Assembly: GCF_019753765.1 (NCBI RefSeq)
Contig: NZ_JAIJZW010000006.1
Location: forward strand, 124,001 to 188,000
Origin: Microbacterium marinilacus
GTDB taxonomy: Bacteria; Actinomycetota; Actinomycetes; Actinomycetales; Microbacteriaceae
Length of the DNA: 64,000 nucleotides
Direction: 5' to 3'
Shown: in pieces, positions 1 to 64,000 of the stretch
Numbering within the stretch: position 1 is the stretch's first letter
Layout of the letters: every line of letters starts with the position of its first letter
Position numbers and translations under genes: made by a program
The notes under the pieces: model-generated
Databases searched by the model: none
The model's input: the letters and a program-made list of their open reading frames with translations, nothing else
Told to the model about the DNA's origin: nothing

Positions 1-1
1 G

Positions 2-730
2 TCGATCACCGACGACAAGGGGCTCTTCGCGCAGTGGGCCGACGTGGCCGACGAGCGCGGCGTCGAGGTGCTCTACGACGCGCTCGAGCTCGACCTGGAG
101 TCGGTCATCGCCGCCGATCCCGATCTCATCGTGATCTCGACCACCGGCGCCGACGCGACCGCCGACGCCTACGACCAGCTGAGCGAGATCGCGCCGACGA
201 TCGCGATCAACTACGCCGACAAGTCGTGGCAGGACGTCGCCGCCCTGCTCGGCGAGGCCACCGGTCTGGAGGACCAGGCCGCCGCGACCGTCACGGGGTA
301 CGACGAGCAGGTGGCCGATGCGGCGGCCGCGATCACGGTGCCGGACGGCGACGTCAACGCGGTCGTCTACAACGGCACCGAGAACGACACGGCGTTCGCC
401 AAGGTGGGCGGGGCGCACGCCGATGTGCTCGAGGCGCTCGGGTTCACCGTCGCCGAGGCGCCGGCCGACCTGGACACGTCGGAGACCGCGCGCGCCGACT
501 TCGCCTTCCTCTCCATCGAGAACGCGGTGGCGGCGCTGACGGCGGACACCGTCTTCCTCGTCAGCGGCGACGAGGAGACGGCGGAGAGCCTCCTGTCGGA
601 GCCGCTGTTCGCCAACGCCCCCGCCGTCGCGGCGGAGGCCGTGTACCCGCTGGGGCAGACGTCGTTCCGCGTCGACTACTACAGCGCCCTGGAGATCGTG
701 GACGCCGTCGTCGCCGACTTCGGCGAGTGA
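2..730 (+). CDS. Iron-siderophore ABC transporter substrate-binding protein, 5'-truncated by the window edge
   Basis: This is the C-terminal part of a periplasmic-binding-protein-like siderophore receptor (FecB/FhuD/BtuF fold). The frame is open from base 2, so the signal peptide and N-terminal lobe lie outside the window. The visible DPDLIVIST stretch is typical of the family and is followed by the helical backbone and C-terminal lobe. The stop at 728-730 overlaps the GTG start of the first permease (GTGA), so the four transporter genes form one operon. In a Gram-positive the protein would be a lipoprotein facing outward. The siderophore specificity cannot be read from sequence. Confidence 0.9.
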   Translation, partial: SITDDKGLFAQWADVADERGVEVLYDALELDLESVIAADPDLIVISTTGADATADAYDQLSEIAPTIAINYADKSWQDVAALLGEATGLEDQAAATVTGYDEQVADAAAAITVPDGDVNAVVYNGTENDTAFAKVGGAHADVLEALGFTVAEAPADLDTSETARADFAFLSIENAVAALTADTVFLVSGDEETAESLLSEPLFANAPAVAAEAVYPLGQTSFRVDYYSALEIVDAVVADFGE

Positions 731-1734
731 CGGCCATCGTCCCCGAGACGGCCCGCTGGCTTCCCCTCTTCCTGCTCGCGCTCGTCCTGCTCGCGGTGCT
801 GAGCGTCGTCGTCGGCTCGCGGGCCATCGACCCCGCTGTCGTCTGGCAGGCGATCGTCGCGCCGGACCTCGCCGACGACCGGCACGTCACGGTGCAGGCG
901 CTGCGCCTGCCGCGCACGGCCCTCGTGGTCGTGGTCGGAGCGGCGCTCGGCGTCGCCGGCGCGGTGATGCAGGCCATGACGCGCAACCCGCTCGCCGAGC
1001 CGGGGCTGCTCGGGGTCAACGCCGGGGCCGCGGCGGCGGTCGTCACCGGCGTGCTCGTCACCCGCGTCGTCGACGTCGAGGTCTACCTGTGGTTCGCGTT
1101 CGCCGGTGCCGCGCTCGCGGCGGCAGCGGTCTACGCCCTCGGCGGCGCCCTCCAGCACGCCTCGAACCCCGTTCGGCTGGTGCTCGCCGGTGCGGCCCTG
1201 AGCGTGGTGCTCGGCGCCTACACGTCGGCGGTGCTCGTGAACTTCCCGTCCGTCTTCGACACCTTCCGGTTCTGGGACACCGGCTCGTTCCAGGGCCGCG
1301 GAGGCGACGCCCTGGTGCCGGTCGGCATCGCGGTGGGCGTGGGCCTGCTGATCGCGTTCTCGCTCGCCCGGCCCCTCAACGCCCTCGCGCTCGGCGCCGA
1401 GTTCGGTCGCGCGCTCGGCGCCTCGCCGCGCCGCACCTGGCTGCTGGCCGGCGTCGCGGTCGTCCTGCTCGCGGGCGGTGCGACCGCTGCCGCCGGGCCC
1501 ATCGGCTTCATCGGCCTCACCGCCCCGCTGATCGGTCGCGCGATCGTCGGCCCCGACTACTCGCGGCTGCTGCCGTTCTCCGCTCTCGTCGCCGCGATCG
1601 TGCTGCTCGCCGCCGACATCCTGGGCCGTGTCGTCGTCCTGCCGAGCGAGCTGCAGGCATCCATCGTGACGGCCGTGATCGGCGGCCCGGTGTTCATCGC
1701 GCTCGTGCGCCGTCGTCGGGTGCCGACGCTGTGA
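727..1734 (+). CDS. FecCD-family siderophore ABC transporter permease (first subunit)
   Basis: Integral membrane permease of the FecCD/BtuC family, 335 residues, about ten hydrophobic segments. Family hallmarks include GAVMQAMTRNPLAEPGLLGVNAGA in the first third (a substrate-path and coupling region) and GFIGLTAPLIGR near the C-terminus, the segment that touches the ATPase. The GTG at 727 overlaps the stop of the binding protein by three bases and gives the normal family length; upstream in-frame starts lie in an arginine-rich shadow reading of the previous gene. It should pair with the next permease as a heterodimer that moves ferric siderophore inward. Confidence 0.93.
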   Translation: MTAIVPETARWLPLFLLALVLLAVLSVVVGSRAIDPAVVWQAIVAPDLADDRHVTVQALRLPRTALVVVVGAALGVAGAVMQAMTRNPLAEPGLLGVNAGAAAAVVTGVLVTRVVDVEVYLWFAFAGAALAAAAVYALGGALQHASNPVRLVLAGAALSVVLGAYTSAVLVNFPSVFDTFRFWDTGSFQGRGGDALVPVGIAVGVGLLIAFSLARPLNALALGAEFGRALGASPRRTWLLAGVAVVLLAGGATAAAGPIGFIGLTAPLIGRAIVGPDYSRLLPFSALVAAIVLLAADILGRVVVLPSELQASIVTAVIGGPVFIALVRRRRVPTL

Positions 1735-2801
1735 GCGGCGCCGATCCGCGCCCGGCGGCGCCCGCGCTGGTGCCGCGTGCGGAGCGCATCTGGCGGGCGG
1801 GCGGGCTGTCCGTCCGCTGGCGGCCGCGCGCCGTCGCGGTCTCGCTCGCGCTCGTCGTCCTCGTCGCCGCCTGCGCCGTCGCCGGGCTGCTCGTCGGCAC
1901 CCTGCCGATCGGCCTCGCGGATCTCGCGGGCGTGGCGGCGGGCTCGGCGGACGAGCGCATCTCCCGGATCGTGTCCGGCGTGCGCGTCCCGCGCGTCGTC
2001 ACGGGGATCTTCGTCGGCGCGGCGCTGGGAGCCTCCGGGGCCGCCTTCCAGTCGATCTCGCGCAACGCGCTCGGGTCGCCGGACATCATCGGCTTCGTCA
2101 CCGGCGCGGCCACCGGCGCCGTCGTCGCGATCACGGTGTTCGGCGCGAGCGGCATCGTCGTCGCGGGCGCCGCCGTGGCCGGCGGCGTGATCACGGCGCT
2201 CGCCGTCGTGCTGCTGTCGGGCGGTTCGCGCGGCGACGCCGGGCATCGCCTCATCCTCGTCGGCATCGGCGCCGGAGCGCTGCTCGCCGCGGTGAACGCG
2301 GTCATGCTCACCCGCACGGACGCCAACGTCGCGATCGCTGCGCAGATCTGGCTGACGGGCACCCTCAACGCCCGGACCGCGGAGCAGGCGCTGACCGCCG
2401 TCGTCGCCGTCGCCGTGCTCCTGCCGCCGCTGGTCGCGCTGTCGCGTCGCCTCGAGGTGATGGAGATGGGCGACGAGTTCGCGGCGGGCGTCGGGGTGCC
2501 GATCGCGGCGGTGCGGCGCGCGACGGTGATCGTGGCCGTCGCCCTCGCGGCCGTGGCGACGGCGCTGTGCGGACCCATCAGCTTCGTCGCGCTCGCGGCG
2601 CCGCACCTCGCGCGCCGGCTGCTGGGCGGCGCGGGCGTCCCTGTGCTGGGCGCCGCCCTGACGGGATCGGTGCTGCTGGTCGGGGCCGACCTCGCGACCC
2701 AGCTGCTGCCCTTCGGGCTGCGGGTTCCCGTGGCGCTGATGACCGGTGTGCTCGGCGGCGTCTATCTCATCTGGCTCCTCACCCGAAGCAGGCGACTATG
2801 A
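1731..2801 (+). CDS. FecCD-family siderophore ABC transporter permease (second subunit)
   Basis: Second FecCD-type permease, 356 residues, slightly longer at the N-terminus than its partner (a proline- and arginine-rich cytosolic leader of about 35 residues before the first membrane segment). Family motifs include FQSISRNALGSPDIIGF and GPISFVALAAPHLARRL, the latter matching the ATPase coupling helix. The GTG start overlaps the preceding stop (GTGA) and its own stop overlaps the ATG of the ATPase (ATGA), so translation is probably coupled along the operon. Confidence 0.93.
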   Translation: MSGADPRPAAPALVPRAERIWRAGGLSVRWRPRAVAVSLALVVLVAACAVAGLLVGTLPIGLADLAGVAAGSADERISRIVSGVRVPRVVTGIFVGAALGASGAAFQSISRNALGSPDIIGFVTGAATGAVVAITVFGASGIVVAGAAVAGGVITALAVVLLSGGSRGDAGHRLILVGIGAGALLAAVNAVMLTRTDANVAIAAQIWLTGTLNARTAEQALTAVVAVAVLLPPLVALSRRLEVMEMGDEFAAGVGVPIAAVRRATVIVAVALAAVATALCGPISFVALAAPHLARRLLGGAGVPVLGAALTGSVLLVGADLATQLLPFGLRVPVALMTGVLGGVYLIWLLTRSRRL

Positions 2802-3625
2802 CCGCAGGACCCTCCTCCGCCACGGACGCCGTGGCCGCCGCGTCCCTCGCCGGATCCCGGCTCGACATCGGATACGACGGGCATCCCGTCGTGACCGGAC
2901 TGGACATCCGCATCGAGCCGGGCGCGTTCACGGCCATCATCGGCCCGAACGCCTGTGGCAAGTCGACCCTGCTGCGCGCGCTGAGCAGGGTGATCGCCCC
3001 CGCCGCGGGCGTGGTGACCCTCGACGACGTGCCGATCGGCGAGCTGGCCGGCAAGCAGGTGGCGCGGCGTCTCGCGCTGCTGCCGCAGTCGGCCTCGGCA
3101 CCCGACGGCATCACCGTGACCGACCTCGTCGCGCGAGGCCGTTACCCGCACCAGAGCTTCTTCCGGCAGTGGTCGCCGGACGACGAGCGCGCGGTGCACG
3201 ACGCGATGGCCGCGACGGGCGTGCTCGAGCTGGCCGACCGCGTGGTGGGCGAGCTGTCCGGCGGTCAGCGTCAACGGGTGTGGATCGCGACGGTGCTCGC
3301 CCAGCAGACGCCGATCCTGCTGCTGGACGAGCCGACGACGTTCCTCGACATCGCTCACCAGATCGAGGTCCTCGAGCTCTGCCGTCGTCTGAACCGCGAG
3401 CGAGGGGTGACGATCGTCGCGGTCCTGCACGAGCTGAACCATGCCGCCCGCTACGCCGACCGGCTCGTGGTCATGCGCGACGGCGCGATCCTCGCGGAGG
3501 GGCCGCCGGCGGCGGTCCTCACCGAGGAGGGGGTGGAGGCGGCGTTCGGGCTGCGGTGCCGCGTCGTCGAGGACCCGGTCGCGGGCACGCCGCTGGTGCT
3601 GCCGCTCGGCTCGGCGGCGCGGTGA
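2798..3625 (+). CDS. Siderophore ABC transporter ATP-binding protein (FecE/FepC type)
   Basis: ATPase of the siderophore importer, 275 residues. Walker A reads GPNACGKST, the ABC signature LSGGQRQRVWIA, Walker B ILLLDEPTTFLD, and the switch histidine lies in VLHELNHA. The sequence ARGRYPHQSFF after the Q-loop is typical of the FepC/FhuC class. The ATG at 2798 overlaps the permease stop, fixing the start. It would power uptake of ferric siderophore across the membrane. No Fur or DtxR site is visible inside the operon; the promoter lies upstream of the window. Confidence 0.95.
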   Translation: MTAGPSSATDAVAAASLAGSRLDIGYDGHPVVTGLDIRIEPGAFTAIIGPNACGKSTLLRALSRVIAPAAGVVTLDDVPIGELAGKQVARRLALLPQSASAPDGITVTDLVARGRYPHQSFFRQWSPDDERAVHDAMAATGVLELADRVVGELSGGQRQRVWIATVLAQQTPILLLDEPTTFLDIAHQIEVLELCRRLNRERGVTIVAVLHELNHAARYADRLVVMRDGAILAEGPPAAVLTEEGVEAAFGLRCRVVEDPVAGTPLVLPLGSAAR

Positions 3626-3689
3626 GCGCGCGGCGCGGTCGCCGGCTCGCGGGCCGCGCTCGTCGCCCCGTCCGCCGGGGACGCCGGCC

Positions 3690-4829
3690 GTGACGCTGCG
3701 GATCGGCCTGTCGCTGTCCCCGACGTGGCTCCGCGGCGACGGCTGGCGTCGCGCCGACAGCCGCGTCGAGCAGCTCTACTCCGGTGGATTCTTCGTCGAG
3801 GCCGCGCGGATCGCCGAGGCGGCGCACGTCGACTTCCTGCTCAAGCCCGACGCGCTCGTGCTGGACCGGGAGGCGCTGTCCAGCTGGCCGGGCTTCGGCA
3901 GCCCCGACCCCACGGTGCTGATGGCGGCGCTCGCGGCGGAGACCGAGCGGATCGGGCTCGTCACGACGGTGTCGACGACGTTCGTCCCGCCCTTCCAGAT
4001 CGCCCGCCAGGTGCAGTCGCTCCACCAGCTCAGCGCGGGGCGGGCCGGCTGGAACGTCGTCACCTCGCTGGACGGCGACGCGCTGCACGGGACCGCCCCG
4101 GACGACGGCGTCCCCGGCGCGGGCGCCGCCGGGTCGGACTCGGCGGCGCGGTACGCCCGCGCGCACGAGGCGATCGACCTCGTCCGTCGGCTGTGGCGCT
4201 CGTACCCGGCCGAGGCCGTCCTGGCCGACCGGACGACGGGCCGCTACGTGGACGCCGCGCTGCTGCGGCCGGTGGCCCACCGAGGCGGTCAGCTCGCGGT
4301 GGCGGGCATGAACACGCTGCCGCAGCATCCCGCCGGGCCGCCGCCGATCCTGCAGGCGGGCGGCTCCGAGGCGGGCCGTGAGCTCGCCGCCCGCACGGCC
4401 GACGCGGTGTTCGCGATGGCCCCCGACGTGGCGTCGGCGGTCTCGCAGCGCGCGGATCTGCACGCGCGTGCCGTGCGAGCGGGACGGCGGCCCGGCGACC
4501 TGCGGGTGCTGCCCGGGGTCAGCCTGTTCCTGGCGCGCACCGCCGCCGCCGCGCGGGAGCTGGCCGCGGGGTCGCGCTCCACGGCGGGCGGCGGGCGAGG
4601 GGCGTCGCACTGGTCGATCGTCGGCACGCCGGCCGAGGCGGCCCGGGAGATCGCCGACTGGGCCGGCGCGGGCGCCCTCGACGGCTTCATCGCGCTGCCC
4701 GGCGGATCGTGGGGGTCGCTGCGGCTGTTCGGCGAGGACCTCATGCCGCGGCTGGTCGACCTCGGCCTGGCTCGCGCCTCCTACACCGGCAGCACCCTCG
4801 CGGCCCATCTCGGCCTCCCCGGCCGATGA
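3690..4829 (+). CDS. LLM-class flavin-dependent monooxygenase (NtaA/SnaA/DszA type)
   Basis: Luciferase-like FMN/F420-fold monooxygenase of 379 residues. The N-terminal beta strand and the RVEQLYSGGFFVEAARIAEAAH segment, together with SLHQLSAGRAGWNVVTS, are characteristic of the nitrilotriacetate/pristinamycin monooxygenase branch. The GTG at 3690 gives a standard N-terminus (TLRIGLSLSPTW). It lies 64 bases after the siderophore ATPase on the same strand, so it may share its transcript and act on the imported siderophore, but the substrate is unknown. No partner flavin reductase is adjacent; two reductase candidates lie near 33 kb. Confidence 0.85.
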   Translation: MTLRIGLSLSPTWLRGDGWRRADSRVEQLYSGGFFVEAARIAEAAHVDFLLKPDALVLDREALSSWPGFGSPDPTVLMAALAAETERIGLVTTVSTTFVPPFQIARQVQSLHQLSAGRAGWNVVTSLDGDALHGTAPDDGVPGAGAAGSDSAARYARAHEAIDLVRRLWRSYPAEAVLADRTTGRYVDAALLRPVAHRGGQLAVAGMNTLPQHPAGPPPILQAGGSEAGRELAARTADAVFAMAPDVASAVSQRADLHARAVRAGRRPGDLRVLPGVSLFLARTAAAARELAAGSRSTAGGGRGASHWSIVGTPAEAAREIADWAGAGALDGFIALPGGSWGSLRLFGEDLMPRLVDLGLARASYTGSTLAAHLGLPGR

Positions 4830-4867
4830 GCGCCCGGTTTGTCTCGGGAAGGGACCGGCGACGTCCG

Positions 4868-4873
4868 TAGACT
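4868..4873 (+). promoter_or_regulatory. -10 element of a leaderless promoter for the aminotransferase
   Basis: TAGACT lies 7 bases before the ATG at 4881, so transcription should begin at or next to the start codon. No Shine-Dalgarno sequence is present. No convincing -35 hexamer is seen at 16-19 bases spacing. Confidence 0.5.
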
Positions 4874-4880
4874 GACGGCC

Positions 4881-5990
4881 ATGACGTCCGCCGAGCCGGT
4901 CCTGCCGCGCATCCGTCCCGAGATCGCCGCCCTTCCGCCGTATCGGCAGGGGCGCCCCGCCGATCCGGACGGCTACAAGCTCTCGAGCAACGAGAACCCG
5001 TTCGAGCCGCTGCCGGGCGTCGTCGAGGCGGCGCGGGCCGCGGTCGACTTCAACCGCTATCCGGACGCGACCGCCGCGAGCCTGCGCGAGGCGCTGGGCG
5101 CGAGGCACGGCGTCTCGCCCGAGGCCGTGCTCATCGGTGCGGGCAGCGTGTCCCTGCTGCAGGCGTTCATCCAGGCGGCCGCCACGGTCGGCGACGAGGT
5201 CGTGTACTCGTGGCGCTCCTTCGAGGCCTACCCGAGCCTGGTGCTCGTCGCCGGCGCGAGCGGGGTGCAGGTTCCCGGCCTCCCGGACGGACGCCACGAC
5301 CTCGACGCGATGGCCGCGGCGGTCACGCCCCGCACCCGGGTCGTCCTGCTGTGCACGCCCAACAACCCCACCGGTCCCGTCATCACGAGGGCGGAGTTCG
5401 CCGACTTCGTCGCGAAGGTGCCGGCGGACGTGCTGATCCTGCTCGACGAGGCGTACGCCGAGTTCGTCCGCAGCACCGCGACGGGCACGGCGGCCCCCGT
5501 GAACGGTCTCGCCGACCGGGTGTACGAGGCCCACCCCAACGTGGTGGTCCTCCGCACGTTCTCGAAGGCGTACGGCCTCGCGGCGCTCCGCGTCGGCTAC
5601 GCGATCGGCCACCCGCGCGTGCTCGACGGCGGCCGCAGCACGGTGACCCCGCTGTCGGTCACCGCGTCGGCGGTGGCGGCCGCGGTGGCGAGCCTCGCCC
5701 ACCAGGCCGAGCTCGACGAGCGCGTGGACGAGATCGTCGCCCGGCGCACCACGCTCGTCGCGGGACTGCGCGAGATCGGCTGGGACGTGCCGGACGCGCA
5801 GGGCAACTTCGTCTGGCTGCCGGCGTCGCCGCACGTCGACTCGACGTCGGTGGCGGAGGCCTTCGACGCCGCCGGGATCATCGTGCGACCGTTCCCCGAA
5901 GGCGTGCGCATATCGATCGGCGAGCATGAGTCTGTGGAGAAGGTCCTAGGGATCGCTCGATCCGTTGTCCCGAGTCTTCCGTCGGTGTGA
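4881..5990 (+). CDS. hisC: Histidinol-phosphate / aromatic amino acid aminotransferase (HisC/Pat family)
   Basis: Class I/II PLP aminotransferase, 369 residues. YKLSSNENPFEPLPGV is the family N-terminal signature, CTPNNPTGP and DEAYAEF are cofactor-contact motifs, and the PLP lysine lies in FSKAYGLAALRVGYA, followed by the C-terminal arginine in VRPFPEGVRISIG. The family covers both histidinol-phosphate aminotransferase and the aromatic aminotransferase Pat of corynebacteria. Isolation from histidine genes and position just upstream of a 2-oxoacid dehydrogenase favour a general or aromatic role, but this is inference. A TAGACT element 7 bases before the ATG suggests a leaderless mRNA. Confidence 0.88.
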   Translation: MTSAEPVLPRIRPEIAALPPYRQGRPADPDGYKLSSNENPFEPLPGVVEAARAAVDFNRYPDATAASLREALGARHGVSPEAVLIGAGSVSLLQAFIQAAATVGDEVVYSWRSFEAYPSLVLVAGASGVQVPGLPDGRHDLDAMAAAVTPRTRVVLLCTPNNPTGPVITRAEFADFVAKVPADVLILLDEAYAEFVRSTATGTAAPVNGLADRVYEAHPNVVVLRTFSKAYGLAALRVGYAIGHPRVLDGGRSTVTPLSVTASAVAAAVASLAHQAELDERVDEIVARRTTLVAGLREIGWDVPDAQGNFVWLPASPHVDSTSVAEAFDAAGIIVRPFPEGVRISIGEHESVEKVLGIARSVVPSLPSV

Positions 5991-6016
5991 GGCCGAGACG
6001 CGGATAGCGTGGGACG

Positions 6017-7168
6017 GTGACTTCCCCAGGCGCTTCTCCCCAAGAACCTGAGATCGACCGCACCGTCCGTATCCTGTCGGCCGACGGTGCCATCTCCCCC
6101 TCGGCGTCGGCCGAGCGGTACCTGCCGCTCGTCGAGGCGCTGGGCGATGCCGAGCTCGAGCAGTTCTATCGCGACATGGCGGTGATCCGCGCGTTCGACC
6201 GGCAGGCGACGCTGCTGCAGCGCCAGGGACAGCTCGCGCTGTGGCCGCCGTCCCAGGGGCAGGAGGCCGCGCAGGTCGGCTCGGCCCGCGCCGCGCGTGC
6301 GCAGGACCACCTGTTCCCGTCGTATCGCGAGCACGTGGTCGCGACCATCCGCGGCGTCGACCCGGTCGACATCATCAAGCTGATGCGCGGCACCAGCCAC
6401 GGCGGGTGGGACCCGACCGACCCGAAGAACGGCAACACGCACCTCTACACGCTGGTGCTCGGATCGCAGACGCTGCACGCCACCGGCTACGCGATGGGCA
6501 TCGCGTTCGACGGGCGGCACGCGACGGGCGACGCCGACAGCGACGAGGCCGTCATCGTCTACTACGGGGACGGGGCCTCGAGCCAGGGTGACGTGCACGA
6601 GGCGATGGTGTTCGCCGCGAGCTACCGCACGCCCCAGGTGTTCTTCCTGCAGAACAACCACTGGGCCATCTCGGTGCCGGTGGCGACCCAGTCGCGCGTG
6701 CCGCTCGCGGGCCGCGCGCCGGGCTACGGCATGGAGGCGATCCGGGTGGACGGCAACGACGTCCTCGCCAGCTACGCCGTGACGAGGCTCGCGCTCGACG
6801 AGGCGCGCGCCGGTCATGGTCCCCGCGCGATCGAGGCGGTGACGTACCGCATGGGGGCGCACACCACCAGCGACGACCCGACGAAGTACCGCACGAGCGA
6901 CGAGGAGCAGTCGTGGATCGCGCGCGACCCGATCGCCCGCATGCGCGCGTACCTCGAGGCCCGCGGCGCATCGAGCGCGTTCTTCGCCGACGTCGAGGCC
7001 GAGGCCGCGGACGTGGCGGCCGACGCGCGCACCCGCACGACCCAGCTCGAGGCGCCCTCGCGCGACTCGATGTTCGCGAACGTGTACTCCGAGCCGCATC
7101 CGCTCCTCGACGAGCAGCGGCAGTGGCTGGCCGACTACGAGGCCTCGTTCGAGGAGGGCGGCGCATGA
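6017..7168 (+). CDS. bkdA: 2-oxoacid dehydrogenase E1 component, alpha subunit (branched-chain or pyruvate)
   Basis: Thiamine-diphosphate-binding alpha subunit of an alpha2beta2 E1, 383 residues. The ThDP motif starts at GDGASSQGDVHEAM and ends at the NN of FLQNNHWAISV. YRMGAHTTSDDPTKYR matches the phosphorylation-loop region of branched-chain and pyruvate E1 alpha. It decarboxylates a 2-oxoacid with its beta partner and passes the acyl group to E2. Actinobacteria usually carry a homodimeric AceE for pyruvate, so this set is more likely branched-chain, though either substrate is possible. The GTG start sits 6 bases after a TAGCGT -10 element, suggesting leaderless transcription. Its stop overlaps the beta subunit ATG. 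Confidence 0.9.
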   Translation: MTSPGASPQEPEIDRTVRILSADGAISPSASAERYLPLVEALGDAELEQFYRDMAVIRAFDRQATLLQRQGQLALWPPSQGQEAAQVGSARAARAQDHLFPSYREHVVATIRGVDPVDIIKLMRGTSHGGWDPTDPKNGNTHLYTLVLGSQTLHATGYAMGIAFDGRHATGDADSDEAVIVYYGDGASSQGDVHEAMVFAASYRTPQVFFLQNNHWAISVPVATQSRVPLAGRAPGYGMEAIRVDGNDVLASYAVTRLALDEARAGHGPRAIEAVTYRMGAHTTSDDPTKYRTSDEEQSWIARDPIARMRAYLEARGASSAFFADVEAEAADVAADARTRTTQLEAPSRDSMFANVYSEPHPLLDEQRQWLADYEASFEEGGA

Positions 7169-8148
7169 GCGACCTGCAGACGATGACGTTCGGCAAGGCG
7201 CTCAACGCGGGGCTGCGCAAGGCGATGGCCGACAGCGACCGCGTGCTGCTGATGGGCGAGGACATCGGCCGTCTCGGCGGGGTGTTCCGCGTGACCGAGG
7301 GACTGCAGGCCGAGTTCGGCGAGCGTCGGGTGCTCGACACGCCGCTCGCCGAGTCGGGCATCGTCGGCACCGCGATCGGCCTGGCGATGACCGGCTTCCG
7401 GCCCGTGGTCGAGATCCAGTTCGACGGCTTCGTCTTCCCGGCCTTCGACCAGATCACCACGCAGCTGGCGAAGCTGACGAACCGGCACGAGGGTGCGCTG
7501 TCGCTGCCCGTCGTGATCCGGATCCCCTACGGCGGGCACATCGGCGCCGTCGAGCACCACCAGGAGAGCCCGGAGGCGTACTTCGCGCACACCCCCGGCC
7601 TGCGCGTGGTCAGCCCGTCGACGCCGAACGACGCGTACTGGATGATCCAGGACGCGATCGCGTCGAAAGACCCCGTGATCTTCATGGAGCCGAAGTCGCG
7701 CTACTGGCCGAAGGGCGAGGTCGACCTGTCCGACCGGGCGCTGCCGCTGCATGCCAGCCGCGTCGTCCGCCGGGGCACGGACGTGACGCTCGTCGGCCAC
7801 GGCGCCATGGTCACCACGCTGCTGCAGGCGGCCGTGCTCGCCGAGGCCGAGGGGACCAGCTGCGAGGTCGTCGACCTGCGGTCGCTGTCGCCCGTCGACT
7901 ACGGCCCCATCCTCGACTCGGCACGCTCCACGGGGCGCGTCGTCGTCGCCCAGGAGGCGCCGGGGCACGCGAGCGTCGGCAGCGAGATCGCCGCCACGGT
8001 CGCCGAGCGGGCGTTCTACTCGCTCGAGGCGCCGGTGCTGCGCGTGTCGGGCTTCGACGTCCCCTTCCCGCCCGCGAAGCTCGAGGGCGTGTACCTGCCC
8101 GACGCCGACCGGGTGCTCGAGGCCGTGGACAGGGCTCTCGCCTACTGA
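7165..8148 (+). CDS. bkdB: 2-oxoacid dehydrogenase E1 component, beta subunit
   Basis: E1 beta subunit, 327 residues, with an N-terminal pyrimidine-binding domain ([46 protein letters not shown]) and a C-terminal transketolase-C domain that contacts E2. [21 protein letters not shown] carries the conserved histidines and glutamate seen in this family. ATG overlaps the alpha-subunit stop (ATGA). With the alpha subunit it forms the oxidative-decarboxylation heterotetramer. Confidence 0.93.
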
Positions 8149-8197
8149 GCGAGGGCAGGACTTTCCGGCAGAAGACGACAGACGTAAGGATCTTCCG

Positions 8198-9520
8198 ATG
8201 CAGACCTTCCATCTCCCCGACGTCGGCGAGGGGCTCACCGAGGCCGAGCTCGTGTCGTGGCACGTGGCGCCCGGTGACACGATCGCCGTCGACGACGTGA
8301 TCGCCGAGATCGAGACCGCCAAGTCGCTCGTCGAGCTGCCCTCGCCGTTCGCGGGCACGGTCGGCGAGCTGCTCGTCGCCGAGGGCGACACGGTCGACGT
8401 CGGCGCGCCGATCATCACCGTGGCCGCGGCCGACGCCGACGCCGCCGCGGCGAAGGACGCGCACGAGCCGACGGGTCCGGGCCAGCACGCCGAGGGCGAG
8501 GGCGGCGGATCCGTGCTGGTGGGATACGGCTCGGTGGGGGAGGCGCAGACGCGTCGGCGCAAGAAGCCGGAGAAGCCCGTCGCCTCGGCGGTGGGCGTGA
8601 TCGCCAAGCCGCCGATCCGCAAGCTCGCGCGCGACCTGGGCGTCGAGCTGTCCGAGGTGCGGCCGTCCGGACCCGCGGGCGAGGTGACCCGCGAGGACGT
8701 CGTCAAGCAGGCCGAGCAGGCCAGCGTCTTCCGCAACATCTCGACGCCCGAGCGGCCGGCGGTCCGCGAGGAGGAGATCCCCGTGAGCCCCGCGCCCGCG
8801 GCGCCGCCTGCGGCCGATTCGCGGGTCGAGGCGATCCCGGTCAAGGGCGTGCGCAAGGCGACCGCGCGCGCGATGGTCGGCTCGGCGCAGACCGCTCCGC
8901 ACGTGTCGGTGTGGACCGACGTCGACGCGACCCGGACCATGGAGTTCGTGAAGCGGCTCAAGGCGTCGCCCGACTTCGCCGACGTGAAGATCTCGCCGCT
9001 GCTCATCGTCGCCCGCGCCGTCCTCTGGGCCGTGCGTCGCACCCCGATGATCAACTCCGCGTGGATCGACGGCGAGGACGGCGCGAAGATCCACGTGCGC
9101 CACTACGTCAACCTGGGCATCGCCGCCGCCACCCCGCGCGGGCTGCTCGTGCCGAACATCAAGGACGCGCAGGACCTCAGCATGCGCGACCTCGCGCGGG
9201 CGCTCGAGAAGCTCACGCTCACGGCCCGCGAGGGCAAGACCACGCCGGCGGACCAGCAGGGCGGAACGATCACGATCACGAACATCGGCGTGTTCGGCAT
9301 GGACGCGGGCACGCCGATCATCAATCCGGGCGAGTCGGCGATCGTCGCGATGGGCGCGATCCGGCAGAAGCCGTGGGTCGTCGACGGAGAGGTGCGCCCG
9401 CGCTGGGTCACGACGGTCTCCGGGTCCTTCGACCACCGGGTGATCGACGGCGACGGCATCAGCCGCTTCCTCGCGGACGTCGCCTCGGTCCTCGAGGAGC
9501 CCGCGCTGCTGCTGGACTGA
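8198..9520 (+). CDS. bkdC: Dihydrolipoamide acyltransferase (E2) of the 2-oxoacid dehydrogenase
   Basis: E2 core of 440 residues. A single lipoyl domain occupies about residues 1-77 with the lipoyl lysine at K42 ([10 protein letters not shown]). A charged, low-complexity linker follows, then a peripheral-subunit-binding domain around 130-165 ([18 protein letters not shown]), a second linker, and the catalytic acyltransferase domain ending in [16 protein letters not shown], which holds the active-site HRxxDG. It lies 49 bases after E1 beta. No E3 (lipoamide dehydrogenase) follows, so E3 must be supplied from elsewhere. Confidence 0.94.
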
Positions 9521-9562
9521 CCGGCGGGCCCGTCGGACGCAGACGGGGTCGTTTCGACCAGG

Positions 9563-9577
9563 CGATAACGATTCTCA
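9563..9577 (-). promoter_or_regulatory. Zur box upstream of znuA
   Basis: On the minus strand the site reads TGAGAATCGTTATCG, one mismatch from the TGAGAA-N3-TTATCA consensus shared with two other sites in the window. It lies just upstream of the TATGCT -10 element at 9586-9591, where bound zinc-loaded Zur would block RNA polymerase. Confidence 0.8.
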
Positions 9578-9597
9578 TTTGCGGGTATGCTGTCCGC

Positions 9598-10623
9598 ATG
9601 ATGTCTCGCCGCGCGCTTCCCGTGTCCGTCCTCGCCCTGTCGGCCGTCGTCCTGGCCGGCTGCGCGTCGCCCGCCGAGAGCTCGGGTGACGCGACCTCGG
9701 ACGGGGCCGCTCCGATCGTCGCCTCGACCAACGTCTACGCCTCGCTCGCCCAGGCGCTCGTCGGGGACGACGTCGAGGTCGCCGCGGTGATCGACGACGC
9801 GACGCAGGACCCGCACGCGTACGAGGCCAGCGCCCGCGACCGGCTGACGGTCGAGGGCGCGACCCTCGTGCTGCAGAACGGCGGGGGGTACGACCCCTTC
9901 ATGGAGGAGCTGACCGGCGACGACGCGGTCGTCCTCAGCGCCGTCGAGTACTCGCACGACTTCCCCGGCGCCGAGGAGCACGCGGACGAGCACGCGGACG
10001 ACGAGCACGCAGACGAGGACGCCGAGGCGGAGGAGGAGCACGACCACGAGCACTCCGACGAGGAGGGCCACGAGGGGCACGACCACATCGAGGGCTTCAA
10101 CGAGCACGTCTGGTACGACGTGCACGCCATGACGCACTTCGTCGAGGCGATCGCGGAGGAGATCGAGCACGAGCTGCCCGACCTCGTCGACGCGGCGACG
10201 CTCGAGGCGAACCGTGACGCGCTGATCGCCGAGCTGGGCGAGCTCGAGAGCCGTCTCGAGGCCGTGGGCGGGTCGCACGGCGGCGAGGGCGTGTTCCTCA
10301 CCGAGCCCATCGGCGGCTACCTGGCGTCGTCTGCCGGCCTCGAGGACGTCACGCCCGACGGGTTCGCGGAGTCGGTCGAGGAGGGTCAGGACGTCGCACC
10401 CGCGACGCTGCTCGCCGCGATCGAGGTCGTGGAGTCCGGCGACGTCGCCGTGGTGCTCGCCAACTCGCAGACCGGCGGCGCGGAGACCGACCGCATCGTC
10501 GAGACGGCCGAGGCCCAGGGGGTGCCGGTCGTCGAGCTCGGCGAGCTGCTCGCGGGCGACGAGACCTACGTCGACTGGATGACCGCGAACGTCGACGCGC
10601 TCGAGTCCGCGCTCGCCGGCTGA
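9598..10623 (+). CDS. znuA: Zinc ABC transporter substrate-binding lipoprotein (ZnuA/AdcA type)
   Basis: Cluster A-I metal-binding protein of 341 residues. The signal peptide ends in a lipobox (VVLAGC), so the mature protein is lipid-anchored. After the first lobe (ASTNVYASLAQALVGDDVEV, DPHAYEAS) comes an acidic, histidine-rich insert at roughly residues 120-165 with many HADEH and EEHDHEHSDE-like units, typical of zinc-specific members. Next is EHVWYDVHAM, which supplies a metal-site histidine. The ATG at 9598 lies 6 bases after TATGCT, suggesting leaderless expression; a second ATG follows at once. A Zur box upstream fits repression in zinc excess. Confidence 0.93.
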   Translation: MMSRRALPVSVLALSAVVLAGCASPAESSGDATSDGAAPIVASTNVYASLAQALVGDDVEVAAVIDDATQDPHAYEASARDRLTVEGATLVLQNGGGYDPFMEELTGDDAVVLSAVEYSHDFPGAEEHADEHADDEHADEDAEAEEEHDHEHSDEEGHEGHDHIEGFNEHVWYDVHAMTHFVEAIAEEIEHELPDLVDAATLEANRDALIAELGELESRLEAVGGSHGGEGVFLTEPIGGYLASSAGLEDVTPDGFAESVEEGQDVAPATLLAAIEVVESGDVAVVLANSQTGGAETDRIVETAEAQGVPVVELGELLAGDETYVDWMTANVDALESALAG

Positions 10624-10648
10624 GCGCGCGGCGCTTCCGCCGCCGCGT

Positions 10649-10710
10649 CGGAGATGTCCGCGCCGTAGGACGGAATCGGACGAGCCGGTCCGAATCCGTG
10701 CAGATCTCCG
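10649..10710. repeat. Degenerate intergenic inverted repeat (CGGAGAT...ATCTCCG family)
   Basis: The znuA-znuC gap holds an imperfect palindrome. The outer arms are CGGAGAT at 10649 and ATCTCCG ending at 10710, with inner arms around GGACGGAATCGGAC and GTCCGAATCCGT. Its right arm, ATCCGTGCAGATCTCCG at 10694-10710, is the exact reverse complement of 17 bases in the left arm of the palindrome near 19.5 kb, so both belong to one dispersed repeat family. It may form a terminator-like hairpin after znuA. Confidence 0.6.
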
Positions 10711-10741
10711 ATTCGGTGGCTGGACCGGGCTCTCAGCCGCC

Positions 10742-10756
10742 CGAGAATGATTATCA
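10742..10756 (+). promoter_or_regulatory. Zur box upstream of znuCB
   Basis: CGAGAATGATTATCA matches the shared TGAGAA-N3-TTATCA pattern at all but the first base. It abuts the TAGACT -10 element at 10758-10763, which lies 7 bases before the znuC ATG. This gives znuCB its own Zur-controlled promoter, separate from znuA. Confidence 0.85.
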
Positions 10757-10770
10757 CTAGACTGGATGCC

Positions 10771-11595
10771 ATGACGACCGCCGCGCCCGTGCTCGAGATC
10801 TCGGGCGCCGCGCTCCGCCTGCGGGGCCGCGAGCTCTGGTCCGGCCTCGACCTCACCGTCCGCCCGGGCGAGTTCATCGCCGTGCTCGGACCGAGCGGCT
10901 CGGGCAAGACCACGCTGATGCGGGCGATCCTCGGCCTGCAGGACCTGAGCGCGGGGAGCATCCGCGTGGGCGGCGCGCCGGCGCGTCGAGGGGACCGCCG
11001 CATCGGGTACATCCCGCAGCAGCGTCCGCTGCCCGCCGGCACGAGCCTGCGGGCCCGCGACCTGGTGGCGCTCGGCATCCAGGGCCCCCGCTTCGGGCTC
11101 CCCGTGCCGCGCCGCGGCGACCGTGCGCGCGTCGACGCGCTGCTCGACGGAGTCGGGGCGGCCGGCTACGCCGACCGGCCCGTCGGGCTGCTCAGCGGCG
11201 GCGAGCAGCAGCGGCTGCGCGTCGCGCAGGCGCTGGCGGACGCGCCCGCCCTGCTGCTGTGCGACGAGCCGCTGTCGAGCCTCGACCTGGCCAACCAGCA
11301 GGCGGTGACGTCGATCATCGACCGGGAGCGACGCGAGCGCTCGGCGGCCGTGCTGTTCGTCACGCACGACGTGAACCCGATCCTGGACCGCGTGGATCGC
11401 ATCCTCTACATCGCGGGCGGGCGCTTCACGCTCGGCACCGCCGACGAGGTGCTGCGATCGGACGTGCTGACGGATCTCTACGGTGCCCCGGTCCACGTGC
11501 TGCGCGCGGGCGGACGCCTCGTGGTGGTCGGCATCCCGGACGCGGACGACCACTGCGACGTGCCGGCGGTCGAGACCGAGGCGGGCGTCGCGTGA
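10771..11595 (+). CDS. znuC: Zinc ABC transporter ATP-binding protein
   Basis: ATPase of 274 residues with Walker A GPSGSGKTT, signature LSGGEQQRLRVAQ, Walker B LLLCDEPLSSLD and switch histidine in FVTHDVNPIL. The Q-loop region (IGYIPQQRPLPAGTS) and C-terminal wording fit ZnuC/MntB-type importers. The start at 10771 is preceded by TAGACT at 7 bases and no ribosome-binding site, so the mRNA is probably leaderless. The gene overlaps the permease start by four bases. It would energise zinc import with ZnuA and ZnuB under Zur control. Confidence 0.93.
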   Translation: MTTAAPVLEISGAALRLRGRELWSGLDLTVRPGEFIAVLGPSGSGKTTLMRAILGLQDLSAGSIRVGGAPARRGDRRIGYIPQQRPLPAGTSLRARDLVALGIQGPRFGLPVPRRGDRARVDALLDGVGAAGYADRPVGLLSGGEQQRLRVAQALADAPALLLCDEPLSSLDLANQQAVTSIIDRERRERSAAVLFVTHDVNPILDRVDRILYIAGGRFTLGTADEVLRSDVLTDLYGAPVHVLRAGGRLVVVGIPDADDHCDVPAVETEAGVA

Positions 11596-12515
11596 GCGTC
11601 CCCGCCCTCTCCGTGCCCGGGATGGCCGTCCCCGCGCTCGACTGGGGCGACGTCTTCTCGTTCGAGGACTACGGCGCGCTGCTGCAGCTGGTCGCCAACT
11701 CGGTGATCGCGGGCGCGGTGCTCGGCATCGTCGGCGGGCTCATCGGCGTGTTCATCATGCAGCGCGACATGGCGTTCGCCGTGCACGGCGTGAGCGAGCT
11801 GTCGTTCGCCGGCGCCGCCGCAGCGCTCCTCTTCGGCGGCAGCGTGGTGATGGGATCGCTCGTCGGCGCCGTCGCGGCGGCCGCGCTCATCGGGGTGCTG
11901 GGATCGCGCGCTCGCGACCGCAACTCGATCGTGGGCGTGCTGATGCCGTTCGGCCTGGGCCTCGGCATCCTGTTCCTGTCGCTGTACGAGGGGCGCAGCG
12001 CCAACCGGTTCAGCCTGCTGACCGGGCAGATCGTGTCGGTCTCGAGCCCCGACCTCGGTTGGCTGATCGGGATCTCGGTGGTCGTCCTGATCGGGCTGCT
12101 GGTGGTCTGGAACCCCCTGCGGTTCGACTCGCTGGACGGGCAGTCCGCCGCCGCGCGAGGGGTGCCGACCGCGGCCGTGAGCCTGGTGTTCATGCTGCTG
12201 ATGGGCCTGATCGTCGCCGTCGCGGTGCACATCATCGGAGCCCTGCTGGTGTTGGCGCTGCTCGTCACGCCCGCGGCGGCGGCCATGCGCGTCAGCCACG
12301 GGCCGCTCGCCGTGCCGCTGCTGGCAGCGGCGTTCGGCTTCGTGTCGGCGGTGGGCGGCATCCTGCTCGCGATCGCCGGGACGCTGCCGGTCAGCCCGTA
12401 CATCACGACGATCTCGTTCGGCATCTACGTCGTCTGCCGCCTCGTGGCGTGGCGTCGCGATCGCGCGCTGCGTCTCGCCGTCGCCACCCAGGAATCCCGC
12501 GCGGTGGCGGCCTAG
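11592..12515 (+). CDS. znuB: Zinc ABC transporter permease (ABC-3 family)
   Basis: ABC-3 family permease of 307 residues with eight or nine membrane segments. MAFAVHGVSELSFAGAAAALL near the N-terminus and VAVAVHIIGALLVLALLVTPAAAAMRV toward the C-terminus are the characteristic family stretches. The GTG start at 11592 overlaps the znuC stop (GTGA). Ten bases separate its stop from the zur start, though zur has its own -10 element. Confidence 0.93.
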   Translation: MSVPALSVPGMAVPALDWGDVFSFEDYGALLQLVANSVIAGAVLGIVGGLIGVFIMQRDMAFAVHGVSELSFAGAAAALLFGGSVVMGSLVGAVAAAALIGVLGSRARDRNSIVGVLMPFGLGLGILFLSLYEGRSANRFSLLTGQIVSVSSPDLGWLIGISVVVLIGLLVVWNPLRFDSLDGQSAAARGVPTAAVSLVFMLLMGLIVAVAVHIIGALLVLALLVTPAAAAMRVSHGPLAVPLLAAAFGFVSAVGGILLAIAGTLPVSPYITTISFGIYVVCRLVAWRRDRALRLAVATQESRAVAA

Positions 12516-12518
12516 ACT
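12513..12518 (+). promoter_or_regulatory. -10 element of a leaderless zur promoter
   Basis: TAGACT overlaps the znuB stop codon and ends 7 bases before the zur ATG, so zur may be transcribed from its own promoter as a leaderless message as well as by read-through. No Zur box is seen here, so autoregulation from this promoter is not evident. Confidence 0.45.
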
Positions 12519-12525
12519 CGGTGCC

Positions 12526-12924
12526 ATGGTGACCCAGCGGAACACGTGGCAGCGCGAGCGGGTGCGCGACGCGCTCGCCGGCGCACGCGGCTTCGTGAGC
12601 GCGCAGAGCCTGCACGCGGCGCTGCGCGACGACAACACGGGCATCGGCCTGGCGACGGTCTACCGCGCGCTCGCCGGCCTGGCGGCGTCGGGCGAGGCCG
12701 ACTCCCTGCAGAGCCCCGAGGGCGAGGCGCTCTACCGGGCGTGCTCGATGACGGGTCATCACCACCACCTGATCTGCCGCTCGTGCGGCCTCACGATCGA
12801 GATCGAGGCGACGGCCGTCGAGCAGTGGGCGCGAGAGACCGCCGCACGGCACGGCTTCCGCGACGCCGAGCACGTGGTGGACATCTTCGGCCTGTGCGAG
12901 TCGTGTGCGGCGAAGCAGTCCTGA
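12526..12924 (+). CDS. zur: Zinc uptake regulator Zur (Fur family)
   Basis: Fur-family metalloregulator of 132 residues. The winged-helix domain covers about residues 1-80 (TGIGLATVYRALAGLAASGEA is the recognition region). The dimerisation/metal domain carries HHHHLICRSCG and a C-terminal CESC, giving the two CxxC pairs of the structural zinc site. It should repress in zinc excess. The three TGAGAA-N3-TTATCA boxes in the window are its likely targets. Position after znuCB supports Zur over Fur. Confidence 0.93.
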   Translation: MVTQRNTWQRERVRDALAGARGFVSAQSLHAALRDDNTGIGLATVYRALAGLAASGEADSLQSPEGEALYRACSMTGHHHHLICRSCGLTIEIEATAVEQWARETAARHGFRDAEHVVDIFGLCESCAAKQS

Positions 12925-12934
12925 CGCCCGCGCG

Positions 12935-13996
12935 ATGAGCGCCGCCCCGCCTCGGGACGCCGCGTCCCCGGTCGCCTCGGCCGTGGGCGGCGGCTCGCCG
13001 ACGCCGCAGCGCGGACGGGGTCGTCTCGTCGCCGCACTCGTGATCGGCCTCGTCGCGGTGGGTGTGCTGGCGCTCCTCGACGCGTTCGCCCCGGCGCTGT
13101 TCCCGCAGGCGCTCCCGACGCGGCTGCAGGACGGTCTGACGCTGTCGCTCAGCGTGCTCATCGAGTCGCTGCCGTTCGTGATGCTCGGCGTGCTGCTCTC
13201 GATCGCGGTCCAGGTCTGGCTGCCGGCGGGTGTGATCGAGCGGTTCATGCCGCGCCGGGCATGGGCGCGGCGGGCGGTCCTGTCTCTGCTCGGCATGCTG
13301 ATCCCCGTCTGCGAGTGCGGCAACGTGCCCTTCGCGCGCGGACTGCTGATGCGCGGCATCTCGCCCGCCGAGACGCTGACCTTCCTGATCGCCGCGCCGA
13401 TCGTCAACCCGATCGTGATCATCACGACGCACGCCGCGTTCGGGTGGGACGGCGGCATCCTCGTCGCCCGGATCGTGGGCGGATGGGTGATCGCGAACCT
13501 GATCGGCTGGATCTACAGCCGCCACCCCGACCCCGTCTCCCTGCTGACCGGGCGGTTCCTCGACACGTGCGAGGTCGTCGCCCACGAGACCGGCGGGCGC
13601 GGGCGCCGCAGCCTCGCGCAGTTCGTGGTCGAGCTGCGCGCCGTGATGCCCGCCCTGGTGCTCGGTTCGGCGGTGGCGGGCGCCGTGCAGGTGGTGATCC
13701 CGCGCGACGCCCTGCTGGCGATCGGCTCCAACCCGGTGCTGTCGATCGTCGCGATGACGGCGCTCGCCATCACCGTGGCGATCTGCTCGAACGTGGACGC
13801 GTTCTTCGCGCTGTCGTTCGCGTCGACGTTCTCGCCCGGGTCGATCGTCGTGTTCCTGCTGGTCGGCCCGCTGATCGACGTGAAGATGCTGGCGCTGATG
13901 CGCACCACGTTCACGACCCGCACGCTGGCCGGCATCGTCGCGATCGTCCTGCTGGCCGCCTTCGCGATCGGGATCGGGGTGAACCTCGTTGCGTAG
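12935..13996 (+). CDS. YraQ/DUF318-type permease
   Basis: Membrane protein of 353 residues in the UPF0718/permease DUF318 family. The hallmark cysteine pair lies in LIPVCECGNVPFARGL, and the second repeat contains VAICSNVDAFFALSFASTFSPGS. The two inverted halves are separated by a cytosolic linker, as in ArsP-type permeases. ATG 12935 is chosen because the 30 upstream in-frame bases overlap the end of zur. It is followed at once by a TIGR03943-type protein; this pair often travels with zinc genes. Substrate unknown, possibly a metal or metal complex. Confidence 0.8.
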   Translation: MSAAPPRDAASPVASAVGGGSPTPQRGRGRLVAALVIGLVAVGVLALLDAFAPALFPQALPTRLQDGLTLSLSVLIESLPFVMLGVLLSIAVQVWLPAGVIERFMPRRAWARRAVLSLLGMLIPVCECGNVPFARGLLMRGISPAETLTFLIAAPIVNPIVIITTHAAFGWDGGILVARIVGGWVIANLIGWIYSRHPDPVSLLTGRFLDTCEVVAHETGGRGRRSLAQFVVELRAVMPALVLGSAVAGAVQVVIPRDALLAIGSNPVLSIVAMTALAITVAICSNVDAFFALSFASTFSPGSIVVFLLVGPLIDVKMLALMRTTFTTRTLAGIVAIVLLAAFAIGIGVNLVA

Positions 13997-14825
13997 CGCA
14001 TGGGAGTCCGCCGGCACCCGCTGGCTCGGCGCGGGCCTGGCGGCCGTGCTCGCCGTGGTGACGCTCGGGCTGGCCGTGACGGATCGGCTCGCGCTCTACA
14101 TCAATCCCGATCAGACCTGGTTCGCGGTCGGGATGGCCGTGCTCGCGCTGGTCGGCGCGGTGCTGTCGTTCGTGCTGCCGGCGGGCGCCGAGTCGGACCA
14201 CGGCCACGACCACGGCGCGGACGGGGAAGCCGCCGTGCCGTCCCGCGCGCCCCGTGAGGCGGGCGGCGCGTCGGACGGAGCCTCGCGGCCCCGCCCCGCT
14301 GCGGTCCGCGGTGTGACCCTCGGCGCGGTCGCGACGGCGACCGGCGGCGTCGCGGCGTCGGCGGTCGCCGTGGCCGCGCTCCTGCTGCCGCCGGCATCGC
14401 TGTCGGTCGACCTTGCGATGTCCCGCGACACCGGATCGCCGCCGCTGTTCGCGGGCGCCGACGAGGTGATGCTCGCCGCCGCCGACACGAGCGAGTTCGG
14501 CGTGGGGGACTGGGCCTCGGTGTTCCACACCGCCACCAGCCCGGACGCGTTCGAGGGCACCCACGTCAGCCTGACCGGCTTCGTGACGCCCGACGAGGCG
14601 AACGCCGAGCTGCTGCGCCTGGGGCGCCTGGTGATCACGCACTGCGTGATCGACGCCCAGCCCGCATCGGTCCCCGTGGTCTCGCCCGCCTGGCAGGACG
14701 ACCTCGAGGTGGGCGGCTGGATCCGCGTCGACGGCGTGGTCACGACGGACGCGTCGGGGGCCCTGGTCGTGGAGCCGCGGGACATCTCCTCCATCCCCGC
14801 CCCGGACGACCCGTATGAGTACTGA
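13989..14825 (+). CDS. TIGR03943-family putative permease subunit
   Basis: Protein of 278 residues: two N-terminal membrane segments, a histidine-rich loop (DHGHDHG), a third hydrophobic stretch, then an extracytoplasmic domain with TGFVTPDEANAELLRLGRLVITHCVIDAQPASV. That domain and its cysteine are typical of the TIGR03943 family, found paired with the DUF318 permease. The TTG at 13989 overlaps the permease by 8 bases. The histidine cluster and the location suggest metal-related work at the membrane, which is inference. Confidence 0.75.
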   Translation: MRSAWESAGTRWLGAGLAAVLAVVTLGLAVTDRLALYINPDQTWFAVGMAVLALVGAVLSFVLPAGAESDHGHDHGADGEAAVPSRAPREAGGASDGASRPRPAAVRGVTLGAVATATGGVAASAVAVAALLLPPASLSVDLAMSRDTGSPPLFAGADEVMLAAADTSEFGVGDWASVFHTATSPDAFEGTHVSLTGFVTPDEANAELLRLGRLVITHCVIDAQPASVPVVSPAWQDDLEVGGWIRVDGVVTTDASGALVVEPRDISSIPAPDDPYEY

Positions 14826-16242
14826 GACCCGCGGCCGCGATCGGCGTGCGCGCCGCCGCGCCGCCGCCCGGCGCTTCGCGCTGACTCTGGCGACGGTGCT
14901 CGGCGCCCTCGCGGTGCTGGGCGGCGCGGGGGCCGCGGTGAGCCTGGCGCAAGGGCCCCGCCTGTCGGGCGTGCAGGCCGACCCGTCGTCGGCGACCGAG
15001 GTGTCGGGTTCGCGGGTGATCCTCACCGCCAACCAGGCGCTCGCCGGCATCGACCCGTCCCAGGTCACCGTCAGCCCGTCGGCCCCCTTCACCGTCGACG
15101 CCTCCGGGCGCAGCGTCGGCGTGCGCTTCACCGTCCCCCTCGACGACGACACCGAGTACACCGTGACGGTCGCGGGGGCGCAGGCCGTGGGCGGCGGCCC
15201 GGTCACCGACCTGCAGACCACGTTCCGCACGCCGGCGGCCGAGGTCTTCGTGCTGCAGCGCGACCCCGACGGCGACGACACGATCTTCCGCACCGCGCTG
15301 CACGGCCGGGAGGCGGTGCCGGTGTACACGCACCCGTCGATCGACGACTTCCGGGCGACCTCGACCCGGCTGGTCGTCGCGACCGTCGACGACGGCGTCT
15401 CCTCGCTGCACGTGATGGACCGGGCCGGCGGCGGCGAGTCGGAGGTCCGTCTGCCGGGCGACGGCATCGTGCAGGGGCTGCAGGTGTCGCAACGCGGCGA
15501 CCTCGCCGGCTTCACCTACTCCGACCCGCAGGGCGACGGCTACGCGAGCGTGCTGTTCACGGCGGAGCTCGCCGATCCGTCCGCCGACCCCCGGCCCATC
15601 GAGGTGGGCGGCGAGACGGTGAGCGTCGATCGCTGGCGGTTCGTGCCCGACGCGTCCTCGCTGCTGCTGATCGACTTCGAGGGGCGGCTCGTGCTCACCG
15701 ATCCCGAGAGCGACGCCGACCCGACCATGCTCGGCACGGCGCTCACGATCGACGCGATCAACCGTGGGGACTACACCGCGACCGTGGAGCGCATCTCCGA
15801 GGGCACGGAGACGGACATCGTGCAGCTCGACCTGACCACGGGCGAGGAGACGGCGCTGGTCGAGCCCGACGAGGACTTCGGGCTGCTGGGCGCCGTGTCG
15901 CCGGTCCCGCCCGAGCGCGGCGGGACCGTCCGCGTGTATCAGCGGATGCTCGACGAGAGCCGGCCCGAGTCGCAGCTGCTGGTGCACGTCGCCGACGACG
16001 GATCGTCGCGGACGCTGTTCCAGGTGGGGTCGGAGGACGCGATGCTGCAGGCGTGCGTGTCGCCCAGTGGGCGGTACGTGGCGGCGCTGGTCGCCCCCGA
16101 CATCATCTCCAACGCGTACGACGTCGGCACGCAGCCGCTGCCGGGCCGCCTCGAGACCCACATCGTCGACCTCGACACCGCCGAGACCGTCTCCGTGCTC
16201 AGCGGGTTCGACATCAGCTGGTGCACGACGGGCCCGTGGTGA
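14815..16242 (+). CDS. Membrane-anchored exported beta-rich protein of unknown function
   Basis: 475 residues. A basic N-terminus (about 25 residues, many arginines) leads to one membrane segment (LTLATVLGALAVLGGAGAAV). An Ig-like domain follows at roughly residues 55-140, resembling bacterial Big_5-type domains (VSGSRVILTANQALAGIDPSQVTVSP; DTEYTVTVAGAQ). The remainder has repeated strand-turn patterns with Asp/Gly turns, suggesting a beta-propeller or WD40-like fold. ATG 14815 overlaps the previous gene by 11 bases. No catalytic motif is seen and no function is assigned. The DNA glycosylase start overlaps its stop. Confidence 0.75.
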   Translation: MSTETRGRDRRARRRAAARRFALTLATVLGALAVLGGAGAAVSLAQGPRLSGVQADPSSATEVSGSRVILTANQALAGIDPSQVTVSPSAPFTVDASGRSVGVRFTVPLDDDTEYTVTVAGAQAVGGGPVTDLQTTFRTPAAEVFVLQRDPDGDDTIFRTALHGREAVPVYTHPSIDDFRATSTRLVVATVDDGVSSLHVMDRAGGGESEVRLPGDGIVQGLQVSQRGDLAGFTYSDPQGDGYASVLFTAELADPSADPRPIEVGGETVSVDRWRFVPDASSLLLIDFEGRLVLTDPESDADPTMLGTALTIDAINRGDYTATVERISEGTETDIVQLDLTTGEETALVEPDEDFGLLGAVSPVPPERGGTVRVYQRMLDESRPESQLLVHVADDGSSRTLFQVGSEDAMLQACVSPSGRYVAALVAPDIISNAYDVGTQPLPGRLETHIVDLDTAETVSVLSGFDISWCTTGPW

Positions 16243-16937
16243 CCTCGGGCCCGTTCGGCGCAGCCGGTCGGGCCGGTCGGAGCGCCTCCCGCCCTGCGCG
16301 ACGCGACGACCTCGCGGGGCTCGCCGTGGAGGTCGCGCCCCGGCTGCTCGGCGGTCTGCTCGAGACCGCCCTGCCGGACGGCATGGTCTCGGTGCGGATC
16401 ACCGAGGTCGAGGCCTATCACGGCCGCGGATCGGGGGACGTGCCCGATCCGGGCTCGCACGCCCGCATGGGACCGACCATGCGCAACGCCACGATGTGGG
16501 GCGAGGCGGGACACCTGTACGTGTACCTCAGTCACGGCATCCACTCGTGCGTGAACGTGGTGTGCGGCCCGGTCGGCCGCGGCGACGGCATCCTGCTGCG
16601 CGCGGGAGAGATCGTGGACGGCGCCGACGTCGCGCGCCGGAGACGTGAGGCCAGGGGCGTCGCCCGCACCGACCGCGACCTCGCGCGAGGGCCGGGCCGG
16701 CTCGGCGATGCCGTCGGGCTGCGGCACCCGGTGCACGACGGCATCGACGCGATCGACGGCGCTCCGCGCGCGGGCGCGACCGCGCGCCTCAGCCTGCTCG
16801 ACGTGCCGCTGGCCGAGATCTCCACCGGGCCGAGGGTCGGCGTCGCGGGGATCGCGGGGACGTCCGCGTACCCCTGGCGCTTCTGGATCCCCGGCGACCC
16901 GACGGTCTCGCCGTTCCGTCCCGGACGCGGAGCGTGA
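16239..16937 (+). CDS. mpg: DNA-3-methyladenine glycosylase (AAG/MPG family)
   Basis: Base-excision-repair glycosylase that removes alkylated purines, 232 residues. ITEVEAYHGRGSGDVPDPGSHARMGPTMRNATMWGEAGHLYVYLSHG carries the family catalytic glutamate (in EVEAY) and the flipping tyrosine in the HLYVY strand. GDGILLRAGE and the RGPGRLGDAVGL stretch complete the signature. The GTG at 16239 overlaps the preceding stop. It is the last gene of the run before the ribosomal-protein promoter; no strong terminator is seen after it. Confidence 0.93.
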   Translation: MTSGPFGAAGRAGRSASRPARRDDLAGLAVEVAPRLLGGLLETALPDGMVSVRITEVEAYHGRGSGDVPDPGSHARMGPTMRNATMWGEAGHLYVYLSHGIHSCVNVVCGPVGRGDGILLRAGEIVDGADVARRRREARGVARTDRDLARGPGRLGDAVGLRHPVHDGIDAIDGAPRAGATARLSLLDVPLAEISTGPRVGVAGIAGTSAYPWRFWIPGDPTVSPFRPGRGA

Positions 16938-17000
16938 TCCTGGGGTCACCTGACCGCGATCCGGGCTCCGTGCCCGTTCGGTAGGTCCCCTTGGGTGTGC

Positions 17001-17146
17001 TAGTCTGGGCGATTGTCTGCGTGCACTCCTGTGCGCAGTTCGTACATCCTCTCCCGAACACAGCCCGCAAGGGTCGGGTGGGGCGTGTGCAGACAAGAGA
17101 CCTTGGGTGGGGCCGTCCGGCTCCACGGTATTGAAGGAGAATCATC
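17001..17146 (+). promoter_or_regulatory. Promoter and foldable 5' leader of rpmB-rpmG-rpsN
   Basis: An extended -10 (TG-C-TAGTCT) at 16998-17006 suggests initiation near 17012, giving a leader of about 135 bases. TTGTCTGC at 17013-17020 pairs exactly with GCAGACAA at 17089-17096, closing a domain. Inside it CTGCGTGCAC...GTGCGCAG can form a further hairpin. A ribosome-binding site AAGGAG lies 7-8 bases before the rpmB ATG. No TGAGAA-N3-TTATCA Zur box is visible. The leader could be a ribosomal-protein autoregulatory element; this is inference. Confidence 0.5.
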
Positions 17147-17383
17147 ATGGCTGCTGTGTGCCAGGTGACCGGTGCCGTTCCCGGCTTCGGTCACAACATC
17201 TCGCACTCGCACCGTCGGACGAAGCGTCGCTTCGACCCGAACGTGCAGAAGAAGACCTACTACGTTCCCTCGCTCGGTCGGAAGATCACGCTGAACGTGT
17301 CGGCCAAGGGCATCAAGGTCATCGACGCCCGTGGCATCGAGTCGGTCGTCAAGGACCTGATCGCGAAGGGTGTGAAGCTCTAA
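17147..17383 (+). CDS. rpmB: 50S ribosomal protein L28, zinc-independent (C-minus) type
   Basis: 78 residues. The zinc-binding L28 form has CxxC pairs, whereas here the N-terminus reads [28 protein letters not shown] with only one cysteine, as in the C-minus paralogs that mycobacteria and streptomycetes express in zinc shortage. It heads a three-gene set with rpmG and rpsN. The start overlaps nothing and has AAGGAG at good spacing. The stop TAA overlaps the rpmG ATG (TAATG). Confidence 0.95.
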
Positions 17384-17553
17384 TGGCCAAGAAGGCACAG
17401 GACATCCGTCCGATCATCAAGCTGCGCTCGACGGCGGGCACCGGTTACACCTACGTGACCAAGAAGAACCGCCGCAACACCCCCGACCGCCTCGTGCTGA
17501 AGAAGTACGACCCGGTGGTCCGCAAGCACGTCGACTTCCGCGAGGAGCGTTAA
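17383..17553 (+). CDS. rpmG: 50S ribosomal protein L33, zinc-independent (C-minus) type
   Basis: 56 residues with no cysteine at all. [23 protein letters not shown] replaces the CxxC region of zinc-binding L33, and the protein ends in HVDFREER. The ATG shares one base with the rpmB stop. Part of the L28-L33-S14 zinc-sparing set. Confidence 0.95.
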
Positions 17554-17555
17554 TC

Positions 17556-17861
17556 ATGGCCAAGAAGAGCAAGATCGCTCGCAACGAGCAGCGCAAGGAG
17601 ATCGTCGCCCGCTACGCCGAGAAGCGCGCGACCCTCAAGAAGCAGCTCATCGACCCGAACTCGACCGACGAGCAGCGCGAGGAGGCCCGGGTGGGCCTGC
17701 AGAAGCTGCCGCGCAACGCGTCGCCGATCCGCGTCCGCTCGCGCGACGTCATCGACGGCCGCCCGCGCGGTGTCCTCACGAAGTTCGGCATCTCGCGTGT
17801 CCGTTTCCGTGACATGGCGCACCGCGGCGAGCTGCCCGGCGTGACCAAGTCGAGCTGGTGA
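17556..17861 (+). CDS. rpsN: 30S ribosomal protein S14, zinc-independent (long) type
   Basis: 101 residues, the long S14 form without the two CxxC motifs of the short 61-residue zinc form. [24 protein letters not shown] and a C-terminal KSSW match the family. It starts two bases after rpmG and closes the operon ahead of a strong hairpin terminator. If no C-plus copies exist elsewhere in the genome, these proteins are constitutive. Confidence 0.95.
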
Positions 17862-17912
17862 CAGCGAGACGTCGAGAGGCATCGTCCGGCTGCTGAGCCG
17901 AGACATCGCACC

Positions 17913-17948
17913 GAGAGGGGCGGGGATCTTCGGATCCCCGCCCCTCTC
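17913..17948 (+). terminator. Intrinsic terminator after rpsN
   Basis: A perfect 16-bp stem (GAGAGGGGCGGGGATC / GATCCCCGCCCCTCTC) closed by a TTCG tetraloop, 51 bases after the rpsN stop. The following tract is not U-rich, as is usual in high-GC actinobacteria. Confidence 0.85.
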
Positions 17949-17969
17949 GTCATGCCACGCCGGGCTGGT

Positions 17970-17997
17970 ACCTATGACAAGAGGCTATGTACATAGG
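17970..17997. promoter_or_regulatory. Palindromic operator candidate upstream of the MFS gene
   Basis: CTATGTACATAG at 17985-17996 is a perfect 12-bp palindrome. A further ACCTATG half at about 17971 mirrors the CATAGGT at 17991-17997, so two overlapping palindromic sites are possible. They sit about 60 bases before the transporter start, the right place for a repressor. No regulator gene is adjacent. Confidence 0.45.
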
Positions 17998-18057
17998 TAT
18001 ATGCTGACGCTCTGCGCGATGACGCGCTCCTCCGAGTGACCGATGAAGGCTGCAACG

Positions 18058-19407
18058 ATGACGAAGACCGACTCCACGGCTCCCGCGCTCGACCTGCGCG
18101 ACCACCTCGAACAGGCCCCGATGTCCCCGTACCAATGGGCGATCGTGGCCGCGGCGGTGCTGCTCAACGCGCTCGACGGCTTCGACGTCGCCGCGATGTC
18201 CTTCGTCTCGGCGCGCGTCGAGCAGGAGTTCGGGCTCTCGGGCACGGTGCTCGGCGTGGTCATCAGCGCCACGCTGGTCGGCATGGCGCTCGGGTCCGTG
18301 CTGATCGGGCGCGTGGCCGACGTCATCGGTCGGCGGATCACGGTGCTCGGCTCGGTCGCCCTCGCCACCGCCGGCATGTACCTGGCGGCGACGGCGCAGG
18401 ACGTCGTGCAGCTCGGCGTCTGGCGCGTGCTCACCGGCCTCGGCGTGGGCGGCATCCTCACCAGCATCACGGTGATCACGGCCGAGTTCTCCTCACGGCG
18501 CTGGCGCGGCCTCGCGATCGGCATCTACACGGCCGGCTACGGCGTGGGCGCCACCCTCGGCGGCATCGCCGCTGTCGGCCTGCAGGAGGGGCTCGGCTGG
18601 CGGGGCGTCTTCCTCGCCGGCGCGGTCGCGAGCACGGTGCTGCTCGCCGCGCTCCTGTTCGTGCTGCCCGAGTCCGTGCACTTCCTCCGGCTGCGCGGCG
18701 GGCGCCGGGCCGGTGCCGCGCTGCGTCGCATCGCCCGGCTGGTCGGGTTCGACCCCGAGCGCGCCGAGCCGGCGGCCGCCGTCGCCGGCGAGAAGCCCGC
18801 GTCCGCCCGCCCCGGTCTCGGCGGCCTGCTGAGCCGCGAGGTGCTGGCGTCCACGCTGCTGCTGTGGGCGTCGTTCTTCACGGTGATGTTCGCGTTCTAC
18901 TTCGTCAACTCCTGGACGCCGCGGCTCATGGTCGAGGCGGGGATGACCGTCGATCAGGGCGTCGTGGTCGGCATGGCGCTCGCGATCGGCGGGGCCGTGG
19001 GGTCGGTTCTCTACGGCGCCCTGGCAGCGCGTCTCCCGCGCGAGCGCCTGCTGCTCGTCTTCCTGCTGCTGAGCGCCGCCGCCATCGTCGTGTTCGTGCT
19101 GTCCACGGCGGTGCTGGCGCTGGCGTTCGGGCTCGGTGTGGTCGTCGGCCTGCTGGTCAACGGCTGCATCGCGGGCCTCTACACCGTCGCCCCCACCCGC
19201 TACGGCACCGACGTGCGGGCGACCGGCGTGGGCGCCGCCCTCGGCGTGGGCCGTGCGGGCGCCATCCTCGCTCCGATCGCCGCGGGGGCGCTGCTCGAGG
19301 CGGGCTGGACGAACGTCGCCCTGTACTCGTCCACGGCCGCGCTGCTCGTGGTCGGCGCGGCGGCGATCCTGCTGCTCGCGCGGCGCCCCGCGCCGGAGGC
19401 GCGCTGA
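18058..19407 (+). CDS. AAHS-family aromatic acid:H+ symporter (MFS)
   Basis: Major facilitator of about 449 residues with 12 membrane segments. LNALDGFDVAAMSF in the first segment is the DGxD signature of the aromatic-acid symporters (PcaK, BenK, MhpT), and GRVADVIGRRITVLG is MFS motif A in the first cytosolic loop. A cytosolic loop of about 45 residues separates the halves. ATG 18058 is preferred because GAAGG lies 8 bases upstream; the in-frame ATG at 18043 lacks a ribosome-binding site. Likely substrates are benzoate- or protocatechuate-like acids, but none is fixed by context. Confidence 0.85.
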   Translation: MTKTDSTAPALDLRDHLEQAPMSPYQWAIVAAAVLLNALDGFDVAAMSFVSARVEQEFGLSGTVLGVVISATLVGMALGSVLIGRVADVIGRRITVLGSVALATAGMYLAATAQDVVQLGVWRVLTGLGVGGILTSITVITAEFSSRRWRGLAIGIYTAGYGVGATLGGIAAVGLQEGLGWRGVFLAGAVASTVLLAALLFVLPESVHFLRLRGGRRAGAALRRIARLVGFDPERAEPAAAVAGEKPASARPGLGGLLSREVLASTLLLWASFFTVMFAFYFVNSWTPRLMVEAGMTVDQGVVVGMALAIGGAVGSVLYGALAARLPRERLLLVFLLLSAAAIVVFVLSTAVLALAFGLGVVVGLLVNGCIAGLYTVAPTRYGTDVRATGVGAALGVGRAGAILAPIAAGALLEAGWTNVALYSSTAALLVVGAAAILLLARRPAPEAR

Positions 19408-19483
19408 CGGCAGCGGGCCGCCGGCAGTGGAGGTGCCGAGGCGCGTCCCACGGCAACACGGCATCCCACCGGTGTCCACCGTT

Positions 19484-19547
19484 CCGGAGATCTGCACGGA
19501 TCAGGGGCCTTTCTCGTGATCGGCTCCTGATCGCTGCAGATCTCCGG
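19484..19547. repeat. Long intergenic inverted repeat (CGGAGATCTGCACGGAT family)
   Basis: 22-base arms at 19484-19505 and 19526-19547 match at 20 of 22 positions (left arm begins CCGGAGATCTGCACGGATC) around a 20-base loop. It lies between the MFS gene and the esterase, both on the plus strand. Seventeen bases of the left arm recur exactly, in reverse orientation, at 10694-10710, so this is a dispersed palindromic element rather than only a terminator. Confidence 0.7.
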
Positions 19548-19616
19548 GGGCCGACGGGGCCGGGCGGATGCGCGACGCGCCCGGGCGGCGCCCCGGGCGT
19601 CCCTAGGATCGGGACC

Positions 19617-20744
19617 ATGCCGCTCGACCCGTTCTTCGCCGACCGCCTGCAGCGCCAGCGCAGGCACATGATCGCCCAGGCGCTGGAGGGGCTGAAGCGT
19701 CGCTTCGGCTGGCCGTGGTTCATGCGCCCCGCCGAGGAGGCGGCCGTCAGGTCCGCGCCGGCCGCCGAGAAGGGACGTGCCCGCGCCGCCGCGCGGGTGG
19801 AGGTCCGCAGCAAGGCGGAGGCCGACCGTCCGCGACCGAGCACCAGGCGGGCCGAGCATCGCCGGATCGCCCTGTCGTGGGACCGCGCCGAACTGGGGAA
19901 GGTCGGCACTCCGGGCCCGGACGTCCACACGATCGAGCGCGTCGTCCCGGTCCCCGGGCACCCGGACGTGCGCGTGCGCGTCTACTACCCGACGGTCGGC
20001 GGGCGGCCGGAAGCCCCCGTCCCCGCGACCCTGACCTTCTTCGGCGGCGCGTTCCGGATCGGCGGGATCGACTACCCGACGACCGACGCCGCCAACCGTC
20101 GACGAGCGGCGGACGCGGGGGTGGCGATGGTCGCGGTCGACTATGCGCTCGCGCCCGAGCACCGCTTCCCGACACCCGTCGAGCAGGGGCACGCGGCGCT
20201 CGAGTGGCTGTTCGCCCACGCCGACGAGCTCGGTCTCGATGCCGCGCGGGTGGGGGTCGCGGGCATGTCGGCTGGTGGCAACATCGCGGCCGCGGTGGCG
20301 CTGATGAACCGCGACCGCGGGCGGCTGCCCCTTCGGCTGCAGCTGCTCGAGGTGCCCGTCGTCGACCTCACCGGCCGCCACATCGATCTCGGCGCGACGC
20401 GGGGGCTGGGGATCCCGAGCCTGATCATGGTGCGAGAGCTGCGCTCCGTCGCGAGCACCTACCTGGGGCGCCGAGCCGACGCCCGCCACGCCTATGCGTC
20501 GCCGGTGCGGGCGGAGTCGCTCGCGGAGCTGCCGCCCGCCGTCATCCTGACGGCGCAGTACGACCCGCTGCGCGGCGACGGGGCCGCGTACGCCGCGGCG
20601 CTGCACGAGGCGGGGGTCGACGCGACCGCGGTGCAGTACCTCGGCGTGACGCATGACACGGCCATCTTCACCGGTGTCCTGGCCTCCGCGCGCCGCTGGC
20701 ACGCCGACGTGGTCGCCGCTCTCCGCACCCTCCATGACGCCTGA
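19617..20744 (+). CDS. Alpha/beta hydrolase, hormone-sensitive-lipase family esterase
   Basis: 375 residues. After an unusual N-terminal region of about 95 residues, rich in Arg, Lys and Ala, comes an alpha/beta hydrolase fold-3 domain. The oxyanion region reads FFGGAF instead of the usual HGGG, YALAPEHRFPTP is the HSL family signature, the nucleophile elbow is GMSAGG, and the acid and histidine lie in TAQYDPLRGDG and GVTHDTAIF. A TAGGAT element 7 bases before the ATG indicates a leaderless message. Likely a carboxylesterase with unknown substrate; the loss of the first oxyanion histidine is notable. Confidence 0.85.
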   Translation: MPLDPFFADRLQRQRRHMIAQALEGLKRRFGWPWFMRPAEEAAVRSAPAAEKGRARAAARVEVRSKAEADRPRPSTRRAEHRRIALSWDRAELGKVGTPGPDVHTIERVVPVPGHPDVRVRVYYPTVGGRPEAPVPATLTFFGGAFRIGGIDYPTTDAANRRRAADAGVAMVAVDYALAPEHRFPTPVEQGHAALEWLFAHADELGLDAARVGVAGMSAGGNIAAAVALMNRDRGRLPLRLQLLEVPVVDLTGRHIDLGATRGLGIPSLIMVRELRSVASTYLGRRADARHAYASPVRAESLAELPPAVILTAQYDPLRGDGAAYAAALHEAGVDATAVQYLGVTHDTAIFTGVLASARRWHADVVAALRTLHDA

Positions 20745-20751
20745 AATCGCG

Positions 20752-20778
20752 TCACATCCGTCACATTCGTCACATCCG
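20752..20778. repeat. Three tandem 9-bp repeats before the hup promoter
   Basis: TCACATCCG, TCACATTCG and TCACATCCG follow one another directly after the esterase stop. A short hairpin (CGGGCG-AAT-CGCCCG at 20791-20805) and a perfect palindrome AATCCGCGGATT (20818-20829) follow. The cluster may be protein-binding sites for the hup promoter. Confidence 0.5.
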
Positions 20779-20844
20779 GGGGCGACACGCCGGGCGAATC
20801 GCCCGAAGAACCGCGAGAATCCGCGGATTTCCGGGCCTCGTTGA

Positions 20845-20928
20845 TACATTCGAGGCGCGGTCGAACGACCGCCCGGTGACAATCCGTCGCCGGTCCATTG
20901 ATCACGTTGCGGCGTCCCCGGACGCCGC
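20845..20928 (+). promoter_or_regulatory. hup promoter and hairpin-rich leader
   Basis: The extended -10 TGATACATT ends at 20850. About seven bases later, exactly where the mRNA should begin, a perfect hairpin GCGGTCG-AA-CGACCGC occupies 20857-20872. A second perfect hairpin, GCGGCGTCC-CC-GGACGCCGC (20909-20928), ends two bases before the GGAGG ribosome-binding site. Such structures could stabilise the mRNA or gate translation. Confidence 0.55.
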
Positions 20929-20939
20929 TGGAGGATGAC

Positions 20940-21227
20940 ATGGCCGACAAGTCCATCACCAAGACCGAGCTCGTCGCGAGCATCGCCAGCGCCACCGGTC
21001 AGAGCCAGGCCGCCGTCTCCGGCGTTCTCGACGCCCTGTTCACCACGGTTTCCGAGTCCGTCGCCAAGGGCGCGAAGGTCTCGATCCCCGGCTGGATCGC
21101 CTTCGAGCAGGTCGAGACGGCCGCTCGCACGGGCCGCAACCCGCAGACCGGCGCCGAGATCAAGATCCCGGCCGGCAAGCGCGTCAAGGTGACCGCGGGC
21201 TCGAAGCTCAAGGCCGCCGCCAAGTAA
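20940..21227 (+). CDS. hup: DNA-binding protein HU
   Basis: 95-residue HU/IHF-family nucleoid protein without the long lysine/alanine tail seen in many actinobacterial HU proteins. TKTELVASIASATGQSQAAV starts the helical dimer part and GRNPQTGAEIKIPAGKRVKVTAGSKLK is the DNA-binding arm with its conserved RNPxTG. GGAGG lies 5 bases before the ATG. Promoter and leader are described separately; a strong terminator follows. Confidence 0.96.
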   Translation: MADKSITKTELVASIASATGQSQAAVSGVLDALFTTVSESVAKGAKVSIPGWIAFEQVETAARTGRNPQTGAEIKIPAGKRVKVTAGSKLKAAAK

Positions 21228-21243
21228 GCAGCGCAGCTGACAC

Positions 21244-21279
21244 GAAGGGGCTGCCTCCCCAGCGGGAGGCAGCCCCTTC
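21244..21279 (+). terminator. Intrinsic terminator after hup
   Basis: A 16-bp perfect stem (GAAGGGGCTGCCTCCC / GGGAGGCAGCCCCTTC) with a CAGC loop, 16 bases after the hup stop and before the convergent small membrane protein gene. It can serve both directions. Confidence 0.9.
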
Positions 21280-21313
21280 GTCGTTCCCGACGGCCGGCGC
21301 CGCGGACGCGGGG

Positions 21314-21568
21314 TCAGTACGGGTCGACGTCGGTGCGGCGCTCGGTCACCTGCTCGCCCGCCACGCCGCGCTCGTCGACCGTGCGCGTGCGCTCCACGGC
21401 CGAGCGACGCCGCGTGAGCAGCACCAGCCCGATGACGAAGACGACGGCGCCCGTGCCCATCAGCAGGTAGCCGATGAAGTCGTCGTCCACGCCGGGGATG
21501 TCGACCTCCAGGCCGAACGCCAGCACGGCGCCGATCACGAACAGCACTACTCCGGTTCCGATGCTCAT
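21314..21568 (-). CDS. Small two-span membrane protein (DUF6458-like)
   Basis: 84 residues starting at the ATG complementary to 21566-21568. Two membrane segments (IGTGVVLFVIGAVLAFGL and GYLLMGTGAVVFVIGLVLLT) flank a short acidic loop (DIPGVDDDF), with a charged cytosolic tail rich in Arg, Glu and Thr. This layout fits the DUF6458 family common in actinobacteria. The longer in-frame reading to 21664 would add a non-conserved arginine-rich N-terminus. Function unknown. Confidence 0.8.
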   Translation of the reverse strand: MSIGTGVVLFVIGAVLAFGLEVDIPGVDDDFIGYLLMGTGAVVFVIGLVLLTRRRSAVERTRTVDERGVAGEQVTERRTDVDPY

Positions 21569-21675
21569 GCCGACAAGGTAGGGGCCGGCCCCCTCCCGGT
21601 CACCGGGGTTGACAACGGGCCCGAGGGCGTCCCGCTCCCAGGCGGCACGGTGGTCGCGGCGCATAGGCTGGGCGG

Positions 21676-23649
21676 GTGAATCCGCGCGCGCTGCGGGCCG
21701 CAGGGCCCGCCATCCTCCTGGTCGCGGCGACGCTCACGGTGTTCGCCGCCCTGGCCTACGGCGGCGCCGCCGATCCCCTCGCCACCGGCGACCCCGGCCC
21801 CTTCGTGCGTTGGGGGCTGCCGGTCGCCAAGCTCGTCGTCAACCTGTCGGCCGCCGTGATGGTCGGCTCTCTGGTGCTCGCGCTGTTCGCCCTGAGGGCG
21901 GGGGAGAAGGAGTTCGACGCCGCGCTCGACGTCGCCTCGATCGGCGCCGCGGTGTTCACGGTGTCCGCCGGCACGGTGGGCTTCCTCACGTTCCTCGAGG
22001 CCTTCAACCCGCAGCTCTCGGCGGGTCCCGAGTTCGGCGCCCAGCTCGGCTCCTTCCTCACGTCGGTCGAGCTCGGGCGCACCTGGCTGATCACGACGAT
22101 CGCCGCCGCGGTCGTGACCATCCTGGCGTTCGCGATCAGGTCATGGACCGCCTCGCTGTTCACCGCGATCCTCGCGATCGTCTCGGTGATCCCCATGGCG
22201 ACGCAGGGCCACTCGGGCGACCTCGCCAGCCATGACGCGACCGTGACGGCGCTCAGCCTGCACGTCGTCGGCGCCGCGGCCTGGCTGGGAGGCCTGGTGC
22301 TGCTCGTCGTGCTGCGCCCCGTGCTCACCGATCGCGCGCTGCCCGCCGTGCTGGCGCGCTACTCGTCGATCGCCCTCGTCTCGTTCGTGGTCGTCACGCT
22401 GTCGGGGTTCGCGCGCACGCTGTCCTCGATCGGCGCGTGGGATCAGCTCGGCACGCCCTACGGCGGCATTCTCGCGATCAAGGTCGCGGCGCTCGTGTCC
22501 ATGGGGCTGCTCGGCGCCTGGTACCGCCAGCGCCTGATCGGCAGGGTCGCGACCGCGGCGCGGGCGGCGCGGTCGTTCTGGACGCTGATCGCCGTCGAGC
22601 TCGGCTTCATGGGCATCGCGTCCGGCGCCGCCGCCGCGCTCGCGCGCACGTCGCCGCCGTTCACCGAGACGCCGTACTCGACCACCCCGGCCGAGATCCT
22701 GACGGAGGAGCCGCTGCCGCCCGAGCTGACGCTCGACCGGTGGCTGACGTCGTGGAACGTCGACCTGCTGTGGGCGTTCGTGGCGGGCTTCGGCATCTTC
22801 TTCTACGTGGCGGCCGTCGTGCGCCTGCGTCGTCGCGGCGACCGCTGGCCCGTCTATCGCACGGTGTTCTGGGTGCTCGGGATGCTCCTGCTCGTGTGGG
22901 TGACCTCCGGTCCGATCAACGCGTACCAGGAGTACCTCTTCAGCGTGCACATGCTCGGGCACATGCTGCTGACCATGGCGATCCCGCTGCTCCTCGTGCC
23001 CGGAGCGCCGATCACCCTGGCGTTGCGCGCGATCGCGAAGCGCGACGACGGCAGTCGCGGCGGGCGCGAGTGGATCATGTGGGCCGTGCACAGCCCCTTC
23101 GCCCGCGTCGTCACGCATCCGCTCGTCGCGGCGGCGATCTTCGTGGGGTCGCTCTGGGTCTTCTACTACACCGACCTCTTCCGCTGGTCGATGTACGACC
23201 ACCTCGGGCACGTGTGGATGGTCACGCACTTCCTCCTCTCCGGTTTCCTGTTCGTGATGTCGATGATCGGGATCGACCCCGTGCCGTACCGCATGCCGTA
23301 CCCGGGGCGCCTGGTCACGCTCATCGCCGCGGCCGCCATCCACGCCTTCTTCGGCGTCTCGCTGATGATGCAGTCGGGGCTGATGATGGCGGAGTGGTTC
23401 GGCGCGATGGGCCGCACATGGGGCCCCACGCCGCTCGAGGATCAGTACATCGGCGCCGGCATCGCGTGGTCGATCGGAGAGATCCCGACGCTCATCACCG
23501 CGATCACCGTGGCGATCCAGTGGAGTCGCAGCGACGAGCGGCAGCAGAAACGGGCCGACCGTCACGCCGACCGCACCGACGACGCCGAGCTGCACGCGTA
23601 CAACGCCCGCCTCGCCCGCATCGCCGAGCGCGACGCCGCCGGCCGCTGA
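21676..23649 (+). CDS. CopD-CtaG fusion: copper resistance D / cytochrome c oxidase assembly membrane protein
   Basis: 657 residues with about 14 membrane segments. The N-terminal half is CopD-like (GHSGDLASHDATVTALSLHVVGAAAWLGGLVLL holds conserved histidines). The C-terminal half is a CtaG/caa3-type assembly domain (FSVHMLGHMLLTMAIPLLLVPGAPITL; WSMYDHLGHVWMVTHFLLSGFLF; FGVSLMM). The role is probably copper delivery toward cytochrome oxidase. The GTG start lies 6 bases after TAGGCT, so the message may be leaderless. The tail is charged and cytosolic. It is convergent with the next gene. Confidence 0.88.
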   Translation: MNPRALRAAGPAILLVAATLTVFAALAYGGAADPLATGDPGPFVRWGLPVAKLVVNLSAAVMVGSLVLALFALRAGEKEFDAALDVASIGAAVFTVSAGTVGFLTFLEAFNPQLSAGPEFGAQLGSFLTSVELGRTWLITTIAAAVVTILAFAIRSWTASLFTAILAIVSVIPMATQGHSGDLASHDATVTALSLHVVGAAAWLGGLVLLVVLRPVLTDRALPAVLARYSSIALVSFVVVTLSGFARTLSSIGAWDQLGTPYGGILAIKVAALVSMGLLGAWYRQRLIGRVATAARAARSFWTLIAVELGFMGIASGAAAALARTSPPFTETPYSTTPAEILTEEPLPPELTLDRWLTSWNVDLLWAFVAGFGIFFYVAAVVRLRRRGDRWPVYRTVFWVLGMLLLVWVTSGPINAYQEYLFSVHMLGHMLLTMAIPLLLVPGAPITLALRAIAKRDDGSRGGREWIMWAVHSPFARVVTHPLVAAAIFVGSLWVFYYTDLFRWSMYDHLGHVWMVTHFLLSGFLFVMSMIGIDPVPYRMPYPGRLVTLIAAAAIHAFFGVSLMMQSGLMMAEWFGAMGRTWGPTPLEDQYIGAGIAWSIGEIPTLITAITVAIQWSRSDERQQKRADRHADRTDDAELHAYNARLARIAERDAAGR

Positions 23650-23680
23650 CCCCGCAGGCGGACGCGTCCCTCGGCGGGAG

Positions 23681-24817
23681 TCAGCGCAGCGCGGGGCTGC
23701 CGACGAGGATCGAGGCGGTGCCGTCGGGCAGGATCTCGACGGTGCCGTCGATCACGAACGGCACGTCCTCGCTCAGGTGGTAGATCGACCCGTCGAAGAT
23801 CGACTGCACGTCGACCTCGACGTGCGCTGCGCCGGTGGCCGGCGAGATGGCCCAGTAAGCGCCGTCGGGCACGATCTCGACCTGGGGGTCCGACGGGATG
23901 GACCAGGACAGCGTGTCGGGCAGCACCCGGTCGCCGCCGAGCGACTCGGGCTGGATGCCGAAGGGACACCCGGTCGGCTGCAGCACCTGCTGCGTCGCGC
24001 AGTCGCCCAGGAACGTGGTGACCTGCTCCTGCACGACCTTCGTGAACGCCTCGGTCGGCTGGGCCTGGATGTCGAGCTCCACGCTGTGCAGCGCGGCGTC
24101 GGCGAGCACCCTCGTCGGCTCGGCCTCGGCCGTGGCGGTGTCGACCGAGACCGCGTACAGGCCGGGCGAGAGCACCAGCAGCGGCACCGGGTCGAGCGGG
24201 TCGGCCTCGGCGCCGTCGGCCGACACCTGGCGCTTGTCGATCTCGAAGCCGTTCACGGAGAACTGCATGGACCCGCGCACGGCCACCTCGATCACCGCGA
24301 GCGGGCTGGTCTCGAAGCCCCACCTCGGCACGAGCCCGTCCATGCCCGTCTGATGCACGCGGAACGTGGTCTCGCCCTTCGTGCCGTCGAGCGTGTACGC
24401 GGCGGTGACCTCGACGATGTCGTCGACGACGCGCTCCTCGACGATCTCGACCTCTTCGACGTCGAAGGTGAGGGCGGCGCTGCGCAGCAGCGCCTCGGAC
24501 GCCGTGGCGGGCAGGCCGGCCGCCTCGAGGTCGCTCGTGTCGAGGGCGACGCCCGGGATGGCGAGGGCATCGGCAGCGCTGCCGGAGGCGAGGGTGCCCA
24601 CGTAGCGCTCCACGAACGCGCTCGGTCCCCAGAACTGGCGGTGCAGAGAGGAGAAGCCGGCCCAGATCGCCGCTGCCAGGAGCGCCCCGACCAGCCCCAT
24701 CAGCACCAGGTCTCGCGCGAGCTGCCCGCCTGCGGCGCGTGCCGGCGGCGTCGCGTCCGCGGCCGCGCCGCGGGGGTCGGCCGCGGTGGGCGCCCCGCTC
24801 GCCGTGGCCTGATCCAT
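23681..24817 (-). CDS. Membrane-anchored extracytoplasmic protein of unknown function
   Basis: 378 residues. A cytosolic Ala/Pro-rich stretch of about 33 residues precedes one membrane segment (LVLMGLVGALLAAAIWAGF). The rest is an outside beta-rich domain (repeated VEI/VEV strands, two cysteines near residues 267-283, CATQQVLQPTGC, that could form a disulfide). The start (complement of 24815-24817) is the only sensible in-frame ATG. No known domain or active site is recognised. It is convergent with the CopD-CtaG gene and divergent from the helicase gene. Confidence 0.75.
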   Translation of the reverse strand: MDQATASGAPTAADPRGAAADATPPARAAGGQLARDLVLMGLVGALLAAAIWAGFSSLHRQFWGPSAFVERYVGTLASGSAADALAIPGVALDTSDLEAAGLPATASEALLRSAALTFDVEEVEIVEERVVDDIVEVTAAYTLDGTKGETTFRVHQTGMDGLVPRWGFETSPLAVIEVAVRGSMQFSVNGFEIDKRQVSADGAEADPLDPVPLLVLSPGLYAVSVDTATAEAEPTRVLADAALHSVELDIQAQPTEAFTKVVQEQVTTFLGDCATQQVLQPTGCPFGIQPESLGGDRVLPDTLSWSIPSDPQVEIVPDGAYWAISPATGAAHVEVDVQSIFDGSIYHLSEDVPFVIDGTVEILPDGTASILVGSPALR

Positions 24818-24915
24818 TGCGCCAGTCTACGAAAGGGGCGCCCCGATCATCCTGTGCGCGGGTCCGCGGGTCGCGTCTGCCGGGCCGAGGGCCGGTGCGT
24901 GGGAGGATGGATCCC

Positions 24916-26286
24916 ATGCCCGCACTGTCCGATGAGCAGGAGGCCCTGTTCCGCCTCATCGAGGACACCAGGGAGCACGTCTTCGTCACCGGGCGGGCCG
25001 GCACCGGCAAGTCGACCCTGCTGAACCACCTCGCCTGGCACACACGGAAGCAGATCGCGGTCTGCGCGCCGACCGGCGTCGCGGCTCTCAACGTCGAGGG
25101 CCAGACCATCCACTCCCTCTTCAAGCTGCCGATCGGCCTGATCGCCGACGGCGACATCGAGCAGAACGACGCGACGCGCAAGCTGCTCAACGCCATCGAC
25201 ACGCTCGTGATCGACGAGATCTCGATGGTCAACGCCGACCTGATGGACGCGATCGACCGCTCGCTCCGCCAGGCCAGGGGGCGCCGTGGCGAGGCGTTCG
25301 GCGGTGTGCAGGTCGTGATGTTCGGCGACCCGTATCAGCTCGCGCCCGTGCCGCCGCGCGGCGACGAGGCCCGGTACATCGCCGACCACTACCGCTCGTT
25401 CTGGTTCTTCGACGCGCACGTGTGGGCCGGTCGCGAGCCCGAGGGCGACGGGCTGATCGAGCTCGGTCGGCACGGCGCCGAGCTGCACATCCGCGAACTG
25501 ACCCACATCCACCGGCAGGACGACGACGCGTTCAAGGCGATGCTGAACGCCGTGCGCTACGGACGCGTCACGAAGGACATCGCCGACGTGCTCAACGCCA
25601 CCGGCGCCCGCACCCCGCCGGAGGATCCCGAGCATCCGCTCATCACGCTCGCCACCCGGAACGACCGCGTGAACGCGATCAACGCCCGGCACCTGGCGCA
25701 GCTGCCGGGACGCGAGCAGACGGCGAAGGCAGAGGTGAGCGGCGACTTCGGCCGCGGCGACGTGTACCCCGCCGACGAGGACCTGAAGCTGAAGGTGGGG
25801 GCGCAGGTGATGTTTCTGCGCAACGACATCGGGTCGGGCGGAGAGCCGCCGCGGTGGGTGAACGGCACGATCGGCACCGTCACGCGCATCGTGGGAGAGA
25901 CCGTGCGCGTCGAGGTCGACGACGAGGAGTTCGAGGTCGAGCCCGCCGTGTGGGAGAAGTACCGGTACGCGTACGACCCGATCGGGCGCAAGCTCACGCG
26001 CGAGGTCGTCGCGGAGTTCACCCAGTTCCCGCTGCGCCTGGCGTGGGCGGTGACGATCCACAAGTCGCAGGGCAAGACCTACGACCGTGCGATCGTCGAC
26101 CTCGGCGCGGGAGCGTTCGCGCCCGGGCAGACCTACGTCGCGCTCAGCCGGCTCACCTCGCTCGAGGGGCTGTACCTGTCGCGGCCCCTGCGCCCGAGCG
26201 ACATCCGGGTCGACCAGGACGTGCGCCGCTTCATGAAGGCCGTCTGGGAGCAGCGGCAGGCGGGCGCGCCCGCGGGCGCCTCCTGA
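24916..26286 (+). CDS. PIF1-like / RecD-type SF1B DNA helicase
   Basis: 456 residues. Walker A GRAGTGKSTLL near residues 26-36, motif Ia APTGVAALNVEGQTIHSLFKL, Walker B VIDEISMVN, motif III FGDPYQLAPV, and the C-terminal UvrD_C_2-like AVTIHKSQGKTYDRAIVDLG with VALSRLTSLEGLYL are all in PIF1 order. It would unwind DNA 5'-3' using ATP. Starting at 24916 leaves GGGAGG nine bases upstream; the ATG at 24907 touches that sequence and is less likely. Stand-alone gene. Confidence 0.9.
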   Translation: MPALSDEQEALFRLIEDTREHVFVTGRAGTGKSTLLNHLAWHTRKQIAVCAPTGVAALNVEGQTIHSLFKLPIGLIADGDIEQNDATRKLLNAIDTLVIDEISMVNADLMDAIDRSLRQARGRRGEAFGGVQVVMFGDPYQLAPVPPRGDEARYIADHYRSFWFFDAHVWAGREPEGDGLIELGRHGAELHIRELTHIHRQDDDAFKAMLNAVRYGRVTKDIADVLNATGARTPPEDPEHPLITLATRNDRVNAINARHLAQLPGREQTAKAEVSGDFGRGDVYPADEDLKLKVGAQVMFLRNDIGSGGEPPRWVNGTIGTVTRIVGETVRVEVDDEEFEVEPAVWEKYRYAYDPIGRKLTREVVAEFTQFPLRLAWAVTIHKSQGKTYDRAIVDLGAGAFAPGQTYVALSRLTSLEGLYLSRPLRPSDIRVDQDVRRFMKAVWEQRQAGAPAGAS

Positions 26287-26379
26287 GGGATCCCGCGCAC
26301 CGGCGGGGCGCGGGCGGCGCCCGCGACGCAACGTAGACTGCTGGGAAGTGCCGTCGGGAGGCGGCGATCCGGGGGAGTC

Positions 26380-27666
26380 ATGCGGATGTTCAGTCGTTGG
26401 CGTCGCACAGCCACGGCGGTCGCGGGGGCGGCGGCCGTCATCTTGGCCTTGAGCGGGTGCACGGGCGGCTCCTCGCCGCAGGCGCGCACGCCGCAGCAGG
26501 TCTCGGGAGACCTGCCCGCCGAGACGGTCGACGAGCTGCAGGCGGCTGTCGAGCACGCGATGGCGGCGACCGGGTCGTCCGGCGCGATCGTCGGCGTCTG
26601 GGTGCCATGGGCGGGTGCCTGGGTGACGGGCCTTGGCACGACGTCGCCCGACTCCGACGAGGCCGTGACGACCGACATGGCGTTCCGGATCTCGAACATG
26701 ACGCGTCCGATGACGTGCGACGTGCTGTACGGACTCGCCGAGGACGGCGTGGTCGGCCTCGACGACCCCGTGTCCGAGCACGTCGCGAGCTCTCCCGACC
26801 TCGACGACGTCACGCTGCGCCAGCTCTGCGACAACACGTCGGGGCTCGCCGGCTCCCGAGACACCACCCTCCCGGAGGCCCTGCGCACGCCCGAGCGCGA
26901 GTGGCATCCCCGCGAGGTCGCCGCAGCGGGGCTGGGCCAGGACCGCACCGAGGCGGGCGTCGCCTTCACGGACTCCGACACCGGCTACCTGATGCTCGGC
27001 ACGGCGCTGCAGAACGCCTCCACCGAGACGGCGGCGGCGCTGTTCCGCGAGTACGTGACGGGCCCCCTGGGGCTGCGGGCGACGACGCTGCCCGGCCGCC
27101 AGGCCGCCGAGCCCGGCGACCCCGCGCTGCCGGGGTTCTTCTCCGACGGCGCGGACCGCAACGAGGGCTGCGTCGACCCGCGCGAGTACACGGAGCTGTC
27201 GGCGAGCTACGGCTTCACCGACTCGGGCGCCGTGTCGACGATCGAGGAGCTCGGGGTGTACACCGAGGCGCTCGCGGCCCGCGTGAAGGACGGCGACAAG
27301 CCCTCCGAGCGCTGGAGCTCGCCGAAGCCGATCAGCACCACCAGCGACTCCTGGTACCAGTACGCGGGCGGCACGTACATCGCCGGCTCGATGGTCGGTC
27401 AGCAGGGATCGATCCCCGGCTACCTCACGAGCGCCTACTCCGACACCGACAACGGCCTGACGGTCGCCGTCGTGCTGAACAACTCGGCGGCGTCCGACGC
27501 CGTCGTCGGCTACCTGGCGAAGGAGCTCGCGGCGATCGTGTCGAAGGTGCCGGCCCGCGAGGGCGAGACGGCTCCCGAGTTCGGGCTGCCGTGGACCGCG
27601 GAGGACTACCACCAGCGCATCGCCGACGGCGCCGTGTGCCCCCTGCCGGAGGGCGACGGCGAATGA
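26380..27666 (+). CDS. Penicillin-binding-like lipoprotein with a degenerate serine hydrolase site
   Basis: 428 residues, lipobox LALSGC (Cys27), then a class C beta-lactamase/D-Ala-D-Ala carboxypeptidase fold. The usual FRIGSxTK active-site stretch reads FRISNMTR (102-109), so the nucleophilic serine position is Asn106 and the lysine is Arg109. The YxN tyrosine region reads FTDSDTGYLML, and the HxG-like motif becomes GQQGSIPGY. All three catalytic motifs are therefore altered. It is probably a non-hydrolytic cell-wall-binding or scaffold protein. A TAGACT element at 26333 implies a 5' leader of about 35-40 bases, and GGGGGAG precedes the ATG. Confidence 0.8.
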   Translation: MRMFSRWRRTATAVAGAAAVILALSGCTGGSSPQARTPQQVSGDLPAETVDELQAAVEHAMAATGSSGAIVGVWVPWAGAWVTGLGTTSPDSDEAVTTDMAFRISNMTRPMTCDVLYGLAEDGVVGLDDPVSEHVASSPDLDDVTLRQLCDNTSGLAGSRDTTLPEALRTPEREWHPREVAAAGLGQDRTEAGVAFTDSDTGYLMLGTALQNASTETAAALFREYVTGPLGLRATTLPGRQAAEPGDPALPGFFSDGADRNEGCVDPREYTELSASYGFTDSGAVSTIEELGVYTEALAARVKDGDKPSERWSSPKPISTTSDSWYQYAGGTYIAGSMVGQQGSIPGYLTSAYSDTDNGLTVAVVLNNSAASDAVVGYLAKELAAIVSKVPAREGETAPEFGLPWTAEDYHQRIADGAVCPLPEGDGE

Positions 27667-27676
27667 GCGCCCGCGG

Positions 27677-28570
27677 GTGACGGGGCGCACGGCCCCGCTG
27701 TCCGCGCCGGGCGTCGCGGTCGGGCTCGTCGCGCTCGGGCTGGCTTGCCAGGAGGTGGGCGCGGCGATCGCCGTGATGCTGTTCCCGCATACGGGACCGC
27801 TCGGCATGGTGATGCTGCGGCTGGTCTTCTCGGCGGTCATCCTGATGGCCATCGCCCGGCCGCGACTGCGCGGGCGCACTCGCGGCGCGTGGTGGTCGGT
27901 CGCCCGGCTGGGGATCGCGCTGGCGGTGATGAACGGGTTCTTCTACCTCGCGCTCGAGCGCCTCGCGCTCGGGGTGACCGTGACCATCGAGGTGCTGGGG
28001 CCGCTGACCCTGTCGATCCTGATCGCCCGCACCCGCGCGTCCTGGGTGTGGGCGGGGACGGCCCTGCTGGGCGTGGTCGCGCTCGGCGGCGGCGGGTGGG
28101 AACGGCTCGACCCGGTCGGCGTCGCGTGCGCGCTCGGGGCCGCCGTCAGCTGGGCGTTCTACATCCGCGGGCAGGCGCGTGTCGGGCGAGACTTCCCGAA
28201 GCTGGAGGGCCTCGCGCTGGCCATGGCGATCGGCGCGCTCCTCTCCCTTCCGTTCGGGGTGGTCGCGGCGGGACCGGTGCTGCTGCGCCCCGACTTCCTG
28301 GCGCTGGGCGCCGCCGTCGCGATCCTGTCGTCGACGATCCCCTACGCCCTCGAGCTGGTGGCCCTGCGCCGGCTGACCGAGGCGACGTTCGGCGTGCTGA
28401 TGAGCCTGGCGCCGGCGACCGCCGCCCTCGCCGGCCTCGTGCTGCTGGGCCAGGCGCTGTCCTGGCTCGAGGTGGTGGGCCTCGCCCTCGTGATGGTCGC
28501 CAGCGCCGGAGCGGTCTGGACCTCTCGCGGACGGCCCGACCGCGATCCGGTCGCCGAGCCGGTGGCCTGA
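27677..28570 (+). CDS. EamA/DMT-family exporter (RhtA-like)
   Basis: 297 residues with ten membrane segments in two EamA repeats. GPLGMVMLRLVFSAVILM and FYLALERLALGVTVTIEVLGPL in the first repeat, and STIPYALELVALRRLTEATFGVLMSLAPATAALAGLVLLGQ in the second, match the RhtA threonine/homoserine exporter group. The GTG at 27677 lies ten bases after the lipoprotein stop, so the two may be co-transcribed. Substrate not determinable. Confidence 0.85.
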   Translation: MTGRTAPLSAPGVAVGLVALGLACQEVGAAIAVMLFPHTGPLGMVMLRLVFSAVILMAIARPRLRGRTRGAWWSVARLGIALAVMNGFFYLALERLALGVTVTIEVLGPLTLSILIARTRASWVWAGTALLGVVALGGGGWERLDPVGVACALGAAVSWAFYIRGQARVGRDFPKLEGLALAMAIGALLSLPFGVVAAGPVLLRPDFLALGAAVAILSSTIPYALELVALRRLTEATFGVLMSLAPATAALAGLVLLGQALSWLEVVGLALVMVASAGAVWTSRGRPDRDPVAEPVA

Positions 28571-28603
28571 GACCGCGGCACGGGCCGCGGGCGTGGCGCC
28601 CCG

Positions 28604-29104
28604 TCAGCCGGGATGCCGCGCGAGCGGGCGCAGCAGGCGCGCCAGGGTGGCCTGGTCCGCCCTGCTGAGCGCGCCGAGCTCCTCGGCCTCCCGCCACGCG
28701 AGCGTCGTCATCGCGGCGTCCGCCCGCTCGATCCCCTCGGCGCGCAGCCGCACCAGCACCGCACGGCCGTCGCGCGGATGCGGTCGGCGGTCGACGAGCT
28801 CGCGTGCAACGAGCTTATCGATGCGGTTCGTCATGGCGGCGCTGCCGATCATCGTCGCGCTGACCAGCTGGGCGGGGCTGAGCTCGTGCGGTGGCTCCTC
28901 GCGTCGCAGCGCGGCGAGCACGTCGAACTCCCAGGCCTCCAGGCCGGCGCTGCGGAACGCGGCCGACCGGAGCCGTGCGAGCCGGCCGGCGGCGCGCCGC
29001 AGCCGGGACATCACGTCCAGCGGGGTCAGATCCACGTCCGGGAGGCGGCGCGACCACGCATCGATCAGCAGGTCCACCTCGTCGTCGCGCTCGCCGAGCG
29101 TCAT
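28604..29104 (-). CDS. MarR-family transcriptional regulator
   Basis: 166 residues with a winged helix: EAWEFDVLAALRREEPPHELSPAQL, then the recognition helix in SATMIGSAAMTNRIDKLVARELV, and the wing RRPHPRDGRAVLVRLRAEG. GGAGGG lies just before the ATG on the minus strand. It is divergent from the alcohol dehydrogenase and convergent with the EamA exporter, either of which could be its target. The ligand is unknown. Confidence 0.87.
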   Translation of the reverse strand: MTLGERDDEVDLLIDAWSRRLPDVDLTPLDVMSRLRRAAGRLARLRSAAFRSAGLEAWEFDVLAALRREEPPHELSPAQLVSATMIGSAAMTNRIDKLVARELVDRRPHPRDGRAVLVRLRAEGIERADAAMTTLAWREAEELGALSRADQATLARLLRPLARHPG

Positions 29105-29272
29105 CCCTCCACCGTAGCGGTCGGGCGAGGGGTCGAGGGGCGCGGCAGGGCGCTGCCGGCCCGATCCCGCGGCGTCCTGCGGCCCGACGGAGCGGGCACA
29201 GCTGTCAACCCCCTCGGCTGGGCGGCGGCGCTCCCGCAGGCTCGATGGACGAGACACGAGAGGGAGGCCCGG

Positions 29273-30445
29273 ATGAAGGCGCTCACATGGCAGGGCAAGC
29301 GCAGGATCGCGGCATCGGAGGTGCCGGACCCGCGGATCGACCAGCCCACGGACGCGATCGTCCGCATCACCTCGACCGCGATCTGCGGATCGGACCTGCA
29401 CCTCTACGAGCTGCTCGGACCGTTCCTCGACCGCGGGGACGTCCTCGGGCACGAGGCGATGGGGGTGGTGGTCGAGGTGGGGTCCGCCGTCGAGCGGTTG
29501 CGCGTCGGGCAGCGGGTCGTCGTCCCCTTCAACATCGCGTGCGGCGAGTGCTTCATGTGCCGCCGCGGGCTGCAGTCGCAGTGCGAGACCACCCAGGTCC
29601 GCGAGCACGGCTCGGGGGCCGCCCTGTTCGGCTACACGAAGCTGTACGGGCAGGTGCCGGGCGGGCAGGCCGAGCTTCTTCGGGTGCCGTTCGCCGAGTA
29701 CAACACGATCCCCGTCGGCGAAGAGCTCGACGACGAGCGCTACCTGTTCCTCAGCGACATCCTTCCCACCGCCTGGCAGGGGGTGAAGTACGCGGACCTC
29801 CCCGACGACGGCACGCTGGTCGTGCTGGGGCTCGGCCCGGTGGGGCAGTTCGCCGCCCGCGTCGGACGCCACCTCGGGCACCGCGTGATCGGCATCGACC
29901 CGGTCGCCGAGCGGCGCGCGCTCGCCGCGGAGCACGGCATCGAGGCGTGGGACGTGCCGGAGGTCGTCGACCGTGTGCGCGACGAGACGTCGGGTCGCGG
30001 TGCCGACGGGGTGGTGGACGCCGTCGGCATGGAGGCGCACGGCAACCCCATCGCGCAGGCGGCGCAGACGGCGGTCGGGCTGCTGCCGGGAGCGGTGGCG
30101 CGGCCGATGATGGAGACGGCGGGGCTCGACCGCCTCGCGGCCGTGTACTCGGCGATCGACCTCGTGCGCCGGGGCGGCACGGTGTCGCTGTCGGGCGTCT
30201 ACGCCGGCGACGCGGACATCCTGCCGATGAAGACGCTCTTCGACAAGCAGATCTCGCTGCGGATGGGGCAGTGCAATGTGAAGCGGTGGATCGACGACCT
30301 GATGCCGCTGGTCGAGGACCCGAACGACCCGCTCGGCACGCAGAACCTGGTGACCCACCGGGGCGGTCTGGACGAGGGCCCGGACCTCTACTCGACGTTC
30401 CAGCGCAAGGCCGACGGCTGCGTCAAGGTCGTCCTGAAGCCGTAA
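29273..30445 (+). CDS. Zinc-dependent alcohol/formaldehyde dehydrogenase-like protein
   Basis: Medium-chain dehydrogenase of 390 residues. Catalytic zinc ligands fall in ICGSDLH and GHEAMG, and the structural zinc cysteines in IACGECFMCRRGLQSQC. The Rossmann segment reads LGLGPVGQFAARVGRHLGHRVIGID, with an aspartate after the second strand indicating NAD+ preference. The long C-terminal half with DAVGMEAHG and QAAQTAVGLLPG fits the glutathione-independent formaldehyde dehydrogenase branch. AGGGAGG lies 7 bases before the ATG. A 20-bp inverted repeat after the stop separates it from ohr. Confidence 0.9.
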   Translation: MKALTWQGKRRIAASEVPDPRIDQPTDAIVRITSTAICGSDLHLYELLGPFLDRGDVLGHEAMGVVVEVGSAVERLRVGQRVVVPFNIACGECFMCRRGLQSQCETTQVREHGSGAALFGYTKLYGQVPGGQAELLRVPFAEYNTIPVGEELDDERYLFLSDILPTAWQGVKYADLPDDGTLVVLGLGPVGQFAARVGRHLGHRVIGIDPVAERRALAAEHGIEAWDVPEVVDRVRDETSGRGADGVVDAVGMEAHGNPIAQAAQTAVGLLPGAVARPMMETAGLDRLAAVYSAIDLVRRGGTVSLSGVYAGDADILPMKTLFDKQISLRMGQCNVKRWIDDLMPLVEDPNDPLGTQNLVTHRGGLDEGPDLYSTFQRKADGCVKVVLKP

Positions 30446-30472
30446 CCCCACCCCGCCCGTCCGCCGACACGA

Positions 30473-30528
30473 GAATCGGTGCCGTTCGGCCCCGACGAGA
30501 CGTCAGAAGGGCCGAACGGCACCGATTC
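30473..30528. terminator. Perfect 20-bp inverted repeat between convergent genes
   Basis: Arms at 30473-30492 and 30509-30528 (GAATCGGTGCCGTTCGGCCC and its exact complement) surround a 16-base loop. Its place between two convergent genes fits a bidirectional terminator; the arm length is unusual and could also mark a repetitive element. Confidence 0.7.
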
Positions 30529-30542
30529 GCCGTGCGGGTGGG

Positions 30543-30971
30543 TCAGTCGTCCGTGACGGTGACCTTCACGTCGACGTTTCCGCGGGTCGCGTTCGAGTAG
30601 GGGCACACCTGGTGCGCCGCGTCGGCCAGAGCCTGTGCCTGGTCGTGCGGGAGCGACGGGATGACGACCTCCAGCTCGACGGCGAGCTCGAAGCCGCCCT
30701 GACCGTTGGGACCGATGTGCACCCGCGCGCCGACGCTCGAGTCGGTGAGCGAGACCTTCTGCTGACGCGCGACGCCGTGCAGCGCGGAGTGGAAGCAGGC
30801 CGCGTATCCGGCGGCGAACAGCTGCTCGGGGTTGGCGCCCTCGCCCGAGCCGCCCATCTGCTTGGGCGGGCGCATGTCGAGGTCGAGCGCTCCCTCGGAC
30901 GTACGGACGTGGCCGTCCCTGCCGCCCCCGGTGGAGAGGGCCTCAGCGGTGTATCCGATCGATTCGAGCAT
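30543..30971 (-). CDS. ohr: Organic hydroperoxide resistance protein (Ohr/OsmC family)
   Basis: 142 residues. The two redox cysteines are present: Cys59 in AAGYAACFHSALH and Cys123 in VCPYSNATRGN. PEQLFAAGYAACF is the Ohr signature. It reduces organic hydroperoxides using thiols in the cytosol. It lies just downstream of the OhrR-like regulator on the same strand, 51 bases apart, suggesting one operon controlled by the palindrome at 31489-31513. Confidence 0.94.
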   Translation of the reverse strand: MLESIGYTAEALSTGGGRDGHVRTSEGALDLDMRPPKQMGGSGEGANPEQLFAAGYAACFHSALHGVARQQKVSLTDSSVGARVHIGPNGQGGFELAVELEVVIPSLPHDQAQALADAAHQVCPYSNATRGNVDVKVTVTDD

Positions 30972-31022
30972 GTCGATTCCTTTCTCGTGGGTCTTGCCTC
31001 CGCCCAGAGGTGGGCGGGGAGG

Positions 31023-31478
31023 TCAGCCGCGTGCGGTCGCGATCGCGTCGCTCACCGCGCGCAGGCGGCCGAGCAGGTCGGCGACGTCCGCGGGGTCTGC
31101 CGGGATGCGCTCGCAGAGCAGCTGCTGCACATCGCCGACCTTCGCCTCCAGCTCGGCGCCGTCGTCGGTGAGGGCGACACGCACGATCCGCTCGTCGCCC
31201 CCGCCTCCGCGCGCACGTCGGATGAGCCCGCGCGACTCGAGGCGCGCGAGCAGGGGGGAGAGCGTTCCGGAGTCGAGGTCGAGGACCTCGCCGAGCTCGC
31301 TCACCGTCAGCGGCATGCCGTCGTTGCCCCAGAGCGCTCGCAGCACGATGTACTGCGTGTAGCTGAGGTTGACGGGCGCGAGCAGGTCTCGGTAGATGCG
31401 ACCGATCCGGCGATCGAGCGAGTACACCGCGAAGCACAGCATCGGATCGAGGGCGGCGGACGCTCCGGTGTTCGGCAT
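31023..31478 (-). CDS. ohrR: Organic peroxide sensor OhrR (MarR family)
   Basis: 151 residues from the ATG complementary to 31476-31478. The peroxide-sensing cysteine lies in LDPMLCFAVYSLDR, the OhrR N-terminal motif, and tyrosines in NLSYTQYIVLRAL match its partners. The winged helix is VSELGEVLDLDSGTLSPLLARLESRGLIRR. A longer reading from GTG at 31494-31496 would start inside the perfect operator palindrome, so the shorter start is preferred. Oxidation of the cysteine should release the operator and induce ohr. Confidence 0.92.
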   Translation of the reverse strand: MPNTGASAALDPMLCFAVYSLDRRIGRIYRDLLAPVNLSYTQYIVLRALWGNDGMPLTVSELGEVLDLDSGTLSPLLARLESRGLIRRARGGGGDERIVRVALTDDGAELEAKVGDVQQLLCERIPADPADVADLLGRLRAVSDAIATARG

Positions 31479-31488
31479 GCCATAAGCA

Positions 31489-31513
31489 TTGCGCACAATT
31501 CAATTGTGCGCAA
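31489..31513. promoter_or_regulatory. OhrR operator
   Basis: A perfect 25-bp palindrome, TTGCGCACAATT-C-AATTGTGCGCAA, ends eleven bases before the ohrR start. The ACAATT/AATTGT core matches known OhrR operators. Confidence 0.85.
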
Positions 31514-31527
31514 CTAGACTGGCGCGG

Positions 31528-32187
31528 CTAGGCGGGCGGCGCCGGCTGCTCCTCCTCGAGGTCTTCCAGCACCTCGAAAGGCGACTCCACGTCGCCCCGC
31601 CAGGCCTCGACGCCCTCGCGGACGGCCAGCGCCGCGACGACGAGGGCGGCCGCCGAGTCGGCCCACTGCCAGCCCAGCAGGCTGTTGAAGAGCAGGCCGA
31701 CGAGCACGGTCGCCGAGAGATACACGCACAGCAGCAGCTGCTTGGCGTCGGCCTGCACGCTGCGCGAGCCGAGCTCGCGACCCGTGCGATGCTCCACCCA
31801 GGCCAGGGCGGGCATCACGATCAGGCTCGTCAGCGCGATGCCGATGCCGAGGGGGCTGTGGTCGGCGTCGCGCAGACCGGTGAGCGCGAGGACGGCGTCG
31901 ACCGTGACGTATGCCGCGAGGGCGAAGAAGGCGACGCCGATCGCGCGCACCGTCGGCCTCTCCCAGCGCTCGGGGTCTCGGCGCGTGAACTGCCAGGCGA
32001 CGGCCGCGGCCGACGCGACCTCCACCACCGAGTCCAGGCCGAATCCGATCAGCGCCGCCGACGAGGCGATCGTGCCGGCGGAGAGCGCGACGATCGCCTC
32101 GACGACGTTCCAGGCGATCGTGGCGAACACGATGAGCCTCACCCGGCGGTGGAGCGCGGCGCGCCGGGCGTCGGTGATGGCGCTCAT
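31528..32187 (-). CDS. Cation diffusion facilitator family efflux transporter
   Basis: 219 residues, six membrane segments. IAWNVVEAIVALSAGTIASSAALIGFGLDSVVEVASAAAVAW carries the metal-site aspartate in the second segment, and ADAKQLLLCVYLSATVLVGLL with WADSAAALVVAALAVREG supplies the fifth-segment site. It lacks the large C-terminal cytosolic domain of CzcD proteins and has only a short acidic tail. The ATG overlaps the stop of the CmtR-like sensor, so it is probably the effector of that sensor, exporting Cd, Pb or Zn. Confidence 0.88.
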   Translation of the reverse strand: MSAITDARRAALHRRVRLIVFATIAWNVVEAIVALSAGTIASSAALIGFGLDSVVEVASAAAVAWQFTRRDPERWERPTVRAIGVAFFALAAYVTVDAVLALTGLRDADHSPLGIGIALTSLIVMPALAWVEHRTGRELGSRSVQADAKQLLLCVYLSATVLVGLLFNSLLGWQWADSAAALVVAALAVREGVEAWRGDVESPFEVLEDLEEEQPAPPA

Positions 32188-32567
32188 CGGGCCGTGCCGT
32201 CGCCGATGGATGTCACGTCCGTCGCGTCGCAGCAGCCGGCGACCGCGCATCCCGGATCGAGGCACGGCGCGTTCTCGTCGACCGCGAGCGTCACGTCGAC
32301 CAGGGCGGTGAGGGCCGCGGCCAGGTGCGGGTCTGCGATCTCGTAGCGGGTCTGGCGGCCCTCCGGCTCTGCCACGACGATGCCGCAGCCGCGCAGGCAC
32401 GAGAGGTGGTTGGAGACGTTCGTGCGCGTCAGGTCGAGCTCGCGCGCCAGCTTCGCCGGATAGCCGGGACCCTGCAGCAGGGCGAGCAGGATGCGCGAGC
32501 GGGTGGCGTCCGCCATCGCCCGGCCCAGGCGGTTCATGACGTCGACACGTGAGGAAATGGTCAGCAC
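32184..32567 (-). CDS. cmtR: CmtR-type ArsR/SmtB metal sensor repressor
   Basis: 127 residues. Cysteines at 57, 61 (NHLSCLRGCG) and 102 (ENAPC) fall exactly where the Cd/Pb ligands of mycobacterial CmtR lie. The DNA helix reads LTRTNVSNHLSC. Three more cysteines at 107, 112 and 113 form an extended C-terminal cluster. The GTG start at 32567 preserves the MLT... N-terminus of CmtR; an internal ATG at 32537 would lose it. Its stop overlaps the CDF transporter start. The likely operator overlaps the start codon. Confidence 0.92.
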   Translation of the reverse strand: MLTISSRVDVMNRLGRAMADATRSRILLALLQGPGYPAKLARELDLTRTNVSNHLSCLRGCGIVVAEPEGRQTRYEIADPHLAAALTALVDVTLAVDENAPCLDPGCAVAGCCDATDVTSIGDGTAR

Positions 32568-32595
32568 ACAGTGACCATACAGTGTTGGCTGACCA
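32558..32595. promoter_or_regulatory. CmtR operator candidate
   Basis: TGGTCAGC (32558-32565) and GCTGACCA (32588-32595) form perfect 8-bp arms around a core with two direct ACAGTG repeats (32568-32573 and 32579-32584). The site spans the cmtR start codon and faces the divergent reductase gene. Confidence 0.6.
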
Positions 32596-32717
32596 ATCGG
32601 AAGGAGGGGCGTCCCCTGCTCTCGGGCGGGAGCCCGCGTCGGCGCCGCCCCGCGGGCCGGTTACCGAGTGTTGCCGATCCCTTGCCCGGCCCGGGCGACG
32701 TGCGGTCGGATCGGGGC

Positions 32718-33224
32718 ATGACCTCCATCGCCGTCGTCGTCGGCAACCCGCAGCCCTCGTCCCGCACGCGTCTCGTCGCCGAGGAGGTCGCCGCGCAGCT
32801 CGCCGCCCGCTCCGGTGCGACGGTGCTGCCCACGGTCGACCTCGCGGACGTCGCCGGGCGTCTGTTCGTCTTCCCCGAGCCCGCGGTCGACGCGATCCGG
32901 GACGAGGTGGCCGACGCCGACGTGCTGGTCGTCGCCAGCCCGACCTACAAGGGCGCCTACACGGGTCTGCTGAAGGCGTTCCTCGATCGCTACGGCAGCG
33001 GCGGCCTGCAGCGCGTCGCCGCCGTGCCGATCCTGACGATCGGCTCGCCGGCGCACGCTCTGGCCGTCGAGCACACGCTGCGCCCGCTGCTCGTGGAGCT
33101 CGGCGCGAGCGTGCCGACCCGCGGCATCGCCTTCCCCGCCGCGGAGGTCGACGACCGCTTTCGCCTCGTCGGCGAGTGGCTCGAGGGGGAGTGGCCCCGG
33201 ATCGCACCGGCCCTCACCGCCTGA
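32718..33224 (+). CDS. NADPH-dependent FMN reductase (SsuE/MsuE-like)
   Basis: 168 residues, flavodoxin-like fold. VVVGNPQPSSRTRLVAEEVA is the FMN phosphate loop and ASPTYKGAYTGLLKAFLDRY is the family core. It would supply reduced FMN to a two-component monooxygenase. It diverges from cmtR and converges with the flavin reductase gene. GGGG lies a few bases before the ATG. The flavin monooxygenase at 3.7 kb is a possible but unproven client. Confidence 0.88.
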   Translation: MTSIAVVVGNPQPSSRTRLVAEEVAAQLAARSGATVLPTVDLADVAGRLFVFPEPAVDAIRDEVADADVLVVASPTYKGAYTGLLKAFLDRYGSGGLQRVAAVPILTIGSPAHALAVEHTLRPLLVELGASVPTRGIAFPAAEVDDRFRLVGEWLEGEWPRIAPALTA

Positions 33225-33256
33225 GTCGTCCGGCCCGAGCCGTCGGCGCCGAGAAC

Positions 33257-33287
33257 GCCGGAGCCCCGCCGAGGGCGGGGCTCCGGC
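33257..33287. terminator. Bidirectional intrinsic terminator
   Basis: GCCGGAGCCCCGCC and its complement form a 14-bp perfect stem around GAG, between the convergent FMN reductase and flavin reductase genes. Confidence 0.88.
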
Positions 33288-33295
33288 CGGTTCGG

Positions 33296-33880
33296 TCAGG
33301 CGTGCGCGCGCGAGTGCTCGCCGAGGCGGTGCCACGTGCGGTCGACGTAGACCAGGCCCTGGCGGTCGGTGTCCGCGGCGTCGCTCGACTCGAGCGCCTG
33401 CCCGACGATGAGCGTCGAGGTGCCGGTCGGGAAGCGGTTCACCACGCGGCAGCGCAGCCATCGCGTGCCGTGGAATGTCGGCTCGCCCGTCTCCAGCGGT
33501 GCCCAGATCGACGTGTCGGCGAAGCGGTCGATGCCGCTCGTCGCGCCGAGCTTCGCCAGCTCCAGGTCCTCCGACCCCAGCAGGTGCACCACGACCGTGT
33601 CGGCCTCGCGCAGCACGGGCGCGCTGGACGACAGGTCGGACACCGAGAAGACGACGAGGGGCGGCTCGGCGCTGATCGACGCCAGCGAGGTCGCGGTCAG
33701 CGCGACGGGCCCGGCGTCGCCGACGGCCGTGATGAGCGAGACGCCGCCGGGGTGGTGGCGGAAGAACGCCTTGAAGTCGTCGGCGGGCAGCCCGGCGTCG
33801 AACGCCGCCTGGCTGGAGGCGGCGGACGAGAGGGGGCGGGGCGGCGCGTCCTGAGTGGCCTGTGCGCGTGCGATGCTCAT
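33296..33880 (-). CDS. Flavin reductase domain protein (HpaC-like)
   Basis: 194 residues from the ATG complementary to 33878-33880. The split-barrel flavin-binding core shows FRHHPGGVSLITAV, ALTATSLASISAEPPLVVFSV and FADTSIWAPLETGEPTFHGTRWLRCRV, typical of short-chain flavin reductases in two-component monooxygenases. The gene diverges from the shikimate cluster and no oxygenase partner is adjacent. GGAGAG lies upstream of the start on the minus strand. Confidence 0.88.
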   Translation of the reverse strand: MSIARAQATQDAPPRPLSSAASSQAAFDAGLPADDFKAFFRHHPGGVSLITAVGDAGPVALTATSLASISAEPPLVVFSVSDLSSSAPVLREADTVVVHLLGSEDLELAKLGATSGIDRFADTSIWAPLETGEPTFHGTRWLRCRVVNRFPTGTSTLIVGQALESSDAADTDRQGLVYVDRTWHRLGEHSRAHA

Positions 33881-33998
33881 GTGCTGCTCTCCTTCGTTCC
33901 TGTCACCGAGCGTCGCGCCCGGCGCCGGGTCGCGGCAAGCGTGGCGACACATGCCGCAACATCGCGGCGGGCGCCGCCGGTGCCCCACGGGCCTGTCG

Positions 33999-34028
33999 CG
34001 CCGAATGTACCTCTTGGTACATTCGGCG
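33999..34028. promoter_or_regulatory. 13-bp perfect inverted repeat operator at the qsuB start
   Basis: CGCCGAATGTACC-TCTT-GGTACATTCGGCG ends one base before the qsuB ATG. The ATGTAC/GTACAT core resembles the ATGTAA-N11-TTACAT site before the TRAP genes, so one regulator could bind both. Bound protein would block transcription or initiation of translation. Confidence 0.65.
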
Positions 34029-34029
34029 C

Positions 34030-35814
34030 ATGCGTACTTCCATCGCCACCGTCTGCCTGTCGGGCGGCCTCGTCGAGAAGCTCCACGCCTGTGCCGCGGC
34101 CGGGTTCGACGGAGTCGAGATCATGGACGCCGACCTGGTCGGCGCCTACGAGTCGCCCGAGGAGATCCGGGAGCTCTGCCGCAGGCTCGGCCTGACGGTG
34201 GAGATGTTCCAGCCCTTCCGCGACGTCGAGGGCGTCGACGACGCGACGTTCGCGCAGAGCCTCCGGCGCGCCGAGGCCAAGTTCGAGGTCATGGAACGGG
34301 TCGGCGCCGACCTCCTGCTGGTGTGCAGCAACGTCGCGACGGCCACCGTCGACGACGACGCGGTCGCCGCGGCGCAGCTCGGGGCGCTCGCGGACGCGGC
34401 GGCAGCGCACGGCATCCGGATCGCGTACGAGGCGTTGGCCTGGGGTCGCTACGTCGACGACTACCGCCGCGCCTGGCGGATCGTCGAGCAGGCCGATCGG
34501 CCCAATCTCGGCGTATGCCTCGACAGCTTCCACATCCTGTCGCGGGGGCACGACCCGTCCGGCATCGAGGAGATACCCGGCGACCGGATCTTCTTCCTCC
34601 AGCTCGCCGACGCGCCGGAGCTCGACATGGACCTCCTCTCGTGGAGCCGCCACCACCGCCTCTTCCCGGGGGAGGGGGCGTTCGACCTCACCGGGTTCCT
34701 GTCCCACGTGCTGCGGGCCGGGTACGCGGGCCCCCTCTCCCTCGAGGTCTTCAACGACACGTTCCGGCAGACGGACGTGACCCGGACGGCGGCGCACGCG
34801 CGTCGGTCGCTGACCTGGCTGGCCGATCGCACCGCGCACGCCCGGGGCTGGGACGACGGGCGCCTCGGCGACGCCCAGGAGGCGCGTCGCATCGACTTCG
34901 TCGAGGTGGGCGGGGCGGACCTGCGAGAGCTCGACGAGCTCCTCGACCAGCTGGGGTTCTCGTTCCGCGGCCGCCACCGCAGCAAGGCGGTCCGGCTCTG
35001 GGCCGCCGGAGACGCGCGCGTGATCCTGAACGAGGAGGTGCGCGATGCGACCCCCGTGCTCACCGCGTTCGGCCTCGGCGTGGACGACGCGCGCGCCGCC
35101 GCCGACCGCGCGGCGGCGCTGGGCGCGCCCAAGGTCTTCCGGCGCACGTACGCCGGCGAGCGGGAGCTGCCGGCGGTCGCGGCGCCGGATGGCACGCAGG
35201 TGTACTGGGACGACGTCGCCGCCGCCGCGTCGTGGGCGGGGGAGTTCGAGGGCGGCGGGCCCGCGGCACCGCTCGTCGCGTCGGTGGACCACATCAACGT
35301 CGCGTACGCGTGGCAGGACTTCGACGAGGCCGTGCTCTTCATGTCGAGCGTCGCCGCGCTGCACACGGACTCGACGGCCGAGGTGCCCGGGCCCCACGGG
35401 CTGGTGCGCAGCCAGGTGATGCGCTCTCTCGACGGGGTCGTCCGGGTGCCGATGAACCTGGCGCCGCCGACCGCCCCGCTGCCGACGCGGCACGTGGCGT
35501 TCCGCGTCGACGACGTGGTGGCCGTGGCGCGCGCGGCGCGCGCACGAGGCCTGCGCTTCCTGCCTGTGCCGGGCAACTACTACGACGACCTCGCCGCGCG
35601 GTTCGATCCCGACCCCGGGTGGCTCGAGACGCTCCGCGGGCTCGACCTTCTCTACGATCGCGACGAGGCGGGCGAGTTCGTGCACTTCTACACGCACACG
35701 TTCGGGGGCGTCTTCCTCGAGGTCGTCGAGCGTCGCGCGGGGTACGAGGGGTACGGCGCCGCCAACGCGCCGGTCCGCCTGTCGGCGCAGAGGGAGCTCG
35801 ACCGCCGCGGATGA
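34030..35814 (+). CDS. qsuB: 3-dehydroshikimate dehydratase, QsuB type (TIM barrel plus HPPD-like domain)
   Basis: 594 residues. The N-terminal sugar-phosphate isomerase-like barrel (about 1-275) begins MRTSIATVCLSG and includes YEALAWGRYVDDY, CLDSFHILSRG, QLADAPELDMDLLSWSRHHRLFPGEG and SLEVFNDTFR, the metal-site glutamates, aspartates and histidines of QsuB of Corynebacterium glutamicum. The C-terminal half (about 295-590) is hydroxyphenylpyruvate-dioxygenase-like, with VDHINVAYAWQDFDEAVLFM and a terminal HFYTHTFGGVFLEVVERR. The enzyme turns 3-dehydroshikimate into protocatechuate. The operator at the ATG leaves no ribosome-binding site, so the message may be leaderless. Confidence 0.93.
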   Translation: MRTSIATVCLSGGLVEKLHACAAAGFDGVEIMDADLVGAYESPEEIRELCRRLGLTVEMFQPFRDVEGVDDATFAQSLRRAEAKFEVMERVGADLLLVCSNVATATVDDDAVAAAQLGALADAAAAHGIRIAYEALAWGRYVDDYRRAWRIVEQADRPNLGVCLDSFHILSRGHDPSGIEEIPGDRIFFLQLADAPELDMDLLSWSRHHRLFPGEGAFDLTGFLSHVLRAGYAGPLSLEVFNDTFRQTDVTRTAAHARRSLTWLADRTAHARGWDDGRLGDAQEARRIDFVEVGGADLRELDELLDQLGFSFRGRHRSKAVRLWAAGDARVILNEEVRDATPVLTAFGLGVDDARAAADRAAALGAPKVFRRTYAGERELPAVAAPDGTQVYWDDVAAAASWAGEFEGGGPAAPLVASVDHINVAYAWQDFDEAVLFMSSVAALHTDSTAEVPGPHGLVRSQVMRSLDGVVRVPMNLAPPTAPLPTRHVAFRVDDVVAVARAARARGLRFLPVPGNYYDDLAARFDPDPGWLETLRGLDLLYDRDEAGEFVHFYTHTFGGVFLEVVERRAGYEGYGAANAPVRLSAQRELDRRG

Positions 35815-35854
35815 CGCGGCCGGACGGCGCTGTGGAGCAGGGCTTGCGCGCTTA

Positions 35855-35877
35855 ATGTAATAACCAGTACGTTACAT
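35855..35877. promoter_or_regulatory. Operator candidate upstream of the TRAP genes
   Basis: ATGTAA-N11-TTACAT lies about 45 bases before the TRAP small permease start. The inner TAACCAGTACGTTA resembles TetR-type sites, and a TetR gene ends the cluster. It is AT-rich against its surroundings and probably overlaps the promoter. Confidence 0.6.
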
Positions 35878-35922
35878 ACCGCGGCGACGACGACGTGGCC
35901 GATGAGCGGACGAGGGAGTCTG

Positions 35923-36480
35923 GTGAGCGACAGCGACGCAGCACGCGCAGGGCGCGGCGGATGGCGGAGATTCGTCACCGTCATCACGGGCATAGAGATC
36001 GGGATCGGCGTGGTCGCCCTCGTGGTGATCCTCGGGGCGGTCTTCCTCCAGGCGGTTCAGCGATACCTGCCCGTCGAGAGCGCGGCGTGGACGGGGGAGA
36101 TCGCCCGGTTCGCCCTCATCTGGCTCACCTTCGCGACGATGGGCGTGCTCGTCACCACGCGCGGCCACATCGCCCTCGAGATCGTCGACTCCATCCCTCG
36201 ACGGCAGGTCGTGCGGTGGGTGCAGGTGTTCGCCCTCGTCGTCGTCGCGGCGACCGGCGCCGGGCTGGTGTACGAGGCCGTCGCGCTGCTGCAGAGCCAG
36301 CAGATCGTCAAGTCCCCCGTGCTGCGGATGCCGATGTCGCTCGTCTACGTGCCGGTGCTCGTGGGGGTCGTCAGCACGACGGTCCGCTCGACCGTCGCGG
36401 CCGTGCTGATCGCCCGGAACGGCCCGCTGATGCCGGACTACGACAACGACGCGGACGCTGCGGGGGTGACGGCAGCATGA
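35923..36480 (+). CDS. TRAP transporter small permease (DctQ type)
   Basis: 185 residues, four membrane segments. LPVESAAWTGEIARFALIWLTFATMGVLVTTRGHIALEIV is the DctQ signature with its conserved W-E-R pattern. The GTG at 35923 has GAGGGAG upstream at good spacing; an in-frame ATG at 35902 lacks one. With the large permease and the solute receptor it forms a Na+-driven tripartite transporter. Its stop overlaps the large permease ATG. The gene order suggests the substrate is shikimate or quinate. Confidence 0.88.
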   Translation: MSDSDAARAGRGGWRRFVTVITGIEIGIGVVALVVILGAVFLQAVQRYLPVESAAWTGEIARFALIWLTFATMGVLVTTRGHIALEIVDSIPRRQVVRWVQVFALVVVAATGAGLVYEAVALLQSQQIVKSPVLRMPMSLVYVPVLVGVVSTTVRSTVAAVLIARNGPLMPDYDNDADAAGVTAA

Positions 36481-37751
36481 TGCTCGCGCTCCTCGGCCTG
36501 GCGATCGCCGTCCTGCTCGTCCTGCGTGTCCCGGTGGCCTTCGCGTTCCTCGGTCCTTCCCTCGCGTACATGGCCGTGAACGGGCGGTCGCCCGGCAGCG
36601 CGCTGCGCGAGGTCGCCAACGCGGCGGACAGCTTCCCCCTGCTCGCCGTGCCGCTGTTCATCTTCGTCGGCGCGCTCGCGAACCACGCCGGGATCGCCGA
36701 TCGGCTCTTCCGGTTCGCGATGGCCGCGCTCGCCGGCGTCCGCGGCAACCTCGGGTACGTCGCGGTCGGCGTGAGCGTCGGGTTCTCCTGGATGAGCGGC
36801 TCCGCCGTCGCCGACGCGGCCGCGACCGGCAAGGTGTCGATCACCGCCATGCTCCGCAACGGCTACAGCCGCCGCTTCGCCACCGGCGTGGTGGCGTCGT
36901 CCTCTCTCATCGCTCCGGTGATGCCCCCGAGCATCCCCGCCGTGATCTACGCCGGCCTCGCCGCGGTGTCCACCGGCGCGCTGTTCGCGGCGTCGGTGGT
37001 GCCGGCTCTCCTCATGGCGCTCGGGCTGTGCATCGTCGTCTTCTTCCTGGTGCGCAGGCAGCCGAACCTCACCCGGGGCAGACTCGACCGCCGCGAGCTG
37101 CTCGATTCCTTGAAGCAGGTCGTGTTCCCGCTGTTCGCCCCGGTGGTCATCCTCGGCGGCATCCTCGGCGGGATCTTCACGCCGACGGAGGCGGCCGCCG
37201 TGGGCGTGGTCTACATGCTGCTGCTCGGGCTCGGCCAGCGGTCGCTGTCCTGGGCGGGACTGCTGGCGGCCGTGAAGGAGACGGCGCTCACCACGGCCAG
37301 CATCATGCTCATCGTCGCCAGCGCCTCCCTGCTGGGGTACATCCTCGCCCGCGAGCGGCTGCCGCAGATGCTCACCGAGGCGCTGTTCTCGTTCACCGAC
37401 AGCCCCACCGTGTTCCTGATCGTGTGCGTGCTGCTCTGCCTCGTGCTCGGCACGGTGATCGACGCCACCGCCATCCTCGTGCTGGTCGTGCCCATCCTCA
37501 TGCCGATCGCGCTGCAGTTCGGCGTCGACCCCATCGCGCTGGGCGTGACGCTGATCATCTCCCTGATGATCGGGCTGCTGACACCACCCGTCGGCACGGT
37601 GCTGTTCGTGATCGCCGCCGTCTCGAAGACCCGCATCGGCGAGGTGTTCCGCGGGTGCCTGCCGTTCCTCATCCCGTCGGTCGTCATCGTGATCCTCACG
37701 ATCGCGTTCCCGGACGCGGTCCTCGCGATCCCGCGAGCGCTGGGGCTGTGA
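36477..37751 (+). CDS. TRAP transporter large permease (DctM type)
   Basis: 424 residues, about twelve membrane segments. SFPLLAVPLFIFVGALANHAGIADRLFRFA, GNLGYVAVGVSVGFSWMSGSAVADAAATGKVSI and LIAPVMPPSIPAVIYAGLA are DctM family regions, and FTPTEAAAVGVVYMLLLG is the conserved cytosolic-gate stretch. The ATG overlaps the DctQ stop (ATGA), and its final TGA shares a base with the shikimate dehydrogenase start. It carries the transport path. Confidence 0.94.
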   Translation: MMLALLGLAIAVLLVLRVPVAFAFLGPSLAYMAVNGRSPGSALREVANAADSFPLLAVPLFIFVGALANHAGIADRLFRFAMAALAGVRGNLGYVAVGVSVGFSWMSGSAVADAAATGKVSITAMLRNGYSRRFATGVVASSSLIAPVMPPSIPAVIYAGLAAVSTGALFAASVVPALLMALGLCIVVFFLVRRQPNLTRGRLDRRELLDSLKQVVFPLFAPVVILGGILGGIFTPTEAAAVGVVYMLLLGLGQRSLSWAGLLAAVKETALTTASIMLIVASASLLGYILARERLPQMLTEALFSFTDSPTVFLIVCVLLCLVLGTVIDATAILVLVVPILMPIALQFGVDPIALGVTLIISLMIGLLTPPVGTVLFVIAAVSKTRIGEVFRGCLPFLIPSVVIVILTIAFPDAVLAIPRALGL

Positions 37752-38719
37752 TGCCGGACATCGCGAGCGGGTCGCGGGGTCGTGCGACCCTGATCGGCCT
37801 GATCGGGCGGGGGATCGCGCCGTCGCTGTCGCCGGCGATGCACGAGCGCGAGGGCGCTCGCCACGGCATGCCCTACGTCTACCGCACCATCGAGATCGGG
37901 CAGCGCGAGGCGACGGCGGATCGGCTCGGCGAGCTGCTCGCGTCGACGCGTCGGCTCGGGTTCGACGGGCTGAACATCACGCATCCGGTCAAGCAGCTGG
38001 TCGTGCCCCTGCTCGACGAGCTCGCGCCGAGCGCTGCGCTCGTCGGAGCGGTCAACACGATCGTGTTCGAGGGGCGCCGCACGATCGGGCACAACACCGA
38101 CGTCACCGGATTCGGCGCCGCGTTCGACGAGACCTTCGGCACCGGGGCGCACGGCCGTGTCGTGCTCGTCGGAGCCGGCGGCGCGGGAGCGGCGGTCGCG
38201 ACGGCCCTCGCGGGGCGGCCGATCGCGGAGCTCGTCATCGTCGACGCCGACCCCGGGCGGGCCGAGCAGCTCGCGAACGAGATCGCGACGGACGTGTGGG
38301 ACAGCGTGCGCGCCATCGAGCCGGCCGCGTTGCCCGACGCGTTGGCCGAGGCGGCCGGCGTCGTCAACGCGACGCCGTACGGCATGGCCGACCACCCCGG
38401 CACGGCCTTCGACCCCGCGCTGCTCACCGACCGGATGTGGGTGGCCGACATCGTCTACCGGCCCGCCGAGACCGCGCTGCTCGTCGCAGCGCGCGAGCGG
38501 GGCTGCCGCGTCATGTCCGGGCTGCGGATGGCGATGGGGCAGGCGGCTGACGCATTCGAGATCTTCACCGGCGAGCCCGCCGATCGGCGGGCGATGCTGG
38601 CCGACCTTGAGGAACTGGTCGCCGCGGAGGCCGCGGCGACACCCTCCCCGGCGAGTCCGGGGGACCGCCACGGCGACGATGCCGCGGCGGATACCACTGA
38701 TGAGAGGAAGAAGCGATGA
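37751..38719 (+). CDS. qsuD: Quinate/shikimate dehydrogenase (AroE/QsuD family)
   Basis: 322 residues. SLSPAMHE holds the substrate-binding serines, GLNITHPVKQ the catalytic lysine, and HNTDVTGF the catalytic aspartate. The Rossmann loop is VGAGGAGAAVA, and the second strand ends VIVDADPGR: an acidic residue replaces the NADP-binding arginine motif, pointing to NAD+ and so to catabolism. An extra C-terminal tail of about 30 residues is rich in Ala, Pro and Asp. It would oxidise shikimate to 3-dehydroshikimate for QsuB. Confidence 0.92.
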   Translation: MPDIASGSRGRATLIGLIGRGIAPSLSPAMHEREGARHGMPYVYRTIEIGQREATADRLGELLASTRRLGFDGLNITHPVKQLVVPLLDELAPSAALVGAVNTIVFEGRRTIGHNTDVTGFGAAFDETFGTGAHGRVVLVGAGGAGAAVATALAGRPIAELVIVDADPGRAEQLANEIATDVWDSVRAIEPAALPDALAEAAGVVNATPYGMADHPGTAFDPALLTDRMWVADIVYRPAETALLVAARERGCRVMSGLRMAMGQAADAFEIFTGEPADRRAMLADLEELVAAEAAATPSPASPGDRHGDDAAADTTDERKKR

Positions 38720-39741
38720 AGGCACGACGAGGCGGACCCGTCGCATGGGTCGCGGCGGCAGCGGTGCCGGCGATGATGCTGACCGGCTGCGCGAACGGCG
38801 ACGGCGGCTCGGGCGGCACGGGCTCCGGCGGCGAGATCGAGCTCACGCTCGCCCACAGCTACAACGAGAGCCAGCCGCAGCACCGCTGCGGCGCGCAGGT
38901 GATCGCCGACGAGGTCGAGGCGGCGGACGTCGGCCTCTCCGTCGAGATCTTCCCGTCGAGCCAGCTCGGCGGGGACGCGGACAGGATCTCCGCCGTCGCC
39001 TCCGGCGACATCGATCTCGACATCCAGGGCGCCTCGGCGCTCGGAGCGGTGTACGAGCCCATCAGCGTGCTCGACGCGGCCTACGTGTTCGACGACGCCG
39101 ACCACCTCGCCGCCTTCATGGCGAGCGACGAGTCGCGCACCGTGATCGACGGGTTCGCCGAGTCGGCCGGGGTGCAGACGCTCGGCGCGTGGTCGGCCGG
39201 CGCGCGCCACTTCACCGCCAACGAGCCGATCAGGGAGCCCGACGACCTGCAGGGCCTGCGGATCCGCTTCCCCGGCTCGCCGCAGTTCCTGCTGAACGCC
39301 CAGGCTCTCGGTGCCTCCGCGACCGAGGTGGCGTACGAGGAGCTCTACCTGGCGCTGCAGCAGGGCACCGTGGACGGGCAGGAGAACCCGATCACGAACA
39401 TCGAGGCGCAGAACCTCGCCGAGGTGCAGGACTACCTCAGCCTGACCGCCCACCAGCTGAACACGAACCTCGTGATCGCCGGCCCTGTGTGGAACGACCT
39501 CTCGGACGAGCAGCAGGCCGCGCTGACGGCGGCCGTGGAGTCCGCTGTCGCCCAGGTCACCGAGTGCGTGACCGAGGACGAGGAGGCGACGATCGAGGAG
39601 TGGCGCGCCGGCGGGGACTGGGAGGTCGTCGACGACGTCGACATCGACGCGTTCCGTGAGGCCGCGCTGGCGTACCTGGAAGGCGCGTACACCGACGACT
39701 CGCTCGCGGTGTTCGAGGCGATCCGCGCGACGGCCGGCTGA
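38716..39741 (+). CDS. TRAP transporter solute-binding lipoprotein (DctP type)
   Basis: 341 residues with lipobox MLTGC, so membrane-tethered outside. ELTLAHSYNESQPQHRCG starts the mature fold. LRIRFPGSPQFLLNAQALGASATEVAYEELYLALQQGTVDGQENPITNI is the DctP core; the LRIR arginine normally clamps the substrate carboxylate. The ATG overlaps the shikimate dehydrogenase end by four bases. It likely binds shikimate or a related cyclic acid, judging by the operon. Confidence 0.93.
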   Translation: MKARRGGPVAWVAAAAVPAMMLTGCANGDGGSGGTGSGGEIELTLAHSYNESQPQHRCGAQVIADEVEAADVGLSVEIFPSSQLGGDADRISAVASGDIDLDIQGASALGAVYEPISVLDAAYVFDDADHLAAFMASDESRTVIDGFAESAGVQTLGAWSAGARHFTANEPIREPDDLQGLRIRFPGSPQFLLNAQALGASATEVAYEELYLALQQGTVDGQENPITNIEAQNLAEVQDYLSLTAHQLNTNLVIAGPVWNDLSDEQQAALTAAVESAVAQVTECVTEDEEATIEEWRAGGDWEVVDDVDIDAFREAALAYLEGAYTDDSLAVFEAIRATAG

Positions 39742-39746
39742 CCGGG

Positions 39747-40748
39747 GTGGCGCGCCCTCCCGTCGGCGCGGCGCGCGCCGTGCCGACGTTCACCGGCGAC
39801 GTGCCGGGCGGTGAGCTCGGCACGACGCTGATCCACGAGCACGTGTTCGTCGGGCACCCCGAGCTCGACCTCAACTTCCCTCACCCGGAGTGGGACGAGG
39901 AGGAGGCGGTCGAGCGGGCCGTGGCAGGGCTCGAGCGGCTGCACGGCCTCGGCGTGCGCACCGTGGTCGACCTGACGGTGCCCGGCCTCGGCCGGGACGT
40001 CGGGCGGGTGCGCCGCGTCGCCGAGCGCAGCCCCGTGCGCCTGGTGGCCTCGACCGGCTACTACACCGCCGACGCCCTGCCGCAGTTCTTCGTCACCCAC
40101 CGCCCGGGCGGACTCGTCGGAGGCGACGACCCGCTGGTCGAGTTCTTCCTGCGCGACATCCAGGAGGGGATCGCCGGCACCGGCGTGCGCGCCGGGATGC
40201 TCAAGGTGTTCTCGGACGCGCGCGGCATCACGCCGGACGCGCGTCGCGTGTTCGAGGCCGCCGCGGTCGCGCACGCCGAGACCGGCGTGCCGATCACGAC
40301 CCACTCCGACGCGTCGGTGCGCGGCGGCGCGGATCAGCAGCGCCTGCTGTCCGAGCTCGGCGTGCCCGCAGACCGGATCGTGATCGGCCACGCCGGCGAC
40401 TCGTCCGACCTCGACCACCTGTCGGCGCTCGCGGACGAGGGCTCCTACCTCGGCTTCGATCGCTTCGGCATGGCGCATGTCGGCTCGGACGAGCAGCGGA
40501 TCGCCACCCTCCTGTCGATGCTCGATCGGGGCTATGCCGACAGCATCCTGCTGTCGCACGACGCCGCGTTCTTCAGCCGGATCACGCCGCCGTCCTGGAG
40601 GGCCGCTTCGGCCCCCGAGTGGGAGATGACCCACCTGCACACGCGCGTCCTGCCGGGGCTGCGCGCCCGAGGGGTCGACGATGCGACGATCGACACGCTC
40701 ATGATCGACAACCCGAGACGGGTGCTCGCGGGTGAGAGGATCGGATGA
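39747..40748 (+). CDS. Phosphotriesterase-like metal hydrolase (PTE family)
   Basis: 333 residues, amidohydrolase-superfamily barrel. The binuclear metal ligands are visible: HEH at the first strand (TTLIHEHVF), the probable carboxylated lysine in GMLKVFSDA, histidines in TTHSDAS and VIGHAGD, and the aspartate in LLSHDAAF. It starts five bases after the solute receptor and overlaps the TetR start. Family members act as lactonases or esterases. A role in opening a shikimate- or quinate-derived lactone or ester is conceivable but not shown. Confidence 0.87.
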   Translation: MARPPVGAARAVPTFTGDVPGGELGTTLIHEHVFVGHPELDLNFPHPEWDEEEAVERAVAGLERLHGLGVRTVVDLTVPGLGRDVGRVRRVAERSPVRLVASTGYYTADALPQFFVTHRPGGLVGGDDPLVEFFLRDIQEGIAGTGVRAGMLKVFSDARGITPDARRVFEAAAVAHAETGVPITTHSDASVRGGADQQRLLSELGVPADRIVIGHAGDSSDLDHLSALADEGSYLGFDRFGMAHVGSDEQRIATLLSMLDRGYADSILLSHDAAFFSRITPPSWRAASAPEWEMTHLHTRVLPGLRARGVDDATIDTLMIDNPRRVLAGERIG

Positions 40749-41443
40749 GCCGACAGTCGGATGAGCCGGCAGAGGGTGGAGATGTGACGGACGCGGCAGC
40801 GGCGCGACGGGACACGTCGCGCCAGCGGGACCCGGAGCGGACGCGAGCGGAGCTGCTCGCGGTCGCGACCGAGGTGTTCGCCGAGCACGGCTACTCCGGC
40901 GCGCGCGTGGACGAGATCGCCGACCGCACCCGCACCACCAAGCGGATGATCTACTACTACTTCGGCGGCAAGGAACAGCTCTATCTCGCCGTCCTCGAGC
41001 AGGCCTATCGCGGCATCCGCGAGGCCGAGAAGGTCATCCACGTCGGAGACCTCGACCCGGCGGAGGCGATCCGGCGGCTCGCCGAGCTCACCTACGACCA
41101 TCACGTGCGCCACAGCGACTTCATCCGGCTGGTGATGATCGAGAACGTGCACCGCGGCGTCTTCATCCGGCAGATCGAGGCGATCCGCGAGCTCGGCCAG
41201 CCGGCCGTCGGACTGCTCGACGAGATCCTCGCCCAGGGGCGTGCGGACGGCGTCTTCCGTTCCGACGTCGACGCGCTGGACGTGCACATGCTGATCAGCT
41301 CGTATTGCGTCTTCCAGGTGGCGAACCAGTACACGTTCGGCTACCTCTTCGACCGCGACCTGCACTCGCCGGCGCTGAGCGGGCATCTGCGCGCGATGAT
41401 CGGCGACGTCGTGGTCTCGTGGCTGACGGCGCCGGCGGCCTGA
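40745..41443 (+). CDS. TetR/AcrR-family regulator of the shikimate cluster
   Basis: 232 residues. A charged N-terminal arm precedes the helix-turn-helix: AEHGYSGARVDEIADRTRTTKRMIYYYFGGKEQLY. The C-terminal ligand domain resembles the TetR_C type with YDHHVRHSDFIRLVMIENVHRG. Being the last gene of the cluster, overlapping the PTE stop (ATGA), it is the best candidate to bind the palindromes at 33999 and 35855. Confidence 0.88.
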   Translation: MSRQSDEPAEGGDVTDAAAARRDTSRQRDPERTRAELLAVATEVFAEHGYSGARVDEIADRTRTTKRMIYYYFGGKEQLYLAVLEQAYRGIREAEKVIHVGDLDPAEAIRRLAELTYDHHVRHSDFIRLVMIENVHRGVFIRQIEAIRELGQPAVGLLDEILAQGRADGVFRSDVDALDVHMLISSYCVFQVANQYTFGYLFDRDLHSPALSGHLRAMIGDVVVSWLTAPAA

Positions 41444-41472
41444 CGCCCTGACACCCGTGGGAGACTGCGGGG

Positions 41473-42342
41473 GTGACAGAGGCGCAGCATGCCCTCGACC
41501 TGCTGGTCGCGGGCATCGAGGAGGAGCGGCTCGGCGCGCACGGCGCCCACGTCCGCATCGGTGACGAGACGGCGCAGCATCGCTGGGTGGCCGATGTGCG
41601 GGAGGACATCCACTCGGTGTCGAAGGGGGTATGCGTCCTCGCGGCGGGCATCGCCGCGGACGAGGGTCTGTTCGACGTCGATGCACCGGTCGCCCGGTAC
41701 CTGCCGGACCTCGTGCGGGGTGCGGGGGCCGGCGACGTGACGGTGCGGCGTCTTCTCACCATGACGAGCGGCATCGACCTGCCGTGGTCGCCGACGATGT
41801 TCGACGACTGGCCCGACCTCGCCCGCGAGTTCCTGCGGCGTCCCTCGCGCGGGCACGTGTTCCAGTACTCCAACGCGAGCACCTACACCGCGATGCGTGC
41901 GCTGGACGCCGTCGTCGGCGACGTGCGCGACTGGCTGGTGCCGCGCCTGTTCGATCCTCTCGGCATCGACGACCCGACGTGGGAGCGGTGTCCCCGGGGC
42001 TGGATCGTCGCGGGCGGCGGGCTCGCGCTGCGCACCGAGGAGCTCGCTCGGATCGGGCGTCTCGTCCGCGACCGGGGCGAGTGGGAGGGGCGACGCCTGG
42101 TCTCGGCCTCCTGGATCGACGGCATGCACTCCGACTGGGTCGTGGCGGGCGCGAGCCCGGGATACGACCGGTACGCGCTGGCGGGATGGGGCGGCCCCGG
42201 CGACGGCTGGCGGCTGCACGGCGCGTACGGGCAGCTGCTCGTGTTCGCGGGCGACGCGGTGGTGACGATCACGGCCGACGAGCTGCACGGCGGCGACCGC
42301 CTGGCACAGCTCGCCTACGACGCGGTCGCGGGCGGGGCCTGA
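41473..42342 (+). CDS. Serine hydrolase, beta-lactamase/6-aminohexanoate-hydrolase-like
   Basis: 289 residues, cytosolic (no signal peptide). SVSK at 48-51 supplies the nucleophile and general base, YSN at 132-134 the second motif, and HGAYGQ the third, so unlike the lipoprotein at 26.4 kb this one is intact. LLTMTSGIDLPWSP fits the esterase EstB/NylB-like branch. The GTG start has no ribosome-binding site. It converges with tatB. Substrate unknown. Confidence 0.87.
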   Translation: MTEAQHALDLLVAGIEEERLGAHGAHVRIGDETAQHRWVADVREDIHSVSKGVCVLAAGIAADEGLFDVDAPVARYLPDLVRGAGAGDVTVRRLLTMTSGIDLPWSPTMFDDWPDLAREFLRRPSRGHVFQYSNASTYTAMRALDAVVGDVRDWLVPRLFDPLGIDDPTWERCPRGWIVAGGGLALRTEELARIGRLVRDRGEWEGRRLVSASWIDGMHSDWVVAGASPGYDRYALAGWGGPGDGWRLHGAYGQLLVFAGDAVVTITADELHGGDRLAQLAYDAVAGGA

Positions 42343-42357
42343 CCGACGTCGCCGGGG

Positions 42358-42861
42358 TCAGCTGCTGAGCGCGGCGTCCTGGGCCTGCGCGTCGGGCCCA
42401 GGAGTCGGGGAGGGCGTGGCCGGCGCCGCGGGAACGAGGATGCGCCGCGGGTGGGCCGACGTGCCGCCGATGATGTAGCGGGGCGCCGGCTCGGCGGCAG
42501 GCGGAGCGGGATCGGCCGACGGCGGAGCGGGATCGGACGGCGAGCCGGCCTCCGGCCGGCCTGGATCGGTCGCGTCGGCAGCGGACGCCGGCGGTACCGC
42601 TCCGCCGCGTTCCTGCGCGAGCGCCTCCTGGATGATGCGGCGCGGGTCGTACCGGCGGGGGTCGAGCTCGCGCCATTCCTCGGCGCTGAGCGGGAGACCG
42701 GCCTCCGACTCGGCGCGTGCCCGCGCCGTCTCGGTGAACGACCGGACGGCACGGGCGAACTCGCCGAGGCGCTGCGCGTAGGCGGGCAGGCGAGCCGGGC
42801 CGATGATCACCGCCGCGAGGATCGCGACGACGAACAGCTTTTCGACGGTGAGACCGAGCAT
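42358..42861 (-). CDS. tatB: Twin-arginine translocase subunit TatB
   Basis: 167 residues. One N-terminal membrane helix followed by GPARLPAYAQRLGEFARAVRSF gives the TatB glycine-proline hinge and amphipathic helix. A long proline/alanine-rich tail (from about residue 85) is typical of actinobacterial TatB. It lies eight bases after tatC, at the end of the Tat unit. Confidence 0.85.
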   Translation of the reverse strand: MLGLTVEKLFVVAILAAVIIGPARLPAYAQRLGEFARAVRSFTETARARAESEAGLPLSAEEWRELDPRRYDPRRIIQEALAQERGGAVPPASAADATDPGRPEAGSPSDPAPPSADPAPPAAEPAPRYIIGGTSAHPRRILVPAAPATPSPTPGPDAQAQDAALSS

Positions 42862-42869
42862 GGCTCTCC

Positions 42870-43628
42870 TCAGGTTCGGGCGAGGGCGCGGGCGGCGGCG
42901 CGATCGTGGAGGTGGGCGATGAGCAGGGCGGTGAGGAACAGGGCCGTCATCGGGACGGCGATGAGGACCATCGACAGCACGTCGGCGGCCGGCGTCGCCA
43001 TGGCGCTGAACAGCACGATGCCGACGACGCTGAAGCGCCAGGTCCGGGCGATCGTGCGCGCCGGCAGCACGCCGAGGAAGTTCAGGGCCACGAGGAAGAC
43101 GGGGAGGACGAAGGCGATGCCGGTGGCGAGCACGATCTTCAGCACGAAGTCGACGTAGTACGAGGCCTGCAGCAGGGTGCTGTCCTCTTCGGACGCGAAG
43201 CCGGCGAGCAGCTCGACCATGTGCGGGAACATCGTGAAGCCGACCGCGCAGCCGGCCGCGAAGAGCGGCAGAGCCGCTGCGAGGAAGCCGAAGGTGTAGC
43301 GCCTCTCGCGTCGCGTGAGGCCGGGGACGAGGAACGCGAACAGCTGGTACAGCCATACGGGGCTCGAGACGACGACGCCCGCGAAGAGCGCGATCTTCAT
43401 CCGCAGGTCGAACGCCCCGGTGACGCTGTCGTAGTTGAGGCTCGCGTCGCGCGACTCCGCGAGCGTCGTGATCGGCGTGCGCAGCACGTCGAGGATCGGG
43501 TCGGCGAGCAGGAAGCCCGCCACCACCCCGACGATCAGGGCCACCGCCGCGCGCGTCGCGCGCTTGCGGGCCTCCGTGAGATGCGCGCCGAGCGGCATCG
43601 TCGACGGCGCGGCGGTGGCGGTGGTCAT
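42870..43628 (-). CDS. tatC: Twin-arginine translocase subunit TatC
   Basis: 252 residues, six membrane segments. PLGAHLTEARKRATRAAVALIVGVVAGFLL and SSPVWLYQLFAFLVPGLTRRERRYTFGF are the signal-peptide-receptor regions; FVLPVFLVALNFLGVLPARTIARTWRFSVVGIVLFSAMATPAADVLSM completes the family. Normal TatC starts often read HLxELR, whereas here it is HLTEAR. The start overlaps the tatA stop. Confidence 0.93.
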   Translation of the reverse strand: MTTATAAPSTMPLGAHLTEARKRATRAAVALIVGVVAGFLLADPILDVLRTPITTLAESRDASLNYDSVTGAFDLRMKIALFAGVVVSSPVWLYQLFAFLVPGLTRRERRYTFGFLAAALPLFAAGCAVGFTMFPHMVELLAGFASEEDSTLLQASYYVDFVLKIVLATGIAFVLPVFLVALNFLGVLPARTIARTWRFSVVGIVLFSAMATPAADVLSMVLIAVPMTALFLTALLIAHLHDRAAARALART

Positions 43629-43870
43629 GGCGTCGCCCGCTGCGGCGCGCCGTCGGCGGCGACGCGGACCGCGGTGGTCTCGGGGGCCGCCACGGCGGGA
43701 GCCGCGGCCGGGGCCTGCTCGTCGGACGAGGCTGGCGCGACCTCGTCCTTCAGGATCCGCATCGACTGCCCGAGGCTCTTCGCGAGCGCGGGGAGCTTGG
43801 CGGCGCCGAAGATCAGCACGACGATGGCGAGGATGATCAGGGCGTGCCAGCCCGTGAGGTTCTGCAGCAT
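43625..43870 (-). CDS. tatA: Twin-arginine translocase subunit TatA
   Basis: 81 residues from the ATG complementary to 43868-43870. One membrane helix, the FGAAKLPALAKSLGQSMRILKDEV hinge and amphipathic helix, and an alanine-rich tail are all TatA features. GGAGAG precedes the start on the minus strand. It lies 49 bases downstream of the dioxygenase gene and overlaps tatC by four bases. Confidence 0.92.
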   Translation of the reverse strand: MLQNLTGWHALIILAIVVLIFGAAKLPALAKSLGQSMRILKDEVAPASSDEQAPAAAPAVAAPETTAVRVAADGAPQRATP

Positions 43871-43919
43871 GGTTCTCTCCTTGATGCTCTGCCGGCCGTC
43901 GGCCGGGCGGTGGTGGGGG

Positions 43920-44939
43920 TCAGTTCGTCGGCGGCTCGGGGGCGTCGCCGCCACCGCCTGCTCCGCCGCCGGGCGCCGCGCCCGCGGTGGGCTCGGTCGT
44001 GGTGTCGACGCGGACGACCAACGAGGCGGTGTAGCCCGAGGTGACGTCGCCGCTCATGGTGGCGATCTGGAGCTCGCCGCCGTCGTCGCCGAAGACGTTG
44101 TCGCTCGCGAGCGTGAGCTGCGACATGTTCTGCGTGGAGCCGTCGTACTCGGACAGTGCGTAGACCTCGGCGCAGGTCTCCTCGGTCAGGGCGAGCTGCG
44201 AGGTGGAGATCGCGTTGGTCGAGTCGGTGATCGAGTCGACGTCGGGGTACACCTCGAAGTGGATGTGGGGCCAGCGGCCGGTGTAGCAGGCGGGGAAGAT
44301 CGAGGTGAAGGTGACCACGCCGTTCGCATCGGCCACCTGCACGCCGCGCAGGTAGGTCTCCTCGGTGACGCCGTCGGAGTACATCGAGTAGCGGCCCTGC
44401 GCGTCGCAGTGCCAGGCGTAGACCGCCACGTTCTCGAACGGCACGTCGCCGTTCGCCATGTCGAGGATCGTGAGCTCGAAGGTCAGCGGCACGCCCTCGG
44501 CGGTCGCCCCGCCGTCGATGCTCGATCGGATGTCGCTGCGGACGATGCCCGACTGCTCGAGGATGTCGGGCCCGTTGGAGCCGTCACCCGGGTAGGGGCC
44601 GGCCGTCTCGTCGGGGATCTCCGCCGCCGGCAGCTCGGTCGTCGTGGTCGACTCGCTCGCGCTCGGCGAGGGCGTCGTGGTGGTCGTCGTGCCGCTCGAT
44701 CCGTCGCTCGTCGACGAGTCGGAGGACGTCGTGGTGTCGGACGTCGTCGGTGCGCACGCGGCGAGCGCGGCGGTGCCGACGCCGAGGCCCACGAGGCTGA
44801 GGACGCCGCGGCGGCTGATCAGGGTGCGGATGTCGAACGAGGCGCCCTGGTCGACGACCTCTTCGTCCGCGCGGTCGAGGAGGCGGCCCTCGTAGGCGGG
44901 GCCCTGCGGTGTCTGGGTGGGCTCTGGGATGCGGCTCAT
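43920..44939 (-). CDS. Tat-exported intradiol-dioxygenase-like lipoprotein
   Basis: 339 residues. A 42-residue charged leader precedes the twin-arginine motif SRRGVLSLVGLG (Arg43-Arg44) and a lipobox-like LAAC (Cys62). A Thr/Ser-rich spacer follows to about residue 105, then a dioxygenase domain. Iron-ligand candidates are the tyrosine in WHCDAQGRYSMY and the CYTGRWPHIHFEVY cluster, which has Tyr, His and His as in catechol/protocatechuate dioxygenases. The Gly/Pro tail is low complexity. It heads the tatA-tatC-tatB unit, so export machinery and substrate are co-encoded. It diverges from the metal importer. Confidence 0.85.
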   Translation of the reverse strand: MSRIPEPTQTPQGPAYEGRLLDRADEEVVDQGASFDIRTLISRRGVLSLVGLGVGTAALAACAPTTSDTTTSSDSSTSDGSSGTTTTTTPSPSASESTTTTELPAAEIPDETAGPYPGDGSNGPDILEQSGIVRSDIRSSIDGGATAEGVPLTFELTILDMANGDVPFENVAVYAWHCDAQGRYSMYSDGVTEETYLRGVQVADANGVVTFTSIFPACYTGRWPHIHFEVYPDVDSITDSTNAISTSQLALTEETCAEVYALSEYDGSTQNMSQLTLASDNVFGDDGGELQIATMSGDVTSGYTASLVVRVDTTTEPTAGAAPGGGAGGGGDAPEPPTN

Positions 44940-45068
44940 GTCGGACTCCTGCGTGAGGTTCGGATGGGATGGATCCCAGTGTGGGTGGCGAGTCCTTCCC
45001 GGCTCTCTGCGCCGTCTATGCGTTTCCTATGCCGGCGGAAGAGGCGGGGTCGGGGTGGCGCGGGGTTG

Positions 45069-45110
45069 TTTTAGGTGAGCCGAAAATGTATTTTTTCGGC
45101 ATGCCTAAAA
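45069..45110. promoter_or_regulatory. Paired DtxR/MntR-like boxes over the importer start
   Basis: TTTTAGGTGAGCCGAAAA (45069-45086) and, inverted, TTTTAGGCATGCCGAAAA (complement of 45093-45110) differ only in the central three bases. The first contains the AGGTGAG ribosome-binding site and the first base of the ATG at 45086. Metal-bound repressor could block the importer; the pair can also fold as an mRNA hairpin. Confidence 0.7.
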
Positions 45111-46021
45111 AAGCCAGCGTCCTCGGGGTCGTCGCCGGTCTCGCCGTCATCGCGCCGCTGCTCGCCGCCTGCACCGGCGATCGCGCGCCCGCGGGCGACC
45201 GCCCCGTCGTCCTGACGACCTTCACGGTGCTGGCGGACATCGCCGAGAACGTCGCCGGAGACCACCTCGAGGTGCGGTCGATCACGAAGGCCGGAGCCGA
45301 GATCCACGGCTACGAGCCGACGCCGGGCGACATCGCGAAGGCCTCGGAGGCCGATCTGATCCTCGACAACGGGCTGAACCTCGAGCTGTGGTTCTCGCAG
45401 TTCGTCGAGTCCGTCGACGTCCCCCACGTCGTGGTGTCGGAGGGGGTGGACGTCCTGGACATCTCGGAGGACGCCTACGCGGGCACGCCGAACCCTCACG
45501 CCTGGATGAGCCCCGCGAGCGCCCAGCTCTACGTGGACAACATGGTCGAGGCGTTCAGCGATCTCGAGCCCGAGCACGCGGACGACTTCCGCGCCAACGG
45601 CGACGCCTACAAGGCGCAGCTGCAGGACATCCAGGACGAGCTCGTGGGCGAGCTCGCGGCACTGCCCGAGAACGAGCGGGCCCTGGTGACGTGCGAGGGC
45701 GCGTTCTCGTACCTCGCACGGGACGCGGGCCTGACGGAGGCCTACATCTGGCCCGTCAACGCGGAGCAGCAGGCGACGCCGCAGCAGATCGCTGCCACGA
45801 TCGAGTTCGTCCGGGACAACGACGTGCCGGCGGTGTTCTGCGAGTCCACGGTGTCGGATCGCCCCATGCAGCAGGTCGTGGAGGCGACGGGCGCGACCTT
45901 CGGCGGCACCCTGTACGTCGACTCGCTGTCGGAGGAGGGCGGCCCCGTGCCCACGTACCTCGACCTCCTCCGCCACGACGTCGACACGATCGTCGCCGCG
46001 CTCACCGGAGGCGACCGGTGA
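45086..46021 (+). CDS. mntA: Manganese/zinc ABC transporter substrate-binding lipoprotein (MntA/PsaA type)
   Basis: 311 residues, lipobox PLLAAC. Cluster A-I fold: EIHGYEPTPGDIAKASEADLILDNGLNLELWFSQF holds the first histidine, NPHAWMSPASAQLYVDNM the second, ALVTCEGAFSYLARDAGL the glutamate, and YVDSLSEEGGPVPTYLDLL the terminal aspartate. There is no His-rich loop, unlike ZnuA at 9.6 kb, which favours manganese. The ATG at 45086 has AGGTGAG at six bases; the ATG at 45101 does not. Two DtxR/MntR-like boxes overlap the start. Confidence 0.9.
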   Translation: MYFFGMPKKASVLGVVAGLAVIAPLLAACTGDRAPAGDRPVVLTTFTVLADIAENVAGDHLEVRSITKAGAEIHGYEPTPGDIAKASEADLILDNGLNLELWFSQFVESVDVPHVVVSEGVDVLDISEDAYAGTPNPHAWMSPASAQLYVDNMVEAFSDLEPEHADDFRANGDAYKAQLQDIQDELVGELAALPENERALVTCEGAFSYLARDAGLTEAYIWPVNAEQQATPQQIAATIEFVRDNDVPAVFCESTVSDRPMQQVVEATGATFGGTLYVDSLSEEGGPVPTYLDLLRHDVDTIVAALTGGDR

Positions 46022-46758
46022 GCGCGGCGATCGCGGCCGAGGGCGTCACTGTCCGCTACGGGGACGTCCTCGCCCTGGACGACGTCTCCCTGTCCGTCGC
46101 GGAGGGCCGGGTCACCGGGCTGATCGGCATGAACGGCGCCGGCAAGTCGACCCTGTTCAAGGCCATCACGGGGATGATCCGACCGAGCCGCGGATCGGTG
46201 CGCATCGGCGGGACGGCTCCCGCGGACGCGCGCAAGCGTGGGCTGCTCGGCTATGTGCCGCAGAGCGAGGACGTGGACTGGGCCTTCCCGGTCTCCGTGC
46301 GGGACGTCGTGATGATGGGCAGATACGGCCGTCAGGGACCGTCGCGCCGCGTCCGCGCGGAGGACCGCGCGGCGGTCGACGAGGCGCTCGACCGGGTGGA
46401 GCTGACCGACCTCGCCGACCGGCAGATCGGGCGGCTCTCGGGCGGGCAGCGCAAGCGGGCCTTCGTCGCCCGCGGCATCGCGCAGGACGCGGGCGTGCTG
46501 CTGCTCGACGAGCCGTTCGCCGGCGTCGACAAGAGGTCGGAGGCGACGATCGTCAGGCTGCTGCGCGAGCTGGCCGCGGGCGGGCGCACGGTGCTGGTGT
46601 CCACCCACGACCTCCATGCCCTGCCCGCGCTGGCCGACGATGCGGTCCTGCTGCAGCACCGCATCGTGTTCCAGGGCGCGGTGGCCGAGGCGCTCCGGCC
46701 CGAGACCCTCGCCCTGGCCTTCGGTCTGGACGTGCTCGGACGGGAGGGGGAGGCATGA
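46018..46758 (+). CDS. mntB: Manganese/zinc ABC transporter ATP-binding protein
   Basis: 246 residues. Walker A GMNGAGKST, signature LSGGQRKRAFVARG, Walker B VLLLDEPFAGVD, switch histidine in VSTHDLHALP. GYVPQSEDVDWAFPVSVRDVVMMGRYG is the wording of manganese/iron importers of the SitB/MntB class. GTG at 46018 overlaps the receptor stop, and its own stop overlaps the permease start. Confidence 0.93.
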   Translation: MSAAIAAEGVTVRYGDVLALDDVSLSVAEGRVTGLIGMNGAGKSTLFKAITGMIRPSRGSVRIGGTAPADARKRGLLGYVPQSEDVDWAFPVSVRDVVMMGRYGRQGPSRRVRAEDRAAVDEALDRVELTDLADRQIGRLSGGQRKRAFVARGIAQDAGVLLLDEPFAGVDKRSEATIVRLLRELAAGGRTVLVSTHDLHALPALADDAVLLQHRIVFQGAVAEALRPETLALAFGLDVLGREGEA

Positions 46759-47615
46759 GCGTCCTCGACCTCATCCTCGAGCCGCTGCAGTACGAGTTCA
46801 TGGTGCGCGCCCTGCTGACCACCGCGATCGCGGCCGTCGTGTGCGCCGTGCTGTCGTGCTGGCTCGTGCTCGTGGGCTGGTCGCTCATGGGCGACGCCGT
46901 CTCGCACGCCGTCCTGCCCGGCGTCGTGATCGCGTACGTCGTCGGCGCGCCGTTCGCCCTCGGGGCCCTGATCTTCGGGCTGCTGGCAGTGGTGCTGATC
47001 GGGGTGATCCGCGGCACCAGCCGCGTCAAGGAGGACGCCGCCATCGGCATCGTGTTCACGACGCTGTTCGCCCTCGGCCTGGTGCTGATCTCGGTCACGC
47101 CCAGCCAGACCGACCTCAACCACATCATCTTCGGCAACATCCTCGGCGTCTCGACGAGCGACCTGATCCAGATCGGCTGCCTGGCGGCGGTGGCGTTCGC
47201 GGTCCTGGTGTTCAAGCGCCGCGACCTGACCCTTTACGCGTTCGACCCCACGCACGCGTACGCCATCGGCCTGTCGCCGCGTCTGCTCGGAGCCCTGCTG
47301 CTCGGATCCCTCGCGCTCACCGCCGTGGTCGCGCTGCAGGTGGTCGGCGTCATCCTCGTGGTGGCGATGCTCATCATCCCCGGTGCGACCGCCTACCTGC
47401 TCACCGACAGGTTCGGCCGGATGCTCGTCATCGCGCCCGTGATGTCGGTGCTGTCCTCCGTCGTCGGCATCTACCTCAGCTACTGGATCGACGCGGCGTC
47501 CGGCGGGCTGGTGGTCGTGGTGCACGGCGTCGTGTTCGCGCTCGTCTACCTGTTCAGCCCGCGGCAGGGCGTGATCGGGCGCCGTCTCGCGCTCCGCAGA
47601 GGCTCGACCGCCTGA
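46755..47615 (+). CDS. mntC: Manganese/zinc ABC transporter permease (ABC-3 family)
   Basis: 286 residues, eight or nine membrane segments. LVGWSLMGDAVSHAVLPGVVIAYVVG and VGVILVVAMLIIPGATAYLLTDRFGRMLVIAPVMSVLSSVVGIYLSYWID are ABC-3 family regions of SitC/MntC type. The ATG overlaps the ATPase stop. A hairpin terminator follows directly. Confidence 0.93.
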   Translation: MSVLDLILEPLQYEFMVRALLTTAIAAVVCAVLSCWLVLVGWSLMGDAVSHAVLPGVVIAYVVGAPFALGALIFGLLAVVLIGVIRGTSRVKEDAAIGIVFTTLFALGLVLISVTPSQTDLNHIIFGNILGVSTSDLIQIGCLAAVAFAVLVFKRRDLTLYAFDPTHAYAIGLSPRLLGALLLGSLALTAVVALQVVGVILVVAMLIIPGATAYLLTDRFGRMLVIAPVMSVLSSVVGIYLSYWIDAASGGLVVVVHGVVFALVYLFSPRQGVIGRRLALRRGSTA

Positions 47616-47631
47616 GCGGAGCCGTGCACGC

Positions 47632-47650
47632 GCCCCGGGAGTGCCGGGGC
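47632..47650. terminator. Short GC hairpin between convergent genes
   Basis: GCCCCGG-GAGTG-CCGGGGC lies between the permease stop and the convergent CNNM-family stop. Confidence 0.65.
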
Positions 47651-48943
47651 TCAGCGCCCGTCGGTCTCGCCGTCCTCGTCCGGCCGCGGGGTGACCCGCA
47701 CCCCGGCGACGCGACGACGGTCGAGTGCGACGACCTGGATGGTCGCGCCCGGCACGTCGACGGTGTCGCCGACGTCGGCGAGGCGGCCGAGCCGCTCGGT
47801 GACGAAGCCGGCGATCGTGTCGGACGCCCCGCGGGGCAGCTCCAGCCCCGTCGCCTCCTCGAAGTCCTGCAGGTTCAGGCGCCCGTCGACCACGCCGCCC
47901 GTCGAGGCCGGATCGATGACGGTGTCGTACTCGTCGAAGATCTCGCCGACGACCTCCTCGACGAGGTCCTCGAGCGTGACGATGCCGTCCGTGCCGCCGT
48001 ACTCGTCCACCACGACGGCGATGTGGTGCCCGTCCGCGCGCATGCGCGTCAGTGTCGGCAGCACGCGGGCCGTCGACGGGAAGTAGTGGATCGGTCGCAT
48101 GAGCCGCGCCAGCGACCGGCTGCGATCGTCGGCGGCGGCCTCGAAGAGGTCACGCACATGCACGAAGCCCGTGATGTCGTCGATCGACTTGTCGACCACG
48201 GGGTAGCGGGAGAAGGGCAGCTCGCGCACCTGCGCGATCGCGTCGGCGATGTCCGAGGTGTCGTCGAGGGCGACCACCTCCGGTCGGGGGCGCATCACCT
48301 CGCTGATCTGCCGGTCGCGCAGCGACAGCACGTCGTCGAGGATCTTGCGCTCGTCCTCCGGGAGCCCCTGGTGGGTGGTGACGATGTCCCGGATCTCCTC
48401 GTCGCTGAGCTCGTCGGCGGTCTTGTCGGGATCGCCGCCGAGCAGACGTACGAGGGCGTTCGTCGACACCGACAGCAGCCAGATCACCGGGCGCATGACG
48501 ACGGCGAAGCCGTCGAGCACCGGGGCCACGGCATAGGCGAACTGCGCGTTGCGCTGGATGGCGAGCCGTTTCGGCACGAGCTCGCCGAGGACCAGCGAGA
48601 GGTAGGCGATCACGAGGGTGAGCGCGACGGTCGCGATGGTCAGCGCCAGCTGCTCCGGCGCGCCCAGGGCCTCGATCAGCGGGGTCACCGAGGGGGCGAT
48701 GGACGTGGCGCCGTACGCGGCCGAGGCGAATCCGGCGACGGTGACGCCGATCTGCACGGCGGACAGGAAGGTGTTGGGGTTGCGGGCGAGCCCCGCGACC
48801 TTCGCTCCCCGCCGTCCCCGCGCCGCGATCGCGTTGATCTGGCTTTCCCGCAGGGTGACCAGCGCCATCTCGGTGGCCGCGAAGACACCGCCCACGAGGA
48901 CGAAGACGATGACGAGGGCGATGTTCCACAGCAGGCCGTCCAT
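47651..48943 (-). CDS. CNNM/CorC-family (HlyC-like) CBS-domain membrane protein
   Basis: 430 residues. A DUF21/CNNM membrane domain with three to four spans occupies about 1-190 ([37 protein letters not shown]), a pair of CBS domains about 200-330 ([68 protein letters not shown]) and a CorC/HlyC domain the rest. The family is linked to magnesium/cobalt transport. Its ATG overlaps the stop of a truncated upstream reading frame (TGATG), and GAAGGAG precedes the start. Confidence 0.92.
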
Positions 48944-49080
48944 CAGCGTGCTCCTTCACCTGCGCGGCGGGCGCCCGCCGGGCTCGCGGCGGGTGCGATG
49001 CCGCCGATCGTGGCGGCGGGCTCGGACGTCGAGACGACGCCCGAGGTCCGGATGGGTGGGGCGATCTGCACGGAGGGCTC
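48943..49080 (-). pseudogene. C-terminal remnant of a gene once coupled to the CNNM gene
   Basis: On the minus strand a frame ending RRAGEGAR-stop overlaps the CNNM ATG as TGATG, the pattern of a translationally coupled upstream gene. It reads back through about 45 Ala/Pro/Ser-rich residues (IAPPIRTSGVVSTSEPA) and then loses any coding character. CNNM proteins are commonly encoded in tandem, so this may be the tail of the missing first paralog. A short random ORF cannot be excluded. Confidence 0.4.
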
Positions 49081-49328
49081 CAAGGAGAGACGGCGACATG
49101 AACGCCAAGGTCTTCTCCATCCCGATGTCGGGACCGATGACCCGGGATGCATGCGCATCCGTAATGACGAGCCGGTCGTGTCGGAGTACTCCCCTTGGGC
49201 CTCGGATTTTACGGGATTCCTCCGTCGATGCCGAATCCGGTGGGAGGAGGGGCGTGACGAGCCTGGTAATCGCTCTCAACTGCTCGAGGAGGTGGCCATT
49301 CATCGTGAATCGGCGGCATCATCGTTGT
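49081..49328. other. Non-coding junction region before the ArsR gene
   Basis: No recognisable gene. Base composition dips locally (CGGATTTTACGGGATTCC near 49205). An ATG at 49098 has AAGGAGA upstream and is in frame with arsR, but the 77 intervening codons match nothing known. ATTCATCGTGAAT at 49300-49312 is a small palindrome 17 bases before the arsR start and may be its operator. The region probably marks a past rearrangement. Confidence 0.45.
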
Positions 49329-49706
49329 ATGACGATGATCGATGCCGCCCCGCAGCGCCTCGACGAGGAGGCGACCGCGGTCTACGCGCACCTCTTCCAG
49401 GCGCTCGGCGAGCCCACGCGGCTCGCGGTGCTGCAGCACCTCGCCCGCGGCGAGCATCGCGTGCGCGATCTGGTCGAGCACATCGGGCTGGCACAGTCGA
49501 CGGTGAGCAAGCACCTGGGCTTCCTGCTGGAGTGCCGCCTCGTCGCCGTGCGACCGGACGGCCGCTCGTCCTGGTACTCGCTGTCCGAGCCGGCGGCGAT
49601 CTCCTCGCTGATCGCCGCGGCCGAGGAGCTGCTCGACGCCACGGGGACGAAGGCGGAGCTGTGCGTGCACCTCCGTCGTCCCGAGCACGCGGCGGGGGGT
49701 GTGTGA
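49329..49706 (+). CDS. ArsR/SmtB-family metal-responsive repressor
   Basis: 125 residues. The winged helix spans FQALGEPTRLAVLQHLARGEHRVRDLVEHIGLAQSTVSKHLGFLLECRLVAVRPDGRSSWYSL. The C-terminal ELCVHLRRPEH gives Cys and His residues that could bind Zn, Co or Cd in the last helix. Its stop overlaps the CDF exporter ATG, so it most likely controls that exporter. It differs from the CmtR-like sensor at 32.4 kb in lacking the CLRGC motif. Confidence 0.9.
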   Translation: MTMIDAAPQRLDEEATAVYAHLFQALGEPTRLAVLQHLARGEHRVRDLVEHIGLAQSTVSKHLGFLLECRLVAVRPDGRSSWYSLSEPAAISSLIAAAEELLDATGTKAELCVHLRRPEHAAGGV

Positions 49707-50650
49707 TGGGCGCAGGGCACAGCCACGGCGCCGACCAGACCGAGGTCGTCGGCGACCCCGTCGACCATCGCCGGCGGCTCTGGATCGCGTTCGCCATCAC
49801 CGCCTCGATCGTCGTCGCCCAGGCGGTCGGGTCGGTGCTCACCGGCAGCCTCGCGCTGCTCACCGACACGGCCCACGCCCTCACCGACGCGTCGGGCCTG
49901 CTGGTGGCCCTGGTCGCGGCGACGCTGGTGCTGCGGCCCGCGACCTCCACGCGCACCTGGGGGTTCCGGCGCATCGAGGTGATGGCGGCGCTCGGCCAGG
50001 CGACGCTGCTGCTCGGCGTCGGGCTCTACACGGCGATCGAGGGCGTGAAGCGGCTGTTCGAGCCGCCCGAGGTGCCGGCCGCCGAGCTGCTCGTCTTCGG
50101 CGTCGTGGGCCTCGCCGCCAACGTCGTCGCGATCCTCGTCCTATCGTCGAGCCGCGGCGCGAACTTCAACATGCGGGCGGCGTTCCTCGAGGTGCTGAAC
50201 GACGCCCTCGGCTCCCTCGGCGTCATCGTCGCGGCGATCGTCATCGCCACCACGGGGTTCCAGCAGGCCGACGCGCTCGCGGGCCTCTTCATCGCGGCGC
50301 TCATCGTGCCGCGTGCGTTCACGCTGATGCGCGAGACGTCGCGCGTGCTGATGGAGTTCACCCCGAAGGGCCTCGACCTCGACGAGGTGCGCGAGCACAT
50401 CCTCGAGCTCGACCACGTCAAGGACGTGCACGACGTGCACGCCTCCACCGTCGCGACCGGCCTGCCGACGCTCACCGCTCACGTCGTGGTCGAGGACGCC
50501 TGCTTCACCGACGGGCACGCCGCCGAGGTGCTGCACGAGGTCAGGGAGTGCGTGGCCGAGCACTTCGAGGTGTCCGTGCAGCACTCGACGTTCCAGATCG
50601 AGACCGAGCGCATCAGAGACCACGAGCCGGACGGCATGCGGCACGCCTGA
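49706..50650 (+). CDS. CzcD-type cation diffusion facilitator
   Basis: 314 residues: short His-containing N-terminus (GHSHG), six membrane segments, and a C-terminal ferredoxin-like metal domain. Zinc-site residues show as LLTDTAHALTDASGLLVAL (HxxxD in the second segment) and EVLNDALGSLGVIVAA (NxxxD-like in the fifth; CzcD usually has HxxxD). VKDVHDVHASTVATGLPTLTAHVVV is the cytosolic sensor domain. Likely a Zn/Co/Cd exporter under the adjacent ArsR protein. Confidence 0.92.
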   Translation: MGAGHSHGADQTEVVGDPVDHRRRLWIAFAITASIVVAQAVGSVLTGSLALLTDTAHALTDASGLLVALVAATLVLRPATSTRTWGFRRIEVMAALGQATLLLGVGLYTAIEGVKRLFEPPEVPAAELLVFGVVGLAANVVAILVLSSSRGANFNMRAAFLEVLNDALGSLGVIVAAIVIATTGFQQADALAGLFIAALIVPRAFTLMRETSRVLMEFTPKGLDLDEVREHILELDHVKDVHDVHASTVATGLPTLTAHVVVEDACFTDGHAAEVLHEVRECVAEHFEVSVQHSTFQIETERIRDHEPDGMRHA

Positions 50651-50716
50651 GCCGCGGGGCCGTGCGTCAGAAGGCCAGGACGCGGATGCTCGCGGCCACC
50701 TGCAAGAATGGACGCC

Positions 50717-51340
50717 ATGACGACCACCAGGCAGCGCCGCGCGCTGCGAGGTGCCGTCACGGCGTCGGTCGCCACTCTGGTGGCCCTGATGTCGCACCTG
50801 ATGGGCGGGGGAGCGGTGCCGGGGTGGCTCGGGCTCCTTCTGCCGTGGCTGCTGTCGCTGCCGGTGGGGATGCTGCTCGCGGGGCGGCGTCTGTCGCTCT
50901 GGCGGCTGTCGACCTCGGTCGCCGCCAGCCAGGCGCTGTTCCACGTGCTGTTCGTCCTCGGGACGCCCTCGGACGCCGCACTCGTCCTGGCCCCGCATGG
51001 GGGACACTCCGCGACCGCAGGCACGATCGTCTCCGCCGTCGAGCCCCATGCCGCGACGATGCTGCACGGCGATCTGTCCATGTGGCTCTGGCACGGCCTG
51101 GCCGCGGTGCTCACCGTCGCGTGGCTCCACCGCGCGGAACGGGTCGCCGCCGGCCTTCGCGTCGCGGCGACGCGCGTCGCCGCCTGGGTGCGCCGCCGCT
51201 TCGACGCCCCGGTCCTCCCTCTTCCCCTCCGTGCCGCCCCGCTGACCGCCGCGCCGGGCTGGTCGTCGTGGCACCTCGTCTCAGAGGCTCAGCTGGCGCC
51301 GTTGTCGCGCCGCGGGCCGCCCCTCCTCCACACGGTCTGA
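50717..51340 (+). CDS. Multi-span membrane protein of unknown function
   Basis: 207 residues with about four or five hydrophobic segments. The third to fourth loop carries histidines (APHGGHSATAG, EPHAATMLHGD, LWHGLAA), a pattern often seen in small copper-locus membrane proteins. A basic cytosolic tail ends the protein. The start at 50717 follows an AAGAAT hexamer by 7 bases, consistent with leaderless transcription; ATG 50708 lies within that hexamer. It precedes copC by 135 bases. Function unknown. Confidence 0.7.
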   Translation: MTTTRQRRALRGAVTASVATLVALMSHLMGGGAVPGWLGLLLPWLLSLPVGMLLAGRRLSLWRLSTSVAASQALFHVLFVLGTPSDAALVLAPHGGHSATAGTIVSAVEPHAATMLHGDLSMWLWHGLAAVLTVAWLHRAERVAAGLRVAATRVAAWVRRRFDAPVLPLPLRAAPLTAAPGWSSWHLVSEAQLAPLSRRGPPLLHTV

Positions 51341-51475
51341 TCGTCTCCCTGCGCCCCGATGCCGCGCTCTGCGGCCTTCGGGGTGGATCCGCGTGAGCCG
51401 GCCCCTCGGGGCGGCGGCGCGTTCCTGTGTGTCTATCGGCGCAGGCGTCGGCCTGTGCCGGAAGTGAGGTCTGTC

Positions 51476-52078
51476 ATGTCCCGTGTCCGCCTGCTGGCGG
51501 CGGGGATGCTGGTTGCTGTCGTCGCGGTGATCGCGACGGCCGTGCCGGCGTCCGCGCACGACCAGCTCATCTCCAGCAGCCCTCAAGCGGGGGCCCGGTT
51601 GGAAAGCGCCCCCACATCGATCGCGTTGGAGTTCTCCGACGAGCTGCTGACGCTGGGCGATGCCGGCACGACGGTGATCGTGATGGACGGTGACGGTCGC
51701 GACTGGGCGGCCGGGAAGCCGGCCGTCGAGGAGAACCTCGTCACCCTCGATCTGTCGTCGGGCATGCCCGAGTCGGGATACGAGATCCGCTGGCAGGTGG
51801 TGTCCTCGGACGGCCATCCGATCGCGGGTGTCATTCCCTTCACGGTCGGCGACGCCGAACCGTTGGCGGCCGCGGTCGCATCGGGCGGCGACGACGCCGG
51901 CGGCTCGCAGGCGCAGGAGCAATCGCAGGATCAGGCCACTCGAGAGCATCAGGGCGTCCTCCGGGCCGTGCTGATCGGCGCCGGTGGGGCCGCAGTCGCG
52001 GCCGCGCTGTTCGCGCTCATCCAATTCCTTCGTCGTCGCGGCGCACGCCATGACGACACCGGTCAGACCGCGCCGTGA
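51476..52078 (+). CDS. copC: CopC-domain copper-binding protein with C-terminal membrane anchor
   Basis: 200 residues. The signal peptide should cut before AHDQLISSSPQAGARL, leaving a histidine near the mature N-terminus as in CopC/YobA Cu(II) sites; SSDGHPIAGVIPFTV supplies the second histidine. A Gln/Glu-rich linker and one membrane helix (AVLIGAGGAAVAAALFALIQFL) anchor it outside. The ATG at 51476 has AGTGAGG upstream. It begins a run with PCuAC, a DyP peroxidase and a PepSY protein. Confidence 0.9.
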   Translation: MSRVRLLAAGMLVAVVAVIATAVPASAHDQLISSSPQAGARLESAPTSIALEFSDELLTLGDAGTTVIVMDGDGRDWAAGKPAVEENLVTLDLSSGMPESGYEIRWQVVSSDGHPIAGVIPFTVGDAEPLAAAVASGGDDAGGSQAQEQSQDQATREHQGVLRAVLIGAGGAAVAAALFALIQFLRRRGARHDDTGQTAP

Positions 52079-52113
52079 GCGCGGACCGGAAAACCTTGCG
52101 AAAGGCAATCACT

Positions 52114-52662
52114 GTGAACATCGACATCCGCACCATCTCCCGGTTCGGCGTCCTGCTGGGCGCATCCGCGCTCGTGCTGGCGGGCTGCGCATCGACCGAG
52201 GCCTCCTCCGCTGAGGCGGCACCCGCGGCCGACGTCGTGACGATCTCGGACGGCTGGGTCAAAGCAGCCGACGAGGGGATGTCCGCCGCGTTCGGCGAGC
52301 TGGAGAACACCGGGCCGGAGGACGTGACCGTCGTGTCCGCGACGACGGAGGCGTCCAGCATGCTCGAACTGCATGAGACGGTCGAGAACGAGGCCGGCGA
52401 GATGATCATGCGCGAGATCGAGGGCGGCTTCGTGATCCCCGCCGGCGGCTCCCTGGACCTCGAGCCCGGCGGCGACCACATCATGCTGATGGACCTCGCC
52501 GACCCGCTGCAGGCCGGCGATGAGGTCACCTTCACCCTGACGTTCTCGGACGACAGCACCTACGAGTTCACCGCACCGGTGAAGGACTACTCCGGTGCGA
52601 ACGAGAACTACGAGGGCGACGAGTCCGACATGGACATGGACATGGACATGGGCGAGGAGTGA
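52114..52662 (+). CDS. PCuAC-family periplasmic copper chaperone lipoprotein
   Basis: 182 residues, lipobox VLAGC. The PCuAC fold shows ISDGWVKAADEGMSAAFGELEN, then SSMLELHETVENEAGEMIMREIEGGFVIPAGG and GGDHIMLMDLADPLQAG, giving the H(M)X10MX21HXM Cu(I) site. A Met/Asp-rich tail of repeated MD units near the end may add copper affinity. The GTG at 52114 has AAAGG eight bases upstream; the ORF could also begin at GTG 52075. The stop overlaps the peroxidase start. Confidence 0.9.
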   Translation: MNIDIRTISRFGVLLGASALVLAGCASTEASSAEAAPAADVVTISDGWVKAADEGMSAAFGELENTGPEDVTVVSATTEASSMLELHETVENEAGEMIMREIEGGFVIPAGGSLDLEPGGDHIMLMDLADPLQAGDEVTFTLTFSDDSTYEFTAPVKDYSGANENYEGDESDMDMDMDMGEE

Positions 52663-53900
52663 TGGCCGCGCCCGGTAAGGGCGCGCGCACCGATCGGCCG
52701 GGGTCGACCCGGCGGCAGTTCCTCCTCGGAGGGGCTGTCGCCGGCGTCGGCGCCGCGGCCGCGATCGGGCTCGACCTCGCCCTCGACAGTCCATCCACCG
52801 CGCCGGCCTCGGCGCCGTTGAACGGCGACGAGACCGTGCCGTTCTTCGGCGCCCACCAGGCCGGTGTCGACACCGACGCCCAGGCGCATGCGGTGCTCGT
52901 CGCGCTCGACCTGCGCGACGACACCGATCGCGACGGGCTGCGCCGCATGATGGGGATCCTCACCGACGACGCCGCCCGTCTCACGCAGGGCGTCGCCGCG
53001 CTGGCGGACTCCGAGCCCGAGCTCGCCGTCTCGCCTGCACGTCTGACGGTGACCTTCGGTTTCGGTCCCGGTCTCGTCGATCGGGCCCGTCGCACCGCCC
53101 CCGCCTGGCTGAAGCCGTTGCCGGCGTTCGGGATCGACCGGCTGCGACCGGAGTTCAGCGGCGGCGACCTGCTCCTGCAGATCGCCGCCGACGATCCCCT
53201 CACGGTCGCCCACGCCGCCCGGATGATGCTCAAGGACGCCCGCGGCTTCGCCGCGGTGCGGTGGACCCAGCGCGGTTTCCGCCGCGCCCACGGCACCGTC
53301 AAGCCGGGCACCACCATGCGGAACCTGTTCGGGCAGGTCGACGGCACCACCAACCCGGCCCCGGGCACGGAGGAGTTCGCCCGGGTCGTCTGGAGCGAGG
53401 ACGGCTGGATGGCCGGCGGGACGTCCGCCGTCGTCCGCCGGATCCACATGGACCTCGACAAGTGGGATCGGCTCGACCGCAGCGGCAGAGACCAGTCCGT
53501 CGGCCGGTACATGTCCAACGGCGCTCCCCTCACGAGCAGCCCGGACGGCGCGGCGGCCGAGTTCGACGAGCCGGATCTCGATGCCACGACCGCGGTGGGC
53601 TTCCCCGTGATCCCGACCTTCTCGCACCTGCGTCGCGCGCGCAGCGAGGACACCGCGGAGAAGATCTTCCGCCGGGCCTACAACTACGACGACTCCCCGA
53701 CGGGGTCCGAGGTCTCCGACTCCGGGCTGATCTTCGTGTCGTTCCAGGCCGACGTCGACCGCCAGTTCACCCCCATCCAGCGTCGCCTCGACGAGCTGGA
53801 CCTCCTCAACGAGTGGACCACTCCCGTCGGGTCCGCCGTGTTCGCGATACCGCCGGGATGCGCCGAAGGCGGCTTCATCGGCGACACCCTCCTGACCTGA
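52662..53900 (+). CDS. Tat-exported DyP-type heme peroxidase
   Basis: 412 residues. A Tat signal (STRRQFLLGG near 18-27) precedes the dye-decolorising peroxidase fold. The GxxDG motif with its catalytic aspartate is in LFGQVDGTTNP, VRRIHMDLDKWDRLDR lies mid-domain, and the heme-side segment is HLRRARSEDTAEKIFRRAYNYDDS. The layout CopC/PCuAC/DyP resembles the Streptomyces lividans DtpA cluster, in which the peroxidase takes part in copper trafficking, so a similar job is likely. It overlaps the PCuAC stop (TGATG). Confidence 0.92.
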   Translation: MAAPGKGARTDRPGSTRRQFLLGGAVAGVGAAAAIGLDLALDSPSTAPASAPLNGDETVPFFGAHQAGVDTDAQAHAVLVALDLRDDTDRDGLRRMMGILTDDAARLTQGVAALADSEPELAVSPARLTVTFGFGPGLVDRARRTAPAWLKPLPAFGIDRLRPEFSGGDLLLQIAADDPLTVAHAARMMLKDARGFAAVRWTQRGFRRAHGTVKPGTTMRNLFGQVDGTTNPAPGTEEFARVVWSEDGWMAGGTSAVVRRIHMDLDKWDRLDRSGRDQSVGRYMSNGAPLTSSPDGAAAEFDEPDLDATTAVGFPVIPTFSHLRRARSEDTAEKIFRRAYNYDDSPTGSEVSDSGLIFVSFQADVDRQFTPIQRRLDELDLLNEWTTPVGSAVFAIPPGCAEGGFIGDTLLT

Positions 53901-53914
53901 GAGCACTCCGCATC

Positions 53915-55363
53915 ATGACCACCACCCTCACTCAGCCCGCCGAGAGCACGCACCCGCCGAGACCCGCCCGGAGGGGCGGCTGGTTCGGTCCGCTTCTGCT
54001 GCGTCTGCACTTCTACGCCGGCATCCTCGTCGGACCGTTCATCCTGATCGCCGCCACCAGCGGTGCGCTGTACGCCCTCACCCCGACGATCGAGCAGATC
54101 GTGTACCAGGACGAGCTGCACGCGCCTGCCACCGGCACCCGGCTGACCCTGGCCGAACAGATCGGCGCCGCGCAGGCCCACCTCGGTGACGCCGACGCGA
54201 CCCTGTCCGCGGTGCGCCCCGCCCCCGAGCCCGGGGACACGACCCGGATCATGTACGCCCAGGACGGGCTGGGAGAGAGCGAGTCCCGGGCGGTCTTCGT
54301 CGATCCGGGCACCGGCGAGATCCGTGGCGACCTGACGGTGTACGGCACCAGCGGGGCGCTGCCGCTGCGCACCTGGATCGACCAGCTGCACCGCAGCCTC
54401 CATCTCGGGGACGTCGGTCGCCTCTACAGCGAGCTCGCCGCTTCCTGGCTCGGCATCGTCGCCCTCGCAGGCCTCGGCCTCTGGATCGTCCGCATCCGCA
54501 AGACCCGGGCGAAGAAGGACATGATCCGCCCCAATCGCACGCACAAGGGCTATCGCGGACTCTTCACCTGGCACACGTCTGTCGGCATCTGGGTGCTGCT
54601 CGGGGCGCTGTTCCTGTCGGCGACCGGGATCACGTGGTCGCAGTACGCCGGAGGCAACGTCTCGAACCTCCGCGCGGCCCTCGACTGGGGCACGCCCGCG
54701 GTGAACACGAGCCTCACCGGCGAGGAGGCGGCCGCCGACGAGCATGCCGGCCACGGCGGTCACGCCGGGCATGGGGCGGCGTCTGCCGAGGCGACAGGTG
54801 ACGCGAACCCGGCGACGTTCGACGCCGTGCTCGCCATCGCCCAGCGGACGAACGTGAACACCGGGCTGGTGGAGATCAAGCCTCCCGCCGAGCCGGGTGC
54901 CGCATGGGTGGTGCAGGAGATCCAGCGCAGCTACCCCACCGAGGTCGACGCCGTCGCCATCGACGGCACCACCATGCAGGTCGTCGACCGCGCGGACTTC
55001 GCGGAGTTCACCCTCGCCGCGAAGCTCACCCGCTGGGGCATCGACATCCATATGGGGTCCATGTTCGGACTCGCCAACCAGATCGCCCTGTTCGTCCTCG
55101 CCGCGGGCATCGCGACGATGGTCGTCCTCGGCTACCTGATGTGGTGGAAGCGGCGACCGACCCGTGAGCCCCGCACGCCGTTCGGCCGTCCCCCTGCGCG
55201 CGGGGCGCTGCGGGGCGCGCCCTGGTGGGGCGTGGGGGCGGTCGTCGCCGCGGGCATCGCGATCGGCTGGTGGCTGCCGCTCGTGGGCTGGACGCTGGTC
55301 GCCTTCATGGCGATCGACCTGGTCGTCGGTGCCGTGAGGGCGCGCCGCTCTCGCGCGAGCTGA
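53915..55363 (+). CDS. PepSY-associated transmembrane protein (PiuB/iron-regulated type)
   Basis: 482 residues with four core membrane segments plus a C-terminal pair. LRLHFYAGILVGPFILIAATSGALYAL and DQLHRSLHLGDVGRLYSELAASWLGIVALAGLGLWI hold conserved histidines. Two extracytoplasmic PepSY-like domains lie between them, and the second contains a histidine-rich linker (HAGHGGHAGHG). FTWHTSVGIWVLLGALFLSATGITWS is the second signature. Such proteins may reduce iron or copper, or bind heme. It closes the CopC-DyP operon ahead of a strong hairpin. Confidence 0.88.
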   Translation: MTTTLTQPAESTHPPRPARRGGWFGPLLLRLHFYAGILVGPFILIAATSGALYALTPTIEQIVYQDELHAPATGTRLTLAEQIGAAQAHLGDADATLSAVRPAPEPGDTTRIMYAQDGLGESESRAVFVDPGTGEIRGDLTVYGTSGALPLRTWIDQLHRSLHLGDVGRLYSELAASWLGIVALAGLGLWIVRIRKTRAKKDMIRPNRTHKGYRGLFTWHTSVGIWVLLGALFLSATGITWSQYAGGNVSNLRAALDWGTPAVNTSLTGEEAAADEHAGHGGHAGHGAASAEATGDANPATFDAVLAIAQRTNVNTGLVEIKPPAEPGAAWVVQEIQRSYPTEVDAVAIDGTTMQVVDRADFAEFTLAAKLTRWGIDIHMGSMFGLANQIALFVLAAGIATMVVLGYLMWWKRRPTREPRTPFGRPPARGALRGAPWWGVGAVVAAGIAIGWWLPLVGWTLVAFMAIDLVVGAVRARRSRAS

Positions 55364-55381
55364 CGTCTCGCTCGCGGCGGT

Positions 55382-55413
55382 CCGCCCCGCCCGTCCGACA
55401 GCGGGCGGGGCGG
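55382..55413 (+). terminator. Intrinsic terminator after the CopC-DyP-PepSY operon
   Basis: CCGCCCCGCCCG and its complement form a 12-bp perfect stem around an 8-base loop, 18 bases after the PepSY stop. Confidence 0.85.
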
Positions 55414-55482
55414 CCTGTCCCCGGCGGAGGTCCCCACCCGTGCCGGTTCCCCGGGTGGCGACACCGTCCACCCGAAGTCTAT

Positions 55483-55497
55483 TGAGAACCATTATCA
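55483..55497 (+). promoter_or_regulatory. Zur box upstream of the COG0523 GTPase
   Basis: TGAGAACCATTATCA fits the TGAGAA-N3-TTATCA pattern exactly. It overlaps a TATCAT -10-like hexamer, so transcription should start near 55505 and be blocked by Zur. Confidence 0.85.
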
Positions 55498-55560
55498 TCA
55501 ATGGTGGGCGGATCGGCAAGCCGCATCGCCGCCCGTGGCGACGAGAGGCGGTGCCCGAGG

Positions 55561-56628
55561 GTGGCGAGGATCCCGGTGATCGGCCTGACCGGCTATCTGG
55601 GCGCCGGCAAGACGACGGTGCTCAACCACCTGCTGGCCAGGCCAGGCGCGCGCGTCGGCGTGGTCGTGAACGACTTCGGCGAGATCAACGTGGACGCGGG
55701 GCTCGTCACCGGTCAGATCGACGAGGCGGCGTCGATCGCCGGCGGGTGCGTGTGCTGCCTGCCCGACGCCGGGGGCCTCGACGACGCGCTCGAGCGGCTG
55801 ACGCAGCCGCGCCTGCGATTGGACGCCGTGGTGGTGGAGGCCAGCGGCGCGGCCGATCCGCTCTCGCTCGCGCGACTCATCCGGTTCAGCGGCGCGGAGC
55901 GCGTGCGGCCGGGCGGGCTCATCGACGTGGTGGACGCGCTGGAGCATGAGCGCACGGTCGAGACCGGGGCGCTCGCGCCCGGCCGGTTCCGCGCCGCGAG
56001 CCTCGTCGTCATCAACAAGCTCGACCGGGTGGCCCCGTCGGAGCGGGCGGACGTCGTCGGTCGCCTGTCGCGACGCATCCGGGAGGGCGGCCCCGTGGCG
56101 CACGTCGTGGCGACCACGCGTGGCCGCATCGACCCGGCGCTCGTGTTCGACGTGGCGCGCGACGACGACCCGCCCGACGAGCTGCCCATCGCCGCGCTCG
56201 CCCGCGCGGATCGCACCGACGCCGATCCCGACCGCGCCGACGCCGACCACGACCGCGGCGCAGGGCGCTCGCCCGCCGCGCACGTCCACGCCACGGCGGT
56301 GACCGTGCGGTCGCGCGGGCCCGCGCATCCGACGGCGATCGCCGACCTGCTCGAGGCGCCGCCCGACGGCGTCTACCGCCTGAAGGGATACGTGACGGTC
56401 GCCGGACGCCGCCCGCGCAGGTACGTCGTCAACGTGGTGGGGCGCGCGGTGCACGTGATGCGGGTGACCGATGGCGGCTCGGAGGACGGGCTGGTCGCCA
56501 TCGGCACGCGGCTCGATGCCGAGCGCGTGCAGGCGAGGCTGCGCGCCGCCCTCGCGCCGGCGACGGCGTCGACGGGGGTGGCGGAGGGGCTGCGAAGGAT
56601 GGAGCGGCACCGCCGCCTCAGCGAGTGA
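55561..56628 (+). CDS. Zur-regulated COG0523 metallochaperone GTPase (YciC/ZNG1 type)
   Basis: 355 residues. G-domain: Walker [10 protein letters not shown], the metal motif GGCVCC (CxCC), INKLD as the NKxD motif. After a histidine/aspartate-rich linker near residues 220-245 comes the C-terminal CobW_C domain ([25 protein letters not shown]). Such proteins deliver zinc or a replacement metal to client enzymes in zinc shortage. The Zur box directly upstream supports this. GTG 55561 is preferred; the ATG at 55501 would precede the expected transcript start. Confidence 0.9.
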
Positions 56629-56648
56629 CGCGGGCGGCGGCGGTGCCG

Positions 56649-58382
56649 TCAGCCCTGCTCGTTCCGCGCCTCCAGGCGGGTGAACGGACCCTCCGATGCG
56701 CGGAGGTCGCCCGCGCGCCCGGAGGCGACGGCCCGACCGCGGTCGAGGACCAGCACCGACGCGTCGTCGGGCACGAGGTCGGCCCGGTGAGTGATCTCGA
56801 CCACCGTGAGGCCGGGCCGGTGCGTGCGCAGGCGCTCGCGCACCAGGCCCGCCGTGGTCGCGTCGAGCTGGCTCAGCGCCTCGTCCAGCACCAGCACCTC
56901 CGGCCGCGCCACCAGCGCCCGCGCGAGCGCGAGGCGCTGCAGCTGACCGCCGGAGACGGAGGCGCCCCGCTCCCGCGTCGGCGTGTCGATCCCCTGCGGC
57001 AGGCCGTCGACCCAGTCGTCGAGCCCGGCCGCGGCGAGCGACTGTCGCAGCTCGGCGTCGTCAGCGCCGGGCGCGGCGAGCCGCAGGTTGTCGGCGATGG
57101 TGCCGCTCAGCAGCGTGGGCCGCTGCGAGACGACCGCGACGCGTGCGCGCAGATCGTCCAGGCGCAGCAGCCGCAGCTCGGCGCCGCCGAGACGCACGAC
57201 GCCGGCATCCGGGTCGCGCCCGCGCAGCAGCAGAGTGGCGAGGGTCGACTTCCCGCTGCCCGACACCCCGACGACGTAGCTCCAGTCGCGCGGGCGGAAG
57301 GCGACGCTCACCGCGTCCACCGCGGGGGCCGCCGCGCCCGGATAGCGCAGCGTGACGTCCTGCAGTTCGACGCCCGCGTCCGACGGCTCCGGGCCGGGGG
57401 CGGGCGGGTCGGTCACGACGGGCCGGGCCTCGATCACGTCCCGCACGCGCTCGGCGGCGGCGAACGCGGCGTCGAGGCCTGTGGTGAAGTCGTCGATGCC
57501 GCGAGCGGGCGCCCACAGTCCGACGGCGACCGCGAGGCCGACCGCGACCGTCACGGCCGAGAGCCCCGCTCCGGTCGCGGTCGCCACGAGCGCGATGAGG
57601 GCGCACGACTGCAGCAGCACCGCGGCCCCGCCCCGCACCGCCTGTGTCACGCCCGCGCCTGACCGTGCGCCGGCGAGCTCCCGATCCGCCTCGTCGAGAC
57701 CGCGCAGGCGGCTCGACCGCGCGCCGAGGGCGAGGATCTCGCGCGTGCCCTGGATGTCGTCGCCGATGCGCGAGGCCAGCGCTCCGCGGGCGGCGGCGAC
57801 GCGGCGGGCGGCCCGCCACGTCGCCGAGCCGGCCACCAGCGGCACGACGAGGGTCGCCGCGACGAACGGCGTCAGCACGCCCGCGAGCGCGGGGTCGACG
57901 ACGACCGCGAGCCAGACGAGCGCGACGGCCGGGACGGCGACGGCGGACACCGCCGGCGGCAGGGTGTGGGCGAAGAAGACCTCGACGCGGTCGATGTCGC
58001 GCGTGGCGCGCTGGGTGAGCTCGGATCCCGCCCGCCCGGAGGTCGCGGCGGGGGCCTGCGGCACGAGGCGGGCGAACAGCAGGGCGCGCAGGCGCTGCAG
58101 GGCGGTGAACGCGACCCAGTGCCCCGTGTAGTGCTCGAGGTAGCGCAGCAGCGCCTTCGTCAGCGCGATCGCGACGAGCCACAGCACGAGCGGCGGCACG
58201 GCGACCTGTTCCCCGGTCGCCGCGCGGGCGGCGGTCGAGGCGGCCACGACGAGCAGGGCGACGCCGAGCAGCTGGCCCCCGACGCGGGCCACGATCGACA
58301 CGATCAGGAGCGGCACCAGGCGTCGCGTGTGGCCGACCAGCCAGCGGGTCAGGGCGAGGCGTCCCCCGCTGTGCGCGGTCAT
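56649..58382 (-). CDS. ABC exporter half-transporter, CydC-like
   Basis: 577 residues: six membrane segments (about 1-310) and an ATPase (about 335-575). Walker A GVSGSGKST, signature VSGGQLQRLALARA, Walker B VLVLDEALSQLD and a histidine in VEITHRADL are visible. The membrane domain with RATRDIDRVEVFFAHTLPPA fits the CydC/CydD class, which exports thiols such as cysteine or glutathione for cytochrome bd assembly; no cydAB is present here. ATG overlaps the upstream half-transporter stop. Confidence 0.88.
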   Translation of the reverse strand: MTAHSGGRLALTRWLVGHTRRLVPLLIVSIVARVGGQLLGVALLVVAASTAARAATGEQVAVPPLVLWLVAIALTKALLRYLEHYTGHWVAFTALQRLRALLFARLVPQAPAATSGRAGSELTQRATRDIDRVEVFFAHTLPPAVSAVAVPAVALVWLAVVVDPALAGVLTPFVAATLVVPLVAGSATWRAARRVAAARGALASRIGDDIQGTREILALGARSSRLRGLDEADRELAGARSGAGVTQAVRGGAAVLLQSCALIALVATATGAGLSAVTVAVGLAVAVGLWAPARGIDDFTTGLDAAFAAAERVRDVIEARPVVTDPPAPGPEPSDAGVELQDVTLRYPGAAAPAVDAVSVAFRPRDWSYVVGVSGSGKSTLATLLLRGRDPDAGVVRLGGAELRLLRLDDLRARVAVVSQRPTLLSGTIADNLRLAAPGADDAELRQSLAAAGLDDWVDGLPQGIDTPTRERGASVSGGQLQRLALARALVARPEVLVLDEALSQLDATTAGLVRERLRTHRPGLTVVEITHRADLVPDDASVLVLDRGRAVASGRAGDLRASEGPFTRLEARNEQG

Positions 58383-60091
58383 GCGGCGGCCCCCGGGGCG
58401 CTCAGTGCGATCACGCGATCGGCGGCGAGGATGGCCCCCGGCCGGTGCGCGATCATCAGCACGGTGCGCCCCGCCGCCAGCCGGTCGAGGGCGGCGAGGA
58501 TGGCTGCCTCCGCGGCGAGATCGACCTGCGAGGTCGGCTCGTCCAGCAGGAGGATGGGGGCGTCTCGCAGCGCGGCGCGCGCGATCGCGAGCCGCTGCGC
58601 CTGGCCGCCGGACAGCAGGGCGCCGTGCTCGCCCACGGGCGTGTCGAGGCCGGCCGACATGGCGGCGACCTCCGAGCGCATGCCGGCGAGCTCCAGCGCG
58701 TGCCACAGCTGCTCGTCGGTCGCGGCGGGGTCGCCCATCCGCAGGTTCTCGGCGATCGAGCCGACGAAGAGGAACGGGCGCTGTTCGACGACCGTCAGCC
58801 GTGATCGCACCGCCTCGGCGTCGCCGGCGGTGTCCAGCCCGTCGACGACGACCCGCCCCGCCGTCGGTGCCAGGTGGGCCTGGATCAGGGCGCTGACCGT
58901 CGACTTGCCCACCCCGCTCGGCCCGACCAGCGCGACGCGCTCGCCCGGCACGATGCTCAGCGAGAGGTCCTGCAGCACCGGCCGTCCGCCCGGCCAGGCG
59001 GCGGTGACGCCTTCCAGCGCGATCCCTCCGGCGGGCACCGGGGGAGAGGCGGGCGCGGGGGCGCCGGCGCCCGTGGCGTCCGGGCGCGGGGCCGGCTCCT
59101 CGCCGAGGTGGTCGGCGAGCTGGCGCTGGGCCGCGCGACCGCCGATGCCGATGTAGAAGAACTGCCCGATCACGTCGACCGGGCCGGTCACCAGGACGCT
59201 CAGCAGCACGATCGCGATCGCCGACCCGGCGCTGATGCTGCCGTCGGCGGCGCGCACGACGGCGATCGCGGTGGCGGCCACCACGACGGTCAGAGAGAAC
59301 GCCGCGTCGACGACGAAGATCAGCAGCTGGTTGCCGGCCAGCATCCGCATCAGCCCGCGGCGGTGCTCCTCGCCACGGGCCTCGAGGTCGGCGCCGATGC
59401 GGTTGGCGGCGCGCGCGTAGACCAGCGTGTCGAGCGCCTGGATCGCCTCGAGGAACCCGGCCGTGAGACGCGCCTGGGTGCGCCGGTAGGACGCGCCGAT
59501 CGGGCGGACCGCGCGCTGGAAACCGCCGATGAGCAGGGGGACGAGGAGGATCGTCAGCACGAGCCAGCCGGCGGTGACCGCGTCCACCAAGAGCGCCATC
59601 ACTCCGAGCACGAGCAGCGGCGTGGTCAACGACCCGACGATCGGCCCGAGGAACGCGGCGCGGTAGTGGGCGATGCGCTCCACGGCGTCGGTGGCGAGCG
59701 AGAGCAGCGCGCCCGAGCGTCCCGTCGTCCCGGCGACGCCCAGATCGAAGATGCGGCTGACCGTGGCGCGGCGAAGCCGCTGCTCCGCCGCCGACGCCGC
59801 CCACTGCGAGAACCATGCGCCGACCCCCGCGCACGCCGCGGCGGTCAGCGCCAGCAGCACCGGCGCCAGCCACCCGGCCGGCGCCGGAGGCCCGTCGTCG
59901 ACGACCCGGCCGAGCCAGACGAACAGCACAGCCGTGGCGACCGCCCCCGCCCACGCGAGGCCGGCGGACGTCCAGAGCACCCAGGGCGGCGTGGCATCGC
60001 GGATGCCGGCGGGCAGCGGGCCCGCCGAGGCGGGGCCATGCGGGTGCGGGCCGGGCGCCGGGCGGCCTCCCGCTCTCGAGATCGCGGACAC
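58379..60091 (-). CDS. ABC exporter half-transporter, CydD-like
   Basis: 570 residues. Six membrane segments (about 38-325), a Pro/Ala-rich linker near 333-352, then the ATPase: Walker A GPSGVGKST, signature LSGGQAQRLAIARA, Walker B ILLLDEPTSQVD, histidine in MIAHRPGAIL. LSLATDAVERIAHYRAAFLGPIVGSLTTPLLVLG is the CydD-like interface. It precedes and overlaps its partner, giving a heterodimer. The real substrate is unknown; close IrtAB or other type IV exporters cannot be excluded. Confidence 0.88.
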   Translation of the reverse strand: MSAISRAGGRPAPGPHPHGPASAGPLPAGIRDATPPWVLWTSAGLAWAGAVATAVLFVWLGRVVDDGPPAPAGWLAPVLLALTAAACAGVGAWFSQWAASAAEQRLRRATVSRIFDLGVAGTTGRSGALLSLATDAVERIAHYRAAFLGPIVGSLTTPLLVLGVMALLVDAVTAGWLVLTILLVPLLIGGFQRAVRPIGASYRRTQARLTAGFLEAIQALDTLVYARAANRIGADLEARGEEHRRGLMRMLAGNQLLIFVVDAAFSLTVVVAATAIAVVRAADGSISAGSAIAIVLLSVLVTGPVDVIGQFFYIGIGGRAAQRQLADHLGEEPAPRPDATGAGAPAPASPPVPAGGIALEGVTAAWPGGRPVLQDLSLSIVPGERVALVGPSGVGKSTVSALIQAHLAPTAGRVVVDGLDTAGDAEAVRSRLTVVEQRPFLFVGSIAENLRMGDPAATDEQLWHALELAGMRSEVAAMSAGLDTPVGEHGALLSGGQAQRLAIARAALRDAPILLLDEPTSQVDLAAEAAILAALDRLAAGRTVLMIAHRPGAILAADRVIALSAPGAAA

Positions 60092-60163
60092 CCGACCATT
60101 CTCCCCGGTCGACGGCGGGCGTCGGCGCGGGAACGGGCGGGCGTCTCTCCCCGAGGAGGCCGG

Positions 60164-60799
60164 TCAGCGCACGCGGCGAGCGAGGACGACGCCGTCCGCG
60201 AGCGTCCCCGATGCGCCGTCCGGCGCGGTCGCCGCGCGCTCGCGCGTCTCACAGGCCAGCACCTGCCAGGACGACCGGTCCAGCGACAGTGCGCGCAGGT
60301 CCTCCGCTGGCGCGGGGAACGGGTGCGACCGGACGCTCTCGGGGTCGGCCCAGGAGGGCGGGCCCGCGTGGGCGACCACGAGGATCAGCCCGCCCGGGGC
60401 GACGAGCCCGGTCGCCCGGCGCAGGATGTCCTCGCGCGGGATCTCCACGGGCCAGGACTGCAGGAACGAGGCCGTGACGAGGTCGTATCGGTCCTCGTCC
60501 TCCCACGCCGCGAGGTCAGCCGACTCGAACCGGGCGCTCTCGCCGAGCCCCGCCGCGTCGGCCGCGGCCCGGGCGCGGGAGACCGCGGTGGGGGACAGGT
60601 CGACGCCCGTCGCCTCCCAGCCGCGCGCGGCGAGCCAGAGGACGTCGCCGCCCTCGCCGCAGCCGAGGTCGAGAGAGCGCCCCGGCGCGAGCGGCCCGGC
60701 CACGTCCGCCACCACGCGGTTCACACGGCCCGACCAGACGCGTTCCGTGTCGGCGTACCGCGCCTCCCAGAACTCCGCGGGCGACGGCACGTCCGTCAC
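60164..60799 (-). CDS. Class I SAM-dependent methyltransferase
   Basis: 211 residues. FWEARYADTERVWSG is the N-terminal clamp seen in thiopurine/tellurite-resistance-type enzymes, LDLGCGEGGDVLWLAARGWEATGVDLS is SAM motif I with the acidic end of strand 2, and LVTASFLQSWPVEIPR / GGLILVVAHAGPPSW are later motifs. The GTG start (complement of 60797-60799) overlaps the oxidoreductase end by four bases. Substrate unknown. Confidence 0.87.
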   Translation of the reverse strand: MTDVPSPAEFWEARYADTERVWSGRVNRVVADVAGPLAPGRSLDLGCGEGGDVLWLAARGWEATGVDLSPTAVSRARAAADAAGLGESARFESADLAAWEDEDRYDLVTASFLQSWPVEIPREDILRRATGLVAPGGLILVVAHAGPPSWADPESVRSHPFPAPAEDLRALSLDRSSWQVLACETRERAATAPDGASGTLADGVVLARRVR

Positions 60800-61749
60800 G
60801 ATGCGCTCCGGGCGGCGAGATCGAAGTCCTCCTCCACGAGCGCGCCGTTGACGGCGCCGCCGGTCAGCGAGGCGGCCCCCATCGACATCGGCACGTTGAG
60901 CATCGGGTTCACGACGTTGCCGGCAGCCCAGACGCGAGGATGGCTGGTGCGCCCGGCGGGGTCCACGGCCAGGAAGGCGCCCACGCCCGGCAGGGGCTCG
61001 GCTCGGTCGAGGCCGAGCGGCGCGAGGAAGCCGTCCCGTGGCCGGGGCGTGCCGGCCGTGAAGATCGCGTCGACCTCGGTGACCCGGCCGTCGTCCGTGC
61101 GCACGGCGACGAGCCGGCCGCCGTCGCGCAGCGTCTCGACGACGGGGGAGGGCGCGACCCGCACTCCGCGCGAGCGCAGCCGCGCCTCGGTCTGCGGATC
61201 GAGGGCCCCGATCGCCGCCGAGAACAGCGTGACGCGATCGCTCCACTGCCGCACGAGGGCGGCCTGGTGCAGGCTCTGCGGGCCGACGGCGAGCACGCCC
61301 AGCCGTCGGTCCCGCACCTCCCACCCGTGGCAGTAGGGGCAGTGCAGCACGTCGGTGCCCCATCCGGCGCTGAGGCCCGGGACGTCGGGCAGCTCGTCCA
61401 CGATGCCCGTCGCCACCACGACGCTGCGGGCCTCGTGCGTCGTGCCGTCCTCGAGCGTCAGCCGCAGGCCCGCCGCGGCGTCCTCGACGGAGGCGGCAGC
61501 GCCCTCCCGCACCTCGACGTCGTACCGCGCGAGCTCGGACCGCCCGCGCGCCAGCAGCTCGGAGGGAGGCGTGCCGTCGTCGCCGAGCACGCCGTGCATG
61601 TGCGACGCGAACCGGTTGCGCGGGCTGCCGGAGTCGACGACGAGCACGCGGCGGCGGGCGCGCCCCAGCATGAGCGCTGCGGACAGGCCGGCGGTGCCGC
61701 CACCGAGCACGAGGGCGTCCCAGGGACGAGGGGAGGTCTGCGAGGTCAT
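60796..61749 (-). CDS. Thioredoxin-reductase-like FAD/NAD(P) oxidoreductase
   Basis: 317 residues. FAD-binding GGGTAGLSAALMLGRARRRVLVVD at the N-terminus, a redox CxxC as HCPYCHGWE near residue 140, an NAD(P) Rossmann repeat with an altered loop (GVLAVGPQS), and the C-terminal FAD motif RVWAAGNVVNPM. It is shorter and more divergent than TrxB and no thioredoxin gene is adjacent. It diverges from the XRE-cupin regulator, which probably controls it together with the methyltransferase. Confidence 0.88.
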   Translation of the reverse strand: MTSQTSPRPWDALVLGGGTAGLSAALMLGRARRRVLVVDSGSPRNRFASHMHGVLGDDGTPPSELLARGRSELARYDVEVREGAAASVEDAAAGLRLTLEDGTTHEARSVVVATGIVDELPDVPGLSAGWGTDVLHCPYCHGWEVRDRRLGVLAVGPQSLHQAALVRQWSDRVTLFSAAIGALDPQTEARLRSRGVRVAPSPVVETLRDGGRLVAVRTDDGRVTEVDAIFTAGTPRPRDGFLAPLGLDRAEPLPGVGAFLAVDPAGRTSHPRVWAAGNVVNPMLNVPMSMGAASLTGGAVNGALVEEDFDLAARSAS

Positions 61750-61781
61750 GTCGCCCAGTCCACGCGGGTCGTGAGAGAATC

Positions 61782-61807
61782 GCAAACGTTCTTGCAGAAG
61801 TGGCAAG
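61782..61807. promoter_or_regulatory. Operator candidates between oxidoreductase and XRE-cupin gene
   Basis: GCAA-N6-TTGC at 61782-61795 overlaps CTTGC-N7-GCAAG at 61791-61807 in the 70-bp divergent intergenic region. The GCAAG half-sites fit a shared control site for the XRE-cupin protein. Confidence 0.45.
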
Positions 61808-61819
61808 TGGAGGACTCCC

Positions 61820-62395
61820 GTGGCACGAGACGACCTGTCCGAGGTGGGGCCGCGACTGCGGGCCTTCCGCCGCGCGAGAGGCTGGACGCTCGACGATCTG
61901 GCGGGGCGCGCGGGCATGTCGCCCAGCACGCTGTCGCGACTGGAGGCCGGAAAGCGGCAGGCGAGCCTCGAGCTGCTGATGCCGCTGACGCGGCACCTCG
62001 GCGTGCGGATCGACGACCTCGTGAGCCCCGACTCGCCGGATCCGCGCGTGAGGCGCCCGGTGATCCGCCGCGACGGCCTCGTGATCGCCCCCCTCGCCCC
62101 CGAGGGGTCGCCGATCCACACGTACAAGATCACCTACCCGCCCGTGGCCGCTCTCCCGGAGCTGCGCGTGCACGACGGGTACGAGTGGCTCTACGTGCTC
62201 ACAGGGCGCCTCCGCCTGCGGCTCGGCGACCAGGACCTCGTGCTCTCCCGGGGAGAGGCCGCCGAGTTCGACACGCGCACCCCCCACGCGATGTGCGCGG
62301 CGGGCAAAGCGCCCGCCCAGGTGCTGAGCATCTTCAACGACGACGGGGCGCGCATGCACACGCGGGTCGCGGCCGGCGACGTCGACGCGGATTGA
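61820..62395 (+). CDS. XRE-family regulator with C-terminal cupin domain
   Basis: 191 residues. The helix-turn-helix (about 10-65) reads RLRAFRRARGWTLDDLAGRAGMSPSTLSRLEAGKRQASLELL. The cupin (about 110-180) has HDGYEWLYVLTGRLRLRLGDQDLVLSRGEAAEFDTRTPH with metal- or ligand-binding His/Glu residues. GGAGG lies 6 bases before the GTG. It likely senses a small molecule or metal and controls the divergent redox pair. Confidence 0.9.
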   Translation: MARDDLSEVGPRLRAFRRARGWTLDDLAGRAGMSPSTLSRLEAGKRQASLELLMPLTRHLGVRIDDLVSPDSPDPRVRRPVIRRDGLVIAPLAPEGSPIHTYKITYPPVAALPELRVHDGYEWLYVLTGRLRLRLGDQDLVLSRGEAAEFDTRTPHAMCAAGKAPAQVLSIFNDDGARMHTRVAAGDVDAD

Positions 62396-62410
62396 GCGCG
62401 CCGTGCGCCG

Positions 62411-62445
62411 CAGTCTGTGCGGCCAGAACGACAGATTGTGCGGGC
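62411..62445. repeat. Two 14-bp direct repeats upstream of the GH3-like gene
   Basis: CAGTCTGTGCGGCC (62411-62424) and CAGATTGTGCGGGC (62432-62445) match at 11 of 14 positions and are spaced 21 bases start to start, two helical turns, which suits cooperative regulator binding. Confidence 0.4.
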
Positions 62446-62555
62446 GGCCGCGTAAAGAGGGAAGCGTCCGGAAGCATGTCTTCGACGGTCGGCAGAGGAG
62501 CGCGTCGCGATGTCGCGGCGCAAGCGCCCGCCGCACAGCAAAGGAGCACAGCGTT

Positions 62556-64000
62556 ATGAGCACCGTGAATGCGGCGCAGCGGCCGTCTCGGCGGGCGGGA
62601 AAGAAGCCACTGCGCCTGTGGGCGGCGGTCGTCGTCTACATCGTGGCCGCGGTCCTCGTCGTGGCACTGGTCGTAGGGAACTACTTCGCGAGTCGCTACT
62701 TCGATCTCATCTCCCTTTACCTCGGGCAGCAGACGCAGACGGTCGTCGAGGCAGAGGGCGAGGAGACGCAGCACTACGTCAGCGACTTCGACAGCGACGC
62801 CGACCGCCAGGCGTATCTCGAACAGGTCTCTACGGACATCTCCCGAGAGGGGATCACCCTCCTCGAGAACGACGGCGCCCTGCCGCTCGCGGCGGGCGCA
62901 CGAATCAGTGTCCTCGGACAGGACGCCGTCGATCCCGTCTACGGCGGCGGCGGCGCCGGCTCGATCGATCCGTCTCTCGCCGTGACGCTGGGCGAGGGAC
63001 TGGACCAGGCCGGGTTTGAAGTGAACCCGGTGCTGTGGGACTTCTACGAGAGCGGCCCCGGCGCCGACTTCCGCAAGACGACCCCGGACGTCTACGGGGA
63101 GGGCGCGTACGCCGTCAACGAGGTGCCCCGCGCGCTCTACACCGACGACGTCGTCGGCAGCTTCGGCGACTACGCGGACGCCGCGGTGGTCGTGATCGGC
63201 CGGTCCGGCGGCGAGACCGCCGACCTCGCCTCGACGTCCGGCGAGAGCGGCGTAGCGTACCTGCAGCTCGACCCGGACGAGCGCGACATGATCGAGCTGG
63301 CGACCGAGAACTTCGACGACGTGATCGTCGTGCTGAACACCTCGAACCCGCTGGAGCTCGGCTTCCTCGAGGAGTACCCGATCAGCGCCGCCGTCTGGGT
63401 CGGCTCGCTCGGCCAGCACGGCGCGACCGCCGTCGGCGAGGCGCTGTCCGGCGTCGTCAACCCGTCGGGGGCGCTCGTGGACACCTATGCCTATGACTCC
63501 CTCGGAGCCCCGGCGATGGCGAACCTCGGTAGCTATGCGATCACGAACAGCGATGTGCCGATGGGTGATACCTACCTCGCCTACGCCGAGGGCATCTACG
63601 TGGGCTACGCGTACTACGAGACCCGGTACGAGGACGTCGTCCTCGGCGCCGAGAGCGCTGACGCCTTCGACTACGCGTCCGAGGTGCAGTACCCGTTCGG
63701 CCACGGCGACTCCTACACGACGTTCGCCTGGTCCGGCTACTCCGTCGAGGAGCATGGTGACGCCTTCACAGTTGGCGTCGACGTCGTCAACACCGGCGAG
63801 ACTGCGGGCAAGGACATCGTGCAGGTCTACCTGCAGTCGCCCTACACCGACTACGACCGCGAGCACCGGATCGAGAAGGCCGCCGTCGAGCTGGCGGGCT
63901 ATGCGAAGACCGGCCTGCTGGAGCCCGGGGAGTCCGCGACGGTGCAGATCGAGGTGCCGCGCGAGCTCATGAAGGCCTATGACGCATACGGTGCGGGCAC
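62556..64000 (+). CDS. Membrane-anchored GH3-family protein, runs off the window (N-terminal part)
   Basis: 481 visible codons, open to the window end. A basic cytosolic start and one membrane helix (LWAAVVVYIVAAVLVVALVVG) precede an outside region that begins directly with the GH3 C-terminal-type domain: SREGITLLENDGALPLAAG, VLGQDAVDPVYGGGGAGSIDP and ALSGVVNPSGALVDTY. A fibronectin-III-like domain then follows (VDVVNTGETAGKDIVQVYLQSPY). The usual catalytic TIM barrel with its SDW nucleophile does not come first; it may follow beyond 64000. AAGGAG lies nine bases before the ATG. Confidence 0.85.
   Translation, partial: MSTVNAAQRPSRRAGKKPLRLWAAVVVYIVAAVLVVALVVGNYFASRYFDLISLYLGQQTQTVVEAEGEETQHYVSDFDSDADRQAYLEQVSTDISREGITLLENDGALPLAAGARISVLGQDAVDPVYGGGGAGSIDPSLAVTLGEGLDQAGFEVNPVLWDFYESGPGADFRKTTPDVYGEGAYAVNEVPRALYTDDVVGSFGDYADAAVVVIGRSGGETADLASTSGESGVAYLQLDPDERDMIELATENFDDVIVVLNTSNPLELGFLEEYPISAAVWVGSLGQHGATAVGEALSGVVNPSGALVDTYAYDSLGAPAMANLGSYAITNSDVPMGDTYLAYAEGIYVGYAYYETRYEDVVLGAESADAFDYASEVQYPFGHGDSYTTFAWSGYSVEEHGDAFTVGVDVVNTGETAGKDIVQVYLQSPYTDYDREHRIEKAAVELAGYAKTGLLEPGESATVQIEVPRELMKAYDAYGAG

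Follow-up and report, generated by a model that had tools for sequence, protein, structure and literature searches.

A surface lipoprotein dioxygenase gene and the adjoining tatA, tatC and tatB genes of Microbacterium marinilacus are probably one inherited cassette

Why a genome keeps a second Tat system has, to our knowledge, been little tested outside Bacillus. The question arises in Microbacterium marinilacus, in a 64,000-nucleotide stretch of contig NZ_JAIJZW010000006.1 (positions 124,001 to 188,000; called the window here, with its own numbering), where a tat gene set directly follows the gene of a putative exported dioxygenase on the minus strand. The dioxygenase gene (43920-44939, 339 aa) is followed after 49 bases by tatA (43625-43870, 81 aa), which overlaps tatC (42870-43628, 252 aa) by 4 bases (ATGA), and tatB (42358-42861, 167 aa) begins 8 bases past tatC. 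Re-reading the sequence reproduced the gene order, strand and gaps (49, -4 and 8) of a preliminary description of the locus; the starts of tatA and tatB are internal ATGs chosen by homology, and the mechanical ORFs are longer (109 aa and 332 aa, respectively). A promoter and terminator scan of positions 42200-45200 returned zero sites, so that co-transcription of the four genes is plausible at most. Upstream of the dioxygenase gene lies a candidate operator (45005-45031, minus strand) with three CATAG-type half-sites at 11-bp spacing (CATAGGAAACGCATAGACGGCGCAGAG), which is the sole mismatch-free site in the 3.89-Mb genome. Of 101 upstream regions of orthologs, 68 matched at least 12 of the 15 motif letters, compared to 0.12% of shuffles, the motif having been spotted by eye in the same upstream set that was used for the count (L044, L174 and L138 dropped). 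A DtxR-type box was rejected as the dioxygenase operator, since no candidate matched as many as 14 of the 19 consensus letters.

The dioxygenase matched Dioxygenase_C of Pfam (PF00775; 38.8 bits, cut-off 27.3), and Y184, Y219, H225 and H227, which we take to be the four iron-ligand positions, are unchanged in an alignment of 29 orthologs. With this catalytic domain, two tyrosines and two histidines, the protein is a predicted intradiol enzyme; it missed the catechol 1,2-dioxygenase equivalog cut-offs (TIGR02439, 27.5 vs 392 bits; TIGR02465, 25.4 vs 359.25 bits; TIGR02438, 23.4 vs 404.4 bits). Residues 1-62 (44754-44939, minus strand) form the signal peptide, in which a long conserved n-region precedes R43-R44, a hydrophobic stretch and the lipobox LAAC (SRRGVLSL...LAAC). 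R43, R44 and the lipobox cysteine C62 are unchanged in the 29 orthologs, and the twin arginine, the uncharged hydrophobic stretch and the lipobox cysteine, read from the ortholog alignment rather than by a signal-peptide predictor, make the protein a predicted Tat lipoprotein. In the main group of orthologs, residues 11-42 of the n-region show a mean top-residue frequency of 0.832 compared to 0.792 for residues 107-311; this comparison omits 14 rows (L044, L174, L138 and the divergent or truncated L026, L034-L038, L140 and L144-L147), and omitting the divergent rows raises n-region conservation, as the n-regions of L034-L038 are clearly different in the 29-ortholog alignment. The preliminary description had put the enzyme on an outer membrane face; Microbacteriaceae are not known to have an outer membrane, and as a lipoprotein the enzyme would be placed on the external side of their single membrane. 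The dioxygenase gene of L278 is broken into two ORFs next to intact tat genes, and that of L138 has, by eye, a start out of frame with the remainder; decay or sequencing errors may explain both.

TatC matched PF00902 (196.4 bits, cut-off 25.1) and TIGR00945 (166.3 bits, cut-off 132.7), and TatA matched PF02416 (TatA_B_E; 54.3 bits, cut-off 21) and fell just under the cut-offs of the NCBIfam TatA models (63.6 vs 72 and 52.5 vs 53.9). TatB had no match in Pfam, and its NCBIfam scores were below cut-off, both for the best model, NF002377 'sec-independent translocase' (47.5 bits, cut-off 96), and for TIGR01410 tatB (29.7 bits, cut-off 56.5); the tatB-like gene keeps the third tat position in full sets across relatives. 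Judging from dN/dS values of 0.20-0.35 in six pairs, tatC is under purifying selection.

The preliminary description had made its reading depend on the association also occurring in relatives, and it is present across genera and families. Of the 80 best dioxygenase loci in a GTDB scan, 21, from five families, had the order dioxygenase-tatA-tatC-tatB; 3 had tatA and tatB without tatC, 4 had tatA alone, and 51 had no linked tat gene. In a 150-genome sample of the family, which shares genomes with the GTDB loci, the full order occurred in 9 of 30 dioxygenase loci and 18 had no linked tat gene. When loci were picked by TatC from an order-wide sample, all 11 TatCs at least 65% identical to that of the window (itself counted) had the dioxygenase directly upstream, and 10 of 10 loci chosen at this identity outside the family had the full order. 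The 28 dioxygenase-linked TatCs form one clade (support 98/98) that contains none of 78 other TatCs. Its hosts, several of which are metagenome bins (e.g. L091, L127 and L139) where misbinning is possible, span at least five families and include Corynebacterium, Brevibacterium, Demequina and Arthrobacter, and the other TatCs of these genera fall elsewhere. Among 18 listed members of the window's genus, the type is confined to the genome of the window. Dioxygenase-linked TatA relatives also split from 28 other TatAs (FastTree, branch support 0.943), and the partial loci, whether with tatA and tatB or with tatA alone, each carry the cassette-type TatA; the three genomes with tatA and tatB have a single tatC each, away from the dioxygenase locus. 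The recurrent gene order and the single linked-TatC clade led us to reject chance neighbours. The dioxygenase tree, from which L044 and L174 are omitted as duplicates that differ in the start chosen, and in which L072, L097, L100 and L133 are labelled cut, has weak resolution (26 of 100 branches starred).

Outside the cassette, the genomic surroundings vary. Across the 80 dioxygenase loci, the full ORF of a metal-binding protein had no match at 1e-20, and an ABC-ATPase query matched 10 at 32-38% identity, which we take for unrelated ABC proteins. A KdpDE-like pair lies upstream of the dioxygenase in L069, the only one of 12 loci read to have it, and a two-component system was rejected as a common neighbour; the neighbour names helicase, PafC-like and KdpDE were assigned by eye from sequence and not by family search. 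Carriage on the plasmids searched was also rejected, as the 7 matches were distant (below 60% identity) and none covered 80% of the query.

A search of the whole genome, proposed in the preliminary description, found a second tatA and tatC and a second tatB-like gene elsewhere, so the linked genes are not the sole Tat set. At least two tatC genes are present in 20 of the 21 full-cassette genomes among the GTDB loci; the exception is Arthrobacter agilis UMCV2, in which the cassette tatC is the only tatC found. The recurrence of the set in several actinobacterial families suggests that an export machine can be inherited and handed on with its enzyme, and we consider it probable (about 0.72) that the four genes form a single inherited cassette, in which a surface lipoprotein intradiol dioxygenase comes with its own TatABC, and that it works as follows. 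Folding and iron loading of the dioxygenase would take place in the cytosol, the co-expressed TatB-TatC receptor would take over its twin-arginine signal, TatA would complete transport, and lipoprotein processing at C62 would leave the enzyme anchored to the external membrane surface, cleaving catechol-type compounds ahead of their entry into the cell. What the linked Tat would supply is export capacity that moves with the enzyme between actinobacteria. Since tatC, or every tat gene, is missing beside the dioxygenase in many lineages, the housekeeping Tat may replace the linked Tat partly or wholly, and because of this the linked Tat would not be strictly required. We read the set, then, as a horizontally spread substrate-plus-translocase cassette rather than a strictly exclusive pair; its horizontal transfer and the order of loss, as well as export by the linked Tat and the catalytic activity of the dioxygenase, we infer from sequence comparison.

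The dedicated export module of the preliminary description is supported as a conserved linkage, though not as a strict dedication. A strict pair, in which the dioxygenase is the sole substrate of the linked Tat and also depends on it, would explain why the linkage is tight and why one TatC clade goes with one substrate family, and PhoD-TatAdCd of Bacillus offers a precedent (sections of PMC3827258), but we consider it unlikely on several counts. Unlinked orthologs in genomes with one, unlinked tatC retain the same Tat signal; no alignment column separates the 27 linked from the 51 unlinked dioxygenases by more than 45 points, which removes linked-specific residues as a candidate; just two positions of the cassette TatC are clade-specific by the thresholds used; and A. 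agilis UMCV2 appears to have the cassette tatC alone. The sequence gives no sign of substrate specificity for the linked Tat. Less likely still is a general second translocase with the dioxygenase as a chance-retained neighbour, the order reflecting shared descent only. The cassette TatC resembles an ordinary TatC, many dioxygenases exist without a linked Tat, and the case of A. agilis UMCV2 also fits such a role, but the linkage is kept in at least five families amid differing surroundings, tatA or tatA and tatB may remain by the dioxygenase where tatC is absent, and the clade includes none of the 78 TatCs that lack a linked dioxygenase. It is most improbable that the dioxygenase performs ring cleavage for the neighbouring shikimate/protocatechuate genes, next to which the preliminary description had placed it: the cluster exists (a 3-dehydroshikimate-dehydratase-like gene, a TRAP transporter and shikimate dehydrogenase at 33862-39741), but it lies on the opposite strand with other genes in between, none of its genes turned up in the available flanks (up to 6 kb) of the dioxygenases of 80 relatives, and a PcaH/PcaG-like adjacent pair occurs elsewhere in the genome.

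The closest precedent for the inherited cassette is PhoD-TatAdCd of Bacillus subtilis, where a substrate gene also lies by its own tat genes and a second Tat is elsewhere; as there, the M. marinilacus genome has a general Tat set, and the adjacency is found across species (21 of 80 loci, and 10 of 10 picked by TatC). PhoD-TatAdCd is from a Firmicute, has TatAC only and serves a phosphodiesterase, whereas the cassette has tatA, tatC and a tatB-like gene, serves a dioxygenase lipoprotein, and occurs in several families of Actinomycetota, also in partial forms. PhoD is specifically secreted by TatAdCd (PMC3827258). In Bacilli, EfeB/YwbN, whose gene lies near TatAy-TatCy loci, is likewise exported and iron-dependent (PMC3827258), but it belongs to another enzyme family than the dioxygenase, and TatAyCy also exports QcrA and YkuE. 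The nearest solved structures by sequence and by fold are secreted intradiol dioxygenases, spider-mite Tetur07g02040 (5vg2, 6bdj) and Streptomyces SACTE_2871 (4ilt, 4ilv), the latter a dioxygenase/carbohydrate-binding fusion by its PDB title; the structure model of our dioxygenase is modest (mean pLDDT 62.4) and was used for the fold search alone. Secreted enzymes of this kind cleave plant catechols (PMC9167512, in part), and linked Tat genes go unmentioned in the portions of the literature on these two proteins that were covered. Two tatC genes per genome have already been listed for Corynebacterium variabile and Microbacterium testaceum (PMC3827258 Table 2; PMC3219685), with no connection to a dioxygenase drawn in the parts seen; the word 'dioxygenase' has 0 occurrences in the main text of PMC3827258.

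The cassette may also exemplify a wider rule, to which we give somewhat less than even odds: accessory Tat translocases of Actinomycetota would generally be mobile cassettes of a substrate and its own translocon, the dioxygenase kind being commonest and other accessory tat loci lying beside Tat-signal ferritin-like proteins, a GH32 enzyme, a short-chain dehydrogenase, or small Tat-signal proteins with a signal peptidase. Once transferred, such cassettes would decay, starting at the tatC end, while the host Tat takes over, leaving substrate-linked TatA or TatB to work with the housekeeping TatC. The survey of accessory tat loci covered 44 in the window's family, with L189, L193, L201, L202 and L208 left out of the counts and with G009 (two equal-scoring tatC matches at opposite contig ends), the fragmentary tatC pieces G054 and G124 and the second PF00902 match of G100 excluded; stretches in tatC and other membrane segments that its signal finder also flagged were discounted by eye.

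In five or more actinobacterial families, one TatC clade is tied to one substrate family, and natural sets exist that have all three tat genes, tatA and tatB, tatA alone, or none. This series allows a direct test of what the linked Tat genes confer, specificity or only capacity, and makes it testable, too, whether TatA and TatB can be bound to a substrate and still work through a TatC in common use. The dioxygenase and its linked Tat are a candidate pair for the export of folded iron enzymes, and the predicted surface location of the enzyme points to extracellular ring cleavage in actinobacteria.

Four minus-strand genes occupy window positions 42358-44939 with gaps of 49, -4 and 8 bases, as the preliminary description had it. 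The first (43920-44939) encodes a 339-aa protein with a twin arginine (SRRGVLSL), a lipobox (LAAC) and a Dioxygenase_C domain (38.8 bits; cut-off 27.3). In profile searches, the other three encode TatA, TatC and a TatB-like protein; the last scores under the curated cut-offs, and its name comes from weak matches, its position and a GP motif, which we take to be a mark of TatB. The scan for a terminator-like site in the cassette region carries little weight, since it returned no site of any kind there. An inverted DtxR/MntR-like sequence, found by eye, lies at 45070-45110 in the spacer that separates the dioxygenase from the divergently oriented metal-ABC transporter genes, and overlaps the probable start of the gene for the substrate-binding protein.

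The cassette had been proposed as a dedicated export module. Searching the M. marinilacus assembly (3.89 Mb, 32 contigs, 99.99% complete) gave two PF00902 TatCs and two PF02416 TatAs above cut-off, so this is not the sole Tat set of the genome. The other tatA-tatC pair lies on contig 27, flanked by a helicase and a PafC-like gene (both named by eye), and another TatB-like gene (46% identity) is on contig 1. Most of the Microbacteriaceae genomes compared have one tatC locus with these flanks, and loci of this kind are termed housekeeping here.

Among 150 Microbacteriaceae genomes, 43 contain a dioxygenase match at E<=0.001, and 32 of these, with a best E of 5.8e-47 or lower, hold a close ortholog. 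When 30 family loci were inspected with flanks of about 1.5 kb, the association was not absent from relatives: nine have the full order dioxygenase-tatA-tatC-tatB, two have tatA and tatB without tatC, one has just tatA, and the other 18 have no linked tat gene. A GTDB scan, overlapping the family sample in some genomes, gave at least 561 relatives; in the best 80, 21 show the full order, three have tatA and tatB (L085, a Herbiconiux MAG locus, being counted here), four have tatA only, one reaches the contig end past tatA, and 51 lack a tat gene downstream, although three of these have fewer than 700 bases there. The full-set hosts, several of them metagenome bins, are Microbacterium, Herbiconiux, Homoserinibacter, Frigoribacterium, Subtercola, one further Microbacteriaceae bacterium, Brevibacterium, Corynebacterium, Demequina and Arthrobacter. 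In L085:6001-7329, the dioxygenase frame continues stop-free into tatA (442 aa); the N-out topology of TatA would permit such a fusion, but an equally likely cause is a lost stop or a sequencing indel. L143, a 4.7-kb contig under the label Stenotrophomonas maltophilia, bears a Microbacterium-like dioxygenase and is probably a contaminant of that assembly.

The same linkage was obtained with TatC as the starting point. In 22 family genomes with at least two tatC genes, the eight TatCs closest to that of the window (62-72% identity) all adjoin the dioxygenase gene, and the next-ranked TatCs among those fetched (58% and below) do not. An order-wide draw of 396 genomes yielded 11 TatCs at least 65% identical to the window TatC, its own included; in each of the other 10, which come from two further families, the dioxygenase sits directly upstream and tatB follows. 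As controls, none of four weaker matches (53-58%) has the dioxygenase, and three have housekeeping flanks. Within its genus, only the window's genome among 18 listed members has this TatC type. One of the 10 loci (L278:1852-2803) has its dioxygenase broken into two ORFs, through either decay or assembly error, next to tatA, tatC and tatB genes that are intact; at another fetched locus, L138, the dioxygenase start is out of frame.

In an IQ-TREE phylogeny of 106 TatCs, all 28 dioxygenase-linked copies fall on one side of a branch (support 98/98; 98% of 200 bootstrap trees, the bootstrap not being fully converged), and shuffled linkage labels needed 25.1 changes on average. This clade includes the linked TatCs of Corynebacterium, Brevibacterium, Demequina and Arthrobacter, while other TatCs of these genera lie elsewhere, which fits a cassette that arose once and spread horizontally. 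Support is weaker in the dioxygenase tree, where 26 of 100 branches are starred and tat-linked forms intermix with tat-free ones. Given a single TatC origin, repeated loss would account more easily than repeated gain for the interspersed tat-free orthologs.

Ten TatAs of partial or cut loci group with 31 cassette TatAs (FastTree branch support 0.943, no misplaced row), apart from 28 TatAs of mostly housekeeping-flanked loci, and four partial-set TatBs match cassette TatBs more closely than the single housekeeping TatB compared. For linked tatC, dN/dS is 0.20-0.35 (six pairs); in sets without tatC it is 0, 0.29 and 0.54 for tatA (three pairs) and 0.47 for tatB (one pair). The sole tatC lies elsewhere in the three tatA-tatB genomes and two of the four tatA-only genomes among the best 80 of at least 561 GTDB relatives; the other two tatA-only genomes have two tatC elsewhere. 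Linked TatA and TatB therefore appear to be retained where the sole tatC is elsewhere. In Microbacterium sp. Leaf151 and VKM Ac-2923, tatA alone remains at the dioxygenase locus, and a second tatC outside the cassette clade lies away from it.

A further tatC is present in 20 of the 21 full-cassette genomes from the best 80 of at least 561 GTDB relatives. The exception is Arthrobacter agilis UMCV2, whose cassette tatC is the sole one found (all 38 Arthrobacter genomes searched, UMCV2 included, gave at least one tatC match); the cassette Tat would therefore have to handle other substrates there, unless a masked stretch hides another tatC. The UMCV2 cassette is followed by a gene identified by eye as resolvase-like. 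Between linked (27) and unlinked (51) dioxygenases, no alignment column differs in frequency by more than 45 points, and just two TatC positions reach at least 85% in the cassette copies while staying at or below 15% elsewhere, so that the sequences do not point to a private recognition code. The conserved linkage implied by a dedicated module is observed; strict dedication is not supported.

Upstream of the dioxygenase, three CATAG-type half-sites with 11-bp spacing were found by eye at 45005-45031; 11-base direct repeats are typical of OmpR/PhoB-type regulators. At least 12 of the 15 letters matched in 68 of 101 upstream regions versus 0.12% of shuffles; this count is descriptive, since the rows are related to one another and also served to pick out the motif by eye. 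Matches occur with full sets (20/26), tatA-tatB (3/4), tatA only (4/6) and no tat gene (41/65), and are absent upstream of the three Corynebacterium full sets and the Demequina full set; the mismatch-free site occurs once in the genome. The motif accompanies the enzyme, not the tat genes.

By sequence and fold, the closest solved structures are a spider-mite dioxygenase and SACTE_2871. Secreted dioxygenases of this kind are described as cleaving catechol, 4-methylcatechol and polycyclic plant catechols (PMC9167512), and the predicted surface enzyme would cleave rings outside the cell. In the main ortholog group, signal-peptide n-region residues 11-42 (PxGPAYEGRLLDRADEEVVDQG-type; encoded within 44754-44939, minus strand) show stronger conservation (mean top-residue frequency 0.832) than the mature domain (0.792) or the hydrophobic region (0.673), with 14 rows left out, five of which have a clearly different n-region. 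Despite this conservation, the n-region should be cut off by lipoprotein processing; a cytosolic partner or folding check is possible.

A tie to protocatechuate had also been suggested, from the plus-strand shikimate uptake and conversion cluster at 33862-41443: a 3-dehydroshikimate-dehydratase-like gene (AP_endonuc_2 and HPPD-type domains, by profile match), TRAP transporter genes, shikimate dehydrogenase, a phosphotriesterase-like gene and a TetR regulator. This link is unlikely, because none of these genes was found at E<=1e-15 within the flanks, up to 6 kb on each side, of the 80 dioxygenase loci (best 80 of at least 561) and contig 23 carries two adjacent PF00775 genes that are PcaH/PcaG-like by Pfam, adjacency and look.

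Forty-four tatC loci of family genomes with several tatC were examined in an exploratory comparison (small sample, crude signal finder; five further accessory loci from other samples left out). None of the 22 with housekeeping flanks has a Tat-signal gene within 2 kb, hits inside tatC itself aside. Of the 22 accessory loci, 14 do: nine with the dioxygenase, L216 (Ferritin_2), L219 (short-chain dehydrogenase), L220 (GH32), L257 (sister genome of L220) and L237, where a signal peptidase adjoins small Tat-signal proteins. The other eight have no accepted neighbour. In L189, L208 and L224, too, accessory tat genes have a Ferritin_2 protein encoded no more than 2 kb away.

PMC3827258 describes two tatC per genome in Corynebacterium variabile and Microbacterium testaceum and the association of PhoD and EfeB with tat genes in Bacilli; its main text does not contain the word "dioxygenase". 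No report of a dioxygenase-Tat cassette was found in the literature searched, in which subscription journals are little covered. The cassette resembles PhoD-TatAdCd in kind, a substrate plus its translocase, and would be a new variant with putative specificity. Taken together, these results indicate a real and conserved substrate-plus-translocase unit that is probably mobile. In our reading, it would provide capacity and host independence rather than exclusivity.
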